Part shown: positions 1 to 64,000 of the stretch, piece after piece
Numbering within the stretch: position 1 is the first letter of the stretch
Layout: each line of letters begins with the position of its first letter
Origin: Acetobacteraceae bacterium
GTDB taxonomy: Bacteria > Pseudomonadota > Alphaproteobacteria > Acetobacterales > Acetobacteraceae
Direction: 5' to 3'
DNA length: 64,000 nucleotides
Assembly: GCA_024280945.1 (NCBI GenBank)
Contig: JAMXLO010000058.1
Span: 1-64,000 of the forward strand
The notes under the pieces: model-generated
Databases searched by the model: none
Seen by the model: only the letters and a program-made list of their open reading frames with translations
What the model was told of the DNA's origin: nothing
Program-made: the position numbers and the translations under genes

Positions 1-79
1 CCTTCAGCAGCCATATCGGCCGCACCCCGCCCAAAGGACCGTGGAGACGAACCAGCTTATCGGCAGCCGGAGCTGTCAT
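1..79 (-). CDS. Possible N-terminal fragment of an unknown protein, running off the left edge
   Basis: Reading leftwards from an ATG at 79-77 the frame stays open to the window edge (26 codons, beginning MTAPAADKLVRLHGPLGGV). There is no clear ribosome binding site and too little sequence to recognise a family. It may be a chance open frame. The rest of the stretch to base 372 holds nothing I can identify apart from a short imperfect direct repeat (AGAGCCCC followed by G or GC and TAGC) near 148-178. Confidence 0.2.
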   Translation of the reverse strand, partial: MTAPAADKLVRLHGPLGGVRPIWLLK

Positions 80-372
80 CAGGCAGCATAGAGCGGTGAT
101 CGAGAACCACACCTCACCCGATCGACAAGCGGACTGATTCAAATGCAAGAGCCCCGTTAGCAAAAGAGCCCCGCTAGCCGACCGATCCTGCGAGAAGCCC
201 GCTTTTGCACATCGGACATGCGGCGGCAACGCTGGCACCAGAGCGGGTCCGCGTGCCACACGCCCTATCCGCGATTTGCGGCCCTGAGGGGAGACGCCTT
301 ATTGATGCTATTGCCACTCTCTGCCAGAGAGTGTCGCACGGAACGTTCGAGCAAAAATAGGGGGACATGGTC

Positions 373-897
373 ATGAGGCTCAGTTTGGTCGGCTCCACAC
401 TGTTGGCGCTTGCAGTCGCGGGGTCGCTGCACGCTCAGTCTTCAGATGCTGACTATATGGCGACAGTCAAGCGGGCCGCACCGCCGGATATTGTCAACAA
501 TGCCACTGTTGTCAGAATGAATGGGTCGGCCATGCAGACCATCCAGAAGGGAAGCAATGGATGGACCTGCATGGCCGACCAAGTGGGCGTACCGATGTGC
601 ATGGACGCCAATGCAGCGGAATGGGCGCACGCGTGGCAGACGCATGCCAAGCCACCAGAAAAGACGGGGTTCATGTACATGCTGTCCGGCGATAAAGGTG
701 CCAGCAACACTGACCCATGGGCCACGGCGAAGACTGCCAGCAACCACTGGATCGAGACCGGCTCGCACGTGATGATAGTGGGACCTACGGTCAAGACTAT
801 GGTGGGTTATCCGAAGGACCTCGATCCAGACCCGAAGAAGCCGTACGTCATGTGGCCAGGAACGCAATACGAGCACCTGATGCTTCCGGTGAAGTAG
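373..897 (+). CDS. Secreted protein of unknown function
   Basis: A 174-residue protein with a typical Sec signal peptide (MRLSLVGSTLLALAVAGSLHA, cut near AQS), so it should be exported to the periplasm. The mature part has no motif I recognise; it has two cysteines close together (WTCMAD and PMCMDA) and is rich in Trp, Met and Pro. An ATG also exists at 367, but the AGGGGG ribosome binding site at 359-364 is only 2 bases from it and 8 bases from the ATG at 373, so 373 is preferred. It converges on the CobW-like gene, with a C-rich hairpin just past the stop. Hypothetical proteins of this look occur in soil alphaproteobacteria; no function is assigned. Confidence 0.75.
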   Translation: MRLSLVGSTLLALAVAGSLHAQSSDADYMATVKRAAPPDIVNNATVVRMNGSAMQTIQKGSNGWTCMADQVGVPMCMDANAAEWAHAWQTHAKPPEKTGFMYMLSGDKGASNTDPWATAKTASNHWIETGSHVMIVGPTVKTMVGYPKDLDPDPKKPYVMWPGTQYEHLMLPVK

Positions 898-901
898 TCC
901 T

Positions 902-1939
902 CTACCGCCCCCTCCCCCTACCCCCTCCCGCGAGGGGAGGGGGAGGATGGAGCAGGCGTTCATCCCGTACTTCCTGTTCGATCGCCTCCAGCAGCCGAGT
1001 CGGGAAATGCCGCGGTACGCCCTGCGCGACGAAGACGATGCGCGTGGCGTGATCGTCGGATGGCCATCTTTGCAAGAATTCCGGCGGGGAGACCACGTGC
1101 TGCACGCCGTGGATCACCGCTGGCTGGTCAGGCATTTCCTCGATGTGCACCAAGCCTTTCAGACGCAGCAGGCGCGCGCCGCAATGTTCGGCCAGCGCTT
1201 CGAGTAGCAGGGTCAGGGCCAGCGCGGGCACTGGGCGGTCGCGGCGCAGCGCGAAAGTCGCAACGTTGCCGCTGTGATCGGCGGCGAAGGGATTGCGCTC
1301 GGATGGCGCCGGCAGGTCAGCGAACCGCGACGCAACCGCCGTGCCTGCGAACAGCATGCCCGGCGCTGCGTCCTGTGTCGTGCCTGTCATTGCGCTGGCG
1401 TTGAGGTCGGCCAGGCGTCGCCGCAGCGCCTCGCTCGCCTCGGCAATATCTGTCTTGCTCAGCAACAGCGTGTCCGCGAGTGCGACCTGCCGGCGTGCTT
1501 CCGCATGGCGCCGCATCGTCGCCTCGCCGTGCGTGGCATCGACGATGGTGACGATGCCGTCGATCGTGTGGAACTGGGCGAGGTCCCGGTCGGTCATCAG
1601 CGCGTGCAGGATGGGCGCGGGATCGGCCAGGCCGGAGGTCTCGATCAATACGCGGTCATAGCCGATCTCACCGGCCTCGCGCCGGCGCTGCAGGTCGAGC
1701 AACGTCGCGACGAGATCGCTGCGCACAGCGCAGCACAGGCAGCCCGTGGTCAGGGCGAGCAATGTCTCGTCGCTGCTGGCGATCAGTTCGTGGTCCAGGC
1801 CGATCTCGCCGAACTCGTTGACGATGACGGCGGTGCGGGCGAAGGCGGGATCGCGCAGGATGCGGGAGATCAGCGTGGTCTTGCCACTGCCGAGAAAGCC
1901 GGTGACGATGGCGACAGGAATAATGGCTCGAGGCGACAA
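902..1939 (-). CDS. CobW/COG0523-family GTPase (metal-handling)
   Basis: G3E-family P-loop GTPase. From the TTG start used here (345 aa) the Walker A motif GFLGSGKTT lies at about residues 14-22 and the metal-binding CLCC motif at 67-70; a SKTD nucleotide-specificity motif and a CobW C-terminal domain follow. Family members load or traffic zinc, cobalt or nickel; the exact metal cannot be read here. No ATG lies close upstream. The nearest in-frame start is TTG at 1939, which shares one base with the ATG of the divergent gene; the next ATG is at 2068, inside that gene. The C-terminus (PPPPLAGGGRGRGR) is encoded by a palindromic repeat, so the original stop may have been displaced by it. Confidence 0.85.
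   Translation of the reverse strand: MSPRAIIPVAIVTGFLGSGKTTLISRILRDPAFARTAVIVNEFGEIGLDHELIASSDETLLALTTGCLCCAVRSDLVATLLDLQRRREAGEIGYDRVLIETSGLADPAPILHALMTDRDLAQFHTIDGIVTIVDATHGEATMRRHAEARRQVALADTLLLSKTDIAEASEALRRRLADLNASAMTGTTQDAAPGMLFAGTAVASRFADLPAPSERNPFAADHSGNVATFALRRDRPVPALALTLLLEALAEHCGARLLRLKGLVHIEEMPDQPAVIHGVQHVVSPPEFLQRWPSDDHATRIVFVAQGVPRHFPTRLLEAIEQEVRDERLLHPPPPLAGGGRGRGR
921..943. repeat. C-rich palindromic repeat, copy 1 (possible bidirectional terminator)
   Basis: Perfect 9-base stem CCCCCTCCC (921-929) with GGGAGGGGG (935-943) and a 5-base loop, preceded by a further C-rich run from 907. A nearly identical copy in the same orientation lies at 2573-2595. Both sit at the 3' ends of convergent genes, where they could act as transcription terminators; there is no long T tract. 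Copy 1 is translated as the CobW C-terminus. Confidence 0.7.
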
Positions 1940-2556
1940 TGGACGGCACTCTGCTGACGGACGCGACGGCGCTGCGGCAACTCTATGGCGAACCTTCGGA
2001 TGCGGCGATTGCCAAGGAGATCGATTACGTTCATCCGCATTATCGCGCGATGATCGAGGCTTCGCCATTCATGGTGATGGCGACCAGCGGTCCGGATGGC
2101 CTGGATGTGTCGCCGCGTGGCGATCCCGCCGGCTTCATCGTCGTGCAGGATGACAGGACACTGCTGATCCCCGACCGGCGCGGCAACAACCGCGCCGACA
2201 GCCTGAACAATCTGGTTGCCGATCCGCGGATCGCGCTGCTGTTTCTCATTCCCGGCGTGGGCGAGACGCTGCGGGTGAACGGGCGGGCGGAAATCTGCGT
2301 AGACCCAGCGATGCTCGAGCGGTTCCCTGCACAGGGCAAACTGCCGAGGTCGGTGATCGTGGTGCACGTCGAGCGGGTGTATTTCCAGTGCCCCAAGGCG
2401 CTGGTGCGATCGGATCTTTGGAACCCGGCTAAGCATGTGGAGCGACGGAGCCTGCCGTCGAGCGGCACAATCCTGGCCGATATTACCAGCGGGCGCGTAG
2501 GTGGGGCGGAGTATGATGCCGCGTACCCGGCGCGGCTGAAGGCAACGATTTACTGA
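1939..2556 (+). CDS. Pyridoxamine 5'-phosphate oxidase-like FMN flavoprotein
   Basis: A 205-residue protein of the split-barrel flavoprotein family, closest to the MSMEG_1061-type group. The core reads SPFMVMATSGPDGLDVSPRGD, then LLIPDRRGNNRADSLNN and IALLFLIPGVGETLRVNG, which are the strand and FMN-phosphate-binding regions of this fold. Substrate is unknown; relatives are F420- or FMN-dependent reductases or detoxifying enzymes. The start at 1939 is supported by GAGG at 1930-1933 with suitable spacing. It is divergent from the CobW-like gene with essentially no intergenic space and converges on the macrodomain gene. Confidence 0.85.
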   Translation: MDGTLLTDATALRQLYGEPSDAAIAKEIDYVHPHYRAMIEASPFMVMATSGPDGLDVSPRGDPAGFIVVQDDRTLLIPDRRGNNRADSLNNLVADPRIALLFLIPGVGETLRVNGRAEICVDPAMLERFPAQGKLPRSVIVVHVERVYFQCPKALVRSDLWNPAKHVERRSLPSSGTILADITSGRVGGAEYDAAYPARLKATIY

Positions 2557-2572
2557 ACGCCCCCTCCCCCTG

Positions 2573-2595
2573 CCCCCTCCCGCGAGGGGAGGGGG
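2573..2595. repeat. C-rich palindromic repeat, copy 2 (possible bidirectional terminator)
   Basis: Same stem as at 921-943: CCCCCTCCC (2573-2581), loop GCGAG, GGGAGGGGG (2587-2595). It fills the 44-base gap between the stop of the flavoprotein gene (2556) and the stop of the convergent macrodomain gene (2601), a position suited to terminating both transcripts. Confidence 0.75.
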
Positions 2596-2600
2596 AATTC

Positions 2601-3110
2601 TTAGCTGTCCCCCAATGCGGCTTCATAGGCATCCAGCACTTCGCGCCCGAAGCATGCCAGGATGACGTGTTCGACTGACTGCTCACAGGCCAGGAAATCT
2701 GAGACCGTGCCGACCGCGATCCGAGCTGCATCGGGGATCGGGTAACCGTAGATGCCGCAACTGATGGCGGGGAACGCGATCGTGCGGACGCCGTGTGCCA
2801 CCGCAAGCTTCAGGCTCTCGGTGTAGCAGCTGGCAAGCAGCTCTGGCTCACCGTGCCTTCCATCGCGATACCGCGGACCGACGGCGTGGATCACGAACTT
2901 CGCAGTCAAGCGATAGCCCTTGGTGAGCTTCGCTTGTCCGGTCGGGCAGCCGCCCAGCGTACGGCACGCCTCCAGCAGTTCGGGGCCGGCGGCACGGTGA
3001 ATCGCGCCGTCCACGCCGCCGCCGCCCAGCAACGACTGGTTCGCCGCGTTGACGATGGCATCGACCGCCAGCCGGGTGATGTCGGCCTCGCGAACCTCGA
3101 TGCGCTGCAT
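2601..3110 (-). CDS. Macrodomain protein, O-acetyl-ADP-ribose deacetylase type
   Basis: A 169-residue single macrodomain. It has the family pattern in order: [20 protein letters not shown] at the N-terminus, the glycine loop [20 protein letters not shown], and [12 protein letters not shown] for the ADP-ribose-binding loop. Relatives such as YmdB hydrolyse O-acetyl-ADP-ribose or remove ADP-ribose from proteins. The ATG at 3110 is chosen because GGAGG stands 5 bases upstream; an earlier in-frame ATG at 3131 lies inside the corA gene end. It follows corA by 11 bases and is probably cotranscribed with it. Confidence 0.9.
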
Positions 3111-3121
3111 GGCAACCTCCC

Positions 3122-4081
3122 TCAGAGCCAACCGCGCCAGCGGAATATGAGGAGCGGGATGATCGTGCTCACCGCAATCAGTGCCAGGCTGTAGGGATAG
3201 CCCCAGGCCCAGTCCAGTTCCGGCATCAGCTTGAAGTTCATGCCATAGACACCGGCGATCAATACCGGAGGAACGCCGGCGACCGAGACGACGGTCAGCA
3301 CTTTCATCACATTGTTCTGTGCAATGTTGATGAACCCCAGCGTGGCATCCAGCAGGAACTGCAGCTTGTCATTCAGGTGGGTGTCGAAATCGTTCAGCGA
3401 GTCGATGTCGCGCCGCAGGGTGCGGAACCTGGGGCGCAGCTCCTTGGGCAGCCAGTCCGCGGCCACGGCCTCGACGTAAGGCACGATGCGGCCCGCGCTG
3501 ACCTGGCTCTCGCGCACATGGGAGACGAGGTCGCCAACGCGGCCGAGTGCCAGAAGTGTCGCACGCAGCATGGCGTCCTCGCGCTTGCGTCCGCTCGCTG
3601 CTGCCATGTCGGCGCAGAAGATGCGATGCGAGATCGCCTCAAGCTCCGTCTTCACCTGCTCCAGCACATCGGCCTGCCGGTCGACGATTGCCTCCAGCAG
3701 CCCGACCAGGACATGCGGGCCGCTGTGTCCGGCAAAATTTGGTTGCTCTGTGAAACGATCGAACAGCCTACTCGGCGCAAAGCGGATCGTGATCAGACGC
3801 TCGGGCGTGACAACGAAGCCTATCGAGATGGAACGCGGCTCGGCCTCCGGGCGGCTGACCAGCGGCATGCTGAGATAGAGAGCGCCATTGCGCGTGGCGA
3901 GCCGGCTGGAACTCTCGATCTCACTGATTTCCAGCTCCGTCGGGATGGCGAGGCCGGTCTCACGCGCAACCCGCTCGACCTCATCCGGCGCAGGTTCGGC
4001 AAGATCGATCCACTGCGCCTGTGAGAGCCGATCCGTTGTGCGGCACAGTTTCTCGTTCAGATATTCGAATGCCCGCAGCAT
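3122..4081 (-). CDS. corA: CorA-family divalent cation channel
   Basis: A 319-residue inner-membrane protein with the CorA layout: a long soluble N-terminal domain with helical segments, then two membrane helices at the C-terminus. The signature YGMNF is present near residue 280, at the end of the first membrane helix ([21 protein letters not shown]), followed by a short acidic loop ([11 protein letters not shown]) and the second helix. Members carry Mg2+, Co2+, Ni2+ or Zn2+; the substrate is inferred only. The gene lies between ilvC (9-base gap) and the macrodomain gene on the same strand. Confidence 0.9.
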
Positions 4082-4090
4082 GCGGGGGGC

Positions 4091-5859
<1,769 letters not shown>

Positions 5860-5873
5860 ATCATCGGTTCCAC

Positions 5874-5948
5874 GTCATGGCCGGCCGTGTGCCGGCCATC
5901 CGTCGCGGCATGGGGCGGCCCGATGGCCGGGACAAGCCCGGCCATGAC
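5874..5948. repeat. Large palindromic intergenic repeat (GTCATGGCC type), copy 1
   Basis: Two palindromic modules: GTCATGGCCGGC...GCCGGCCAT at 5874-5899 and ATGGCCGGGACAAGCCCGGCCATGAC at 5923-5948, which together also form one long inverted repeat. The second module matches, in reverse orientation, the element at 63714-63740. It fills most of the ilvB-ilvH gap. It may be a REP-like mobile palindrome and could fold in the ilv mRNA. Confidence 0.75.
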
Positions 5949-5956
5949 GGTTGGGG

Positions 5957-7735
<1,779 letters not shown>

Positions 7736-7789
7736 GTCATGCTCCAGGGTTTGGAAGGAGCGCAGCGATAGGCCGGATGCTGCGGCGCG

Positions 7790-8737
7790 TCAACCCAGGC
7801 CTTCAATAAATGCCAATGTATCCGGGCAATTTCTTTCCAAAAGTTTCGTGGAGACTGTGATTCGCGCACGGATCGTGTGTACATGTGCAGCCAGCCGATG
7901 GTGCCGGAACCAGGTTGCCTGCCGCTTGGTATACTGCCCGGTCACCAACTCGATACGCCGGCCGGCCTCTTCCAGGCTGATCTCGCCGTGCAGGTGCTCG
8001 GCGAGTTCGCGAACGCCATGCGCCCGCATGATGGGCAGGTCCGGGTCCAGGCCCAGCGCCATCAGAGAACGAACCTCCTCCAACGCTCCGCCGGCCAGCA
8101 TTCCGGCGAAGCGCCGCCTGATTGCCGCCCGCAGTTCCGTCCGCGGCGGGTCCAGCAAAATGGCGGCGAACCGCCACGAGGCGGGCTGTGCCTTGGTCGC
8201 CTGCCAGGCGGCCAGGCCGGTGCCGGTGCCGCGCCAAACCTCCCAGGCGCGGGCAATCCGCTGGCTGTCGGTGGGACGCAGGCCGGACGCTGTTCGTGGA
8301 TCGTGTTGTGCCAGGCGAGCGTGCAGCGCCGCCGGCCCGATCTGCTTCAGCAGCGAACGGGCCTCCGCGCGCGCTGCCGGGCCCGCATCCGGGATCTGCG
8401 CCAGGCCATCGGTCAACGTGGCGAAATACATGCCCCCGCCACCGGCGAGGATCGGTAGCCGCCCCCTGTGGTGCGCCGTGTCCATTTCGGCGAGTGCCGC
8501 CTCGCGCCACCAGGCGACGCTGCCCGCTTCTGTTGCCGCACGAATGCCGTAGAGGGCGTGGGGAACCCGCGCTTCGTCCTCCGGCGTCGGGCGCGCGGTC
8601 AGCACGCGCAGTTCCCGATAGACCTGCATGGCGTCGGCATTGATGATGGTGCCGCGGAAGCGCTCAGCCAGTTCCAGAGCGAGTGCCGATTTCCCACTCG
8701 CCGTAGGGCCCGCGACAATCAGCGCCAATGGTGTCAC
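7790..8737 (-). CDS. miaA: tRNA dimethylallyltransferase
   Basis: A 315-residue enzyme that isopentenylates A37 of tRNAs reading UNN codons. It has the P-loop GPTASGKS at residues 10-17, the DAMQVYR region (the family usually has DSMQVY, so Ser is replaced by Ala), the TARPTPED segment, a GGGGMY variant of the usual GGTGLY, and the GQYTKRQATWFRH motif near the C-terminus. It is divergent from serB (42-base gap) and lies upstream of ilvB on the same strand. Confidence 0.95.
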   Translation of the reverse strand: MTPLALIVAGPTASGKSALALELAERFRGTIINADAMQVYRELRVLTARPTPEDEARVPHALYGIRAATEAGSVAWWREAALAEMDTAHHRGRLPILAGGGGMYFATLTDGLAQIPDAGPAARAEARSLLKQIGPAALHARLAQHDPRTASGLRPTDSQRIARAWEVWRGTGTGLAAWQATKAQPASWRFAAILLDPPRTELRAAIRRRFAGMLAGGALEEVRSLMALGLDPDLPIMRAHGVRELAEHLHGEISLEEAGRRIELVTGQYTKRQATWFRHHRLAAHVHTIRARITVSTKLLERNCPDTLAFIEGLG

Positions 8738-8779
8738 TGCGCTTGCCCCGTGACGATCAGGCTGCGACGGTTAGCTTGC

Positions 8780-9685
8780 ATGAGTCATGTCGTTACCCTC
8801 GTTGCCAACCGCGATACAGGCACGCTGTGCGCCGCCGCATTGACGCGGGTATGCGACACAATCGGCGGCGGCCAACCCGTTTGGCTGTCGCATGGTGAGG
8901 CAGTCGAGATACCGACCGGATTTATACCCGATATCGCCACCATACGTGGGGCGCTTGACGGTGCCCCCATTGATGTCGCCTGCACACCGGCAGATGGCCG
9001 TCGCAAGTCGCTGCTGATCGCCGATATGGACAGCACCATCGTCGCCGCCGAGACGCTGGACGAACTTGCCGACTTCGCTGGCCTGAAGGCGCGCATCGCG
9101 GCCATCACCGCTCGCGCCATGAACGGAGAACTCGATTTCAAGGCCGCATTGCGCGAGCGGGTGGCGATGCTGCGCGGCCTTCCGCTCGATGCGCTGGAAC
9201 GCACCTGGGCGCGCGCGCGTCTCACGCCCGGGGCGCACGAACTGGTGGCAACGATGCGAGCGCATGGCGCCTACACCGTGCTGGTATCTGGCGGATTCAG
9301 CTTCTTCACCAGCCGAGTGGCCGCTTTGTGTGGGTTCGATGAGCATCGGTCCAATGTGCTGCTCGATGATGGCGCGGCGCTGACCGGAGGAGTGGCGGAG
9401 CCGATCCTCGACCGCGACACGAAACTGCATACGCTGATGCAGTTGGCGACCGCGAGGGGGGTGCCGCTGAAGGCGACACTCGCTGTCGGGGACGGCGCCA
9501 ATGATCTGGACATGCTCCAGGCCGCCGGCCTTGGTGTGGCGTTCCGTGCCAAGCCTGTCGTCGCGGCAGCGGCGCGCGCACGTGTGGACCATGCCGACCT
9601 GCGCGCCCTGTTGTTTGCCCAAGGCTACCGAGCCGACGAGATCGTCAGCGGGTGGGAAAATCGTCCATCGCCGGCCGGCCGGTGA
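8780..9685 (+). CDS. serB: Phosphoserine phosphatase
   Basis: A 301-residue HAD-family phosphatase, the last step of serine synthesis. The first 75 residues are an ACT-like N-terminal domain; the nucleophile motif DMDST starts at residue 82, followed by VSGGFSFFTSRVAA (motif II) and VGDGANDLDMLQAAGLGVAF (motif IV). The ATG at 8780 gives the usual N-terminus; the longer upstream frame overlaps miaA and is not used. Its last 41 bases overlap the convergent glycosylase gene. Confidence 0.95.
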   Translation: MSHVVTLVANRDTGTLCAAALTRVCDTIGGGQPVWLSHGEAVEIPTGFIPDIATIRGALDGAPIDVACTPADGRRKSLLIADMDSTIVAAETLDELADFAGLKARIAAITARAMNGELDFKAALRERVAMLRGLPLDALERTWARARLTPGAHELVATMRAHGAYTVLVSGGFSFFTSRVAALCGFDEHRSNVLLDDGAALTGGVAEPILDRDTKLHTLMQLATARGVPLKATLAVGDGANDLDMLQAAGLGVAFRAKPVVAAAARARVDHADLRALLFAQGYRADEIVSGWENRPSPAGR

Positions 9686-10298
9686 CGTGGCGCCAATGAT
9701 GCCATAGCAGCCGAGCCGCCAGCCCGCGTGCCGGCCGCCATGCATCCGCCATTTCGCGTAGCACCAGAGGGCCCGGTCGCTCCGGCAATCCCTTCAGGTG
9801 TGCCGTCGAGGCCTGCAACGCGATGTCGCCGGCAGGAAACACGTCGGGCCGTCCCAGGGCGAACAGCAGGTAGACCTCGGCCGTCCACCGCCCGAGGCCA
9901 CGCACCGCGGCGATCGCGGCGACCGCGGCTTCATCGTCCAGCGCGGCGATGCCATCGGCCGTGAGTGTGCCATCGACGAAGGCCGTGGCCAGGCTACGGC
10001 AATGCGAGATCTTTGGCCGCGACAGCCCGGCGGCGCGCAACGTTTCATCCGACAGGGCCAGCATGCCCGCGGGTTCCAGCGCCCCGCCGACCGCCCGCAG
10101 CCGTCCCCAGATCGCTGCGGCGGCCTGGTTGCTGATCTGCTGCGCCACAATCGCCTGCAGCAAGCCTGGGAAGCCAGGCGTCCGGGTGCGCCACGGAAGG
10201 GGGCCGGCTCGCACTTCAATACCCGCGAGATCCGGGTCGCTGCCAATCAGCCGATCGAGTGCTGCGCGCGCCTTTGCTGGTGGACGGGGCATGCCCAT
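9645..10298 (-). CDS. DNA-3-methyladenine glycosylase II (AlkA type)
   Basis: Base-excision repair glycosylase of the helix-hairpin-helix superfamily, about 217 aa. The motif is clear: AAVRGLGRWTAEVYLLFALG is the hairpin and the following VFPAGDIAL carries the catalytic aspartate. The N-terminal half has the usual IVAQQISNQAAAAIW segment. Starts at 10298 or 10292 are both possible and neither has a strong ribosome binding site. Its 3' end overlaps serB by 41 bases tail to tail. Confidence 0.9.
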   Translation of the reverse strand: MGMPRPPAKARAALDRLIGSDPDLAGIEVRAGPLPWRTRTPGFPGLLQAIVAQQISNQAAAAIWGRLRAVGGALEPAGMLALSDETLRAAGLSRPKISHCRSLATAFVDGTLTADGIAALDDEAAVAAIAAVRGLGRWTAEVYLLFALGRPDVFPAGDIALQASTAHLKGLPERPGPLVLREMADAWRPARGLAARLLWHHWRHVTGRPAMDDFPTR

Positions 10299-10461
10299 AG
10301 GCGGCCGTTCTACGCAGACCTCGCCGCACAATCCACCTGCTGGCGCAAACAAGGGCACCCGCGCACGCACCGATCCGGGCCGAGTGGCGAGAGCTGGCCA
10401 GAGCGATCAGCGCGGCGCGGGCGGCGGCGGGCGAGTGGGGGGTTAGCCCGCCGATTGGGCT

Positions 10462-10878
10462 TCAGCTGATACGTTCCACCTTCGCGGTATGTGGGTCCAT
10501 GGTGAAGCGTGCAATCACCGACCCATCCGGCGTCGCCAGCGCGAACCCGATCGGGCCATCTGTGGTCGGTGCGACGTTGATCACCTTCCAATCATGGTTG
10601 CCGTGCCACAGCAGGAATGCCTCGGCGATCTTCTGCACATCCGGCGGGCTGAGCTTGCGATCCTTCTGCGGATAGACCAGGGCGAAGGCGCGCATCCGCT
10701 GCATCATCGCGCCGCGCTGGTGCCCATCCTGCCCGCCGTGCATCCAGCCCATTCCGCGCTGGGGCGGTGGGCCTCCCGCATCGGGTGGCGGCGCCGGCTG
10801 GGCCTGGGCAACGACGATCCCTATGGTACCGCCTGCGATCGCCAATGCTGTCAGCGCCGTCAGAACAGTCTTACGCAT
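10462..10878 (-). CDS. Exported small protein divergent from a two-component system
   Basis: A 138-residue protein with a signal peptide (MRKTVLTALTALAIAGG, cut after VVAQA), a Pro/Gly/His-rich linker (PPPDAGGPPPQRGMGWMHGG) and a C-terminal segment resembling small periplasmic PepSY-like domains (VQKIAEAFLLWHGNHDWKV). GGAGG is 7 bases before the ATG at 10878. It shares its promoter region with the response regulator and histidine kinase genes on the other strand, so it may be a target or periplasmic accessory of that system. The family assignment is tentative. Confidence 0.75.
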   Translation of the reverse strand: MRKTVLTALTALAIAGGTIGIVVAQAQPAPPPDAGGPPPQRGMGWMHGGQDGHQRGAMMQRMRAFALVYPQKDRKLSPPDVQKIAEAFLLWHGNHDWKVINVAPTTDGPIGFALATPDGSVIARFTMDPHTAKVERIS

Positions 10879-11026
10879 CAAATGCCTCCAAATTTCATGC
10901 CGCGTCACGCGGTGTGATACAATCTGGCCCTGGCGGTTTTCGCGTATGTGTCGCCGGCGCGACGAATTGCGACAGAATGCAAGCGGACCTGCAGGCGCAA
11001 TGGAAAGCGCCATATGTAACGGCGAC

Positions 11027-11749
11027 ATGGAACCTGCGCCACATATCCTGGTGGTGGACGACGACCGCGAGATCCGCGACCTGCTCGCCCGCTTCCTGGT
11101 CGAGAAACACCAGATGCGCGTGACCGCTGTGCGCGATGCCAGGGAGGCACGGCGCGCCTTCGCCAATGGACATTACCATCTGGTGGTGCTCGACCTGATG
11201 CTGCCAGGTGAAAGCGGCATCGACCTGGCGCGCTGGCTGCGCGGCCAATCGGACATTCCAATCGTCATGCTGACCGCGATGGGCGAAGAGACCGATCGGA
11301 TCATCGGCCTTGAACTGGGGGCCGACGACTATGTGTCGAAGCCGTTCAATCCTCGCGAGCTTCTGGCGCGCATCCGCGCGGTCCTGCGTCGCGCCGGTGA
11401 CACCGTCGAGCGCCGGTCGGAGGCGAACAACCGCAATATGCGCTTTGCCGGTTGGACGCTGGAGCCGGCGCGGCGCCGGTTGCTGAATCCGGACGGGGCC
11501 GAAGTGGCACTGACCGGTGGAGAATATGACCTGCTGGTTGCGCTGGTGGATCGGGCGAACCGCGTGCTAACGCGTGACATGCTTCTCGACCTTCTGCGTG
11601 GCCGTCAGGCAGGACCGTTCGATCGTGCGATCGACGTGGCGATCAGCCGACTGCGCCGCAAGCTGGAGGACGACGGCCGCAACGCGCAGCTCATCAAGAC
11701 AGTCCGAGGTGGTGGCTACGTACTGGCGGCGACTGTCGAACGCGCGTGA
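11027..11749 (+). CDS. OmpR/PhoB-family response regulator
   Basis: A 240-residue DNA-binding response regulator. The receiver domain has the acidic pocket VVDDD (9-13), the phospho-acceptor D56 in VLDLMLPG, T83 in MLTAM and K105 in VSKPF. A winged-helix domain follows (LTGGEYDLLVALV, VDVAISRLRRKLEDD-like segment, TVRGGGYVL). In-frame starts exist at 11000 and 11027; 11027 gives the usual length. Its stop overlaps the GTG start of the sensor kinase by 4 bases. Confidence 0.93.
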   Translation: MEPAPHILVVDDDREIRDLLARFLVEKHQMRVTAVRDAREARRAFANGHYHLVVLDLMLPGESGIDLARWLRGQSDIPIVMLTAMGEETDRIIGLELGADDYVSKPFNPRELLARIRAVLRRAGDTVERRSEANNRNMRFAGWTLEPARRRLLNPDGAEVALTGGEYDLLVALVDRANRVLTRDMLLDLLRGRQAGPFDRAIDVAISRLRRKLEDDGRNAQLIKTVRGGGYVLAATVERA

Positions 11750-13086
11750 GATTCCGCGTATGGCCGCGGAGTCTGGCAGCCCGCACGGCCCTCGTTCTCA
11801 TCGCTGGCCTTGTGGTGGTACAGATCGCGGGCCTCGGCATTCATGCGAGCGACCGGATTGAGGTCCTGCGTCTGGCGCAGGCGCGCGCTCTGGCGATCCG
11901 TATCGCCGGTATCTACCGAACCGTCGTGCTCACCTTTCCGGAGAATCGCCAGACGGTCGTGGATGAGCTGCGTCATGGGTCCGACCTTGACGTTCAGGTG
12001 AGCGACGCGCCGCCGATCACCGATCTGCCGCGCATGCCGCCGATCGGGCAAAGCCTTTGGCGCGTCAACCTGAACCTGAGCGGTGTGCCGCCGCCACAGC
12101 ATTGGCGTGGCGTCGAGATCTTCGGCGGACCACGGTCGCGTCAGATCGTCATCGGCCTGCGTATGCCGGACGGCGAGTGGCTGAATGTGCGAGCGCCTCT
12201 CGGGCTGGTACGGCCGTGGCATTCGCCCGCTTATCTCGCCGCCTTCCTGCTGATGACCATTGCCGCGGCTGGGCTCACGCTGTGGGCGGTGCGACGCCTG
12301 ACCAAGCCGGTGCGGACCCTGGCCGCGGCAGCCGAGGCGCTTGGCCGTGACGTGAATTCGCCGCCGCTGCCTGAGAACGGGCCCTCGGAGGTCGCCACCG
12401 CCGCCGCCGCCTTCAACACGATGGCGGCCCGCATCCGCCGCTTTGTGCAGGACCGCACCGAGCTCCTTACCGCGATCGGGCACGATTTGCGGACGCCGAT
12501 CACCCGGCTGAAGCTGCGTGCCGAGTTCGTCGAGGATGACGAGCAGCGCGCCAAGATGCTGGCGGATGTCGAGGAACTGGAGGCAATGGTGTCAGCGACG
12601 CTGGCATTCGGCCGCGACGCGCGAACCACCGAGCCCGTGGTGCCGCTGGACTTGGCCGAACTGCTGCGCACGGTGCTGGATGAAGCAGGTGACGCGCACC
12701 CGGATGTGGCAGCAATGCTCCACTACGACGGGCCGGCCCATATGACGGTGAGGGCGCGCCCACTGGGCTTGAAGCGGGCGTTCGCCAACCTGGTCACTAA
12801 TGCCGTGAATTATGGCGGTTGTGCGCGCGTAACCTTGCAGCCGCCGTCTGACAGCGGCACGCTGGTCATCGAGGTTGAGGACGAAGGTCCCGGAATAGCT
12901 CCTGGCGAACTGGATCGGGTGTTCGAGCCGTTTCACCGCGGCGAGCCATCGCGCAGTCGAGAGACTGGAGGGGTCGGCCTTGGGCTGCCGATCGCCCGAA
13001 ACATTCTGCGTGCCCACGGTGGCGATGTCACACTGGCCAACCGTCCCGCGGGCGGGGTCAAAGTGACGGTGACGCTGCCGGCCTGA
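11746..13086 (+). CDS. EnvZ-like sensor histidine kinase
   Basis: A 446-residue inner-membrane kinase. Membrane helices lie at about 10-32 and 163-182, enclosing a periplasmic sensor of about 130 residues that does not match a known ligand domain. A HAMP segment (RLTKPVRTLAAAAEAL) leads to the H box with H246 in AIGHDLRTPITRLKL, the N box NLVTNAVNYGG, and the G boxes DEGPGI and GLGLPIA. It starts on a GTG that overlaps the regulator stop (GTGA). Signal unknown; the divergent exported protein is a likely partner or target. Confidence 0.92.
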   Translation: MRFRVWPRSLAARTALVLIAGLVVVQIAGLGIHASDRIEVLRLAQARALAIRIAGIYRTVVLTFPENRQTVVDELRHGSDLDVQVSDAPPITDLPRMPPIGQSLWRVNLNLSGVPPPQHWRGVEIFGGPRSRQIVIGLRMPDGEWLNVRAPLGLVRPWHSPAYLAAFLLMTIAAAGLTLWAVRRLTKPVRTLAAAAEALGRDVNSPPLPENGPSEVATAAAAFNTMAARIRRFVQDRTELLTAIGHDLRTPITRLKLRAEFVEDDEQRAKMLADVEELEAMVSATLAFGRDARTTEPVVPLDLAELLRTVLDEAGDAHPDVAAMLHYDGPAHMTVRARPLGLKRAFANLVTNAVNYGGCARVTLQPPSDSGTLVIEVEDEGPGIAPGELDRVFEPFHRGEPSRSRETGGVGLGLPIARNILRAHGGDVTLANRPAGGVKVTVTLPA

Positions 13087-13121
13087 GCTTGTACACCTGC
13101 CTGTAACCGGCTTCGGTCATC

Positions 13122-13334
13122 ATGCAGCCCATGGTGACTAAGACAGTCTCTCTCGCCCACTGCGAACCGAACCACCGCCAGCAACTGGCGTTGGACCGGA
13201 TCGAATTTGCCGTCGGCGAGCTTACAACCGTGCTGCTCTCGGCTTGCCAGTCGCGCGGCACCGCGGCGGAGGCCATCCGGGACATTCGCCAATCCGTGGC
13301 GCGGGTGATCTCCGAGGTGCTTTCAGTTGAATAA
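13122..13334 (+). CDS. Small protein of unknown function
   Basis: A 70-residue, probably helical protein (starts MQPMVTKTVSLAHCEPNHRQ) with no signal peptide. It lies 35 bases after the sensor kinase and converges on moaE, ending 13 bases before it. An internal ATG at 13131 is an alternative start. No family is recognised; support is the codon pattern and fit between neighbours. Confidence 0.45.
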   Translation: MQPMVTKTVSLAHCEPNHRQQLALDRIEFAVGELTTVLLSACQSRGTAAEAIRDIRQSVARVISEVLSVE

Positions 13335-13347
13335 CCGCTGGTAGCGT

Positions 13348-13785
13348 TCACCATCGCGCGGCTGCGGCGTCGTCCTCAACACGGGCTTCTACCCAGGCTT
13401 CGGCGCCGTCGACGGACTCCTCCTTTTTCCAGAACGGCGCCTTCGTCTTCAGCCAGTCGATCAGGAAGGCGGTCGCATCGAGAGCAGCTTGGCGGTGCGC
13501 CGCAGCGGCCAGCACCAGCACTATGTTCTCCCCGGCCAACAGCCTGCCGTAACGGTGTATGACGGTGCAGCCGAGCAGCGACCAACGCCTTTCGGCCTCC
13601 CGGACAATGCCGGCAATCGCGCGCTCGGTCATCGCCGGATAGTGCTCCAGCGTCATCGCAGCGGCCGGACCGCGCACCGTGCCGACGAAGCAACCAATGC
13701 CGCCGATGTCGGTCCGCTCAGCTGTCAGCGCGGCAAATTCGGCGCCTATGTCGAAATTTTCGCTCTGCACTCTGATCCGGGTCAT
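13348..13785 (-). CDS. moaE: Molybdopterin synthase catalytic subunit
   Basis: A 145-residue large subunit of molybdopterin synthase, which converts cyclic pyranopterin monophosphate to molybdopterin with sulfur from MoaD. It shows IGCFVGTVRG, the LEHYPAMTE segment, CTVIHRYGRLLAGE and the C-terminal KTKAPFWKKE active-site lysines. It starts 4 bases after the moaD stop, in the expected moaD-moaE order, and is the last gene of the minus-strand cluster. Confidence 0.95.
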   Translation of the reverse strand: MTRIRVQSENFDIGAEFAALTAERTDIGGIGCFVGTVRGPAAAMTLEHYPAMTERAIAGIVREAERRWSLLGCTVIHRYGRLLAGENIVLVLAAAAHRQAALDATAFLIDWLKTKAPFWKKEESVDGAEAWVEARVEDDAAAARW

Positions 13786-13789
13786 GAGA

Positions 13790-14062
13790 TCAACCCCCCG
13801 TCACTGGCGGGAAGAATGCCACCTCGTCACCAGGACCAATCCGTGTGGCAGGTTCGGCGAATTCCTGATTGACCGCGCAGCGCACCGCGCGACGGTTGGC
13901 GAATGCGCTGGCGTAGCCAGGGCTGCGCTGCGCCAGCCAGGCAATCAGTTCGCCGACCGTGCCAACGCCAGCGGGCGGTGTCACGGACTCCTGCGCAGTG
14001 CCCGTCCGCTCGCGCAGCCAGGCGAAATAAAGGATGGTCAGTGGGGCTTCGACATCGGCCAT
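13790..14062 (-). CDS. moaD: Molybdopterin synthase sulfur carrier subunit
   Basis: A 90-residue ubiquitin-fold sulfur carrier ending in the required Gly-Gly (VAFFPPVTGG), which is thiocarboxylated before donation to MoaE. The N-terminus ILYFAWLRERTG and the GDEVAFFPPV segment are typical. It lies between the lipoprotein gene (6-base gap) and moaE (4-base gap). Confidence 0.95.
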   Translation of the reverse strand: MADVEAPLTILYFAWLRERTGTAQESVTPPAGVGTVGELIAWLAQRSPGYASAFANRRAVRCAVNQEFAEPATRIGPGDEVAFFPPVTGG

Positions 14063-14068
14063 GGCAAT

Positions 14069-14698
14069 TCAGCGTGTTGTGGGCACCGTCTCGATCCGGC
14101 CATCCGAATGTATGATCGTGCTGGTGCCATTGCCATTGGGCACTACGATGGCGGTGCCGCCGCCGGGCGTGGTCAGTGTCTGATAGCCGCTGGTCCCGCC
14201 AGAGGTGACGCCAGGTCCTTGCGGCGTTTGTACAACCTGCCCGCCAGGGTTGGGCGCCGGGGGCGTTGTATTGGTGGGCCGCGGCGGATTGGGGGCCGGC
14301 AACGGCGCCAGGCCAGGCTGATTTGCAACAGGCGGGGTCGAACTGCCGCGCCCGGGACGCGGCGGCGGCAAACTTGGAGGCTGCTGGTTCCCCGGCGCCT
14401 GGTTCTGCTGAAACAGGGGTGATCCCGGTACCGGCTGCTCGGCTCCGGGCTGAACCCCTCCTCCTTGCTCCAGGTCCTGCAGGGTCGGCGATGGCGGCAG
14501 CGGTCCGGGCCAGATGTCGCCGGGCTCGGGTGTCAGGGGCGGGGTGTCGACCTGCTCGCCTGTCACGCGCCTCAGGTTCTCGCTGTCGCCGACCGGAAAA
14601 TGAGGGTTGCTCCCACTCGAGAAGGGCGGGTTCGACCAGGTGTCGAAGCCGCAGCCAGACAGCGCGATACATAGACTGGCCAGGGCGATGCGCCGCAT
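14069..14698 (-). CDS. Proline-rich lipoprotein inside the molybdenum cofactor cluster
   Basis: A 209-residue lipoprotein. The N-terminus MRRIALASLCIALSGC is a signal peptide with a good lipobox, so it is lipidated at Cys16. The rest is low-complexity Pro, Gly, Asn and Gln, with a C-terminal region of short beta-like segments (GGTAIVVPNGNGTSTIIHSD). No enzymatic motif is visible. The ATG used is 5 codons inside the longest frame because it begins the signal peptide directly. It sits between mobB and moaD, with only 6 bases to moaD, although an envelope lipoprotein has no obvious role in cofactor synthesis. Confidence 0.75.
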   Translation of the reverse strand: MRRIALASLCIALSGCGFDTWSNPPFSSGSNPHFPVGDSENLRRVTGEQVDTPPLTPEPGDIWPGPLPPSPTLQDLEQGGGVQPGAEQPVPGSPLFQQNQAPGNQQPPSLPPPRPGRGSSTPPVANQPGLAPLPAPNPPRPTNTTPPAPNPGGQVVQTPQGPGVTSGGTSGYQTLTTPGGGTAIVVPNGNGTSTIIHSDGRIETVPTTR

Positions 14699-14822
14699 TA
14701 GGAGGGCTCCCACCGGAACGGACGAATCGACGGGCCGGACGGGGCCAGCCGAGGCAGAATGTGCCCCGCCTATGCGATATACTCAAGGACTTGAGGCACG
14801 ATTCTGCGCCATGGGCGCATGT

Positions 14823-15326
14823 TCAGCGCGAACTCTGGGAAGACGACACGTCGTTGAGGACCCATGCGGCGATCGTGGCCGGATCGTTCAGCGGCAGCAG
14901 CGTGCGATCGGTGCTGACCGGGGCATCGCTTGCGACAGCCACGATGTCGCTCTGATCCGGCCAGATGGGCGGCTTGCCGAGCGCCGGCCGGTGTACCTCG
15001 AGCTTTGGGAAGGGGTGCGTCTTGTAGCCTTCCACCAACAGCATGTCGACCGGCTGCATTCTTTCGAGCAGTTCCGGCAACGATGGTTCCGCTCCAACGA
15101 CCTCGTGCAGCAGTGCCCAGCGCGTGCCCGCCGCCACCAGGACCTCGTGTGCGCCGGCCTCGCGATGCCGGTAGGTGTCCTTCCCGGGCCGGTCCATGTC
15201 GAAGCCATGGTGCGTATGCTTCACGGTCGACACAGTCAGCCCGGCGGCGCGCAGCAGTGGGATCAGCCTGATCAGCAGCGTGGTCTTGCCGCTGCCGGAC
15301 CAGCCAACAATGCCGAGGACCCGCAC
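14823..15326 (-). CDS. mobB: Molybdopterin-guanine dinucleotide biosynthesis adaptor MobB
   Basis: A 167-residue P-loop GTPase that assists formation or insertion of the guanine dinucleotide form of the cofactor. Walker A GWSGSGKTT is at residues 8-16, followed by STVKHTHHGFDMDRPGKDTY and LLVEGYKTHPFPKLEVHR, both typical of MobB. The GTG start at 15326 is 2 bases past the pgsA stop; longer frames run into pgsA. A mobA partner is not in this window. Confidence 0.9.
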   Translation of the reverse strand: MRVLGIVGWSGSGKTTLLIRLIPLLRAAGLTVSTVKHTHHGFDMDRPGKDTYRHREAGAHEVLVAAGTRWALLHEVVGAEPSLPELLERMQPVDMLLVEGYKTHPFPKLEVHRPALGKPPIWPDQSDIVAVASDAPVSTDRTLLPLNDPATIAAWVLNDVSSSQSSR

Positions 15327-15328
15327 CG

Positions 15329-15931
15329 TCAGAGTTGGCGCTTGGTCAGAGCGGCAGCGGGGGGGCCGGAGGCGTGTCGGACGCCGGCCATCAGGTAGTC
15401 CCAGCCGGTCCACAATGTCAGAGCGGCGGCCACCCACAACATTGCCTCGCCGATAGCGGATACCGGCAGGAATGAAAGGTGTAGCCAGCCTGCCGCCGAG
15501 TCACCGGCAAGCAGCGTGCCGAGGGCACCCATTTGGAATCCAGTCTTCCACTTGGCGAGCGCCGTGACGGGCAGGAGGACGCGTAGGGCCGCCAGATATT
15601 CGCGCAGCCCGCTCACCAGTATCTCGCGCAGCATGATGACGATGGCGGGGTAAAGGCCCCAGGCGGAAAGCCGTCCTCGCCCGACCAGCATCATCAGCGC
15701 GGCGCCTACCAGAAGCTTGTCGGCGATCGGGTCCAGCATGCGGCCCAGGTCAGATTGTTGTCTGCGCGAACGCGCCAGCCTGCCGTCGAAATAGTCGGTG
15801 ATCGCGGCGGTGCTGAACAGCACGCAGGCGGCAAGGTCTGCCGGAGGATCGTGCAGGGCGACCAATACGACCAGCAGAGGGATCGCCACGATTCGCGACA
15901 GCGTCAGCAGATTCGGCAGATCGGTCAGCAT
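15329..15931 (-). CDS. pgsA: CDP-diacylglycerol-glycerol-3-phosphate 3-phosphatidyltransferase
   Basis: A 200-residue integral membrane enzyme of the CDP-alcohol phosphatidyltransferase family; it makes phosphatidylglycerol phosphate. The family motif is present as DYFDGRLARSRRQQSDLGRM followed directly by LDPIADK, with about five hydrophobic helices around it. The ATG at 15931 (MLTDLPNLLTLSR) is preferred over one three codons earlier. It heads the minus-strand cluster pgsA-mobB-lipoprotein-moaD-moaE and is divergent from the phosphate transporter. Confidence 0.95.
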   Translation of the reverse strand: MLTDLPNLLTLSRIVAIPLLVVLVALHDPPADLAACVLFSTAAITDYFDGRLARSRRQQSDLGRMLDPIADKLLVGAALMMLVGRGRLSAWGLYPAIVIMLREILVSGLREYLAALRVLLPVTALAKWKTGFQMGALGTLLAGDSAAGWLHLSFLPVSAIGEAMLWVAAALTLWTGWDYLMAGVRHASGPPAAALTKRQL

Positions 15932-16062
15932 CGCGAGCAACCTAGCGACTGAGGCGCTCGGGCGGGAGAGGGAAGACCCTTAGGTGTAACACAAGTGAGA
16001 TATTTGCTTTGCCGACCCATGGTTAACCTGCCGGCTGCACACAACGAAATCGGGGGATCTGA

Positions 16063-17667
16063 ATGTCTGAAGCCGTCGCGACCTTGCCGGCTCGACCTGA
16101 TCTCGACCGGCGTCCGCATGCTGCTGGGACGATCATTTTCATCGGGTTGCTGCTGGTCGGGGTGGGGTACACGCTGGGTGGACTGATCGGCGACATCGAG
16201 GCTGCACAGACGCCGCCGGTAGCGATCGGCGCCTTCGTGCTGCTCGGCATCGCGCTGCTGATCGCGTTGGGCTTCGAGTTCGTCAACGGGTTTCACGACA
16301 CAGCCAATGCCGTGGCGACGGTGATCTATACCCATAGTCTGCCGCCGCATGTCGCTGTCATTTGGTCTGGCGCGTTCAACTTCCTCGGTGTGATGCTTTC
16401 CTCCGGTGCGGTCGCGTTCAGCGTGCTCTCGCTGTTGCCTGTGGAGCTGATCCTGCAGGTGGGGAGCAGCGCCGGTTTTGCCATGATTTTCGCGCTGCTG
16501 ATTGCCGCCATCATTTGGAACCTCGGCACATGGTGGTTGGGGCTGCCCGCCAGTTCATCACATACCATGATCGGCTCAATCATCGGCGTGGGCATCGCCA
16601 ATCAGCTCATGTCGCCGGGCGGTTCGGGGACCTCTGGAGTGGACTGGGCCCAGGCGATCGGTGTGTTCCGTGCGCTATTGTTCAGCCCTGTCGTGGGCTT
16701 CGTTGCATCAGCGCTGCTCCTGCTGGCGATGAAAGCGGTGATTCACAACAAGACACTTTACACGGCGCCCGCATCGGACCGCGCGCCACCGTTATGGATT
16801 CGTGTGCTGCTGGTCCTGACCTGCACCGGCGTCTCGTTCGCGCACGGTTCCAATGATGGCCAAAAGGGCATGGGGCTGATCATGCTCATTCTGATCGGCG
16901 CGGTGCCGACGGCATTCGCACTGAATCATGCAATGCCGACCAGCGCCACGCCGGCTTTCTATCAGGCCACCGAACGAGCGCAGTCGGTGTTCGCCGCGCA
17001 TGCGGTGGACGCGACAGTCGGCTCTGCTGATGCGGCACGTGCCGCTGTTACAGCAGCGGTCCAGGCCCGCCAGATCTCCAGCCCGGAGAGCTGGGCGGCG
17101 CTGAACGTGCTGGCCGATGACGTTGCCAGGCAGGTGCGCGCGCATGGCGAGATGAACTCGATTCCAGCTGGTGCGGTGCCGAACGTGCGCAACGACATGT
17201 ACCTGGTGAGCGAGGGCATCCGGCTGGCACTGAAGTCCTCCGGTCTGTCTGCGCAGGATGCATCGGCATTGACCGCTTATCGTAGCGCCGTGGATGCGGC
17301 AACCAAGTTCATCCCGGTCTGGGTCAAGGTCGCCGTGGCGGTTGCGCTTGGTCTCGGGACCATGATCGGGTGGAAGCGTATTGTCGTGACGGTTGGCGAG
17401 AAGATCGGCAAGAGCCACCTCACCTATGGTCAGGGTGCAGCGGCTGAGTTGATTGCTGCCGGCACGATCAGCGCCGCCGATATGTTCGGGCTGCCCGTGT
17501 CCACGACGCATGTCCTGTCGAGCGGCGTGGCCGGCACCATGGCTGCCAACGGGTCGGGACTGCAGTGGAGTACGGTGCGCAGCATCGCCATGGCCTGGGT
17601 GCTGACGCTACCCGCGGCCATGTTGCTGTCGGGGGCGCTTTACTGGTTGTTGCGGCAGGTGACCTGA
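16063..17667 (+). CDS. PiT-family inorganic phosphate transporter
   Basis: A 534-residue membrane protein with the duplicated PiT signature: GFEFVNGFHDTANAVATVIY in the first half and FAHGSNDGQKGMG with a C-terminal second copy (GLPVSTTHVLSSGVAGTMAA). About ten to twelve membrane helices flank a large soluble loop near residues 285-420. It is a low-affinity phosphate/proton or metal-phosphate symporter by family. A GGGGGA ribosome binding site precedes the ATG. No phoU-like partner is adjacent, and I saw no clear Pho box in the gap with pgsA. Confidence 0.93.
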   Translation: MSEAVATLPARPDLDRRPHAAGTIIFIGLLLVGVGYTLGGLIGDIEAAQTPPVAIGAFVLLGIALLIALGFEFVNGFHDTANAVATVIYTHSLPPHVAVIWSGAFNFLGVMLSSGAVAFSVLSLLPVELILQVGSSAGFAMIFALLIAAIIWNLGTWWLGLPASSSHTMIGSIIGVGIANQLMSPGGSGTSGVDWAQAIGVFRALLFSPVVGFVASALLLLAMKAVIHNKTLYTAPASDRAPPLWIRVLLVLTCTGVSFAHGSNDGQKGMGLIMLILIGAVPTAFALNHAMPTSATPAFYQATERAQSVFAAHAVDATVGSADAARAAVTAAVQARQISSPESWAALNVLADDVARQVRAHGEMNSIPAGAVPNVRNDMYLVSEGIRLALKSSGLSAQDASALTAYRSAVDAATKFIPVWVKVAVAVALGLGTMIGWKRIVVTVGEKIGKSHLTYGQGAAAELIAAGTISAADMFGLPVSTTHVLSSGVAGTMAANGSGLQWSTVRSIAMAWVLTLPAAMLLSGALYWLLRQVT

Positions 17668-17698
17668 CGAGGGCTCCGCATCAAGCGGTCCTTGACGG

Positions 17699-20600
17699 TC
17701 AGTCAGCGTCGGCGTTCGAACTGGCCATAATGGCGGCGAGCTTCGGGACGTTCGGGGCGTGGCGCGGTGTCAGCCAATGCTGCAGCCGATCGAGGTAGAG
17801 ATAGATAACCGGCGTCGTGTAGAGCGTGAGTATCTGGCTCAGCGCCAATCCGCCCACCATGGCAAAGCCCAGAGGCTTGCGCAGCTCCGAACCAGCGCCG
17901 CTTTCTACCATCAGCGGCACGCCGCTGAGCAGTGCCGCCATCGTCGTCATGAGGATTGGCCGGAAGCGCAGCAGGCAGGCTTGGCGGATCGCCGTGACCG
18001 GCGACAGACCATCGCGACGTTCGGCGGTGATGGCGAAATCCACCAGCATGATGCCGTTCTTCTTAACAATGCCGATCAGCAGGATGATGCCGATCAGTGC
18101 GATCACAGTGAGCTGGTAGCCGAATGCCAGCAGGATCAGCAGCGCACCCACGCCGGCTGACGGCAGTGTGGACAGGATCGTCAGCGGCAGGATGTAGCTC
18201 TCGTACAGAATGCCGAGAATGATGTAGACGGTGACGAGCGCGGCCGCAATCAGGTAGGGCTCGGAGCCGAGGGAGCTTTGGAATGCCTGGGCTGTGCCCT
18301 GGAAGCTGCCTTGCAGGGTCACCGGCACACCCATCTGCGCTTCGGCTTGTTGGATTGCATTCACGGCATCGCCAAGCGCGGCATCGCCTTTCAGGTTGAA
18401 GGAGATCGTCACCGAAGGGAACTGGCTCTGGTGATTCACGGCCAGCGGCTGCACTGGCACGGTGGTCTGATGCACCAGCGTGGACAGCGGCACGGCATGC
18501 CCGGATGACGACGCGACATAGAGTTTCTGCAAGGTACCGAGCTGACCACGCTGATCCGGCAACGCTTCCAGCACGACGTAATACGCCTTGTTGCCGGTAA
18601 AGTACTGGGCCACCTCTCGCTGACCGAATGCATCGTAAAGGACGTTGTCGATCATCGCCGGCTGTACACCGAACCGCGCCGCCTGGTCGCGGTCATAGGT
18701 GAGCGTCTCGGTGGTGCCGGCGATCTCCTGGTCCGAGGTGACGTCGGAGAGCTGTGGCAGCTGGCGCAGTTTGGCCAGAATCCTCGGTGCCCAGGCATTG
18801 AGTTCGTCGGATCTGTTGTCCTGCAGCGTGTACTGATACTGCGTGCGGGAAATGCGACCGCCGACGCGTACGTCCTGCACGGACTGCAGGAACAGTCGGA
18901 TGCCCTGGACCGACTGCATCTTCCGATCGATGCGGGCGATGACCCGGCTGGCGTTGTCCGTGCGCTGATCCCACGGCTTGAGCGTGATATACATGCGGCC
19001 ATTGTTGGCAGTCTGGCCGGCGACGCCTGCGCCGACCGAGGCTACGACCGAGGCCACCGCGGGGTCCTGCATGACGATCGCATTGACCTGCTGTTGCAAC
19101 GCCGACATCGCCGTGAAGGAGATGTCCTGCGCGGCATCGGTCGTGCCGATCAGGATGCCGGTGTCCTGGTCCGGGAAGAAGCCCTTGGGGCTTAAGAGGT
19201 ACAGCGCCACGCTCAGCGTTACCGTGGCGATGAATGCCATCAGCGTGGCGAAGCGCAGGCGCAAGGCGATGTCGAGCGTGCGCTCATAGAAACGCAACGT
19301 CGCGGTGAAACCGCGTTCGATGAAGTTGTAGAGCCGGCCGCGCTGCTGCGGTTCATGGGACAAGAAGCGTGAGGCCATCATCGGCGTGAGCGTCAGCGAA
19401 ACCGCCGCCGATATGATGATGGTCATTGACACGCATATGGCGAACTCGCGGAACAGACGGCCGACGATGCCACCCATCAGCAACAAGGGAATGAACACCG
19501 CGATCAGGGAGAAGCTGATGGAGATGATGGTGAAGCCGATTTCGCCGGCGCCCTTGATGGCGGCGTCCAGCGGTCGCATGCCTTCTTCGATGTAGCGGAA
19601 GATGTTCTCCAGCATCACGATGGCATCGTCGACCACAAAGCCGACCGCTATGGTCAGCCCCATCAGCGACAGGTTGTCCAAACTGAACCCGCACAAGTAC
19701 ATCGCACCAAGCGTGCCGGCGAGTGCCACTGGTATGGTGATGCTGGGAATGATGGTGGCCCACACGTTGCGTAGAAACAGAAAGATCACCATGACCACCA
19801 GCACGATGGCCAGCATCAGAGTGAACTCGACATCGTCCACTGAGGCGCGGATCGTCTGCGTCCGATCCGACACGACTGATGTGTGGATGTTCTGTGGTAT
19901 ATCCGCTTCCAACTGCGGCAACCGCGCCTTCACCGCGTCAACGGTGGTGATGACGTTGGCATTGGCCTGTTTGAACACCAACAGAAGGATGGCCGGTTTG
20001 TTGTTTGTCCAGGCAGCCAATTCGTCGTTCTGTGGACCATCGACAGCGCGGCCGATATCGCCGATGCGGATCGCCGCTCCGTTGCGATAACCTACGATGA
20101 CTTTGTTATAGGGCTCGGCCTTGGTGAGCTGGTCGTTGGCATAGATGGTATAGGACTGCTGCGGGCCGTCGATGCTGCCCTTCGGATTATCCACGGTGGC
20201 ATTGGTCAATACGTTGCGGACGTCCTCCAGCGTCAGACCCATTGAGGCGAGTTTTGCGGGATCGACCTGCACACGGATCGCCGGCGTTTGCTGTCCGCCC
20301 ACCAGCACCTGGCCGACGCCCGACACCTGCGACAGTTGCTGTGCCACGAGATTTTCGGCGTAGGCGTCCACCTCGGTAATCGGTGCCTGTTCCGACTGCA
20401 TCGACAGGATCAGAATCGGTGCATCGGAGGGGTTCGATTCGCGAAAGGTCGGCGGGTTCGGCAGTGCCTTCGGCAACGAGCCTTCGGCAGCATTGATCGC
20501 CTCGAGCACCAGCGTCTCCTCCGATTTCAAATTGGTGCCGAGGTCGAATTGCAGCGTGATCTGTGTGCTGCCGAGTACGCTCGTCGATGTCATCTGTGCC

Positions 20601-20833
20601 AGTCCCGGTAGCATTTCGCCGAATTCAGTCTCGAGTGGCGTGGCCACGGTCGAGGCCATGGTCTCTGGACTGGCGCCCGGATAGTTCGCGGACACCGAAA
20701 GGGTCGGGAATTCGACATTCGGCAGCGGTGCGACCGGCAGCAAAGGAAAGGCAACCAGCCCCGCCAGCACGACCGCCACAGTCAACAGCGAGGTCGCGAT
20801 CGGGCGGCGAATGAATGGTGTGGAGATGCTCAT
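17699..20833 (-). CDS. RND multidrug efflux pump, inner-membrane transporter
   Basis: A 1044-residue HAE1-type RND permease with the standard duplicated layout: membrane helix 1, large periplasmic porter domain, six helices, then a second repeat. Family landmarks are IRRPIATSLLTVAVVLAGL at the N-terminus and the proton-relay aspartates in VGFVVDDAIVMLENI near residue 400. It resembles the MdtB/MuxB group more than AcrB. It follows its membrane-fusion partner by 34 bases on the same strand. No outer-membrane channel or local TetR-type repressor is adjacent. Substrates cannot be read from sequence. Confidence 0.95.
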   Translation of the reverse strand: MSISTPFIRRPIATSLLTVAVVLAGLVAFPLLPVAPLPNVEFPTLSVSANYPGASPETMASTVATPLETEFGEMLPGLAQMTSTSVLGSTQITLQFDLGTNLKSEETLVLEAINAAEGSLPKALPNPPTFRESNPSDAPILILSMQSEQAPITEVDAYAENLVAQQLSQVSGVGQVLVGGQQTPAIRVQVDPAKLASMGLTLEDVRNVLTNATVDNPKGSIDGPQQSYTIYANDQLTKAEPYNKVIVGYRNGAAIRIGDIGRAVDGPQNDELAAWTNNKPAILLLVFKQANANVITTVDAVKARLPQLEADIPQNIHTSVVSDRTQTIRASVDDVEFTLMLAIVLVVMVIFLFLRNVWATIIPSITIPVALAGTLGAMYLCGFSLDNLSLMGLTIAVGFVVDDAIVMLENIFRYIEEGMRPLDAAIKGAGEIGFTIISISFSLIAVFIPLLLMGGIVGRLFREFAICVSMTIIISAAVSLTLTPMMASRFLSHEPQQRGRLYNFIERGFTATLRFYERTLDIALRLRFATLMAFIATVTLSVALYLLSPKGFFPDQDTGILIGTTDAAQDISFTAMSALQQQVNAIVMQDPAVASVVASVGAGVAGQTANNGRMYITLKPWDQRTDNASRVIARIDRKMQSVQGIRLFLQSVQDVRVGGRISRTQYQYTLQDNRSDELNAWAPRILAKLRQLPQLSDVTSDQEIAGTTETLTYDRDQAARFGVQPAMIDNVLYDAFGQREVAQYFTGNKAYYVVLEALPDQRGQLGTLQKLYVASSSGHAVPLSTLVHQTTVPVQPLAVNHQSQFPSVTISFNLKGDAALGDAVNAIQQAEAQMGVPVTLQGSFQGTAQAFQSSLGSEPYLIAAALVTVYIILGILYESYILPLTILSTLPSAGVGALLILLAFGYQLTVIALIGIILLIGIVKKNGIMLVDFAITAERRDGLSPVTAIRQACLLRFRPILMTTMAALLSGVPLMVESGAGSELRKPLGFAMVGGLALSQILTLYTTPVIYLYLDRLQHWLTPRHAPNVPKLAAIMASSNADAD

Positions 20834-20867
20834 GATGCCGGTGTTCCGAAGTGTCGCGGATCGGGTC

Positions 20868-22022
20868 TCAGCTCTTCCCGTTGGACGGTGCCGAACCTTT
20901 GTTCAACGCGACCCTGGTGCCAGGCGCGAGGCGGGACTGACCGGTCAACACCACCGTGTCGTCACCGCTCACTCCCTTGGAGACGACCACCTTGTCGTCG
21001 TCCTGGTAGGCGACTTGCACATCCTGTTCTTGCACGGTGCTGTCCGGCTTGACGATGTAGACGAACATTCCGTTAGGCCCATGCTGTACCGCTATGAGAG
21101 GCACGGTGACAGCGTGGTGCAATGTATCGATGCGGAGGCGTGCATTGACGAATTCGCCCGGCCACAACGCATCATCATCATTGGCGAACGTCGCCTTCAG
21201 CTGAATCGTGCCGGTTGAGATATCGATCGCGTTGTTTGGTGTGAGCAACTGCCCGTCCGCGAGCTTTGTCTTGTCGTCGCCTGTATAGACCGACACCGGC
21301 AGCGCGCCCTTAACCATAGCCTGCTGAATGCGGCGAAGCTCCGCCTCGGCCAACGTGAACACGACGGAGATTGGCTTGTCCTGTGTGACGGACACAATTC
21401 CGATCTGGCTCGCCACTTGGATCAAGTTGCCGACATCGGTCTGGTGGAAGCTGACGCGGCCGTCGATCGGCGCGCGGATCGTGCAGTAGTCGAGATTGAT
21501 CCTCGCGGTCTCGATCGCGGCAGTGTCTGCCTGCAACGCCGCGATCAGCTTGTTCACTGTGGCCTGCTGGTCATCGACCTGCTGCACTGGCGCGAAATTG
21601 CTTTTCGCCAGGTGCTGATAGCGTTGCAGGTCGAGCTGAGCACTTTGCAGTTGTGCGGCATCCTCCGCGCGTTGCGCGATAACCTGGTCCAGCGCCGCTT
21701 GATATGGCCGAGGATCAATCTGCGCGACGATGTCGCCCTGATGCACCTCCTGACCTTCCTGCACAGGAATGGCGACCAGCGTACCGGTGACCTGCGCCTT
21801 GATTTCGACCGTATTGAACGCCTGGACTGTCCCGAGCCCGTGCAATTCGACCGGCATATCCTCGACTTTCGCCACAACAGCGGTGACGGGAACTGTCTCA
21901 GGCGGAGGGGCTGTTGCCTCTGGGTGCGCGGCCGCAAACGACCCATGCGCGCGCGCGAACCATAGAGCGGCGACTGCCAGAAGGGGGAGCGCAGCCAGCC
22001 AAGTCAGGCGGGATTTTTTCAT
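20868..22022 (-). CDS. RND efflux membrane-fusion (periplasmic adaptor) protein
   Basis: A 384-residue HlyD/MdtA-type adaptor. An N-terminal signal anchor (LTWLAALPLLAVAALWFA) precedes a first lipoyl half (GTVQAFNTVEIKAQVTGTL), a coiled-coil hairpin (about 100-170), the second lipoyl half (IRAPIDGRVSF) and beta-barrel and membrane-proximal domains. It bridges the RND pump and an outer-membrane channel. It is the first gene of the operon and has tandem ATGTAAC boxes just upstream. Confidence 0.93.
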   Translation of the reverse strand: MKKSRLTWLAALPLLAVAALWFARAHGSFAAAHPEATAPPPETVPVTAVVAKVEDMPVELHGLGTVQAFNTVEIKAQVTGTLVAIPVQEGQEVHQGDIVAQIDPRPYQAALDQVIAQRAEDAAQLQSAQLDLQRYQHLAKSNFAPVQQVDDQQATVNKLIAALQADTAAIETARINLDYCTIRAPIDGRVSFHQTDVGNLIQVASQIGIVSVTQDKPISVVFTLAEAELRRIQQAMVKGALPVSVYTGDDKTKLADGQLLTPNNAIDISTGTIQLKATFANDDDALWPGEFVNARLRIDTLHHAVTVPLIAVQHGPNGMFVYIVKPDSTVQEQDVQVAYQDDDKVVVSKGVSGDDTVVLTGQSRLAPGTRVALNKGSAPSNGKS

Positions 22023-22045
22023 GTTTCGTGAAGATGGACCAAGCT

Positions 22046-22073
22046 ATGTAACAAGCAATGCACCTAATGTAAC
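22046..22073. promoter_or_regulatory. Tandem ATGTAAC boxes upstream of the efflux operon
   Basis: Two direct copies of ATGTAAC (22046-22052 and 22067-22073) lie 21 bases apart, two helical turns, at 24-51 bases before the adaptor start. Each is followed by AAG or TTG. The spacing is what is expected for two protomers of a regulator on one DNA face. The function is inference; no regulator gene is adjacent. Confidence 0.35.
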
Positions 22074-22218
22074 TTGACACAGTGTTTAATCTTTGTGCTT
22101 CCGGCACAAACTGTCGCCGGGAACCCAATCAGGTCCGGACCGGCGTATCGCCTTTGAGAGGCTCGGGCAGTTTTGCTGCAGTTGCGCCGGAAACGTGCCG
22201 CCTTGCGGCGGGGCTTCC

Positions 22219-22848
22219 TTAAGGAGTGGCAGTCGGTGCGTCGCAGTGATAGCCGTTGGCGATCGCGTGGCAGCCCTTCACGTAACTGAAATCTGCAGGG
22301 GCCTCGGCCGTCGCCATACGGCCCTGGCCGTCCTCGCGGATCACAATGACTTGGGGTTCCGGCGGTGGCGGCTGCTGCACCGGCGGATAAGCGTACCCGT
22401 AGTATCCGCCCGTCCCCCAGTCACTGGGCCAGGCCCAACCGCCAACCACAGGCCCACCCCAGTTGCCCCAGCCATTTCTCCAACGCGGGGAGCCGTTCTG
22501 GAACTGGGTGGGTACGGTGTTCGGGAAGCCGGTGGCAAAACCATTGAACGGGGCGCCAATGCCGCTGACATTGGCGGGCTGACGATTTTGAAAGCCGCGA
22601 GTCACGACAGGCGCAAGGGGCTGGTGGCTGACAAATCCTGGTCGCCTGATCAACGTGCCATTGGCGGTCCGCGTAACTACCGTTCCCACGCGGGGCACAC
22701 CAGCAAGCCTGGGACCGGCAAACCCGCCGTGGAAACCGCCGCCGCCACTGCCGCCAACCCCACCCCCGCCGCCGCGCGCGTCCGCCTCGGGTATCGCCAG
22801 AAGGCCAACGAGGATCAAGGTGACCGAATAATGCAGTAAGCGCCCCAT
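22219..22848 (-). CDS. Secreted glycine/proline-rich protein
   Basis: A 209-residue exported protein: signal peptide (VTLILVGLLAIPEADA), a Gly-rich stretch of about 20 residues, an Asn/Gly/Trp-rich centre, a PPPPEP linker and a short C-terminal domain with two cysteines (VKGCHAIANGYHCDAP) that could form a disulfide. No enzyme motif. Proteins of this type are common as uncharacterised envelope proteins in alphaproteobacteria. GGAGG precedes the start. The next 315 bases upstream (22849-23163) hold nothing recognisable. Confidence 0.75.
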   Translation of the reverse strand: MGRLLHYSVTLILVGLLAIPEADARGGGGGVGGSGGGGFHGGFAGPRLAGVPRVGTVVTRTANGTLIRRPGFVSHQPLAPVVTRGFQNRQPANVSGIGAPFNGFATGFPNTVPTQFQNGSPRWRNGWGNWGGPVVGGWAWPSDWGTGGYYGYAYPPVQQPPPPEPQVIVIREDGQGRMATAEAPADFSYVKGCHAIANGYHCDAPTATP

Positions 22849-23163
22849 GCCGGTTCCTCCTCACCGGAGACTGTATCAAGAGCGCCGAAAAGTGCAGCTA
22901 ATCAGGACGCGTAACGGACCTCGTGAATTACCACCAGCGCGGGCACCTCTATGGCCGATGAAAAGCGCGTCAAGGTTGTGAGATCATGAAGGACAAGGGC
23001 CTGCGACACGCCCAACTCGTGGTATCGACGCGCAAACCTCAGGTATGCCGTAAGGATCGCGCCATGAGATGGGACAGCAGCAACGGCTCCAGCGCTAATA
23101 CGGTGGTAACGGTTTCATGGCCTCCTAGGTGATTGCTCGCAGTCCCTGGGTGTCGCCTGGCGC

Positions 23164-23478
23164 CTACCAGCGATCACCAGGATAGTATTGGAGCGGTCTG
23201 CGCGGCAGCGGTGGGCATGCCTGCGGCTCATCCGGCGTGCCGCAATTCTCTCCACCGTCAAGCCTTGGGTCACTGCGGTAGTAGCTACCGGCGTAAGGGA
23301 CAGTGTAATCACGCGTCGCATAGCGGGGACCGTATTCGCCTCGATATGCATAGCCGTCGCCATATCCAGGCGCAGCATAGCGACCGTAGTATGCGTCGCC
23401 GCGATATGCATAGCCATTGCCGTATGTATCGGTGCATCCCACTGCCAGAAGTGGCACCAGCACCAGACAGTATCGCAT
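23164..23478 (-). CDS. Small tyrosine/glycine-rich lipoprotein
   Basis: A 104-residue lipoprotein: MRYCLVLVPLLAVGC is a signal peptide with lipobox, lipidated at Cys15. The mature part carries repeats of GYAYRG and YGPRYA type (two YAYRG copies), then a short C-terminal region with a possible disulfide (NCGTPDEPQAC). GGAGG stands 5 bases before the ATG at 23478, which fixes the start; the much longer open frame upstream is not coding. Function unknown. Confidence 0.7.
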   Translation of the reverse strand: MRYCLVLVPLLAVGCTDTYGNGYAYRGDAYYGRYAAPGYGDGYAYRGEYGPRYATRDYTVPYAGSYYRSDPRLDGGENCGTPDEPQACPPLPRRPLQYYPGDRW

Positions 23479-23651
23479 TGGTTCCTCCAACGCCGCGTTG
23501 ACGATCGCCGTGAACGTTCGCCTGCTGGCCTGGTGCCCGAGCTCGCGCAGATGTTCCCGATGTGAGATCGACCAGCTATTGGGGTGCACTCTACCGGTCA
23601 AGAAAGAAAGCTGCTGTCGATTGGCGGCGGCAAGGTCCGGTTGGACACGCT

Positions 23652-24794
23652 CTACGGCACTGCCGTACCCGGCATACCGGGGCCGATGCCACGGGGCCGC
23701 CCTAAGAACCGAAGCAAACGCCTGCCAAGTTCGATCCCTGGTACTTCGACGTAAACGTAGGATAGCCATGCGAGCAGGATCGTGACAGCAGAGGTCACGC
23801 ACGTGACCAAAACGGCCAATGCATAAATATCGACACTGACGCCCAAAGCCCATTCAAGCAACGTGAAGGCCTTGACGACCGTGCAGAGCACAGCGAAGTG
23901 CAGCAGGTATATGCCGTAAGATATGTCGCCAAGAAACCCCAGAAAATGTGCGCGAAACAGATGCAGTTTCTCATTAGCCCCAGTAAGGACGCCAATGATC
24001 AATGTCGCTACGATCAATTCCAGAAGGTTGGCGGCTGGACTCCAATATTCGAGGGGCAGGGTCCGCGTGGATGCAAGCATCACGAGGCCGATGCCCACGG
24101 AAAGTCGCGCGGGCGCGTTCCGAAATAAGCGCGTCGCCAGTCCTGGTATCGCGAGCCCGGCTCCGACAATGAAGTCAACCAAGTAGAGGGTTACGTGGTA
24201 ATAGGTATTGGGTAACGTGAAACTCACCAGCAACGCCAATCCCAAGGTGCAGGCAAACCACTGCCTGCGATAAAGTACCACAAAGGCAATAGCAGGCATC
24301 GCAATCGAGGCAACGATCTCGATAACGATCGTCCAGAGCTGCGGAATGATGAAAGTCGTCATGCCCGCGAATGACGCCACGATATGCAATGCGTCAAACC
24401 GGTCCGGACGAAAAGCGTGCAGGATCACAGGGCCAGCCCGATCCGGCGGGATCTGCCAGTGCAGCGCAAACAGGTAAGCCAGTCCGAACGCACTCGCCAC
24501 CCAGATGGCGGGATACAGACGGAAGCCGCGCCGTACGTAAAAGCGCAGTATGGCGTCGCGATCAAGGCGGCCTTTCTGCAGGGAGCGGGTGAGCACGTAA
24601 CCGCTCAGTACAAAGAACACCACCACCGCTGCCCGGCCGTTGAACAGACCTGAAAGGCCCATAAGCAAGGAAGAGGGGCCGTAACTGATCAGGCAGTGAC
24701 CGATCATGACCGTCACCGCAGCGATCCCGCGCAAGGACTGGAGCTCGGTTATTTGACCCGAGCCCTGCGGCGCCTGGGACTGAAGCTCTGTCAT
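23652..24794 (-). CDS. Acyltransferase 3 family membrane protein
   Basis: A 380-residue integral membrane O-acyltransferase of the OafA/NodX type that usually acetylates or acylates surface polysaccharide. The N-terminus has ITELQSLRGIAAVTVMIGHC with the conserved RGIA and the catalytic-type His, followed by FFVLSGYVLTRS and the RxxR-type FYVRRGFRLYPAIW; about ten membrane helices follow. The ATG at 24794 with AAGG upstream is preferred to one at 24863. It lies near a methyltransferase gene with a glycan-assembly-like tail, which suggests a shared role in envelope polysaccharide. Confidence 0.88.
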   Translation of the reverse strand: MTELQSQAPQGSGQITELQSLRGIAAVTVMIGHCLISYGPSSLLMGLSGLFNGRAAVVVFFVLSGYVLTRSLQKGRLDRDAILRFYVRRGFRLYPAIWVASAFGLAYLFALHWQIPPDRAGPVILHAFRPDRFDALHIVASFAGMTTFIIPQLWTIVIEIVASIAMPAIAFVVLYRRQWFACTLGLALLVSFTLPNTYYHVTLYLVDFIVGAGLAIPGLATRLFRNAPARLSVGIGLVMLASTRTLPLEYWSPAANLLELIVATLIIGVLTGANEKLHLFRAHFLGFLGDISYGIYLLHFAVLCTVVKAFTLLEWALGVSVDIYALAVLVTCVTSAVTILLAWLSYVYVEVPGIELGRRLLRFLGRPRGIGPGMPGTAVP

Positions 24795-25119
24795 CGACCT
24801 TCTTGACGCCCCCGCGGCAATGCGTCCAACGAGTAGCGGGGCACAAGGCTTGCTGGCTAGCAAGTCAAAAATTGGTTGTACGGAACCACACGAATAATTA
24901 ATGGCTTAGTTAGGTCTTGGCGAAGTATTCGTGGCGCCCGGAAAGGCCCCCTTTTTACGTCCATCCGCGCCGATGCTGATTCCCATAGCCGTGCATCCCG
25001 GTCGCCAACATCACCGCGACGTGTTTTTTGCGCTCGCTGCAGTTAGGCGGATGGTGCGGACGGCACCGATGGTTGGACGCCACTGATCCCCCCTGATCAC
25101 GACCGATGGGATAACATCG

Positions 25120-25242
25120 ATGAACCCCGTCGCAGCGATCATACTGGCGACCGGTATCGCGACGTTCCTCGGCGTGGTCAGCCCGATCGCGGAGATGTTC
25201 TATTGTTTTGCTGACCTCTGTGACCTGTTCCAGCGGGCATGA
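25120..25242 (+). CDS. Possible 40-residue membrane microprotein
   Basis: An ATG-to-TGA frame (MNPVAAIILATGIATFLGVV then a short polar tail with two cysteines) encoding one hydrophobic helix. It stands alone in the otherwise empty 24795-25297 gap between two minus-strand genes. The ribosome binding site (GGGA, 9 bases upstream) is weak. The rest of that gap shows nothing else. Treat as speculative. Confidence 0.3.
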   Translation: MNPVAAIILATGIATFLGVVSPIAEMFYCFADLCDLFQRA

Positions 25243-25297
25243 CCCGGCAATCCGAGATGACCTCTGATGGCGAGGGATGGCGCGGTCCCACGTCGGG

Positions 25298-26365
25298 CTA
25301 ACGGCGATACCATGATACCGCTGCCCGCAGCGGCCGAGTGATCCGCCAGCTCGTCGATTTCAGGAGGGCTTCACGCTGCGCCAGCAGATCGCTCGCCTGA
25401 CGTTGCAGGGCGTCGCGCTCGGCCTGCAACGCCGTCAGCGCCTGCAACGGGCCGGCGAAGGTTGACTGCTTTATCTCGCCCACGTCCTCGGCCGGCTGAG
25501 CGACGTAAGCATCCGCGCGGCCGCACCCCGCGAAATGGTGGACGCTCACGTGATAACCGGATCGTCGCAACGCTTCCAGCAGGAAGGATTGCGTAAAGCC
25601 CAGTTCTAGCCAGCCGTAATGGCGTATGCAGAACACGGAGAGGGCATCGAGGCGCGGTCCCCAAGGGAATGGCACTGTCGGGATCGGGTGCCCGACTACA
25701 GGCTCGCCGACGAGGAGAAGCCGCCCGCCTGGTGCGAGCCGCTGCCGCAGCCGGATCAGCAGTTGCAGGAAATCCGCCGCATGGTGGAATGCCTCAAAGA
25801 ACAGAATACGGTCGAAGACCTGGCCGTCGAAGCCTTCGCCGAAGGTGCCCTCATCCATCTCGACCGGCAGCTGCATCGCAGCCGCTTGGCGCCGGATCAG
25901 TGCGAGATAGCCGGGATCAAGATCAACGCCGAACGCTCGTATTCCCATCCGCGCCAGGAAGAGCAGGATTTGCCCGGCGCCTGGGCCATATTCCAGCACG
26001 CGGGCCGTGCTGTTGGCCGGCAGATCGAGCAACGAGAGGATGTGTCCCCAGGAATAGAAGAACTCCGCAGCGAACTTCGGATCTCTGAAACTCCACGGCG
26101 GCAGGTCGCTCCACACGTTCGCCGGTGAGCCGACGCCGGAACTCTCATCGCGCGCCGGCAGATAGCCTCGCTCTGCATCCCCACGCAGCTCGTAATAGAG
26201 CTTCATTGCGGCCTCTTTATAGGCCAGTGAGAATGGGTCCAATGTGGCGAGGCGCGCGGCGCCGGGGATTTCGAGCGCTGTCCCAGACAGGCGTTGATAG
26301 GTCTCGGAATCGACGCCGCCGTCGCGCAGCCTCGGAAACAGCAAATTGAACTCGTCGAGGGTCAT
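25298..26365 (-). CDS. SAM-dependent methyltransferase with coiled-coil tail
   Basis: A 355-residue protein. The methyltransferase fold starts with VLEYGPGAGQ at residues 123-132 (SAM motif I), then GVDLDPGYL (acidic residue for the ribose) and RLAPGGRLLLVGEP. The first 120 residues are an extra helical domain. After about residue 305 there is a coiled coil (LQAERDALQRQASDLLAQRE) ending in STSWRITRPLR, a tail often seen on glycosyltransferases and methyltransferases of surface-glycan clusters. The substrate is unknown; a sugar or lipid-linked glycan is inferred from the tail and the neighbouring acyltransferase. Confidence 0.8.
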   Translation of the reverse strand: MTLDEFNLLFPRLRDGGVDSETYQRLSGTALEIPGAARLATLDPFSLAYKEAAMKLYYELRGDAERGYLPARDESSGVGSPANVWSDLPPWSFRDPKFAAEFFYSWGHILSLLDLPANSTARVLEYGPGAGQILLFLARMGIRAFGVDLDPGYLALIRRQAAAMQLPVEMDEGTFGEGFDGQVFDRILFFEAFHHAADFLQLLIRLRQRLAPGGRLLLVGEPVVGHPIPTVPFPWGPRLDALSVFCIRHYGWLELGFTQSFLLEALRRSGYHVSVHHFAGCGRADAYVAQPAEDVGEIKQSTFAGPLQALTALQAERDALQRQASDLLAQREALLKSTSWRITRPLRAAVSWYRR

Positions 26366-27400
26366 CGATACCAGCTCATGGTGACGTGGATCCTCTCACG
26401 GAGGCGCTTGGCCTATCCTCGGCATTGCCCGTTGCGGGTTCAGGTTCGTCACTGCTCGATCAGTGGCGGCGGAGGCCGCACATGGACCGGCACGATGCGG
26501 CGAATGTGCAGATGGATGCTGGCGAACGGTCGGCGGGCATCCAGGCGATATGCAATGCGGCCCGACCGACCGGCGATGCTGTAGCCAGCTCAAGATCGCC
26601 GCCGGCGATGAACGCGCGATGCCCCAAGCGGGTTTTCCCGGCTTGAAGTACCGGCCCACGGCTGCGCGAGGTCGTCGGGTCCTTGTCTGGAACGGCGATC
26701 CTGCCGTTGTGGGTCAGCATAGCGGTTGCAAGATGGAAGCGGCCGACCCATCGAGCAAGCCATGCCTCAGGCGATCATCCCCAACAGAGGAATCGTCCAT
26801 TCTGGGTTCCGGCCAAGAATCCAGTTGCGACCCACATAACCGTCTGTATCGCCGGGTCCCGGCTGCAGACCACGCCGCCCCGGCGTCGGGTCCGCATCGG
26901 TGCCTCAGGCCGCCGAGGCGGCAGCACCCCGTGCACGGCGCCCGAAGTCGTTGGTTGACCATTTACGACGCGCAGCGCCTCAACTTAATGCAGCGCGAAA
27001 GACAATCAACCAGAGCACGCCGATCACCGACACGGTGATCACCGGATGCGCCGTCGCAAATTGTATCAGCACGTTAAGCACGGTAGTCCAGCGTCCACAT
27101 AACGCCCCCGCACCACGCCTTTTCGTTTACTTCAGCTTCGCCTAATTTTGTTTCGAGAAAGTTGCAGCGTAGGCCCAGAGAACATTGCACGAACGTACTA
27201 TTGCTGGGCTTCGGCGGCTCTTGTGTCGCTGGTTCAGAAGGACCTCCAAGATGGCGCAGTCTTGGCGAAGCGGCCGGGAACCGGGGTGCCAGCAAGCAGT
27301 CGTTCGATCAGTGGCCTCGTCGGACGGCGACAAAGGAACTGTCATCCGCAGGCCACACGAAACCAGTCCATAGTTCGGGGCAACCGACCTCGTGTAGGCC
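26366..27400. other. About 1 kb without a recognisable gene
   Basis: Open frames exist on both strands (for example 26463-27038 plus and 26460-26720 minus) but none has a family resemblance, good ribosome binding site or even codon pattern. At 26980-27081 on the minus strand a frame encodes a single hydrophobic helix (VITVSVIGVLWLIVFRAAL) ending in TGA; it could be a microprotein or the tail of a decayed membrane protein. Most of the stretch looks like decayed or foreign DNA. Confidence 0.5.
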
Positions 27401-29287
27401 TCAAGACGCGTGTTCCATCCGTACCCCTGGATGGAAATGCGCGTATACGCGCCGCGCGATTTCCTTGCTGATCCCTGGTGCCGCCTCGAGATCTGTCAGC
27501 CCTGCCATTTTCACGCCGCGCGCCGAACCAAAATGGTTCAGCAGAGCGCGCTTGCGTGCGGCGCCAATGCCCTGGACCTCGTCCAGCTCGCTCTGGCGGA
27601 TATTCTTCGACCGTCCGGCGCGATGCGTGCTGATCGCGAACCGGTGTGCTTCGTCGCGTAGCCGCTGGAGGAAGTACAGCACAGGATCGCGCGGCGGCAA
27701 TTGGAAGGGCTCCATGCCGTCCGAGTAGAACCACTCGCGGCCGGCGTCCCGATCGGGCCCCTTGGCGATCGCCACCAGCTTCACATCCTGTACCCCGAGG
27801 TCGGTCAGCACGTCGCGCGCCGCCGACAACTGGCCTGCACCGCCGTCGATCAGCACAATGTCAGGCCAGTCGGCTGCCGGCGCGCCCTCCCCCTGCTCCT
27901 TCAGTGCCCGAGTGAAGCGACGCTGCAGAACCTCGCGCATCATCGCAAAATCGTCGCCCGGCGCGACCGGGCCACGAATTGCGAACTTGCGGTAGGCGGC
28001 CTTCCTGAACCCCTCCGGTCCGGCGACGATCATCACGCCATAGGGGTTCGTGCCCATGATGTGCGAGTTGTCATAGACCTCGATGCGCTCCGGCGGCGTT
28101 GGCAGGCCAAACAACTGCGCGACACCCTCCAGCAACTTCAACTGGCCGGCGCTCTCGGCCAGCTTGCGCTCCAGCGCCTCGCGCGCGTTGATTTCGGCGT
28201 GCTGCACAACGGCGCGCTTTTCGCCACGCTGCGGCACGTGGATTTCCACCTTGCGGTCCGCCTTCAGGCTCAGCGCCTCCGCGACGAGGTCCTGTTCGGC
28301 CAGGGTGTGGTTCGCCAGGATGCAAGGCGGCGGCGGCTTGTCGTCGTAGAACTGAGCGATGAAGGCAGCGAGCACCTCGCCTGCTTCCTCGCCCTTGGTG
28401 TGCGACGGGAAGAATGCACGGTTGCCGTTGTTGCGTCCGCCGCGGACGAAGAACACCTGCACGCAGGTCTGCCCCGCAATCTGCCACGCAGCGATGACAT
28501 CGGCGTCTTGTAGACTGGCAGGGTTTACCACGTCGTTGCCCTGTACGAAGGTCAGGGCACGGATGCGATCGCGCACCGCTGCGGCGTGTTCGAATTCCAG
28601 CGCTTCGGCTGCGTGCTCCATTTCGCTCGCCAGCTCGCGCTGCACCGTAGCGGACCTGCCGGCCAGGAACGCCTTCGCCTGGCCGACGAGCCGGGCGTAG
28701 TTCTCCTCGCTGATGCGCCCGACGCAGGGTGCCGAGCAGCGCCGGATCTGGTACAGGAGGCAGGGTCGCGTGCGATTGGCGAACACCGTGTCGGCACACG
28801 AGCGCAGCAGAAATACCCGCTGCATGGCTGTGACGGTCTGATTCACCGCCCAGGCGGAAGCGAACGGGCCCCAGTAACTCCCCTTGCGGACCTGCGCGCC
28901 GCGATGCTTGGCGATCTGCGGGTAGGCGTGGTCCTCGGTCAGCATCAGCCAGGGATACGACTTGTCGTCCCGCAGTACGATGTTGAAGCGCGGCTTGAGC
29001 CGCTTGATCAGGTTGGCCTCGAGCAGCAGTGCCTCGGCCTCGGTATGGGTGGTGATGACCTCCATCGAGGCCGTCTCGTTCACCATCCGCCTCAGCCGCT
29101 CGTCCAGCCGGCCGACCTGGGTGTAGGCGGTCACCCGCTTCTTCAGGCTGCGCGCCTTACCGACGTAGAGAGCGTCACCCTTCGCGTCGAGCATCCGATA
29201 GACGCCAGGGTTGAACGGCATGGTGGCCAGCGCCGCTTCTATGGCAGCGGCGCCGGTCAGGGGCGGAACGGAGGGAGAATCGTTCAC
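27401..29287 (-). CDS. uvrC: Excinuclease ABC subunit C
   Basis: A 628-residue nucleotide-excision-repair nuclease that makes both cuts around the lesion. The GIY-YIG domain is at the N-terminus ([20 protein letters not shown]), followed by the cysteine cluster region ([15 protein letters not shown]), a UVR domain, the RNase H-like C-terminal nuclease ([10 protein letters not shown], with the [11 protein letters not shown] segment) and tandem helix-hairpin-helix motifs ([17 protein letters not shown]). All expected domains are present. It stands alone; in many relatives it neighbours pgsA, which here is 11 kb away. Confidence 0.96.
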
Positions 29288-29489
29288 CGCACAGATAATT
29301 TCGCGTCACGCCGCCATTCAGCGCGTGTTTGCTGCGCTGCCAGACGATCCACCGTTCCTGTGGATAACCTTGTGGGTCTCGCCACCGGCATTCGAAGGAG
29401 GTCTATGGATTGACTGGCATCTGTCAGGATTGCAAAAAATTTAGGCAAAAGCTAACTCCTTGAAATCGTTGCGACCTCCAGCAAGAATG

Positions 29490-29969
29490 TTACCGATCCG
29501 TTAACCTTCTGCCGCCCCTCGATTCGCTATTAACGGCCGCTTGCCGCGGAGTGGACAAGTCGCGCTGGCGCCGCTCGATCTCAACTCCCGCTGAAGTCGC
29601 ATCGGCGAAGATATCAAGTTTCTCTACCCGGATACGCGCCAGATGCACGCGCCTGTCGGCCAGGCAGATCTCGGCAATCCGCTCGGCCAGCGTCTCGACC
29701 AGCCGCACGTGGCCGGCGGCGACGATCTCGCGTACTCGGTCCGCCAGCTTCTCGTAGTCCACCACGCGCCCCACTTCGTCCCGACCGACCGGCTGGCGCG
29801 ACAGTGACCGCGCACCATCGTCCTCCACCCCGAGATCGACGTTGATCCGCACGCGCTGCGGTGCCGTATGCTCGTGTGGGTGCACCCCGATGCTGGCTGT
29901 CAGCACCATATCGCGCAGGAACATGTGGCGAAGCGCCCGGGTGCTGCTGGCGATAGGCTGGGCTTCCAT
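29490..29969 (-). CDS. folB: Dihydroneopterin aldolase family protein
   Basis: A 159-residue FolB-type enzyme of the folate pathway that releases glycolaldehyde from dihydroneopterin. It shows the family start LRDMVLTASIGVHPHEH, a central VDYEKLADRVREIVAAG and LVETLAERIAEICL with the conserved catalytic-type Glu, then VRVEKLD-like IRVEKLDIF. The C-terminal 35 residues are polar and probably disordered. The ATG at 29969 follows the SDR stop by 5 bases, so the two genes are coupled. Confidence 0.88.
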   Translation of the reverse strand: MEAQPIASSTRALRHMFLRDMVLTASIGVHPHEHTAPQRVRINVDLGVEDDGARSLSRQPVGRDEVGRVVDYEKLADRVREIVAAGHVRLVETLAERIAEICLADRRVHLARIRVEKLDIFADATSAGVEIERRQRDLSTPRQAAVNSESRGGRRLTDR

Positions 29970-29974
29970 GCACG

Positions 29975-30763
29975 TCACTCCTCGGGCGGCGGCCCGTGAC
30001 GGCCGGACTGCCACTGCAGATGCTGGCCGCCGTCGAGTGCCAGCATCTGGCCTGTCATCGCTGGCAGGGCAAGGATGGCAAGCACCGCGCGGGCGATTTC
30101 TTCGGGGCTGGTGCCATGGTGCAGCGGCACCGAGGCCGACTGTCGTCCGAATTGCTCGGCTGTTTGCCGGGGGCTCGCGAGCGCCGGCCCAGGCCCGATG
30201 CCGTTCACCCGGATGCGTGGTGCGAGGGCCAGCGCCATCGATCGGGTCAGCGCCCACAGGCCCGCCTTGGCCACGGTATAGGAGATGAAGTGCGGCGTGA
30301 TCGACCACACTCGCTGGTCCAGCATGTTGATCACCACGCCTTCGGCAGCGGCAGGCAATTGTCGAGCGAAATGCTGCATGAGCACGAAGGGCGCGCGAAG
30401 CCCCGGCTCGATATGGGCGTCCCAGGTTGTACGGGTCGCGTCGTGCCATTCATCGCGTTCGAAGGGGCTGGCGTTGTTCACCAGTACACCGATCGGTCCG
30501 AGCGCGGCGACCGCTTCCGGTATAAGTTCCCGGGTGGTGGTTTCGTCGCGCAGATCTGCACACAGCAGGCTGGCGCGGCGGTCAAGCCGACGGATCGCCT
30601 CGCAGGTCGCGGTGCCGGAATCGCGGTGGGTATGGCAATGGACGGCGATATCGAAGCCGGCCTCCGCCAGTGCGACCGCGATGGTGCGACCGATCCGATG
30701 TGCCGCGCCGGTAACCAGCGCAGCGCGGGGAATGCTTGCCGGAATGCTCAAGGCTGGAACCAT
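29975..30763 (-). CDS. Short-chain dehydrogenase, probably a pteridine reductase-like enzyme
   Basis: A 262-residue SDR. The cofactor motif is TGAAHRIGRTIA (the GxxxRIG form with Arg favours NADPH), then NNAS, and the catalytic Tyr-Lys pair in YTVAKAG. The HRIG cofactor loop and direct coupling to folB (5-base gap) are typical of FolM/PTR1-like dihydromonapterin or dihydrofolate reductases. I therefore infer a role in pterin or folate reduction; a general SDR role is the alternative. Confidence 0.85.
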   Translation of the reverse strand: MVPALSIPASIPRAALVTGAAHRIGRTIAVALAEAGFDIAVHCHTHRDSGTATCEAIRRLDRRASLLCADLRDETTTRELIPEAVAALGPIGVLVNNASPFERDEWHDATRTTWDAHIEPGLRAPFVLMQHFARQLPAAAEGVVINMLDQRVWSITPHFISYTVAKAGLWALTRSMALALAPRIRVNGIGPGPALASPRQTAEQFGRQSASVPLHHGTSPEEIARAVLAILALPAMTGQMLALDGGQHLQWQSGRHGPPPEE

Positions 30764-30850
30764 CGCCGGCCAGATTGGTTCGGTGCTGTGCTCTGTTCAA
30801 GCATGCGATGCCGATGTCAGCTCCTCCGGCGTTGTCACCCGGAGGGTATC

Positions 30851-31696
30851 ATGGGTCGTGTGCCGCTGTTCCTGGCAATCGTGCTTGCATGGCATCCGAC
30901 GTTCGGCGAGCCGCTTTGGCAGACGCTGCCACCCACGCCGCCGCCGGTCGCCGGAGAACACACGGGTCATGCCAAGATCAACGGCATCAGCCTCTACTAT
31001 GCGACGATCGGGCATTGTTCGCCGGTGGTGTTGCTGCACGGCGGTCTGGCGAATTCCGACTATTGGGGCAAACAGGTCGCTGCGCTGGCGCCGCGTCATC
31101 TGGTGATCGTGATGGACAGTCGCGGCCATGGCCGCAGCACGCGTGATTCTCGCCCCTACGGCTACGACCTGATGGCCGACGATGCGGTGGCACTGCTCGA
31201 CACGCTGCACATCGCCAAGGCCGACGTCGTGGGCTGGAGCGATGGTGGCATCGTGGGCCTGGATCTGGCCATTCGCCATCCGGATCGGATCGGCAAGGTG
31301 TTCGCCTTTGCCGCCAACACCGCGACCAGCGGGGTGCAGGAAGGGGTGGAGAAGAACCCGACCTTCGCCCGGTTCATTCAGCGCGCCGGCAACGAATACG
31401 CGCGGCTGTCGGCGACGCCGAAGGAGTATGACGGCTTCGTCGCCCAGATCAGCAAGATGTGGGAGACCCAGCCGAATTGGACGGATCAGCAGCTGAAGTC
31501 GATCCGCTCGCCGGTGCTGGTGGTCGACGGCGACCATGACGAGGCAATCAAGCGGCCGCACACAGAATATATAGCGGCGACGGTTCCGGGCGCTGGGCTG
31601 CTGATGCTGCCCAACACCAGTCATTTCGCCTTCCTGCAGGATCCCGCGCTGTTCAACGCGGCCGTCATGCACTTTCTCGGCGATCCTATCCCATGA
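30851..31696 (+). CDS. Exported alpha/beta hydrolase
   Basis: A 281-residue hydrolase with an N-terminal signal peptide (VPLFLAIVLAWHPTFG), so periplasmic. Fold landmarks: oxyanion HGG (LLHGGLANSD), VIVMDSRGHGRS, nucleophile S130 in GWSDGG, acid in VVDGDHDE and the histidine in NTSHFAFL, a complete triad. GGAGG at 30841-30845 supports the ATG at 30851; the long frame upstream is antisense to the SDR gene. Its last 11 bases overlap the convergent GFA gene. Substrate unknown. Confidence 0.88.
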   Translation: MGRVPLFLAIVLAWHPTFGEPLWQTLPPTPPPVAGEHTGHAKINGISLYYATIGHCSPVVLLHGGLANSDYWGKQVAALAPRHLVIVMDSRGHGRSTRDSRPYGYDLMADDAVALLDTLHIAKADVVGWSDGGIVGLDLAIRHPDRIGKVFAFAANTATSGVQEGVEKNPTFARFIQRAGNEYARLSATPKEYDGFVAQISKMWETQPNWTDQQLKSIRSPVLVVDGDHDEAIKRPHTEYIAATVPGAGLLMLPNTSHFAFLQDPALFNAAVMHFLGDPIP

Positions 31697-32153
31697 CCGC
31701 CTTGCGGCGCTCCAGGCTCTCGGCGGGCCATAATTGGCGCGAGCTGTAATAGGCGTCGAATGCTGGCGTGCCCCGGGGCAGCGTGATCCACGGCAGCTTG
31801 GATCGGGTGTAGATGTGCACGTCCGGCGGCAGCATCGTCGGCTCGTCCAAGGTGCCGATGCGGACGAAGCGAAGTTTGCTCAGCCCGCCGTAGTTGCTCC
31901 AGACCGCCGTACCGCAGTCCGGGCAGCGGAACACGGTGTGTGGACGCCCGCTGTCGGTCGGCATACCGAACGGCTTGGGATCGCCGGAGAGCAGCTCGAC
32001 CCGGTCCGCCTCGATCAAGGCATTCAGCACGAATGCAGTGCCGGTCTGGCGCTGGCAGTCCTTGCAGTGACAGCAATGCGCGAACATTGGCCGAGAGTGC
32101 ATGCGGTAGCGCAACGCACCGCAGGCACAGCCTCCGTCGAAGGTATCGGTCAC
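31686..32153 (-). CDS. GFA/CENP-V-like zinc protein
   Basis: A 155-residue member of the glutathione-dependent formaldehyde-activating enzyme family. The zinc cysteines are all present: C9 and C11 (GGCACGALRY), C27/C28/C30/C33 (HCCHCKDCQRQTG), C77 and C80 (RCPDCGTAVW). Family members add formaldehyde to glutathione or are uncharacterised; the biochemical role here is not certain. It overlaps the convergent hydrolase gene by 11 bases at the 3' end. Confidence 0.9.
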   Translation of the reverse strand: MTDTFDGGCACGALRYRMHSRPMFAHCCHCKDCQRQTGTAFVLNALIEADRVELLSGDPKPFGMPTDSGRPHTVFRCPDCGTAVWSNYGGLSKLRFVRIGTLDEPTMLPPDVHIYTRSKLPWITLPRGTPAFDAYYSSRQLWPAESLERRKAVMG

Positions 32154-32254
32154 GGTGCTTCCTCCAAATACAAGACTAGCACGGGGCGTCTCGTCGTCGG
32201 ATGACCAATCCGCCCCTTCCGCCTCACGCCGATATCTGCGAGCGTCCCCGGATC

Positions 32255-33283
32255 ATGAACGACGCCATTGCCACCGATCCGATCGCGCTCCATCGCGGGC
32301 TGCTGACACTCGACACCCACATCGACATTCCTTGGCCGACCGGCCCCGATCCATTCCTGGAGGGTCCGCGCCGGGTGGACCTGCCGAAGATGCATCGCGG
32401 CGGCCTGGCCGCCGGCTGCTTTGCGGCCTATGTGCCACAGGCAGCGCGAACGCCGGAAAATGAGGCTGCGGCGTTCGAGCGCGCCATCGGCATGTTGCAG
32501 GCGATCCGCTCGATGGGTCGAAGCGAGAACGGTATCGTCGCGCGCGTCGCCGTTACCGCCGATGAGATCGCGACATGCAAGCGCGACGGCGTTCTGGCAA
32601 TCGTTCCGGCGGTCGAGAATGGCTTTGCCATGGGCCACGACCTGTCGCGGCTGGCGCGATTCCGCGCACTGGGCGCGCGCTACCTGACGCTGACGCACAA
32701 CGGGCACAACGCGCTGGCCGATTCATGCAACCCGCGCACCGACCTGGGAGACGCGCTGACCGAGCACGGCGGCCTGAGCCCCCTCGGCCGCGCCGCCATT
32801 GCGGAACTGAACCGCCTGGGCATGCTGGTCGATGTCGCGCACGTCTCCCGCGACAGCATGCTGCAGGCGGCCGACATATCGCGCACCCCGATCGTATCGA
32901 CGCACTCGTGCATCCGGACGCTGTGCGACAATGCGCGTAACATGGATGACACGCAGCTCGATGCGTTGCGCCGGGCGGGCGGCGTCATCCAGATCACCGC
33001 GGTCGCCGCCTTCCTCAAGCCTGATGGTAAGCCGGATTCGGTAAAGGTGGCGGACTTCGCCGATCACGTGGACTACGCCGTGCGGCGCATCGGCATCGAG
33101 CATGTCGGCATCTCGTCGGATTTTGACGGTGGCGGTGGATTCACCGGCTGGCACGATGCCGGCGAGAGCGCGAACATCACCTTCGAGCTGTTGCGTCGCG
33201 GTTATGACCGGCAGGAGATCGCCGCGCTGTGGGGCGGCAACTTCCTGCGCCTGCTGCGAGTTGCGGAAGAGAGGGCCGGCTGA
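32255..33283 (+). CDS. Membrane dipeptidase family (peptidase M19) hydrolase
   Basis: A 342-residue zinc hydrolase of the renal dipeptidase family. The first metal ligands are in DTHIDIP (H22, D24); later ligands are in LTHNGHNALADS and DVAHVSRDS, then STHSCIRTLCDNARNMDD and GISSDFDGGGGFTGW. Members cleave dipeptides, often with D-residues. An in-frame ATG at 32201 is an alternative start; neither has a strong ribosome binding site. The stop overlaps the ATG of the aldo/keto reductase (ATGA at 33283), so the two are coupled. Confidence 0.9.
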   Translation: MNDAIATDPIALHRGLLTLDTHIDIPWPTGPDPFLEGPRRVDLPKMHRGGLAAGCFAAYVPQAARTPENEAAAFERAIGMLQAIRSMGRSENGIVARVAVTADEIATCKRDGVLAIVPAVENGFAMGHDLSRLARFRALGARYLTLTHNGHNALADSCNPRTDLGDALTEHGGLSPLGRAAIAELNRLGMLVDVAHVSRDSMLQAADISRTPIVSTHSCIRTLCDNARNMDDTQLDALRRAGGVIQITAVAAFLKPDGKPDSVKVADFADHVDYAVRRIGIEHVGISSDFDGGGGFTGWHDAGESANITFELLRRGYDRQEIAALWGGNFLRLLRVAEERAG

Positions 33284-34122
33284 TGCGCATGGTGCAGCTA
33301 GCGGATGGGACCGAGGTACCGGCGCTGGGTCAGGGCACCTGGCATATGGGCGAACGCGGCAGTGCCGCAAAGGCCGAGGTAGCGGCGCTGAAGCTGGGCA
33401 TCGAACTCGGCATGACGCTGATCGACACCGCCGAGATGTACGGCAATGGCGGAGCCGAGGAGGTGGTTGCCGAGGCGTCGCAGGGGCAGCGCGACAGGCT
33501 GTTCATCGTCAGCAAGGTGTATCCGCACAATGCGTCGCGCACCGGTGTGCCGGCGGCGTGCGAACGCAGCCTGAAGCGTCTGCGTACCGATCGGATCGAT
33601 CTTTACCTGCTGCACTGGCGCGGCAGCCATCCGCTGGCGGAAACTGTCGAGGCGTTCGAGAAACTGCGGAGTGCCGGCAAAATCCGCTATTGGGGTGTGT
33701 CGAACTTCGATACACGTGACATGAACGAACTGGCGCGCCTACCGGGCGGAGTAAACTGCGCCAGTAATCAGGTTCTCTATCATATCAGCAGCCGCGGCAT
33801 CGAATACGATCTGCTGCCCTGGTGTCGCGAGCACAGGATGCCGATCATGGCATATTCGCCGGTCGGGGGTCAGGGCGCCCGGTTGCTGCGATCGAAGGCT
33901 CTCGTCGACGTCGCCAAGCGCCATAACGCAACGCCAGGCCAGATCGCGATCGCCTGGACAATGCGGCACGGCAACGTCATCAGCATCCCGAAGGCAAGCG
34001 ATCCGGCGCATGTACGGGAGAATGCCGCGAGTGGCAGCATCGAGCTGAGCCCGGAAGACATAGCGGCGATCGACGCAGCCCATCCGCCGCCGGCTGGGAA
34101 GCAGTCGCTCGACATTTCATAG
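33283..34122 (+). CDS. Aldo/keto reductase
   Basis: A 279-residue NADPH-dependent reductase with the full catalytic tetrad: D48 and Y53 (LIDTAEMYGNG), K78 (IVSKVYP) and H111 (LLHWRG). The C-terminal NADP-binding segment is ISIPKASDPAHVRENA. It is of the YeaE/DkgA-like group; the substrate is unknown. Its start overlaps the M19 peptidase stop by one base of ATGA. The hydrogenase-like operon starts 19 bases after its stop on the same strand, so the three units may share a transcript. Confidence 0.92.
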   Translation: MRMVQLADGTEVPALGQGTWHMGERGSAAKAEVAALKLGIELGMTLIDTAEMYGNGGAEEVVAEASQGQRDRLFIVSKVYPHNASRTGVPAACERSLKRLRTDRIDLYLLHWRGSHPLAETVEAFEKLRSAGKIRYWGVSNFDTRDMNELARLPGGVNCASNQVLYHISSRGIEYDLLPWCREHRMPIMAYSPVGGQGARLLRSKALVDVAKRHNATPGQIAIAWTMRHGNVISIPKASDPAHVRENAASGSIELSPEDIAAIDAAHPPPAGKQSLDIS

Positions 34123-34141
34123 GGCTGCTATCATTCGCCGC

Positions 34142-35707
34142 GTGAGCGAGTCGCGGTCCATCAGGCTAGCTGCAGTCAGAACAGGCACCTGTGTCGTCGT
34201 TGTTGCAGCGGCCCTGCTCCTGCTGGCCATTGGGGGACTGCCAGAATTGGCCTTGCCGCTCGGATTCGGGGGAATGGCGATCAAGCTTGCGCTGGATCCG
34301 CTGACGGCGAGTTTTTTGCTGCTGGCGCCGTGTGTCACGCTGGCGCCGCCGGCCTTGGCGGCAATTGCTGTGATTTTATCGGCCGCGAACGGGTTCACGC
34401 TTGCGATCGGACTGTTGCTGCTGAGCGGTCTGGCGTCGTGGCGTCCGTCCTCGCTGGCGGCAATCTGCTGCGTCGTTGCGCTGGCACTGGCAGGCTCGGT
34501 GGGCGACTTCGCGGTGATCAGGGCGGTGCCTCCGGATGGTTGGCGTGCCGCAGCGGTGCTGCTGCTGACGCTCGCCGGCGCTGCGGCGACAGCAACCTTC
34601 AGTCCTGTCATGGCAACATACGTGCTGATCCGGCTGCTGTTCGATCTGTGCGGCACTGGACAGCCGCTCTGGTGGGGCGTGCCGCTGCTATTGGCAGGGG
34701 CAGGAATCTCGCTTGTCGTGTCGCTCCGCGGCGCGCTGGCGGATTTGCTGGATGTGGCCGTTTCCCAGGTCTCCTTGCACCAGATCGGCTTGGCGGTCAT
34801 GAGCCTGGGCGTGGCGCTATGCGCACGGGGCGTCGATTTGCCATCAGTCGCGTCACACGCGGTGGACGCTGCGTGGTTGGCGATCGCATGCCACGCATTG
34901 TGCCGCGCGCTGCTATTGCGCTGTGCCGATGCCGTCGAGACCGGCGCGGGGACGCGGCGGCTCGATTGCCTCGGTGGCGTCATTCACCGCATGCCGGTGA
35001 CGACCGGCGCCTGCCTGACCGGGCTCTTCACAGTTGCCATTCTGCCGCCCGGGCTTGGCTTCGCCGCATTCTGGTTGGTGTTCCAGTCATTGGTGGCGAC
35101 GGCCCGGATCGGCAGCTTTGCCCTTGGGGTGTCGATCGCGGTCGTTGTGCTGGTGACCGGCATCTCGGTGGGTCTGGCAGCGCTGGCAGCGATGCGCGTG
35201 GCGAGCGTGGTGTTTCTCGGCCGGCCGCGTACACCGCGTGCTGCCGCTGCCGATGAGGTGGCGCGCCCGGTCCAGCTGATCCTTGTTGGGTTGGCCGCGC
35301 TGCTCGGGCTGTTTGGCGTGCTTCCGGTTCTGGCGTTATTGCCGACATTCCATTGGGCCGAAGGAGCGACGGCCGTTGCGGCGCTCGGTTTGCGGATCGG
35401 GCCCCAGACCCCAGGCTACGCGGCAACCTTCGTCGCGGCGCTGGTGGCGGCCGCGTGGGTCGCCCTGGCGAAAGTGATCCATCGCCCGCGCTCGGGACGG
35501 CGCGAACCGGATTGGTCCGGCGGCTTTTCCCCGCCGCCAGCATGGATGCCGTTCGGCGATCCGACGACGCAATGCGGCCCAACATCGTTCGTCGCGCCGA
35601 TCCAGGATCTGGTAACCCGGTTGCCTTCGGCCGATGCGGTGCGCCAGCGACTTGCCTCCTGGTGGGACAGGATGGTCCGTGCCATCGCCGCGCGGGTGGC
35701 GACATGA
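34142..35707 (+). CDS. Antiporter-like membrane subunit (HyfB/NuoL-M relative), degenerate
   Basis: A 521-residue polytopic membrane protein related to the Mrp/NuoL/NuoM/HyfB proton-channel family. The match is clearest at 200-320: DLLDVAVSQVSLHQIGLAVM, HALCRALLLRCADAV, LGGVIHRMPVTTGACLTGLF and LPPGLGFAAFWLVFQSL, and at the C-terminal TQCGPTSFVAPIQ. HyfB is about 670 aa, so about 100-150 residues are missing, mainly near the N-terminus. By eye the membrane Glu of the WELM-like helix, the Lys of the VMIK motif (here VMAT, T159) and the later Lys of HALFK (here R255) are all replaced, which argues against ordinary proton pumping. GTG start; the stop overlaps the next start (ATGA). Confidence 0.75.
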   Translation: MSESRSIRLAAVRTGTCVVVVAAALLLLAIGGLPELALPLGFGGMAIKLALDPLTASFLLLAPCVTLAPPALAAIAVILSAANGFTLAIGLLLLSGLASWRPSSLAAICCVVALALAGSVGDFAVIRAVPPDGWRAAAVLLLTLAGAAATATFSPVMATYVLIRLLFDLCGTGQPLWWGVPLLLAGAGISLVVSLRGALADLLDVAVSQVSLHQIGLAVMSLGVALCARGVDLPSVASHAVDAAWLAIACHALCRALLLRCADAVETGAGTRRLDCLGGVIHRMPVTTGACLTGLFTVAILPPGLGFAAFWLVFQSLVATARIGSFALGVSIAVVVLVTGISVGLAALAAMRVASVVFLGRPRTPRAAAADEVARPVQLILVGLAALLGLFGVLPVLALLPTFHWAEGATAVAALGLRIGPQTPGYAATFVAALVAAAWVALAKVIHRPRSGRREPDWSGGFSPPPAWMPFGDPTTQCGPTSFVAPIQDLVTRLPSADAVRQRLASWWDRMVRAIAARVAT

Positions 35708-36612
35708 CCCTGCTGCTTGGCTTCGTCGCGCAGTTGCTGCACATCGCGCTGCTCGCCGCGGCGGCCCCGAGCCTCGTTGGACTGCTTCGCTGGCTGCAGG
35801 CCGGGCTGTCAGGACGCATCGGGCCGCCCGTGCTGCAGCCTTGGTGGGACTTGTGTCGACTGCTGCGGAAGCAGCCGGTGCTGGCCGAAAGTGCGACTGC
35901 CGTGACGGGCCAAGCGCCCCTTGCCTGCGCTGCGATGATCGCAGTTGCTGGATGCTTGGTGCCCTCGTTCACCCTCGGCATGCTGTTCGCGCCGTTTGCC
36001 GATCTGCTGGTCATCTTCGGGCTGCTGCTTGCGGCGCGTTGTTCGCTGGCGCTGGCCGCCGCGGATGTGGGCAATACACGCGGCGGTATCGCCGCGAGCC
36101 GGGTCATGCTGATGGGTTGTCTGCTTGGGCCGGCACTGCTGCTGGTGGTGCTGTTGGCGGCGCTGTCTGCCGGCAGTTTCAACCTCGATCTGATCGCTTC
36201 GATGCAGCAGGAGTCGGACTGGCAGATAGGCATTGTATTGGCACTGATTGCGCTGCTGCTGGTCGGGCTGGTCGATACGACACGCCGGGAAACGCTGACG
36301 GAGGAGTTGGCCGGGCCCTCCCTGGCGCTGGTCGACATGTCGGAAGCTCTGCGTCTGCTGCTGTGGTTCAACTTGATCGGGGCGTTGTTCCTGCCATTCG
36401 GAATGGCGCCGGCGGGCTCCTCGGTGTTCGCCTGGGTGGTCGGGTTGGCGGCCTGGTTGATCAGGACCCTTCTGTTCGCGGTTGCGTTGGCAGGAGTGCG
36501 CGCCGTCATTGGCCGGATCGCTCTGGTGCAGGCGGCTCAGGCTCTCGGCGCGGCGGCTTTGCTGGGGTTGCTGGCGGCTGCTTTCCTGTTCGCCCAGATG
36601 GGGGCCGCGTGA
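35704..36612 (+). CDS. HyfC/NuoH-like membrane subunit
   Basis: A 302-residue membrane protein of the NuoH/HyfC/EchB family, which anchors the peripheral arm and forms the quinone or coupling chamber in related complexes. The N-terminal GRIGPPVLQPWWDLCRLLRK matches the conserved GRRGPxVLQPxxDLxKLLRK segment. The acidic loop, usually PFDLAEAEQELQEG, survives in altered form as DTTRRETLTEELAGPSLAL (about 191-209), with Glu retained but the Pro-Phe-Asp lost. About eight helices. It overlaps both neighbours by 4 bases. Confidence 0.85.
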   Translation: MTLLLGFVAQLLHIALLAAAAPSLVGLLRWLQAGLSGRIGPPVLQPWWDLCRLLRKQPVLAESATAVTGQAPLACAAMIAVAGCLVPSFTLGMLFAPFADLLVIFGLLLAARCSLALAAADVGNTRGGIAASRVMLMGCLLGPALLLVVLLAALSAGSFNLDLIASMQQESDWQIGIVLALIALLLVGLVDTTRRETLTEELAGPSLALVDMSEALRLLLWFNLIGALFLPFGMAPAGSSVFAWVVGLAAWLIRTLLFAVALAGVRAVIGRIALVQAAQALGAAALLGLLAAAFLFAQMGAA

Positions 36613-37835
36613 CCGCTTTCTCCATCGTGGAGGATCGCCCGATCGACGGTAGTGGTTCGCAGCGTCAGGCATTGACGCGCGATGACTGGGCGCAGATGGC
36701 GCGTGAGTTGTCGCCTCCTCTGGTTGCGTTGTGGGGCGATACGCGCACCGTCTATGCGTTGCTGCGCCAGCCGGATGGCGTGCGACTGGTCTCCACCTTC
36801 GTCGAAGATGGTGGCTATCCGGCCTTGTCCCCTGCGCGACCAATCGCGGCGTGGTTCGAGCGGATGGTGCACGACCTTTGGGGGCATACGGCCGTCGGAG
36901 CGACCGACCAACGCGCCTGGCTCGACCACGGGCGGTGGGGGCACAGCCCACCGATGGCGATGCGTCCGGGCCCGCCGGCCACGGCAGAGCCGCCGGAGTT
37001 CGGCATCGCCGAGGATCTGGACCAGATACTTCTCGGGCCTGTGCGCGGCGGTATCGAGCCGGCTGCCCATCTCCGGCTCGGGGTTCGTGGTGGGACAGTC
37101 GAACAGCTGGAGGCATGGCTGGGCTACACCCACAGAGGGGTGCTGGCGCTGATGCAGGGCAAGTCGCCCCGTGCGGCCGCTCGTTTCGCTGCGCGGTTGG
37201 TGGGCGAGACGACGGTCGCTCACTCGACCGCCTTCGCCAGCGCGGCCGAGGCTGCGCTGGCGTGCGATATCCCGCCCCGGGCACTGGCGTTGCGCCAGGT
37301 TATGGGTGGGCTGGAGCAAATTCTGTGGCGCCTCGATCTGGCGTCCGCGGTCGCCGAGGCGGCCGATCAGCCCTCCAGCCTGGCCGCGCGAAATGCCGAG
37401 GCGCTGCGCGCCGCCGCCAATCTCGCATTCGGGCATCGGCTGATGATGGACTGCGTCGTTCCGGGTGGTGTCGCGGCCGACATCGCGCCGGGTGGTGTCG
37501 AGACCATTGGGCGCGCACTGCGCCAGGTTGCCTCACCAGAAACCAATCCAGATGTTCGGCGACTGGAGGCAGCGGTGATGGCACTGCCCGAAGGAGAGGT
37601 TTTTGCGCCATTGCCGGTGGCGAGTGGAGAGGGGCTCGGCCATGCTTCTGGACCTGCGGGCGACATCTGGCACTGGATGAGCCTCGACCATGGCCAGATC
37701 GCCAGCGTGTTCATGTGCGACCCCGGCTGGGTGCGCTGGCCGCTGCTCAAGGCACGAATGGCAGGCGGGCAAGTCGACGACCTGTCACATGTCCTGGCCA
37801 CACTGAGGCTTTCGAGTTCCGGAGTTGACCTGTGA
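36609..37835 (+). CDS. Large subunit of hydrogenase-4/complex I type (NuoC-NuoD fusion) without NiFe cysteines
   Basis: A 408-residue protein with a NuoC-like N-terminal domain (1-115, including WFERMVHDLWGH and RAWLDHGRWG) fused to a NiFe-large-subunit/NuoD domain (140-408; GGIEPAAHLRLGV, LGYTHRG). Canonical hydrogenases bind NiFe with RxCGxC and DPCxxC. Here the first site reads RLVGETT (V199, T202) and the second CDPGWVR (G373, R376), so all four cysteines are gone; C370 precedes the motif and is not a substitute. The start is GTG, overlapping the upstream stop (GTGA). It is therefore a redox or structural subunit of a complex I-like assembly, not a hydrogenase. Confidence 0.88.
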   Translation: MTAFSIVEDRPIDGSGSQRQALTRDDWAQMARELSPPLVALWGDTRTVYALLRQPDGVRLVSTFVEDGGYPALSPARPIAAWFERMVHDLWGHTAVGATDQRAWLDHGRWGHSPPMAMRPGPPATAEPPEFGIAEDLDQILLGPVRGGIEPAAHLRLGVRGGTVEQLEAWLGYTHRGVLALMQGKSPRAAARFAARLVGETTVAHSTAFASAAEAALACDIPPRALALRQVMGGLEQILWRLDLASAVAEAADQPSSLAARNAEALRAAANLAFGHRLMMDCVVPGGVAADIAPGGVETIGRALRQVASPETNPDVRRLEAAVMALPEGEVFAPLPVASGEGLGHASGPAGDIWHWMSLDHGQIASVFMCDPGWVRWPLLKARMAGGQVDDLSHVLATLRLSSSGVDL

Positions 37836-38380
37836 CCCCCTGGCGCACCCTGGCCCGAACCGTGCTGGCGCGGCCAGCGGCCGCTCCGGTCCCGCCGGTG
37901 GACAGGGAGACGGCGTCTTCGCTGGCGGGACGGCTGGAGGCCGGGGCGCAGACACCGCTGGGGCGCAGCCTTGCAGTGCTGCACATCGATGCAGGCAGTT
38001 GCGGGGGATGCGAGGTGGAGCTGCGCTCTCTACGACGCGCAGTCTATGACCTTGAACGGTTCGGCGTCTGCTTCGTTGCCAGCCCTCGCCATGCCGATGT
38101 CTTGCTGGCCACCGGTCCTGTCACCCGCAATCTCGTCGAGGCGCTCGAACTGGCCCACGCCGCCATGCCGGATCCAAAGCTTGTGGTGGCGCTCGGCGAT
38201 TGTGCGGTGGATGGAGGAGTATTCAAAGGCAGCTACGCAATCGCCGGTGGCGTCGGCACGACATTACCGGTCGACCTGCTGATCAGCGGCTGCCCGCCCG
38301 CCCCCGAGCGAATCCTGGCGGGGCTGCGCGCGCTTCTCGAGGCGAACGCGCGCAGCAGGCCTGGCATCAGCTCGCGGTAG
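37832..38380 (+). CDS. Small iron-sulfur subunit (NuoB/HyfI-like)
   Basis: A 182-residue member of the NuoB/HyfI family that carries the proximal [4Fe-4S] cluster. Ligands are complete: C57 and C60 (AGSCGGCEVE), C124 (LGDCAVDGG) and C154 (ISGCPPAPERIL). The N-terminal 45 residues are a Pro/Ala/Arg-rich extension. GTG start overlaps the large subunit stop by 4 bases. The last 14 bases overlap the convergent small exported protein gene. The intact cluster site contrasts with the ruined active site of its partner. Confidence 0.9.
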   Translation: MTPWRTLARTVLARPAAAPVPPVDRETASSLAGRLEAGAQTPLGRSLAVLHIDAGSCGGCEVELRSLRRAVYDLERFGVCFVASPRHADVLLATGPVTRNLVEALELAHAAMPDPKLVVALGDCAVDGGVFKGSYAIAGGVGTTLPVDLLISGCPPAPERILAGLRALLEANARSRPGISSR

Positions 38381-38585
38381 GCTTCGGCGCGCGGTGCGAG
38401 TTGTGATGTGTCGTCTTGTGGACCGCGCCGCCGTGACGCTGATTGGTCTTATGCGACGCATGATGACCATGCGACTTGTTGTGCAGCGAACCCGATGTGG
38501 CGGCCGCAGCGGGCGAGGCGGTGAACGCGGCGACCGGCAGAACGAGGCCGAGAAGGGCGAACAGATGTCTGCGCGAGGAGGTCAC
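38367..38585 (-). CDS. Small exported histidine/lysine-rich protein
   Basis: A 72-residue protein: an N-terminal Tat- or Sec-like signal (SSRRHLFALLGLVLPVAAF, cut after PAAAA) followed by about 40 residues almost entirely His, Ser, Lys, Thr and Asn, with 12 histidines (e.g. SHGHHASHKTNQRHGG). Such tails can bind metal ions or be disordered. It overlaps hyfI-like 3' bases tail to tail. Whether it is tied to the complex is unknown. Confidence 0.6.
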   Translation of the reverse strand: MTSSRRHLFALLGLVLPVAAFTASPAAAATSGSLHNKSHGHHASHKTNQRHGGAVHKTTHHNSHRAPKPTAS

Positions 38586-38702
38586 GGGATTGGCTCCGAG
38601 AGTAGCAGGCGTTATCGGGACAGGTTTGCGTAAGAGTCGAGAAAGCGAGCTTAATCGACTGATGTGACTATCCTATTGCTTGACAGAGTCGCGCAAGCAG
38701 AT

Positions 38703-39125
38703 TCACAAGAGACACAATACCTGCAGTTCGCGCCGCAGAGCGGGTGGCAGAGAAGCCACACCGCGGGCGCGCGGGCCAGCCGGCAGATCAGGCGGCGCTT
38801 CGTCGGGACGCAGGTAGCGCCAGCCCTGGAACGGCTTGGTCGGCCGACCAGACAGGGGCACCAGCTTCTGATCCAGCACGACGCCGGCGCAGGCGGAACC
38901 ATCCTCCCAACGATCCTCGATGATGTCGAGCACCCGCTGACGCACCAGCATGCTGCCGCTCACCACCCAATACATCGAGCCGCCGCTGATGACCTCCTGG
39001 TGGCGGCGTGGGAAGTTGCGGGTGCGGTGCCGCAACGGCGGGCTTTTTTCCGCGCGCTCGGCCTGCAAATCCCGCAGGTGCTCAATGTCGCGAACGCCCA
39101 CGGCGAGCTTGGTGAGATGCAGCAT
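38703..39125 (-). CDS. DUF1489 family protein
   Basis: A 140-residue alphaproteobacterial protein of DUF1489. It begins MLHLTKLAVGVRDIEHLRDL and has the conserved YWVVSGSMLVRQRVLDI and FQGWRYLRPDEAPPDL segments. Function is not known for the family. It lies downstream of cysK on the same strand, with an 81-base gap. Confidence 0.85.
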   Translation of the reverse strand: MLHLTKLAVGVRDIEHLRDLQAERAEKSPPLRHRTRNFPRRHQEVISGGSMYWVVSGSMLVRQRVLDIIEDRWEDGSACAGVVLDQKLVPLSGRPTKPFQGWRYLRPDEAPPDLPAGPRARGVASLPPALRRELQVLCLL

Positions 39126-39206
39126 TGTCGAGCGACTCGAGAGCCGTTGTGGCCCAGGGCAGTATGGCAGCAGCGCCGGCGATGCGTCACCTGCACCGAG
39201 CGCGCG

Positions 39207-40256
39207 CTATGCCGGCATCTGATTGCCTGGCGTGGTCTTGGAGATGCCGACCTCCTCCTCGGTCATGTCGGCCGGGATGTCGGCGAACAGCGGGGTGCTG
39301 AGGTAGCGTTCGCCGGTGTCCGGCAGCATCGCCAGAATGTTGGCGCCCTTCGGCGCCTCGGCGCAGATCTGCAATGCGCCAGCCAAGGTCGCACCCGCAG
39401 TGATGCCGACGAAGATGCCCTCCTTCTGCGCCAGCTCGCGCGAGCAGCGCAGCGCGTCCGGGCCCTTGATGCGAAGGATCTTGTGCAGCCCGCCCGCCTC
39501 GACCGCATCGCCAAGAAGCTTCGGGATGAAGTCCGGCGCCCAGCCCTGCATCGGGTGCGGCTTGAACACCGGGTGCGGAGCGGCCGGCGAGCCGTCCGGA
39601 TTGCGCTTCTGGCCTTCTCCGCTGCTCACCATCGCCGCATCGTCGGGTTCGCAGACGACGATCTTGGTGTTCGGCAGTTCCTGTCGCAGCACGCGCGCGA
39701 CGCCCTTCAGTGTGCCGCCCGTGCCATAGCCGGTAACCCAGTAGTCGAGCTGCGTGTCCTTGAAGTCCTCGACGATCTCCCGCGCCGTGGTGCGCGAATG
39801 AAACTCGGCATTGGCCTCGTTTTCGAACTGACGGGTGAGAAACCAGCCGTGCTTTGCGGCGAGTTCGTTGGCCTTGTTGACCATGCCAAAGCCGCGCTCG
39901 CCGGCAGGGGTGATGATCACCTTGGCACCAAGGAAACGCATCAGCTTGCGACGCTCGACGCTGAATGACTCGGCCATGGTGACGACGAGCGGGTAGCCCT
40001 TGGCAGCACAGACCATCGCGAGGCCGATCCCGGTGTTGCCGCTGGTGGCCTCGATCACCGTCTGGCCTGGCTTCAGCTGTCCGCGGCGTTCGGCGTCCTC
40101 GATTACGCCGAGTGCCAGGCGGTCCTTGACCGATCCGAGCGGATTGAATGCCTCGATCTTGACGAAGAGGTTCACGCCTTCAGGCGCCAGCTTATTGATG
40201 CGCACCGCCGGCGTGTTGCCGACAGTTTCCAGGATATTGGCGTATCTGCGTCCCAT
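39207..40256 (-). CDS. cysK: Cysteine synthase A (O-acetylserine sulfhydrylase)
   Basis: A 349-residue PLP enzyme that makes cysteine from O-acetylserine and sulfide. The PLP lysine is K44 in GSVKDRLAL; TSGNTGIGLAMVCA, the phosphate loop GYGTGGTLKGV and the GITAGATLAG serine-binding region follow. The ATG at 40256 follows GGGGAG with 4-base spacing; the longer open frame upstream is unlikely. It is divergent from the cyclase pseudogene. Confidence 0.95.
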   Translation of the reverse strand: MGRRYANILETVGNTPAVRINKLAPEGVNLFVKIEAFNPLGSVKDRLALGVIEDAERRGQLKPGQTVIEATSGNTGIGLAMVCAAKGYPLVVTMAESFSVERRKLMRFLGAKVIITPAGERGFGMVNKANELAAKHGWFLTRQFENEANAEFHSRTTAREIVEDFKDTQLDYWVTGYGTGGTLKGVARVLRQELPNTKIVVCEPDDAAMVSSGEGQKRNPDGSPAAPHPVFKPHPMQGWAPDFIPKLLGDAVEAGGLHKILRIKGPDALRCSRELAQKEGIFVGITAGATLAGALQICAEAPKGANILAMLPDTGERYLSTPLFADIPADMTEEEVGISKTTPGNQMPA

Positions 40257-40400
40257 AGTTCTCCCCATTCGATTGCCCGACAGTGAGGCACTTGGCGGTA
40301 TATAGGCATCACCGGGTAGTAACGGCCAGTCCAAGCTTTGGCGACAGCATGTTGGCCGGTGACATCGGCCGACCGCTTGCCATAGGATAAATTCTCAAAT

Positions 40401-42191
40401 GTGGACGCCCAAATGCAAGCTGCGTCAGGCGGGCTACCGGTGGTCAGTGGTGTCGAACCGCGAAGACTGGCGGCCTTCGCGCACGCTGACATGGTGGGCT
40501 ACAGCCGTCTGATCGGAGAGGATAGCGCGGGCACCTCCGCTCGGCTCGCACGGTTGCGCCGGGCACTGATCGATCCGGCGCTTGGGCGATATGGTGGCAG
40601 GCTCCGCAATACGGCTGGCGACTCACTGATGATGGAGTTCTCCAGCGTGTTATCGGCCGTGCGCTTTGCGGTGGAGATACAGACCCGTATACCGGAGTTC
40701 GATAATGGAGAGCCGCCGGAACGCCGCATTCGCTTCCGGATGGGCATCGATATCGGCGATGCGATACCCGACGGACAGAACATTCACGGCGATGCGGTCA
40801 ATGTCGCGGTGAGGCTGCAGTCAATCTGTCCACCTGGTGGCGTGTGCGTCGCCGCTGTCGTTCGCCACCACGCCCAAGGCCTGGATCTACGATTCGAGCC
40901 GCTTGGGAGCATCGAACTGAAGAATATAGCACGACCGGTCGAGGCCTTTGTCGTGCACCTCGATCGCCCGGCTGTGCGACTGACGGGCCGACGAGTCCTG
41001 TCGCGCTGGATTGCGGGCGGCTATTTCGAACAGGCACTGCGGAAGGATCCGCATTCGGTCGAAGCGATGGCCGGTGCCGCGACGATCCTGATTGAAGCAA
41101 ATCGCTATCTGAACCGAGCGAGTACATTGATAGCCAGGGCAGCCTTGGTGGCTCCGAATTCTCCCGACGTGCTGGCAGCCAAATTTCGTCTGTTGATGCG
41201 ACAGCAGCACGATGAACAGGCAGTCGGGACGTTCAGACAATTGCTCGACGTCGACTCGAGTGCGGCGGGTGTTGCCGCCGATTTCATCGAATGCACGTAC
41301 TGCTACCGTCGCTGGGGCCGACCCGAGGACGCTGTCCCCGCTGCTGGAACGTGCAGTCCGTCTCAATCCGCTCGCACCGAGCCGACAGGCAATCTATCTC
41401 GCACTTGGCCGTATGCTGATCATGCTCGGGCGCGATAACGAGGCAATCGATTGGCTGGAAGAGGGGATACGTGCCTACAAAGGTCTCACTCCCACGCAAA
41501 TTGCGGAGCGAGAAACATGGGACACCGTTATAGAGGATACCAAGGCAACGCTGGCCGCCGCGTACGCATTGGCTGGCCGTCTCGATGACGCGCATATGAT
41601 GCTGGCATCGGCGATGTCGTCCGATCGCATGATGGACTTCACCGTCAGGGTCTTTCTGAACAGCATCCCAGTGTATTTCGACGAACATCGCCATCAACAG
41701 GAAAAGCGCATTGCCGAGGGCCTGCGGCGTGCTGGCCTACGCGATCACCTGGATGAGCGGGCCGATTTCCACGCTGCTTCGGCTGGATACCTGCGCGACG
41801 CGGTAAACACGCCGACACCGACCGCACCACCATCGATACCGAGCAACTGGTGGAGTTGCTTCCGAGCAAACCACTGATACTCACCACCACCGCAGAGAAC
41901 CCGACGATACCAGGAGCAATTCTGGTGAACCTGCCGAACAGCGGCAGCCTGACCGACGAATGGCAGGAGGCTTTGGGAAAGCTGGTCGGGATCGCCACAG
42001 ATGGCGACAAGCAACGACCGATCGTGACATTCGCCTGGTGCATCAATCGGTGGCACAGCCGCAATCTGGCGCTGCGGCTGATCGCCCTCGGCTACACCAA
42101 TGTCCACTGGTACCGCGGCGGCTGGGAGGCTTGGGACGCGCACGATCTGCCGAAGGCGCCGCTGGTAGTCCAATTCCAGCCGCCGCGTTGA
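40401..42191 (+). pseudogene. Adenylate/guanylate cyclase-TPR-rhodanese protein broken by two frameshifts
   Basis: Three open segments in frames A-B-A form one protein. 40401 to about 41336 encodes a class III cyclase domain with both metal aspartates (D30 in HADMVGYSRL, D74 in TAGDSLMMEF) and the transition-state pair N134/R138 (DAVNVAVRL), then TPR-like helices. The C run at 41336-41339 has one extra base (AVP then LLERAVRL continues in the next frame). The second segment carries TPR repeats to about 41801, where one G is missing, returning to the first frame for DTEQLVELL and a rhodanese-like end (CINRWHSRNLALRL, WYRGGWEAWD). Because both shifts are single-base and in short homopolymers, sequencing error is possible. 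GTG start; ATG at 40413 is an alternative. Confidence 0.8.
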
Positions 42192-42193
42192 CG

Positions 42194-42574
42194 TCAGACC
42201 TTTTCGACGGCTCCCCCGCCGGCGACCCAGTCCTTGAAGCCGCCGAGATTGCGAACATCGGAGTAACCCATCTCGCGCAAGGTCTTGCCGGCCAGTGCGG
42301 CGCGTCCACCGCCCGCACAATAGAGGATCACTGGGCGATCCTTGCGCAGTGCCGGATTGTGGTTCGGCGATTCCGGATCGGCGCGCGATTCCAGCGAGCC
42401 GCGCGGAATGGCGAGTGCGCCCTTGGCCTTGCCGCTCGCCTGCAGTTCGGTGCCGTCGCGGACATCGACCAGCACGGCACCGCCGGTATCCACCAGTTTC
42501 GCGGCATCAGTGGCGCTGATTGCTGGTACCACGGCGTTGGCGGCGGCAACCATGTCCTTGTAGGTGATGGCCAT
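42194..42574 (-). CDS. Single-domain rhodanese-like protein
   Basis: A 126-residue sulfurtransferase-type domain with the DVRDGTE segment and the active-site cysteine loop YCAGGGRAALAGKTL, then LREMGYSDVRNLGGFKDWV. It may carry persulfide sulfur; the acceptor is unknown. The ATG at 42574 (MAITYKDMV) is used; the longer frame upstream lies in the DUF445 gene. It ends only 2 bases from the cyclase-rhodanese gene on the other strand and starts 17 bases after DUF445. Confidence 0.9.
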   Translation of the reverse strand: MAITYKDMVAAANAVVPAISATDAAKLVDTGGAVLVDVRDGTELQASGKAKGALAIPRGSLESRADPESPNHNPALRKDRPVILYCAGGGRAALAGKTLREMGYSDVRNLGGFKDWVAGGGAVEKV

Positions 42575-42591
42575 TGGCGCTGTCTCTCCCG

Positions 42592-43908
42592 TCAGAAGCT
42601 TACGTGGCCAAACGTGGCGCGCAGCGCCCAATAGAGCAAGCCGCCGACGAGGAAGCCGACCAGCGTGCCGTTGACGCGCACGAATTGCAGGTCCTTGCCG
42701 ACGCGGAGCTCCAGGCGTTCCACGATGGTGGCTGTGTCCCAATTGGTGATCACCTGGGCGATGAAGTCGGATAGTTTGACCTGCGCCGCCGGCAACAGCC
42801 TTGCCACCATGCCCTCTACCGCGGCGTGCACCCGTTCGCGCGCCGCGGGATCCGACTCGAGCATGGCACCAAGATTGGCGAGTGCACCTTCGATATAGTC
42901 GACGGTGCGGCCGGACGGTTTTGCAGCATCTGCTTCCAATGCCAGCCGCAGCCGCGCCCAAACGTCCCACAGCCAGGCCTGTACCGTCTCATGCGCCGCG
43001 ACGCGACGGATGGCAGCGCCCAGCTCGGCAGCGCGTGCGGGGTCCTGCTCGAGCCGCGCGATCTCGGCGCGCACCCATTCGTCGAACGCGGCGCGCAACT
43101 CGGACCCGTCAGGGCTCATCTTGTCGAGTTCCGCGTTGATGGTCGTCAGCACGCGGCGGGCAATCGAGGCGCCCAGCGCCCAGCCGACCAGCCGGCCGCC
43201 TTGCTCGCGAACGCGTTCTTCGATCGCATTGCGGATGCTTTCTTCTTTGCTGGCGAGCAGCGTCCGAAGCTGGCCCAGGATGAAGCCGAACATCTCCTGA
43301 TGGCGGCGACCTTCGACCAGGCTGTGCAGCGCACGGGCGACAACCTGGCCTGTGCCGGGACCACCGAGGATCCGTGGCACGATGCGCGCGATCAGCCGGC
43401 GAGCGCGACCATCCTCCACGCTGGCGAGAATTCGCGGCAGCGTTCCTGCCAACGCGACCGCGGCGGGGCGCGCAGAGGCGGGATCAGCAAGGAAGCGATG
43501 CAGGATGCCCGGCAGATCCAGCCGTGCCAGCACCCCGGACACCTCCTCCGCCGTGAACACGTGAGTAGCGACAAAACGGCCGAGTGCGGCGCCCAGGCGT
43601 TCCTTCTGGTGAGGGATGATCGCGGTGTGCGGGATGGGAAGGCCGAGTGGGTGGCGAAACAGCGCCGTTACTGCGAACCAATCGGCGATGCCACCGACGA
43701 AGCCTGCCTTGGCGGCGGCCTGCAGCAGATCGGAAGCTTCGCTGGCAGGGAGTGCGTATGTGCCGAGGGTGAGTGCAGCCATAAGCACCAGCAGCCCGGT
43801 GGCGAAGGCGCGGTGACGGCGCAGCGTGCGGCGGGCATCGGCATCCGGATCTGCCGCCGGCTCGATCAGGCTATTCGTTTGGTCATGGTCTGGCCGCCTA
43901 ATCAGCAT
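42592..43908 (-). CDS. DUF445 family membrane protein
   Basis: A 438-residue protein of DUF445 (YjiN-like). An N-terminal membrane helix (FATGLLVLMAALTLGTYAL), the conserved AKAGFVGGIADWFAVTALFR and IIPHQKERLG segments, a long helical soluble domain, and a C-terminal helix (NGTLVGFLVGGLLYWAL) are all present. Function unknown; it is anchored in the inner membrane at both ends. It precedes the rhodanese gene by 17 bases. Confidence 0.9.
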   Translation of the reverse strand: MLIRRPDHDQTNSLIEPAADPDADARRTLRRHRAFATGLLVLMAALTLGTYALPASEASDLLQAAAKAGFVGGIADWFAVTALFRHPLGLPIPHTAIIPHQKERLGAALGRFVATHVFTAEEVSGVLARLDLPGILHRFLADPASARPAAVALAGTLPRILASVEDGRARRLIARIVPRILGGPGTGQVVARALHSLVEGRRHQEMFGFILGQLRTLLASKEESIRNAIEERVREQGGRLVGWALGASIARRVLTTINAELDKMSPDGSELRAAFDEWVRAEIARLEQDPARAAELGAAIRRVAAHETVQAWLWDVWARLRLALEADAAKPSGRTVDYIEGALANLGAMLESDPAARERVHAAVEGMVARLLPAAQVKLSDFIAQVITNWDTATIVERLELRVGKDLQFVRVNGTLVGFLVGGLLYWALRATFGHVSF

Positions 43909-44428
43909 CTGTCCTCAGTGCAGTGTTGGGTCGATCCCCAGCTACGCAGGTATCACCGGTGCGACCCCCGCTACCCCCGGTCCAGCACCAGGAGTTGCCG
44001 AGATTAGCCGGATCGCTGTCTGGCTCTATCTGCTCTGGTTGTCGGGGTTTCCAATCTCTCGTCCGGAGTATCCTGCCAATGGCGAGCAGAGCAGTAATGA
44101 CTTCCGCCGCAAGTCCCCGCCGGGTGCCGCCCAAGAGACACAACAATGCCTGGCATCGCGCCAACGAGTGAGACCCTGGAAGCCTGCCTGGTGATCACTG
44201 CGTATCGGTTCGTCATCGCGAAGACCCGGTTCTCAACACGGGTAACGCGCGCACGTGAGCAGATTTCACGAGATTGCTTGAGTTGCTTTGCTCGAAGCTG
44301 GTAGTCTGCCGGTATTGCGATGTTGCGCGCTAGGTTCGCGTAATCGGACCGACAATCGCAATCCCGCGCATAAGCCGATGTCGTTCCGATTGCACGCCTT
44401 AACGGGGGAAACACAAGGAGCCAACGCG
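43909..44428. other. Gene-poor gap of about 520 bases
   Basis: Between the divergent DUF445 and FAD-oxidoreductase genes. Minus- and plus-strand frames exist but none shows a family resemblance or good ribosome binding site. The last 30 bases carry AAGGAG (44415-44420), the ribosome binding site of the oxidoreductase. A promoter for each flanking gene is presumably here, but I could not mark one with confidence. Confidence 0.5.
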
Positions 44429-45784
44429 ATGCTTTCCGAAGCTGCGACAAACACATTTAGGACCTCATTGCGCGGAGCGTCATTCGTGCCGGGTGAGCCG
44501 GGCTACGATGCGGCGCGCATCGTCTTCAACCGCAGCATCGATCGCCGTCCCGCGCTCATCGCAAGGTGCGCGGGCGCGGCCGATGTCATCGCCTGCGTTG
44601 GCTTCGCGCGTGAGCACAATCTTCCGATCGCGGTGCGCGGCGGCGGGCACAGCATCGCTGGCAAGGCGATCTGCGAGGACGGGCTGGTGATAGATCTGTC
44701 AGCCATGAAGGGCATTCGCGTTGATCCTGCCACGCGCACGGTGCGTGCCGAACCTGGCCTCACCCTCGGCGAGTTTGATCGGGAGACGCAGGCGTTCGGG
44801 CTGGCGACCACCATGGGTGTGATCTCGACCACCGGTATTGCCGGATTGACGCTGGGTGGCGGCATGGGCTGGCTGATCGGCAAGTACGGCCTGGCCTGCG
44901 ACAACGTCATCGCAATGGATGTTGTCACCGCAGACGGGCGTCTGCTTAAGGCAAGCGAGCAGGATAACGCTGATCTGTTCTGGGGAATGCGTGGCGGCAA
45001 CGGCAATTTCGGTATCGTCACCTCATTTGAATACCGGCTGTATGAACTCGGTCCGGTGTTCGGCGGTGGCGTGCTGTATCCGGTCGAACAGACACGTGAC
45101 GTGCTGCGATTCTATCGCGACTTCGCATTATCCGGACCGGACGAGCTGAGCACACAGATGGGACGGATCTGCACGCTTGACGGCGCCCCGGTCGTTGCAG
45201 TCGCCGCATGCTACAGTGGCTCCATCGAAGAGGGCGAGAAAGTGCTCGCTCCGCTTCGGCAGTTTGGCGCGCCGATCGCCGACCTGTTTGGGGCGATGAG
45301 CTACCTGCAGATGCAGAGTATGTTCGACCCGTGGTTTCCGCCCGGACGCGAGGCGTATTGGAAGGCCAACTTCCTGAATGGCCTGCCGGATGATGCTGTC
45401 GAGATCTTTCATCGTTTTGCGCAGACGGCACCGTCGTCCTATACCACCGGACCATGGCTCGAGACCGTGCATGGTGCGGTTTCACGTATCGACCCCGCCC
45501 ACACGGCATTTGCGCACCGCCGGCACCCATTCAATTTCCTGGTGCTGTCAAGCTGGTCAGAGCCGTCAGAGGCGGAACGCAATATCGCATGGACGCGCGA
45601 GTGCTGGGACGCCATGCGCCCATTCATGGCCACAGGGGCCTATGTCAACTACCTGGAGGATGAAGCCGACCCGCACGCCCGCGATGCCTATGGTGCCAAC
45701 TACGACCGGCTCCTGAAGCTGAAGAACAAGTACGATCCGGACAATCTGTTCCGAATCAATCACAACATCCGGCCCAGCGCTTAA
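44429..45784 (+). CDS. FAD-linked oxidoreductase, berberine-bridge-enzyme-like
   Basis: A 451-residue flavoprotein of the PCMH/BBE family. The FAD-binding segment AVRGGGHSIAGKAI has H74, the residue that forms an 8-alpha linkage in the family; GGGMGWLIGKYGLACDN and GMRGGNGNFGIVTSFEY follow, and the C-terminal BBE motif is NYDRLLKLKNKYDPDNLFR. The second covalent cysteine of bicovalent members appears to be absent (GVISTTG at that place). Substrates are often oligosaccharides or alcohols. The start has AAGGAG 8 bases upstream. The exported SnoaL-like gene follows by 20 bases. Confidence 0.92.
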   Translation: MLSEAATNTFRTSLRGASFVPGEPGYDAARIVFNRSIDRRPALIARCAGAADVIACVGFAREHNLPIAVRGGGHSIAGKAICEDGLVIDLSAMKGIRVDPATRTVRAEPGLTLGEFDRETQAFGLATTMGVISTTGIAGLTLGGGMGWLIGKYGLACDNVIAMDVVTADGRLLKASEQDNADLFWGMRGGNGNFGIVTSFEYRLYELGPVFGGGVLYPVEQTRDVLRFYRDFALSGPDELSTQMGRICTLDGAPVVAVAACYSGSIEEGEKVLAPLRQFGAPIADLFGAMSYLQMQSMFDPWFPPGREAYWKANFLNGLPDDAVEIFHRFAQTAPSSYTTGPWLETVHGAVSRIDPAHTAFAHRRHPFNFLVLSSWSEPSEAERNIAWTRECWDAMRPFMATGAYVNYLEDEADPHARDAYGANYDRLLKLKNKYDPDNLFRINHNIRPSA

Positions 45785-45804
45785 ACGCCGAGGGGAGAGG
45801 CACG

Positions 45805-46308
45805 ATGCGCGCCTGTTTCAGCTTGCTCGCGACATTGGTCGCTGCCGTCAGCTTCACATCGTCATCACCGGCAGCCCCGAGCGACACCGCTCAGCTGCAG
45901 GCGTTGGAGCAGAAATTGTCGGCGGCCGTCGAGGCAAGAAACGTCGACGCGATCATGCAGGCGTATATTCCGGACGAAAGCCTGTTCGTGTTCGACGTCA
46001 TTCCACCTCGTCAGTTTGTTGGCGCCAAAGCCTTTCGCAAGGACTGGGAGGACTTCCTCGGCAGCACCAAGGGGCCGCTGAAGTATCAGATCACGGATCT
46101 ATCCGTCGTGCCGGTGGGAAACCTTGCCTACGGCCATTCGATCCAGCGGATCGTGGCGACCGGGACCAAGGGGGACCCGGTCGATCTCACCACGCGCGTA
46201 ACCGATGTCTATCGCAAAGTCGGAGGCCACTGGGTGATCGTGCAGGAGCATATTTCGATCCCGGTTGATCTCGACACCGGCAAACCGGACTTTGCCTCCA
46301 GGCCATAG
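45805..46308 (+). CDS. Exported SnoaL/NTF2-like protein
   Basis: A 167-residue protein with a signal peptide (CFSLLATLVAAVSFTSSSPAA) and a SnoaL-like cone fold: LQALEQKLSAAVEARNVDAI, IPDESLFVFDV, KAFRKDWEDFLG and RVTDVYRKVGGHWVIVQEH. Such domains are small-molecule binding or isomerase-like; no catalytic residues can be assigned. Cotranscription with the upstream FAD oxidoreductase is likely. Confidence 0.85.
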   Translation: MRACFSLLATLVAAVSFTSSSPAAPSDTAQLQALEQKLSAAVEARNVDAIMQAYIPDESLFVFDVIPPRQFVGAKAFRKDWEDFLGSTKGPLKYQITDLSVVPVGNLAYGHSIQRIVATGTKGDPVDLTTRVTDVYRKVGGHWVIVQEHISIPVDLDTGKPDFASRP

Positions 46309-46319
46309 GTGGGGTGAGC

Positions 46320-46348
46320 GGGCAAGGCACCAACCAAGAGCCTTGCCC
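46320..46348 (+). terminator. Hairpin terminator after the oxidoreductase-SnoaL pair
   Basis: Perfect 9-base stem GGGCAAGGC (46320-46328) and GCCTTGCCC (46340-46348) with an 11-base loop, 12 bases after the SnoaL stop. There is no T tract, so termination strength is uncertain. Confidence 0.5.
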
Positions 46349-46377
46349 CGCCTTCGGGTGGCAGGTTAGCAAGCCGC

Positions 46378-47094
46378 ATGCGCAACCTCCCCGTCATCGG
46401 CATCACGCTCGATTCGGAGCAGCCCGGCGGCTACTCCAAGTATCCCTGGTATGCGATCCGGCAGAACTATGCCGACGCGATCGTGGCTGCTGGCGGCCTA
46501 CCCGTCGCACTGCCGCACCACGCGTCGCTTGCCACCGAATATCTTGATCGCATCGACGCCTTGGTGGTCACCGGCGGCGCCTTCGACGTCGATCCCGGGC
46601 TGTACGGCGACGCCGATCGGCACGCGACCGTGACGCTGAAGGAAGGCCGCACGGCCGCAGAACTTGCGCTTACCAAGGACGCGTTGGCGCGCCACATGCC
46701 GGTCCTCGGCATCTGTGGCGGACAGCAACTGCTTGCTGTCGCGCTGGGCGGTACGCTCATCCAGCATATACCCGATGCGATCGATGCTTCCCTGGAGCAC
46801 GAACAGCCCAACCCGCGTCACGAGCCCGGACATCCCGTCTCGGTGCGCAGCGGCACGCTGCTGCATCGCATCGTGGGCACATCGGAGATGCAGGTGAACT
46901 CGTCGCACCACCAGGCGGTGCGCGAACCTGGCCCTTACGCGGTGGTGAACGCGGTGGCACCGGATCAGGTGATCGAAGGCGTGGAGGATCCGCGCCATCG
47001 CTTCTGTCTCGGCGTGCAGTGGCATCCGGAATTCTTCATCGATCCTGGTGACCGTCGTATCTTCGATGCACTGATCGCTGCCTGCCGCGCTTGA
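46378..47094 (+). CDS. Gamma-glutamyl-gamma-aminobutyrate hydrolase-type peptidase C26
   Basis: A 238-residue class I glutamine amidotransferase-like hydrolase (PuuD type). The nucleophile is C113 in LGICGGQQLLA; the oxyanion segment is VVTGGAFDVDPGLYG and the catalytic His-Glu are in GVQWHPEFF. PuuD relatives cleave gamma-glutamyl-GABA in putrescine breakdown. No other polyamine genes are adjacent, so the substrate is inferred from family only. Confidence 0.9.
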   Translation: MRNLPVIGITLDSEQPGGYSKYPWYAIRQNYADAIVAAGGLPVALPHHASLATEYLDRIDALVVTGGAFDVDPGLYGDADRHATVTLKEGRTAAELALTKDALARHMPVLGICGGQQLLAVALGGTLIQHIPDAIDASLEHEQPNPRHEPGHPVSVRSGTLLHRIVGTSEMQVNSSHHQAVREPGPYAVVNAVAPDQVIEGVEDPRHRFCLGVQWHPEFFIDPGDRRIFDALIAACRA

Positions 47095-47148
47095 GTTGAC
47101 GCGTCAGCACCACCCTCCGACACTCACCGCAATAACAAGGGGACGTGC

Positions 47149-48372
47149 ATGACGCTCACTCGACGCGCCGCGATCGGGACAGGTGCGGCGGCGCTAGCGA
47201 TCGGTCGTGGCCGCGCGCAGCCCGCACCCATTCGCATCGGCCTGCTCAGCGACTTCTCCGGCCCGTTCCGCGATATCAATGGCCCCACCAGCGTCGCCTG
47301 TCTCGCACAGGCCGTCGCTGAATTCACCGCGGCCAATCCGGACGTCAAGGTGGAGACGATCAGTGCCGACCATCAGAACAAGCCGGATGTGGCGGTGTCC
47401 GTCCTACGGTCGTGGTTCGACCAGAAGGGCGTCGACATGGTGCTGAATGTTACCAACTCCGCGGTTGCGCTCGCTGCCACCACGATCATCACCGAGAAGG
47501 ACAAGGTCTGCATCAACACTTCGGCTGGCAGTTCAGTGCTGACCGGGCCGTCGTGTTCACGCAACCTGGTGCACTGGACCTACGACACCTGGAACCTGTC
47601 GCACTCGTCAACGACGCAGGTGATCGAGCTTGGAGGCAAGACGTGGTTCTTCGTCACGCCGAACTATGCGTATGGCAAGGCGCTGCAGGCCGATGCGACC
47701 AAGTTCATCGAAGCCGCGGGGGGCAAGGTGCTGGGCGCCGCAATTTTCCCGTTCCCGGAGACCACCGATTTTTCTTCGTTCATTGTGCAGGCGGCCGGCA
47801 GCAATGCTGATGTGGTGGTGTTCGCCATCGGTGGTACGGATGAAGTGAACTTCATCAAACAGGCACAGGAGTTCGGCCTGACCAAGAAGGCGCGCGTTGT
47901 CGGCATGACCGGCTTCATCACCGACGTGATCAGCATGGGCCTGCCAGTCGCGCAGGGTCTGCTGATCACCGAAAACTTCTACTGGGATTTCAACGACCGA
48001 ACGCGTGCGTTTTACAACCGGGTGAAGCCACGCTTGGCAGCGGGTGTCTACCCGAACATGCTGCAGGCCGGGGATTACGCCGGCACGTTGCACTACCTGA
48101 AGACGGTGAAGGCCATCGGTCCTGCGCGCGCCAAAGGATCGGGCCGCGAGGTTGTCGAGGCGATGAAGCGCATCCCAACCGACGATGACTGCTTTGGTCC
48201 CGGAGCGATCCGCGAAGACGGGCGCAAGTTGCATCCGGCATATCTCTGGCAGGTGAAGAGCCCTGCCGAATCGCAAGGCCCTGGTGATGTGTACAAGTTG
48301 CTAGGCACCATTCCGAGCGATCAGGCGTTCCGTCCTCTCAACGAGGGAGGTTGCCCGTTCGTTCGTGCATGA
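47149..48372 (+). CDS. Periplasmic ABC transporter substrate-binding protein (branched-chain amino acid type)
   Basis: A 407-residue type I periplasmic binding protein with a Tat-like signal (LTRRAAIGTGAAALAIG, cut before QPAP). The mature protein begins IRIGLLSDFSGPFRDINGP and shows the bilobal LivJ-like pattern (VNVTNSAVALAATTI, FVTPNYAYGKALQ). The ligand may be an amino acid, amide or aromatic acid. No permease or ATPase gene is nearby, so it is an orphan or works with a remote transporter. It overlaps nothing; the pseudouridine synthase starts 3 bases after its stop. Confidence 0.9.
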   Translation: MTLTRRAAIGTGAAALAIGRGRAQPAPIRIGLLSDFSGPFRDINGPTSVACLAQAVAEFTAANPDVKVETISADHQNKPDVAVSVLRSWFDQKGVDMVLNVTNSAVALAATTIITEKDKVCINTSAGSSVLTGPSCSRNLVHWTYDTWNLSHSSTTQVIELGGKTWFFVTPNYAYGKALQADATKFIEAAGGKVLGAAIFPFPETTDFSSFIVQAAGSNADVVVFAIGGTDEVNFIKQAQEFGLTKKARVVGMTGFITDVISMGLPVAQGLLITENFYWDFNDRTRAFYNRVKPRLAAGVYPNMLQAGDYAGTLHYLKTVKAIGPARAKGSGREVVEAMKRIPTDDDCFGPGAIREDGRKLHPAYLWQVKSPAESQGPGDVYKLLGTIPSDQAFRPLNEGGCPFVRA

Positions 48373-48375
48373 GGC

Positions 48376-49107
48376 ATGGCTGAAGCGCCGCGCGGCGAAC
48401 GCATCGCCAAATGGCTGGCGCGGGCCGGCGTCGCCAGCCGACGTGATGCGGAAAAGCTGCTGGCAGAGGGCCGCATCAGACTGAACAACGCGCCGGTGGC
48501 GCATCCCGCGACGTTCGTTTCCGGCGGCGATCTGGTCATGGTCGACGGTAAGTTGGTGGACGCCCCGGACCGTACCCGGCTGTGGCGCTACCACAAGCCG
48601 GTCGGATTGGTCACCACGCATCGCGATCCGCAGGGCCGGCCAACTGTATTCGGGAAGCTGCCATCGGGCCTGCCGCGCGTGATCAGCATCGGTCGGCTTG
48701 ATCTCAACAGCGAGGGATTGCTGCTGCTGACCAACGATGGCGCGCTGGCGAGAAAGCTTGAGCTGCCAGTAACAGGCTGGATCCGCCGGTATCGGGCACG
48801 TGTGCATGGGCGCGTCGATGAGCGCAGGTTGGCGGCCCTGACACACGGCGTCACCATCGATGGCGTTGCCTATGGGACGATCGAAGCGGGCCTTGACTCC
48901 CTCAGGGGGGACAATGCGTGGCTCACGATCAGCCTGCGCGAGGGACACAATCGCGAGGTGCGGCGGGTTCTGGCGCACGTGGGGCTTGCGGTGACCCGGC
49001 TGATCCGTATCGCCTACGGCCCGTTCCAGCTCGGTACGCTGCCGCGCGGCGCGGTGGATGAGGTTCCCGCGCGCGTTCTGCGCGACCAGTTGCCGCGCAT
49101 TGAGTGA
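48376..49107 (+). CDS. Pseudouridine synthase, RsuA/RluB family
   Basis: A 243-residue RNA pseudouridine synthase. An N-terminal S4 domain (IAKWLARAGVASRRDAEKLL) is followed by the catalytic domain with Asp in ISIGRLDLNSEGLLLLTNDG and the C-terminal GHNREVRRVLAHVG. Alphaproteobacterial members modify 23S rRNA (RluB type); RsuA on 16S is the alternative. In relatives rsmD usually follows directly; here 1.1 kb intervenes. GGCATGG context: start 3 bases after the previous stop. Confidence 0.92.
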   Translation: MAEAPRGERIAKWLARAGVASRRDAEKLLAEGRIRLNNAPVAHPATFVSGGDLVMVDGKLVDAPDRTRLWRYHKPVGLVTTHRDPQGRPTVFGKLPSGLPRVISIGRLDLNSEGLLLLTNDGALARKLELPVTGWIRRYRARVHGRVDERRLAALTHGVTIDGVAYGTIEAGLDSLRGDNAWLTISLREGHNREVRRVLAHVGLAVTRLIRIAYGPFQLGTLPRGAVDEVPARVLRDQLPRIE

Positions 49108-49414
49108 TGCGTGCGTCTCGTGTTGATCGGCGGCGCCTTGTTGGCCGCAGATGGGCAACAGTCGTAGATGTCGGCATAGATAAAGTTCAGTTCCGAACTG
49201 ATGGTGGTCGCCTTTGCGATGAGCTGCGGGCTTGCGGCGCTCATGGGTTGATCTGCCGACATGAATGCAACTTGAGGTAGATATCGTAAGATCAACTCTC
49301 CGTCAGACAGCGACGCACTCTCACATTATTCGCCTGAAAGAGGAGAAGAGGGCTACCACTTCGTGGCACGCACTGGCTGTGCCATTCCCGCAGCGTTCAA
49401 TGAGGTGGTCCCGG
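49108..49414. other. Intergenic stretch with no recognisable feature
   Basis: About 300 bases between the pseudouridine synthase stop and the start chosen for the next gene. Its base use is less GC-rich than the neighbours (49260-49350 in particular). The upstream part of a longer open frame from 49265 lies here but looks non-coding. The ribosome binding site GAGGTGG of the next gene is at 49402-49408. Confidence 0.5.
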
Positions 49415-49801
49415 ATGAAGACGCCGAGCGCACATGCCTATGCCCGAGCCCTGCAGATCTGGGGACAGTGGCTCCGGCACTGGCACCTGACGCGTGACCC
49501 TCGTGCGCTCCGAACGACTTTGGCCTGCAAGCTGATGGCGGCCGAGAAATTGGCCATTTGGCAGGCCGAACTAGGGTTGAGGCGATCCGTATGGGCCGCA
49601 CGGGCGGAGCGAGCCGCCCGGGAGGAGTTCTCCATGCATAAAGTCCTGCGGCAGATCAGGCGCGATGAGCGAGTGCTTCGTGCGACGCATTTTGACGTCG
49701 CACTTGCGGAGATGGTGACGGAAATCATGCAATCGGCGGGCGATGAGCCGACCCAGGTGCTGACCGCTGAGAAGGAGCAGTCGGCGCTTCTAACAGAGTA
49801 G
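49415..49801 (+). CDS. Unknown helical protein inserted between rluB-like and rsmD genes
   Basis: A 128-residue protein (starts MKTPSAHAYARALQIWGQWL), strongly basic and mostly helical, with Trp-rich and Arg/Ala-rich segments (WQAELGLRRSVWAARAER) and an acidic C-terminus. No signal peptide or known domain. The ATG at 49415 is favoured by GAGGTGG upstream; 49265 is the longest possible start. It could be accessory DNA carried into this locus. Confidence 0.5.
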   Translation: MKTPSAHAYARALQIWGQWLRHWHLTRDPRALRTTLACKLMAAEKLAIWQAELGLRRSVWAARAERAAREEFSMHKVLRQIRRDERVLRATHFDVALAEMVTEIMQSAGDEPTQVLTAEKEQSALLTE

Positions 49802-50231
49802 ATGATCCAAGTCAGGTTTATCGCTTGGGCACCATGTAACCCAGGCGTGGTTGCATGAAGTCGAGAAGGTTCTTGCCTCCGCGCAGCGAAGCAGCGGTCG
49901 AGACGAAGGCCAGCCACGAGGTGATGGTCCTGGTGCGCCGAAACCCTGAACTCGGTCTTCTGGTCATTCGGCGACGCGAGGCGGGACGATCTTGGCTTGT
50001 TGTGAAGACCGAGATCGAGGCAAAGATCGGCCTGACGAAGCAAGGCCGCGGCAACGGTCGGGCGGCGCGATCCGACTGAGCTCTGCTTTCAGGTCGAGTG
50101 CAAAGGGGAATGATACATGGAAGGATCTCAGCTCTGCAGCGCGGAGAACCACGCCCTCGCCGCGAGAAAGCCAGCCTGATCCTCCTGGCCACTGCGGCGT
50201 CGTTCGTGATGCGCGCCACTGCTTCGCCCCG
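49802..50231. other. Gap with one doubtful small frame
   Basis: About 430 bases before rsmD. The only candidate is a plus-strand frame at 49855-50079 (74 residues, MKSRRFLPPRSEAAVETKAS), which has an amphipathic VMVLVRRNPELGLLVIRRRE segment but no convincing ribosome binding site. I do not call it a gene. Nothing else is recognisable. Confidence 0.45.
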
Positions 50232-50780
50232 ATGAGGATCGTCGCCGGTCTTTGGCGCGGTCGTCTGTTGACTGCACCGCATGGATCCACCACCCGCCCC
50301 ACCGCCGACCGTGTACGCCAGGCCTTGTTCGACATGCTGCTGCACGCCCCGTGGGGAGGTCGCGGGTTGCTGGACGGTGCTCGCGTGCTCGATGTCTTTG
50401 CTGGTACCGGCGCGTTCGGCCTGGAAGCGTTGTCGCGTGGCGCGGCAAACGCCACATTCGTCGAACACGACCGCGCTGCGCTGGCCGCCCTGCGAATGAA
50501 TATCGCCACCTGCCAGGCACAGGATCGCGCCGCCGTACTGCCGATCGATGCGCTCGCCGTGCCCCCTGGCGACCCTGCGGACCTGGTCTTCCTGGATCCG
50601 CCCTATCGCCAGAACTTGGTCTCGCGCGCCATTGCGCGCCTGCGAGCCGTCCAACGGCTTGCCCCGCACGCGCTCCTGATCGCCGAGACCGCGCGCGACG
50701 AGCCGCCACCGGCAATCGACGTGCTCGCGGAGCGTTGCCATGGCGCCGCGCGGATCAGCATCTGGCGAGCCGGACTTTGA
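50232..50780 (+). CDS. rsmD: 16S rRNA (guanine(966)-N2)-methyltransferase
   Basis: A 182-residue methyltransferase for m2G966 of 16S rRNA. It starts MRIVAGLWRGRLL, has the TTRPTADRVRQALFDML segment, SAM motif VLDVFAGTGAFGLEALSRGA and the catalytic LDPPYR. The ATG at 50232 gives the standard N-terminus; the longer frame upstream is not used. It is separated from its usual neighbour, the pseudouridine synthase, by 1.1 kb. Confidence 0.93.
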   Translation: MRIVAGLWRGRLLTAPHGSTTRPTADRVRQALFDMLLHAPWGGRGLLDGARVLDVFAGTGAFGLEALSRGAANATFVEHDRAALAALRMNIATCQAQDRAAVLPIDALAVPPGDPADLVFLDPPYRQNLVSRAIARLRAVQRLAPHALLIAETARDEPPPAIDVLAERCHGAARISIWRAGL

Positions 50781-50903
50781 AGGGGAGTCCATGGTGCTGG
50801 CCCAAGGTGCGCCTACCATCGAGGCGCTGCGCGATGAAATTCAGTCAGTGCTTTATTGACAGGCGACCACGACCTTTGTCGCCCGATCGCGCGAGGCCTG
50901 AAC

Positions 50904-51575
50904 TCAGGCCGGCCAGGCATTGCCCCAGCGGTCTGCGTGCGTCACTTCGGCAAGCGGCCTGCGTGACACCCGACCGAACCGATCGATCGGCCAGCCGATC
51001 GGCATCAGAGCAAAACTGTCGACGTCGTCCGGCAGGCTTAGCAATACGCGTACATCGTCTTCGCAGCGAAGATGGTTGGTCGTGATCGTGGTGCCCAGTC
51101 CCAGAGCTCGGCACGCCAGGATGATGTTCTGCACCGCCGGGTAGATGCTAGCGCCGCGAATCCGCTCCGCGTAGGCGCGTTCGGCTGCAAGATCGATCCC
51201 CGGTGCATCCGGCACTTCCAGTCGGCGGAGACATGGCACCAGAATGACCGGTGCATCGCCCATGTGATTCCATAGATGGACACCTGTCGACATCATGCGC
51301 TCATATTGGCGTTCCGTCATATGCGCGGGTCGACCCTTGGCTGCATACACCTTGGCCGCGATGTCTGACGCCTTCCGGTAGACGGCGCCGAGCGAGCGCC
51401 GCAGTTCCGGATCACGCACGACGAGGAACGCCCAGTTCTGGGCATTGCCGCCCGATGGGGCACGGATCGCCGCGTCGAGCACCTGAGTGATCAGTCCTTC
51501 GGGAACGGGATCAGGTTTCAGCCGCCGCAGCGACCGCGCCGTGTGAATGGCCTGGAACAGTTCGATGTCGCTCAT
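50904..51575 (-). CDS. Nitroreductase family FMN oxidoreductase
   Basis: A 223-residue FMN enzyme. The N-terminal FMN phosphate motif is ARSLRRLKPDPVP, followed by AAIRAPSGGNAQNWAFLVV and the C-terminal LGLGTTITT and MPIGWPIDRFG segments. Substrates of this group are nitro compounds, quinones or flavin-linked; not defined here. ATG at 51575 is preferred to one four codons earlier. It is divergent from the TRAP permease, 100 bases away. Confidence 0.9.
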   Translation of the reverse strand: MSDIELFQAIHTARSLRRLKPDPVPEGLITQVLDAAIRAPSGGNAQNWAFLVVRDPELRRSLGAVYRKASDIAAKVYAAKGRPAHMTERQYERMMSTGVHLWNHMGDAPVILVPCLRRLEVPDAPGIDLAAERAYAERIRGASIYPAVQNIILACRALGLGTTITTNHLRCEDDVRVLLSLPDDVDSFALMPIGWPIDRFGRVSRRPLAEVTHADRWGNAWPA

Positions 51576-51675
51576 CACAGCGTGCATCCTACGTTGTGTG
51601 GCTGCGGCCCACGCGTTAGGCGTGCGGCCCCGCTTTGCTTATCATTGCGCGCAGGTGGGGGAGGAGGCGAGGATC

Positions 51676-53538
51676 ATGTCGGCGAGTGAACGCGTGGCCG
51701 CTACGTCCGCTGTGCCACGTGACCTTGCCACGCGCCTTGATCGTGCATTTGGCCTGGCCCTTGAGATCGGCACCGCCGCGCTCGTGGTGGCAGAGATCGT
51801 CATCCTGTTTGTCGGCATCCTGGCACGCTACGCCTTTCACCATCCGCTGATCTGGTCGGATGAACTCGCCTCGCTGCTGTTCCTCTGGCTCGCCATGCTG
51901 GGAGCCGTGCTGGCGTCGCGTCGCGACGAGCACATGCGGATGACCGCGATGGTCAATGCATTGCCGTCGCGCTTTCGACGTTTCTTCGAGCTGCTGTCGC
52001 TGGCAGCGGCGCTGGCGTTCCTGGGCGCCATCCTGCCGCCGGCCCTCGACTATGCGGCCGGCGAGTCGATCGTGTCACTGATGTCGCTCGACATTTCGAT
52101 GAGTTGGCGCGCTGCCGCGATGCCGGTGTGCGTGGCGCTGCTCACGCTCACCATTCTGCTGCGCCTTCTGGCGCAGGCAAAGGTCACGACGCTGCTGGCA
52201 CTGCTGACCGTCGGCGTCGTCATCCTCGGCTTCGACCTGCTGCACCCGACCCTGCTGACCCTTGGTCGCGGCAATCTGCTGGTGTTCTTCCTGGGCGTTG
52301 TATCGGCGACCGTGTTCGCCGGCATCCCGATCGCCATTGCGTTCGGCCTCGCGACTTTGGGCTACCTGGCCTTCACAACCCATGTGCCGATCGCCGTGCT
52401 GGTGGCTCGCATGGATTCGGGCATGTCGCATCCCGTGCTGCTTTCAGTGCCATTGTTCGTGTTCCTTGGTCTTTTGATCGAGATGACCGGCATGGCGCAG
52501 GTCATGGTGCGCTTCCTCGCCAACCTGCTGGGGCACGTGAGGGGCGGCCTTTCCTATGTGCTGATCGGTGCAATGTACCTTGTCTCCGGCATATCGGGAT
52601 CGAAGGCGGCCGACATGGCGGCGGTCGCACCAGTACTGTTCCCCGAGATGGAGCAGCGTGGTGCGGTGCGCGGCGACCTTGTGTCGCTGCTTGCTGCAAC
52701 CGGTGCGCAGACCGAGACCATTCCGCCCAGCCTGATCCTGATCACCATCGGCTCGGTCACTTCGATCTCGATCGCAGCGCTGTTCACCGGCGGGCTGCTG
52801 CCAGGTGTCGTGGTAGGGCTGATGCTGTGCGTCGTGGTCGGCTGGCGCGCCCGACGCGAGGACCGCACGTTGCCGTCCCGGGCGTCGGCGCGCGATATCG
52901 CCTCAAGTTTTGTGATCGCGATTCCCGCGCTGGCACTGCCGTTCCTGATTCGCGGCGCCGTGGTCGGCGGCATCGCCACCGCGACCGAGGTCTCGACCAT
53001 CGGTATCGTTTATTCGGTCCTGGCGGGTCTGCTGATCTACCGTAGGTTCGATATCGGCCGCCTGCTACCGATGCTGGTGCAGACGGCGTCGCTGACCGGC
53101 GCGATCCTGCTGATCGTCGGAGCCGCGACCTCGATGGCCTGGGCGATCACCAGTTCCGGCTTCTCCCGCGTGGTGGCGGGCTGGATTGCAGTGATGCCGG
53201 GCGGCGCCATCTCCTTCATGGCAATCTCCATCCTGCTGTTCGTCGTCCTCGGCAGCGTGTTGGAAGGCATCCCGGTGATCGTGCTGTTCGGGCCGTTGTT
53301 GTTCCCATTGGCCAAGAGCGTCGGCATCCACGAGGTGCACTATGCAATGGTGGCGATCCTGGCGATGGGCGTTGGCCTGTTCGCCCCGCCGTTTGGTGTC
53401 GGCTACTACGTCGCCTGTGCGATTGGCCGTTGCAATCCCGATGACGGCATGCGGCATATCTGGCGCTATCTGGCCGCGCTGATTGCCGGGCTGGTCATCG
53501 TCGCTGCTGTTCCATGGATTTCTATCGGGTTCTTGTAA
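51676..53538 (+). CDS. Fused TRAP transporter permease (DctQ-DctM)
   Basis: A 620-residue membrane protein joining both TRAP membrane parts. Residues 1-180 are DctQ-like, with the signature HHPLIWSDELASLLFLWLAMLG. Residues 190-620 are DctM-like, with GIPIAIAFGLATLGYLA, SGISGSKAADMAAVAPVL and FGPLLFPLAKSVGIHEVHYA. TRAP systems import carboxylates or similar acids with Na+ using a DctP binding protein; none is adjacent. GAGGAGG precedes the ATG at 51676. Confidence 0.93.
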   Translation: MSASERVAATSAVPRDLATRLDRAFGLALEIGTAALVVAEIVILFVGILARYAFHHPLIWSDELASLLFLWLAMLGAVLASRRDEHMRMTAMVNALPSRFRRFFELLSLAAALAFLGAILPPALDYAAGESIVSLMSLDISMSWRAAAMPVCVALLTLTILLRLLAQAKVTTLLALLTVGVVILGFDLLHPTLLTLGRGNLLVFFLGVVSATVFAGIPIAIAFGLATLGYLAFTTHVPIAVLVARMDSGMSHPVLLSVPLFVFLGLLIEMTGMAQVMVRFLANLLGHVRGGLSYVLIGAMYLVSGISGSKAADMAAVAPVLFPEMEQRGAVRGDLVSLLAATGAQTETIPPSLILITIGSVTSISIAALFTGGLLPGVVVGLMLCVVVGWRARREDRTLPSRASARDIASSFVIAIPALALPFLIRGAVVGGIATATEVSTIGIVYSVLAGLLIYRRFDIGRLLPMLVQTASLTGAILLIVGAATSMAWAITSSGFSRVVAGWIAVMPGGAISFMAISILLFVVLGSVLEGIPVIVLFGPLLFPLAKSVGIHEVHYAMVAILAMGVGLFAPPFGVGYYVACAIGRCNPDDGMRHIWRYLAALIAGLVIVAAVPWISIGFL

Positions 53539-53721
53539 GGACGGCGGGTAATAGGTTCTCCGACCCGGTCGCGAAGATTTCAACGAGAGCAGCCAACATC
53601 GTACGATAAGTTTCTTGTCCGCTCCAACCAGTGACGAAGCGTCCGAGAAGAGCCGGTTGGAGGTTGAGAGTTGGACCGTATGGCTCGATGAGTCGCGGGT
53701 CTCAGTGGGAGGAAGCTAAGA

Positions 53722-54030
53722 ATGTTCGGGGGAATCCTTGGCCTGATTATTCAGCTGATCGCTGGAGCGGTCGGCGGCAATATCGTTGGCGCCGCCGCTA
53801 AGCAGCTCGATCTTGGACCGGTCTGGAACAGTATCGCCGGCATCGTTGGCGGTGGTATTGGGGGACAAATACTTGGTGCTGTGCTGGGCGGCGGTGCCGC
53901 AGCGACCGGCGGCCTGGATATCGGGTCGATCATCGAACAGATCGCTGCGGGCGGTGTCGGTGGCGGCATCCTGATGGCCATCATCGGGTTTATCAAACAG
54001 GCGGCCGGTGGCGGCGCGGCCAGTCGATAG
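53722..54030 (+). CDS. Small glycine-rich membrane-associated protein
   Basis: A 102-residue protein, extremely rich in Gly, Ala and Ile (starts MFGGILGLIIQLIAGAVGG), with two hydrophobic stretches of the glycine-zipper type (GGGIGGQILGAVLGGG) and AAAKQLDLGPVWNSIAG between them. GGAGG-like sequence (GGGAGGAAGC) precedes the ATG. Related conserved hypotheticals occur in alphaproteobacteria. It converges with the ABC permease gene, 17 bases apart. Confidence 0.8.
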   Translation: MFGGILGLIIQLIAGAVGGNIVGAAAKQLDLGPVWNSIAGIVGGGIGGQILGAVLGGGAAATGGLDIGSIIEQIAAGGVGGGILMAIIGFIKQAAGGGAASR

Positions 54031-54047
54031 CTCCGACAGCCCAGACG

Positions 54048-55175
54048 TCAGTCCAGTGTCTCGCGATACAGACTGACGGCGATCGCGCCGACCACCAGGG
54101 CGAACAGCAGCATCGGCCACAGATCGGGCCAGATGTCTGCCAGCCCGTTGCCCTTCAGCAGCACGCCGCGGCAGATGCGCAACGTGTGGGTGAGCGGCAC
54201 CGCCTCACCGATCCAACGTGCCCAGACCGGCATGCCCTGGAAGGGGAACATGAAGCCCGACAGCATGATCGACGGCAGCAGGCCGAACTGTGCCAGCTGC
54301 TGCGCCTGCATCTGTGTCTGCGCCATCGTCGAGAAGGCAAATCCCATCGCCAGATTGCAGGCGATGAAGATGCCGAGTGCCACCAACAGCAATGGAATCG
54401 AACCGCGTATGGGAACGTCGAACACCAGCACTGAGACGGCAAGGATCAGCGCGGTCTGCACGTAAGCAAGACCCACATAGGGGATGATCTTGCCCAGCAT
54501 CACCTCCACGGGACGCACGGGCATGGCCAGCAGGTTCTCCATTGTGCCCGTTTCGCGCTCGCGGGTGATGGCGAGCGACGTCATGACGAGTGTCGATACG
54601 GTCAGGATCAGCCCGATCAGGCCTGGGACGATATTGAGTGCGGTGATCTGCTCGGGGTTGTAGCGCGCGTGCAGCACGATCTGGAAGGGCGGCTGCGCCG
54701 GCTGCACACGCATCGCTACCGGCAGGTCACGGTTCAGCACGGTGGCGTTCAGTGCCACGACGGCCGCCGTGGCGTTGGCTATCGCCGTCGGATCGGTGGC
54801 ATCGGCATCCATCAGCACCTGTGGTTGTTCGCCGCGATTGAGCCGGCGGGTGAAGTCAGGCGGAATGTTCAGCACGAACATGACATCACCCCGTCTCAGC
54901 GCCTCTTCCGCTTCAGATTCGGTGGCGAAGGACCTGACGTCGAAATAACCGGTATTCTGCAGCGCCGCGACCAGTGTTCGCTCATAGGTCGAGTGCTCGG
55001 CCGTGACCAGGCCCGTCGGCAGGTGGCGTGGATTGGCGTTGATCGCGTAACCGAACAGGAACAGCTGGATCAGCGGCAGCATCACCGTCAGGCCGACGGT
55101 GGCGCGATCGCGCCGCATCTGCACCCACTCTTTGCGCAACACCGCAAGCAGGCGCGCGAAGGAAAATCGGTTCAT
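54048..55175 (-). CDS. ABC-2 type exporter permease (YbhS/YbhR-like)
   Basis: A 375-residue ABC-2 permease. One N-terminal helix (ATVGLTVMLPLIQLFLFGYAI), a large periplasmic domain (about 50-190), then five helices, with the typical TRERETGTMENLLAMPVRPVEVMLGKI segment and QLAQFGLLPSIMLSGFMFPFQGMP. It pairs with the ATPase upstream, overlapping it by 4 bases. Only one permease gene is present, whereas the E. coli ybhGFSR operon has two, so it may homodimerise. Confidence 0.93.
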   Translation of the reverse strand: MNRFSFARLLAVLRKEWVQMRRDRATVGLTVMLPLIQLFLFGYAINANPRHLPTGLVTAEHSTYERTLVAALQNTGYFDVRSFATESEAEEALRRGDVMFVLNIPPDFTRRLNRGEQPQVLMDADATDPTAIANATAAVVALNATVLNRDLPVAMRVQPAQPPFQIVLHARYNPEQITALNIVPGLIGLILTVSTLVMTSLAITRERETGTMENLLAMPVRPVEVMLGKIIPYVGLAYVQTALILAVSVLVFDVPIRGSIPLLLVALGIFIACNLAMGFAFSTMAQTQMQAQQLAQFGLLPSIMLSGFMFPFQGMPVWARWIGEAVPLTHTLRICRGVLLKGNGLADIWPDLWPMLLFALVVGAIAVSLYRETLD

Positions 55176-56095
55176 GCCTCGGTATCGCGCAGCATGTGGA
55201 TGAACACGTCGTCGAGCCGCGGCTCCACTTCCTCCCAGCGCAGGTTCCCGTCGCCGAGACCATCGATGGCAGCGCGCAAGGCTGCGCGATCCATGCCGGC
55301 GATGCGCAGGGCACGACCGAACACCGCGGCCGTCTCCACGCCAGGCGTGCGACGCAATTGCCGTACTGCCTGCTCGATGTCTTCGCCGATGGCCTCGAAT
55401 GTGACCAGATTGGCGGCGCGAACCACCTCGTCTGCCGTGCCCTGCACCACGAGCCGGCCACCGGCAAGATACACCACACGCTGGCAGCGTTCGGCTTCGT
55501 CCATGTAGTGCGTGGAGACCAGCACGGTCATCCCATCGGCGGCCATCTCGTGGATCATGTCCCAGAATTCGCGCCGCGCTTTTGCATCCACACCGGCCGT
55601 CGGTTCATCGAGCAGCAGCAGGCGTGGCCGGTGCAGCACGCAGGCAGCGAGTGCCATGCGCTGCTTCCAACCGCCGGAGAGTTCCTGTGCGAGCTGGTCG
55701 GCGCGATCGGACAGGCCGATGCGGTCCAGGACGTCGGCGATGCGTCTGCGATAGTCTGGAAGCTGGTAGAGCCGCGCCACGAACTCCAGGTTCTCGGCAA
55801 CGGTCAGGTCGCCATAAAAGCTGAACCGCTGCGTCATGTAACCAATCTGCAGGCGAATGCGCGCTGCGTCGCGCAGCAGGTCCAGCCCAAGGCACGTTCC
55901 GCCGCCGGCATCCGGCCGCAGCAGCCCACACAGCATGCGGATGGTCGTGGTCTTGCCGCTGCCGTTGCCTCCGAGGAATCCGCAGATCTCACCCTCCGGA
56001 ACCTGCAGCGTCAGTCCATCGATGACCTGCCTTGTGCCAAAGCTCTTGCGCAGGTCGTGCACATCGATGGCGAGCCCAGTGGGACGCCCGGTCAT
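55172..56095 (-). CDS. ABC exporter ATP-binding protein (YbhF-like, single domain)
   Basis: A 307-residue ATPase with Walker A GGNGSGKT at about 42-49, Q-loop YMTQRF, signature LSGGWKQR, Walker B LLLLDEPTAGVD and H-loop STHYMDE. The C-terminal part carries a regulatory-like domain ending EEVEPRLDDVFIHML. E. coli YbhF has two such ATPase units; this one has one. The start overlaps the HlyD stop, the stop overlaps the permease start. Confidence 0.94.
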   Translation of the reverse strand: MTGRPTGLAIDVHDLRKSFGTRQVIDGLTLQVPEGEICGFLGGNGSGKTTTIRMLCGLLRPDAGGGTCLGLDLLRDAARIRLQIGYMTQRFSFYGDLTVAENLEFVARLYQLPDYRRRIADVLDRIGLSDRADQLAQELSGGWKQRMALAACVLHRPRLLLLDEPTAGVDAKARREFWDMIHEMAADGMTVLVSTHYMDEAERCQRVVYLAGGRLVVQGTADEVVRAANLVTFEAIGEDIEQAVRQLRRTPGVETAAVFGRALRIAGMDRAALRAAIDGLGDGNLRWEEVEPRLDDVFIHMLRDTEA

Positions 56096-57060
56096 CGGCG
56101 CACGTCGACCGGCTGGCCAGGCTTCAACTGCATCGCCTGATCGATCGGCGGATGCGCTTCGACCAAGTACACCAGTTTCTCGCGGTTGCTCTCGCTGTAG
56201 ATCACCGGCGGCGTGTATTCGGGCTGCGGCGCAATGAAGGTGATGTTGGCCCCAAGGTCGGCAGCACAGCTGTCGCAGCTGATGGCGAGACGGTCGCCTA
56301 TGTGCAGGCTCGCGAGCTCGGTTTCCGGGGCGAAGAACCGGACCAGCACGTTCTGCGGTGGCAGCAGCTCCACCACGGGATTGCCGGCGTTGATTGTCTC
56401 GCCAGGGCGCGCATAGGTATCCGACACCAGTGCGGCAATCGGAGCGGCCACGTGTCGCTGATCAACCCGCCATTGCGCCTGGGCAAGTCCGGCCTTGGCT
56501 TGCTCCACCATGGCGCGCTGTGCGGCGATCTCGTATTCGCGCCCGGTGGGCGATTGCATCTGGTCGAGCTTGGCCTGTGCCGCCTGCACTCGGGCAACCG
56601 CAGACGCCAGATCGGCACGTTGTTGATCGACCACCTGTCGGCTTGCCGCGCCGGTGCGCAGCAGTTCCTCGTTCCGCTGCAGGTCCCTGGCGATCCGATC
56701 TCGTGTCGCGATCAGGTCGGTGAGGTCGGCGCGCCCCTGCGCAATCTCGGTATCGCGACTGCGTGTCTCCAGGTTGGCAAGCCGTGCCTGCGCCTCGGAC
56801 AGTTTGCCTGCCGCGGCGTCGCGCGCCGCCACGTCATCGATCTCGTCCTGGGTGAACAACGGGGCGCCGGCGGCCACGTGATCGCCGCGGGCAACTGCGA
56901 TGCTGGTGATGCGCCCGGTCAAGGTCGGCGAAACGCGGACGTACTCGGCATCGACATAGCCCTGCCAGGTCCGTCCTCCAGGGGTGCGATTGACCCACCA
57001 CCACCCAGCGGCGGCGCCGACCGCGAGCAGTGCCAGGACGAGAAGCAACAAACGCTTCAT
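56092..57060 (-). CDS. HlyD-family periplasmic adaptor (YbhG-like)
   Basis: A 322-residue adaptor with an N-terminal anchor (LLLLVLALLAVGAAAGWWWV), lipoyl halves (TLTGRITSIAVARGDHV and AAPIAALVSDTYARPGETI), a long coiled-coil hairpin (about 75-180) and a beta-barrel. It links the ABC exporter to the outer membrane. The ATG at 57060 overlaps the TetR stop by 4 bases. Confidence 0.92.
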   Translation of the reverse strand: MKRLLLLVLALLAVGAAAGWWWVNRTPGGRTWQGYVDAEYVRVSPTLTGRITSIAVARGDHVAAGAPLFTQDEIDDVAARDAAAGKLSEAQARLANLETRSRDTEIAQGRADLTDLIATRDRIARDLQRNEELLRTGAASRQVVDQQRADLASAVARVQAAQAKLDQMQSPTGREYEIAAQRAMVEQAKAGLAQAQWRVDQRHVAAPIAALVSDTYARPGETINAGNPVVELLPPQNVLVRFFAPETELASLHIGDRLAISCDSCAADLGANITFIAPQPEYTPPVIYSESNREKLVYLVEAHPPIDQAMQLKPGQPVDVRR

Positions 57061-57674
57061 GACGGATGGTCCGGAGCGAGGCCGCGCAGCAGCACGTCGA
57101 GATGGGCCTCTGCGACGGCCCTGGGATCGAAGCTCAGGTCGGTGTGGCGCCCAAGCGAGTGCTTCCACAACGCGAGCAACAGGAAGGGTGCCGCGAACAG
57201 CGGCAGGATGGTGTGGACTTCCATCCGCCGGAATTCACCGCGCTCCATGCCCCGGGTCAGAATCCCTTCGACCAGGGCAAACGCGCGGCGCAGCACGGTA
57301 TCGGCATAGAACTGGGCAATGGCGGGGAAATTGCCGGCTTCGGCCACGACAAGCTTGGGAACCGCGGTCAGGTTGCTGTCCAACAGGTTAAGGAAGCGCT
57401 GCGCCAAGGCGCGCAGGAGGTCGGCGCATGACCCTTCGTGGGCGACGAACTGCGTCTCGGCTGCCTCCAGGTTCGGCAGCACAGCCTGGCGGACGACCGC
57501 GCGGAACAGCTCCTCCTTGGTCTGGAAGTAGAGGTAGATCGTGCCTTTGCTGATGCCGGCCGCGGCGGCGACGTCCTCGAGCTTCGTGGCGGCGTAGCCG
57601 CGCTCGGCGAACGAGGCGAGGGCAGCAGCGACGATCTCGCCGGGACGGGCATCCTTCCTGCGGGTACGAGCCAT
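57057..57674 (-). CDS. TetR-family repressor of the ABC exporter (CecR-like)
   Basis: A 205-residue TetR regulator. The helix-turn-helix is at the N-terminus: ALASFAERGYAATKLEDVAA followed by AAGISKGTIYLYFQTKEELF. The C-terminal ligand domain is of the YbiH/CecR type. It is first in an operon of four genes that all overlap by 4 bases, an arrangement like cecR-ybhGFSR. A palindrome 12 bases before its start is the likely autoregulatory operator. Confidence 0.93.
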   Translation of the reverse strand: MARTRRKDARPGEIVAAALASFAERGYAATKLEDVAAAAGISKGTIYLYFQTKEELFRAVVRQAVLPNLEAAETQFVAHEGSCADLLRALAQRFLNLLDSNLTAVPKLVVAEAGNFPAIAQFYADTVLRRAFALVEGILTRGMERGEFRRMEVHTILPLFAAPFLLLALWKHSLGRHTDLSFDPRAVAEAHLDVLLRGLAPDHPS

Positions 57675-57685
57675 GGCAATTAGTT

Positions 57686-57703
57686 ACTGACCGTCCAGTC
57701 AGT
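57686..57703. promoter_or_regulatory. Palindromic operator of the TetR repressor
   Basis: Inverted repeat ACTGAC (57686-57691), 6-base spacer CGTCCA, GTCAGT (57698-57703). Both the arm sequence and spacing are typical of TetR-family operators. It lies 12 bases before the repressor ATG, so bound repressor would block its own operon. Confidence 0.75.
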
Positions 57704-57780
57704 TTCAAGGTGCATCGCTTCGGCTTGCGCCGAATTGTCTCCGGTTGCGAAACGCCGCCGCGTGACGCAACCCGCTGGCC

Positions 57781-58539
57781 ATGCGCGATTTCGTCCTGCT
57801 CGCGTGTGCTGGCCTGCTTGCCGGGGCCATGAACGCCATCGCGGGCGGCGGCTCGTTTGTCAGCTTTCCGGCTATGGTCGCGGCCGGGTTGCCGATGGTG
57901 GCCGCAAACGTCTCGTCAACCGTCGCGTTGTTTCCTGGCACTCTGGCAAGCACCTGGGCTTATCGGCGGGAATTTGCCCAGCCAGCGGCGCTCTCTGTTC
58001 GAGCGATGCTGCCGGTCACCGCGGTCGGGGGGCTGCTGGGGGCCGTGCTGTTGCTCGCCACACCGGGGCGGCTGTTCGATGCCATCGTCCCGTTCCTGCT
58101 GCTGTTGGCGACGCTGACCTTTGCGTTCGGGCAACGTGCGATCGTTGCGCTGCACCGCATCGTTGCGGTGGGGCCAAGGGCGATCCTGCCGATGCAGTTC
58201 GTGATCTCCATCTACGGCGGCTATTTCGGTGGCGCCGTAGGCCTGATGATGATGGCCATGTGGAGCCTGCTGACGGCAAACCGCGACCTGAAGGCGATGG
58301 CGCCGATCCGCGTGCTGATGGTCAGCCTCGCCAACGCTGCCGCCGTGGCATGGTTCATCGCTGCCGGGGCAGTGTGGTGGCCTCAGACCCTCGCAATGTT
58401 GGGTGCGAGTGCCGCCGGCGGATACGCCGGGGCCCGCCTGACGCAATGGACGCCGCCGGAGGTCGTGCGCGGCCTTGTTGTGCTCCTCTCTGCCAGCGTG
58501 ACCGTTCTGTTCTTCCTGCGTTGGTGGCTTGGACGGTGA
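57781..58539 (+). CDS. TSUP/TauE-SafE family membrane transporter
   Basis: A 252-residue protein with about eight helices. It opens with the family motif AGLLAGAMNAIAGGGSFVSFPAM, and the second half repeats it in FVISIYGGYFGGAVGLMMMA. Members export or import sulfite, sulfonates or similar organosulfur anions; not identified here. It is divergent from the TetR operon, with the operator between them, so co-regulation is possible. Confidence 0.9.
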   Translation: MRDFVLLACAGLLAGAMNAIAGGGSFVSFPAMVAAGLPMVAANVSSTVALFPGTLASTWAYRREFAQPAALSVRAMLPVTAVGGLLGAVLLLATPGRLFDAIVPFLLLLATLTFAFGQRAIVALHRIVAVGPRAILPMQFVISIYGGYFGGAVGLMMMAMWSLLTANRDLKAMAPIRVLMVSLANAAAVAWFIAAGAVWWPQTLAMLGASAAGGYAGARLTQWTPPEVVRGLVVLLSASVTVLFFLRWWLGR

Positions 58540-58683
58540 CCCTGCGAAACGCCATGACGTCGTCCCGTCGTCGCCGTCGGCAATAGAAAGGGCATAGTCG
58601 GCACGATCATACGGCCGCACAGCGGCCTGGCGGGGGCAATCCTTTGGCGAGCTGGGCGCCGTCCGTCCGACGCGCCGGATAGC

Positions 58684-59913
58684 TCAGCTGCGCCGGCGCT
58701 CGATGTTTGGCAGGAACGCGGTCAGCAACCCGATCAGCGGAAGGAACGAGCACAACCGGTAGACGGTATCGATGCTCGTCCAGTCGGCGATCTGGCCAAG
58801 TGCCGCAGCGCCCAGGCCGCCAAGGCCGAAGGAGAAGCCGAAGAACATGCCGGCGACCATGCCGACCCGGTCGGGCAGCAGGTCCTGGGCGTAGACCAAG
58901 ATGGCGGAAAAGGCTGACGCGAGAATGAGACCGATCGCCACGGTCAGCATGCCGGTCCAGAACAGGTTGGCGTAGGGCAGCATCAGCGCGAACGGGAAGG
59001 CGCCAAGGATCGAGAACCAGATCACCGGTTTCCGACCGAAGCGATCGCCGATCGGTCCGCCTGCGAAGGTGCCGGCGGCCACCGCGCCCAGGAAAATGAA
59101 CAGGTGGATCTGCGCATCCTGCACTGTCACGCCGAACTTATGGATCAGATAGAACGTGTAGTAAGAACTCAGCGACGACGTATAGACGTTCTTCGAGAAC
59201 AGCAGAGCGACCAGAATGACAATCGCAAACAGCACCTTCTTGCGGGACAGCACGGCGTAGGCAGCGTTCACCGCACTGGCGCCACCAGTCGTCTTCCGTT
59301 GCGTCAAATGCCGGCTGTACCAAACACTCACGTTGCTCAGCAGCAGGATCGCGAGCAGCGCAGCGGCCGAAAACCAGGCAACACTTGTCTGGCCTCGCGG
59401 CACCACGATGAAGGCGGCGAGTAGCGGTCCGATGGCCGAACCGGTGCTGCCGCCGACCTGAAACAGTGATTGCGCAAAGCCATGTCGTCCTCCTGACGCC
59501 ATGCGCGCGACACGCGAGGACTCCGGGTGAAATACGGACGAGCCAAGCCCGACCAGAGCGGCCGCGAGGAGGATCGTGACATAGTTGTTCGCCACTGATA
59601 GCAGCAGCAGGCCGATGAGACTGCAACCCATGGCGATGGGCAGTGAATACGGTTGCGGTCGCCTATCAGTCACCATGCCGACCAGCGGTTGCAACATGGA
59701 TGCCGTAAGCTGAAATGCCAGCGTGATCAGACCGATCTGGCCGAAGTCGAGCTGATAAGAATCTTTCAAAATTGGATAGAGCGCCGGCACCAGCGACTGG
59801 TTCATGTCGTTCAGGAGGTGGCAGACCGACAGCGAGACCAGGATCGCGAAGGTGGTGTTCGTGTCGGAGCGCGCTGCCAGCCGAGGACGTGCGGAAAGCG
59901 TGTTTTCGCTCAA
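58684..59913 (-). CDS. MFS transporter, fosmidomycin resistance (Fsr)-like
   Basis: A 409-residue 12-helix major facilitator protein. Fsr-type marks: VCHLLNDMNQSLVPALYPIL in the first helix, LVGMVTDRRPQPYSLPIAMG, GLGSSVFHPESSRVARMASG and the second-half GGPIGDRFGRKP. Such pumps export fosmidomycin or similar compounds. It stands alone. Confidence 0.92.
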   Translation of the reverse strand: MSENTLSARPRLAARSDTNTTFAILVSLSVCHLLNDMNQSLVPALYPILKDSYQLDFGQIGLITLAFQLTASMLQPLVGMVTDRRPQPYSLPIAMGCSLIGLLLLSVANNYVTILLAAALVGLGSSVFHPESSRVARMASGGRHGFAQSLFQVGGSTGSAIGPLLAAFIVVPRGQTSVAWFSAAALLAILLLSNVSVWYSRHLTQRKTTGGASAVNAAYAVLSRKKVLFAIVILVALLFSKNVYTSSLSSYYTFYLIHKFGVTVQDAQIHLFIFLGAVAAGTFAGGPIGDRFGRKPVIWFSILGAFPFALMLPYANLFWTGMLTVAIGLILASAFSAILVYAQDLLPDRVGMVAGMFFGFSFGLGGLGAAALGQIADWTSIDTVYRLCSFLPLIGLLTAFLPNIERRRS

Positions 59914-60068
59914 TGAACCATTCCGTTACGGGTTGTGCATACTTTAGGTCGTCTTGCCGCCATGCACCTATGCATCAAGCTCAGTCCAGATACGCATGGA
60001 GCCGAGGTTGCCGTATTCTTTTCTGACATCATCGTCCGCTGCAGCCCGGCGCGTCCGGAGAGCCGAAG

Positions 60069-60239
60069 ATGGACAAACAATCTGACAGGGGTGCCAACCG
60101 GTCGCGGCGCGGAGGTCGCAACTATCCGGAATTGGTTCCGGTGATCTGGATCGCCATCCTCTTGGCTTCATGGCTTCTCATCGTGCAGTGGAAGACGCTG
60201 CCCGAACTGATGAACGCCACGATGGGCGTACTGCCCTGA
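60069..60239 (+). CDS. Small single-helix membrane protein, 56 residues
   Basis: ATG-to-TGA frame starting MDKQSDRGANRSRRGGRNY, then one membrane helix (VPVIWIAILLASWLLIVQW) and a short C-terminus (KTLPELMNATMGVLP). GGAG lies 8-9 bases upstream. The N-terminal positive charges predict the N-terminus in the cytoplasm. It lies between the MFS gene and the end of the damaged tonB gene. Family unknown. Confidence 0.55.
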   Translation: MDKQSDRGANRSRRGGRNYPELVPVIWIAILLASWLLIVQWKTLPELMNATMGVLP

Positions 60240-60339
60240 TCCAGCGGATAGCGACGAGCTGTTTTGCAACTTTGCCGGAAGACACTGCCATCGATGGAAA
60301 GACCGAGTTTGCGGGAACGAATCGCAGCAGATGGGCAAG

Positions 60340-60915
60340 TCAGCGCAGCTCGTAGCGCAACGGCACGACGAGTTCGATCTGCTGCTGCGGCATGTCCTCC
60401 GGCAGTGCCGGCAGCGGCTGTGCGCGCTGGAACAGGTCCAAAGTCTCCTGGTCCAGCAATGCATGGCCGGAACTGCGCTCCAGCCGGAACGAAACGATCT
60501 GTCCCGCCGGCGTCATGCGGAACCGCAACAGCGTAATACCTTGCTCGCGGCGCATCTGTGCGGCGGGCGGGTAGCGCTTGAACCTCGTCAGGTGCGCCAA
60601 CAGCCGGCTTTGCCAATTGGCTGCTGCGGCCGCTGAGGGCGCGGATTGCGCAGGTGAGGTGGGGGGTGGAGGCTGGACTGGTCGTGTCGGCGCGACCGGC
60701 GCCGCCCGCGGTGCAACCGATCGGACAGGGGCGATCCGTTTGGGCTGCGAAGGCCTGGGCGGCAGCGGCACTTCTGGCGTAACCGGGGCCTGTGGCGGCG
60801 GTTCGAGCACCGGTTCCGGTGCGGGCTCTGCCGGCGAAATGTCTGGCAGTGGCTGCGCGACTGGTGGTTCCGGCGGTTGGCTGTCGAAAGGTGGTGCCGT
60901 GACCGGCGGTTCCGG
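60340..60915 (-). pseudogene. tonB: TonB remnant lacking its N-terminal anchor
   Basis: Encodes a proline-rich periplasmic spacer (from about EPPVTAPPF through PPPQAPVTPEVPLPPRP) and a complete TonB C-terminal domain (YPPAAQMRREQGITLLRFRM, then LDQETLDLFQRAQPLPALPE). The membrane anchor and its start codon are missing: upstream the reading frame runs directly into exbD DNA in another frame. Without the anchor it cannot couple to ExbB/ExbD in the usual way. It could only be expressed from an internal start. Confidence 0.8.
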
Positions 60916-61201
60916 CGCCCTCGCCGGCGCTCGCCTGGTCCAGCGCCGCGCCGAGCACATCCGCCTGCACGACGGCATCCCCCAGCCGCAGGGTGAGATC
61001 GGCCTGCACGGTCAGGAAGATCGGCTTGGCCGGGCGTGGCTCGGGCGTGGCCGCCGAGGCGGGAAGGTCGACCTTCACATCAACGGTCGCCAGCGGCGCG
61101 GCCACCATGAAGATGATCAGCAGCACCAGCGTGACGTCGATGAATGGCGTGACGTTGATGTCGTGCGCCTCTTCCAGTCGTCGGAACCCGGTTCCAGGCA
61201 C
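60916..61201 (-). pseudogene. exbD: ExbD remnant lacking its C-terminus
   Basis: Starts normally (MPGTGFRRLEEAHDINVTPF then IDVTLVLLIIFMVAAPLATV, the single ExbD membrane helix with its essential-type Asp) and continues through VDLPASAAT and IFLTVQADLTLRLGD up to QASAGEG near 60915. Then the frame enters tonB DNA out of frame and reads a nonsense tail to 60122. About 45-50 codons of the ExbD periplasmic domain are absent. Confidence 0.8.
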
Positions 61202-61207
61202 ATGCGA

Positions 61208-61435
61208 CTACTCCGCCGCGTTGCGCAGCAGGATCGGCCGCGGCGCGGCGCGGTCCAGATCGCGCGACGCCAACGCCAGTACCGCGGTGGCGAGGTCGTC
61301 CAGCAGCAGCCGGTACCCTGCAACGACGCGGGCGAAAACGTTGTAGATGACGACAGCCGGGATAGCGGCGATCAGGCTGCACGCCGTGGCGAGCAAGGCC
61401 TCGGCGATTCCGGGTGCCGCCACCGCCAGATTGGT
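61208..61435 (-). pseudogene. exbB: ExbB remnant, C-terminal third only
   Basis: Encodes TNLAVAAPGIAEALLATACS, LIAAIPAVVIYNVFARVVAG and a normal ExbB C-terminus, 7 bases before exbD. ExbB proteins are usually 220-250 aa with two more helices; here the homologous region starts abruptly at about 61435, and the upstream frame (to 61636) is unrelated sequence. The stretch 61436-61681 holds nothing recognisable. Confidence 0.8.
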
Positions 61436-61681
61436 GGCGGCACGCAGGATTTTCTGTCCGCCATCTCTGCTGCAATGTTGGCCAGCGAGCACCACGGCGT
61501 CCGAACATTGGGTATGTTGGCGACTGCGCGCCGAGCTGCTCTTCCCGCTGCCCGCCGGAGCTGACCTTGGTTCGATCAAGCGGCTGTTTGACAACCTCCA
61601 GACGCCACTGCGCGAGGCTGCCAATTTATCAGTCAAGCGTCAGCGGACATCGTCAATGGCGGCACCGACGCACTGCAGTGA

Positions 61682-62371
61682 TCAACTTGGCGGCAGGTCT
61701 GCCGCTCCCAAAATACGCAGATCGACCGACTGCACAAGAATCACCTGACCCTGACCGTCCGCAGCCAGCCTCGTGCTGAACCGTCCTGCGGCACCATCCA
61801 GCGAGCCCAGTGTCTCAACCTCGCGCACGATGCGATACTCGTGCAGCCGCGTCCCGTCGTTCTCGCCGGCATCCACACCGGTGACGTGCTCTGGGTCGTA
61901 GACGATGCGCTGCACGCGCACCTCTTGGGCGGCGGCACTTGTCTCAACGCTCAGGCCGCCATCCGCGACCGCGAGCTTCACTGCAACCGGCAATGTGGCC
62001 GCCGCAGCGATGGCGGCGTTCACCGCATCATGCTGCGATCCAATAACAACTCGACCGCCATTCACCACCAGAGCCGGGGTGAAGACGCCTCCGCCAAGCT
62101 TTGCGGCGTAAGCCTGCTGGCGCTCGGTTGCCGTTCGGGTGGCGAACGGGTCGCGCCAACCGAGATGATTCCAGTAGTCCACATGCCAGGCGAGAGCCAG
62201 GATGTCTGGCTGTCGCGCCAACTGTCCGAGCAGCGCGTCGGCAGGCGGGCAGGAGGAACAGCCCTGGGAGGTGAACAATTCCAGCACCACCGGATGCTTC
62301 GCTGTCGCCGACCCGGCGCGATGGGCGAATGCGCTCAGCGTGGCTCCTGCTATCAAAGTGCGGCGACGCAT
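61682..62371 (-). CDS. DUF1223 family secreted thioredoxin-like protein
   Basis: A 229-residue exported protein of DUF1223. It has a signal-like N-terminus (RRRTLIAGATLSAFAHRAG), the thioredoxin-type VVLELFTSQGCSSCPPAD (C38 and C41), AWHVDYWNHLGWRDPFA and FTPALVVNGG. The CxxC suggests disulfide chemistry but the family has no assigned function. It lies 29 bases after argG on the same strand. Confidence 0.9.
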   Translation of the reverse strand: MRRRTLIAGATLSAFAHRAGSATAKHPVVLELFTSQGCSSCPPADALLGQLARQPDILALAWHVDYWNHLGWRDPFATRTATERQQAYAAKLGGGVFTPALVVNGGRVVIGSQHDAVNAAIAAAATLPVAVKLAVADGGLSVETSAAAQEVRVQRIVYDPEHVTGVDAGENDGTRLHEYRIVREVETLGSLDGAAGRFSTRLAADGQGQVILVQSVDLRILGAADLPPS

Positions 62372-62400
62372 GCTGATCCGACTCCCTTCACCGAGCCGCG

Positions 62401-63630
62401 TTACAGCGTGCCTCCCCGCCGCCCTGCCTTTGCCGAGAGCCGCAGTCGCAGCGCGTTCAGCTTGATGAATCCCTGTGCGTCGAACTGGTCGTAAGCACCC
62501 TGGTCTTCCTCGAAGGTGACGACATCCTGCGCGTAGAGACTGCTGGGTGACTCGCGGCCGATTACCGCAACGTTGCCCTTGTACAATTTCAGGCGCACGC
62601 GGCCCGACACGCTCTTCTGACTCTCGTCGATCAGCGCCTGCAGCATGCGTCGCTCTGGGCTGAACCAAAAACCATTGTATATCAACTCGGCGTAGCGCGG
62701 CATCAGGCTGTCCTTGAGATGCGCTGCTTCGCGGTCGAGCGTGATGCTTTCGATGCCGCGGTGCGCCGCGAGCAGGATGGTGCCGCCTGGCGTTTCGTAT
62801 ACGCCGCGCGATTTCATGCCGACGAAGCGGTTCTCCACCATGTCGAGTCGTCCGATGCCGTTGGCGCGTCCAAGTTCGTTCAGCCTGGTCAGCAAAGCGG
62901 CGGGCGACAGGCGTACGCCATCGATGCCGACAGCATCGCCGCATTCGAACTCCACCGATATGACGGTCGGCTGGTCCGGTGCGTCCTCTGGGCGGATCGT
63001 GCGCTGGTAGACGATTTCGTCTGCCTCGAGCGCGGGGTCCTCCAGGATCTTTCCCTCGGAGGACGAGTGCAGCAGGTTTGCATCGACGCTGAAGGGCGCC
63101 TCGCCACGCTTGTCCTTGGCGATCGGGATCTGGTTCTGTTCGGCAAATTCGAGCAGGCGCGTGCGGCTGGTCAGATCCCATTCGCGCCAGGGCGCGATAA
63201 TTTTGATGTCCGGATTCAGCGCGTAGTAGCTGAGCTCGAAGCGGACCTGATCATTGCCTTTGCCGGTGGCGCCGTGCGCCACCGCATCGGCCCCGACCTG
63301 TTCGGCGATCTCGATCTGCCGCTGCGCGATCAGCGGGCGTGCGATCGAGGTGCCGAGAAGGTACTGACCTTCGTAGAGGGCGTTGGCACGGAACATCGGA
63401 AAGACGAAGTCGCGGACAAAGGTCTCGCGCAGATCGTCCATGAAGATTTCCTTCACGCCAAGCATCTGCGCCTTCTCCCGCGCCGGTCCGAGTTCCTCGC
63501 CCTGGCCGAGATCGGCGGTGAAGGTGACGACCTCGCAGCGATAGCTCACCTGGAGCCAGCGAAGGATGACGCTCGTGTCCAGCCCGCCCGAGTAGGCCAG
63601 CACCACCTTCCTCACGTCCTTCACGCGCAT
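62401..63630 (-). CDS. argG: Argininosuccinate synthase
   Basis: A 409-residue enzyme that joins citrulline and aspartate with ATP in arginine synthesis. The PP-loop motif [10 protein letters not shown] is at 11-20; [34 protein letters not shown] and [18 protein letters not shown] follow. Length and motifs are normal. Same strand as the glpD end upstream. Confidence 0.97.
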
Positions 63631-63713
63631 CGGTTCACCTGCAAGACCAGCACTTCCTCGGGAGTAACGCCGGGCGATTGGTCAGCGCAAGACGAACGCC
63701 CATGTCGTTGGCC

Positions 63714-63740
63714 GTCATGGCCAGGCTTGTTCCGGCCATC
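63714..63740. repeat. GTCATGGCC palindromic repeat, copy 2
   Basis: GTCATGGCCAGGCTTGTTCC then GGCCATC, an imperfect hairpin matching the second module of the repeat at 5923-5948 in the opposite orientation, with two base differences. It overlaps the 3' end of glpD and supplies its stop codon. Confidence 0.7.
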
Positions 63741-64000
63741 GGTCGCTGCACCGACGGATGGATCCGTGCGGAGCCGGTGCCACCTGGCGGCTGCTGGTGC
63801 CGGACAGGTAATTATCGACAGCTGTGACGTCCGTTTCGCCGGCACGCAATCCCAGCTTGCTGCGCCGCCACAGCACATCGTCCGGGGTCTGCGCCCATTC
63901 ATGCCGCACCATCCAGTCGACCTCGCGTTCACTGAGATCGGCGCACAGGGAGCGCCCAAGATCTTCTGGGCGGCGGGCGTCGCCGAGAAGATCGCCTGCC
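63715..64000 (-). CDS. glpD: Glycerol-3-phosphate dehydrogenase, C-terminal end (partial)
   Basis: The frame is open to the right edge and gives LLGDARRPEDLGRSLCADLS, VDWMVRHEWAQTPDDVLWRR and SKLGLRAGE, which is the typical GlpD C-terminal domain. The FAD enzyme oxidises glycerol-3-phosphate at the membrane. After the conserved SKLGL the protein has an unusual tail of about 40 residues (ending SDRWPEQAWP); its last codons and stop lie in the palindromic repeat. The N-terminal part is outside the window. Confidence 0.85.
   Translation of the reverse strand, partial: AGDLLGDARRPEDLGRSLCADLSEREVDWMVRHEWAQTPDDVLWRRSKLGLRAGETDVTAVDNYLSGTSSRQVAPAPHGSIRRCSDRWPEQAWP

Follow-up and report, generated by a model that had tools for sequence, protein, structure and literature searches.

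The window, that is, the whole stretch of 64,000 nucleotides from an Acetobacteraceae bacterium that was analysed here, carries on its forward strand, between positions 40401 and 42191, three open stretches (40401-41438, 41212-41877 and a frame-A stretch that runs to 42191) in which the pieces of one gene are read in frames A, A+1 and A, respectively (Table 1). The part of each stretch that is meaningful by homology is ORF 1 up to about 41337, ORF 2 from 41340 to about 41820, and ORF 3 from about 41820 onwards (about 41821-41827). As the earlier note had pointed out, a separate rhodanese gene converges on this one at a distance of 2 bases, the two genes ending at 42194 and 42191. Neither this neighbour nor a cysteine synthase gene was found in any of 8 relative loci examined around the DUF445 gene, which is the next gene, several of these loci being cut by contig ends. 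A functional link between the window gene and the converging rhodanese gene was considered and rejected on the basis of the same 8 loci.

Table 1. Features of the window gene and of its converging neighbour (positions in the window)
Feature	Positions	Strand	Remarks
Class III nucleotide cyclase domain	40401..40970	+	GTG start 40401, alternative ATG 40413
Junction, 12 residues	40974..41009	+	nearest relative has 226 residues there; frame kept
First TPR part	41010..41337	+	cyclase frame; TPR_19 E 2.2e-7; 55% identity to G472, 93 aa
First frame change	41336..41343	+	at run of four C
Second TPR part	41340..41820	+	next frame; 49.7% identity to G472, 157 aa
Second frame change	41810..41830	+	linker shorter than in nearest relative
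Rhodanese-fold domain	41820..42191	+	Pfam Rhodanese E 8e-9
Separate single-domain rhodanese gene	42194..42574	-	CAGGGR motif; neighbour, outside window gene

The cyclase domain matches PDB entry 3mr7 (E 7.5e-34) and, under the cut-off of that family, NCBIfam LipJ (E 2.8e-10); Pfam Guanylate_cyc is not reported for it at E 0.001. It is 40-63% identical to the aligned homologs. The four residues on which the earlier note relied, D30, D74, N134 and R138, are all present, and we take them to be the two metal-binding Asp and the Asn/Arg pair. The domain thus has the metal Asp and the Asn/Arg residues of class III cyclases and is without the usual Lys/Asp purine pair, the two purine-specifying positions being presumably those occupied by N70 and N127. 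N70 is also found in G021 (L039), G472 (L119), L038 and L149; since it is common to several relatives, it bears on the choice of substrate rather than on descent. N127 occurs elsewhere only in L037 and is one of the two conserved sites, out of 33, that are changed in this domain (other rows of the alignment deviate at 0-4 of 32-35 sites in a leave-one-out count). With so few changes and all four of these residues in place, the first ORF, which comprises 345 amino acids (the cyclase, one TPR part and a short out-of-frame tail), might be taken for a working soluble cyclase, the remainder being debris. We find this improbable, because the Asp presumed to specify the purine, retained in 23 of the 24 other distinct aligned genes, has been replaced by N127, and because conservation extends to the TPRs and the rhodanese (see below), which would not be expected of old debris.

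Cyclase genes are found elsewhere in the same genome (G000). One (L214, C32, 1792-2285, minus strand) matches in three frames, and a further cyclase fragment lies near it (3281-3415, plus strand). A 555-aa ORF (L044, C125, 3482-5146, plus strand) unites a class III cyclase with a LysR-type regulator (HTH_1, LysR_substrate). The earlier note had envisaged homologs that end naturally after the cyclase domain. Such proteins do exist among the paralogs of this genome, with lengths of 233 and 265 aa, but the homologs of the clade to which the window gene belongs run on through the TPRs and the rhodanese.

Among 60 relatives, the window's genome included, matches at E 0.001 were obtained for the cyclase (24), the rhodanese (9) and the second TPR part (5). 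Within the class, 33 of 385 genomes match the rhodanese alignment at E 1e-6, and within the family 58 of 397 do so at 1e-10. When the same alignment was run against the contigs of named genomes, 54 loci were obtained; no relative was confirmed by a contig scan of genomes in which the cyclase piece served as query. Three homologs carry a cyclase, a TolB-like domain, TPRs and a rhodanese, in this order, in a single ORF, a membrane helix being present in two of the three. They come from an isolate, Paracraurococcus sp. LOR1-02 (L121/L166), and from a Hyphomicrobiales MAG and a Rhodopila MAG (L164 and L160). G021 lies on two contig ends and is, by its layout, probably one gene; it was left out of this count, since no sequence overlap was found between the ends. 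In G001, a rhodanese remnant is seen behind stops. The nearest relative, G472 (L119/L159), from an Acetobacteraceae MAG, has a cyclase, a hydrophobic helix, a TolB-like domain, TPRs and a rhodanese, and is 49-57% identical to the window gene depending on the piece (cyclase 55%, TPR 55% and 50%, rhodanese 55%). Of seven proteins compared, it is the closest to the TPR and rhodanese pieces. In a cyclase tree of 26 rows and about 180 columns (one gene stands in it twice, as L143_27 and L040_29, and the row of L147 is incomplete), the window groups with G021 (support 0.895) and next, with a support of only 0.693, with G472. By descent, the pieces of the window gene belong to the cyclase-TolB-TPR-rhodanese clade.

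What the window gene does not share with this clade is the possession of all domains in one open frame: besides the two frame changes, the helix and the TolB-like domain are gone. Residues 19-191 of the cyclase piece align with residues 16-190 of G472, and residues 204-293 with residues 417-509; between window residues 191 and 204, about 214 residues of the nearest relative are absent, in frame, and they correspond to its membrane helix and TolB-like domain. No membrane helix was found in the window pieces, where the best 19-residue mean hydropathy is 1.42 (the maxima of L121 and L164 are 2.18 and 2.27); L160 has no clear membrane helix either (1.10). The locus had been described in the earlier note as an otherwise well-conserved protein split by two single-base indels. 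That the pieces stem from one ancestral protein is borne out by the single-ORF homologs, but with some 214 residues gone, two small indels are not all that sets it apart from an intact protein.

In a frame-aware alignment with five reference proteins, the frame first shifts at 41337 with four of them and at 41343 with the fifth, in keeping with the extra C suspected in the run at 41336-41339, which indeed consists of four C. The second change is located at 41821 with L160 and L030 and at 41827 with G472 and L166, beside the shortened linker, and not at a missing G near 41802, as had been proposed; with L032, the remaining reference, this region resolves differently and contains two additional changes (41836 and 41870). 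A scan of the window for coding frame, for which 27 of its long genes served as training set, passes from one frame to another at 41316/41317 and at 41809/41810, the next stop of the frame that is left lying 119 bases past the first switch and 65 bases past the second. The remaining same-strand switches of the scan fall at or near a stop of either frame or delimit short segments (5867-5957, 30793-30836, 63651-63779), with the exception of 60602/60603, which falls in a damaged exbD/tonB stretch. This stretch is part of an exbB-exbD-tonB cluster (60340-61636, minus strand) that has suffered from decay or assembly error: ExbB covers profile positions 81-119 of 127 and ExbD positions 3-86 of 128, and the TonB C-terminal domain is complete. 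As parts of this cluster are missing, the window gene is not the sole damaged place in the window.

G472, too, changes frame once within this TPR region (L119, reverse strand, about 3260-3290, placed by homology), about 25 codons or less from the first site of the window gene. The proximity of the two sites could be interpreted as a sign of programmed frameshifting that serves to link the pieces. We give hardly any credence to this explanation: the change in G472 goes in the opposite direction (frame 0 to 2) and lies in a different sequence, the window gene would require two programmed shifts in opposite directions, and L160, L164, L166 and ten ORFs of the wHTH type (see below) are read through with no frame change. 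That the nearest relative is itself frame-changed is, all the same, a counterpoint to the view of the window gene as a broken one.

The age of the damage can be approached through the conservation of the pieces. The TPR pieces deviate at 2 of 28 conserved sites (other rows, 0-7 of 26-31) and the rhodanese at 4 of 26 (other rows, 0-10 of 23-29), in leave-one-out counts from whose consensus columns L123 was excluded. Compared with G472, the third codon positions of all four pieces differ 1.4-1.9 times as much as the first and 2.0-2.4 times as much as the second. These figures, together with the count for the cyclase, indicate that selection acted on the protein, in these frames, until the recent past. 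As there is no excess of change at conserved sites, the deletion and the shifts of frame are the sole visible signs of decay, and since the pieces are about as well conserved as their counterparts in the alignments, the damage is recent or, in part, an error of assembly. GC3 was tried as a sign of decay and was discarded as uninformative: it is 0.667 in the cyclase, 0.636 in the second TPR part and 0.767 in the rhodanese, against 0.754 and 0.691 in the two uninterrupted paralogs, and the 27 genes used for comparison had been preselected at a GC3 of at least 0.72, which makes them an unfair control.

Sequencing or assembly errors could account for both frame changes, in which case the locus would encode an intact soluble cyclase-TPR-rhodanese protein from which the helix and the TolB-like domain are truly lost. 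The similar conservation of the three pieces, the position of the first change within a run of four C and the existence of a helix-less form (L160) all agree with this possibility; the segments missing from the exbB-exbD-tonB cluster could mean either decay or poor assembly. We nevertheless regard it as unlikely, since the other same-strand switches of the scan, save 60602/60603, lie at or near stops or are short, and since the shortening of the linker at the second change amounts to more than a single base.

Judged from its sequence, then, the window locus most probably represents a receptor-type class III cyclase gene that was broken in recent times. Two further broken relatives, L214 and G001, point the same way. 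As pictured from the single-ORF homologs, the protein of the ancestor would have consisted of a cytoplasmic cyclase, usually one membrane helix and, on the far side of it, a sensor made up of a TolB-like domain, TPRs and a rhodanese fold devoid of the catalytic Cys; such an architecture suggests that a signal sensed outside altered the production of a cyclic nucleotide inside. An in-frame internal deletion would have taken out the membrane helix and the TolB-like domain, and two frame changes would have separated the remaining pieces, presumably in that order. The largest product to be expected from the cyclase start would be a soluble cyclase of 345 residues that includes one TPR part and ends in a few foreign residues. 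Lacking the helix and the TolB-like domain, the window protein would keep the sensor remnants in the cytoplasm. These losses, combined with the frame changes, lead us to read the window gene as a probably non-functional remnant. The main caution comes from L160: this protein also has no membrane helix, so that a soluble form may still be alive.

The rhodanese-fold domain was modelled with a pLDDT of 92.8, and the model resembles the rhodanese domain of 3tp9 (Z 13.1 over 98 residues, 2.0 A), GlpE (1gmx, Z 12.8) and YnjE (Z 10.8); a full-length model of L166 (mean pLDDT 70.7), in which the cyclase and the membrane region were of low quality, was left unused. In the window gene, the loop reads WCINRWHS, with a Cys that aligns with the Cys-loop Cys of 6mxv and YnjE. 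Domain architectures were tabulated, with our own profiles, for 79 ORFs with a rhodanese domain, 8 of them fetched twice, hence 71 distinct ORFs (in one, L212, the motif residues are absent). A TolB-like domain is present in 15 of the 71, ten of which also have a wHTH and three a cyclase; neither is encoded in the other two ORFs, L162 and L032, the latter being truncated by the end of its contig. Two of the wHTH-type ORFs lie in the window's genome (C26 and C108) and three in one other genome. At the position of the window's Cys, 11 of these 15 homologs carry Asn and the other 4 Gly, none of them Cys, and the nearest relative, G472, has Asn; among the tabulated sequences this Cys is peculiar to the window copy. 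L160 is the one TolB-containing homolog to retain the first Cys of the double-Cys motif, C-x(3,4)-C-W, which is found in 45 of the 56 distinct rhodanese-type ORFs without a TolB-like domain. The proposal that the rhodanese senses reactive sulfur thus finds no support. A double-Cys rhodanese also ends two ORFs of other kinds, a kinase-like one with a hydrophobic helix (L129, 504-2456, minus strand) and a caspase-like one (L136, 1941-3980, plus strand), the kinase and caspase parts having been recognized by eye.

More tentatively, and as a suggestion that may well prove wrong, TolB-like domain, TPRs and degenerate rhodanese might together form an extracytoplasmic sensor module serving either wHTH or cyclase outputs, in which the rhodanese fold would bind a ligand and have no catalytic role; the window gene could then be a soluble, rewired side branch that is being lost. 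In itself, the window gene is a caution for annotation, since three adjacent ORFs are one damaged gene. Its intact relatives matter more, in that one sensor assembly is common to transcription regulators and cyclases. They keep a Cys-less rhodanese fold, and what this fold senses can be tested in Paracraurococcus sp. LOR1-02. In the part of the literature that was covered, nothing was found on the cyclase-TolB-like-TPR-rhodanese architecture, which is weak evidence of novelty.

Several known systems resemble the window gene in part. Its rhodanese domain has the fold of the sulfurtransferases GlpE and YnjE, whose Cys is missing from the TolB-containing homologs. The best NCBIfam match of this domain is TIGR03865, the PQQ-dependent catabolism-associated CXXCW motif protein, but its 57.8 bits fall short of the curated cut-off of 128.05 bits, and the double-Cys motif is replaced by Ala and Arg. 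Multi-domain class III cyclases of about 600 aa (for instance L037 and L038, from the same genus) have the same cyclase domain and the same order of cyclase, TolB-like domain and TPRs. They end after the TPRs, whereas the clade of the window gene adds a rhodanese-fold domain; the window copy differs from them, moreover, in that its TolB-like domain is gone and the gene is broken. CadC-type regulators are built of a wHTH, a membrane helix and a periplasmic part, and the CadC model matches L030 with E 3.2e-18, under its cut-off. To our knowledge, CadC itself has no rhodanese domain. The TolB-like-TPR-rhodanese assembly is common to the cyclase clade and the ten wHTH-type ORFs, the output domain being a cyclase in the former and, in regulators of the CadC type, a wHTH.
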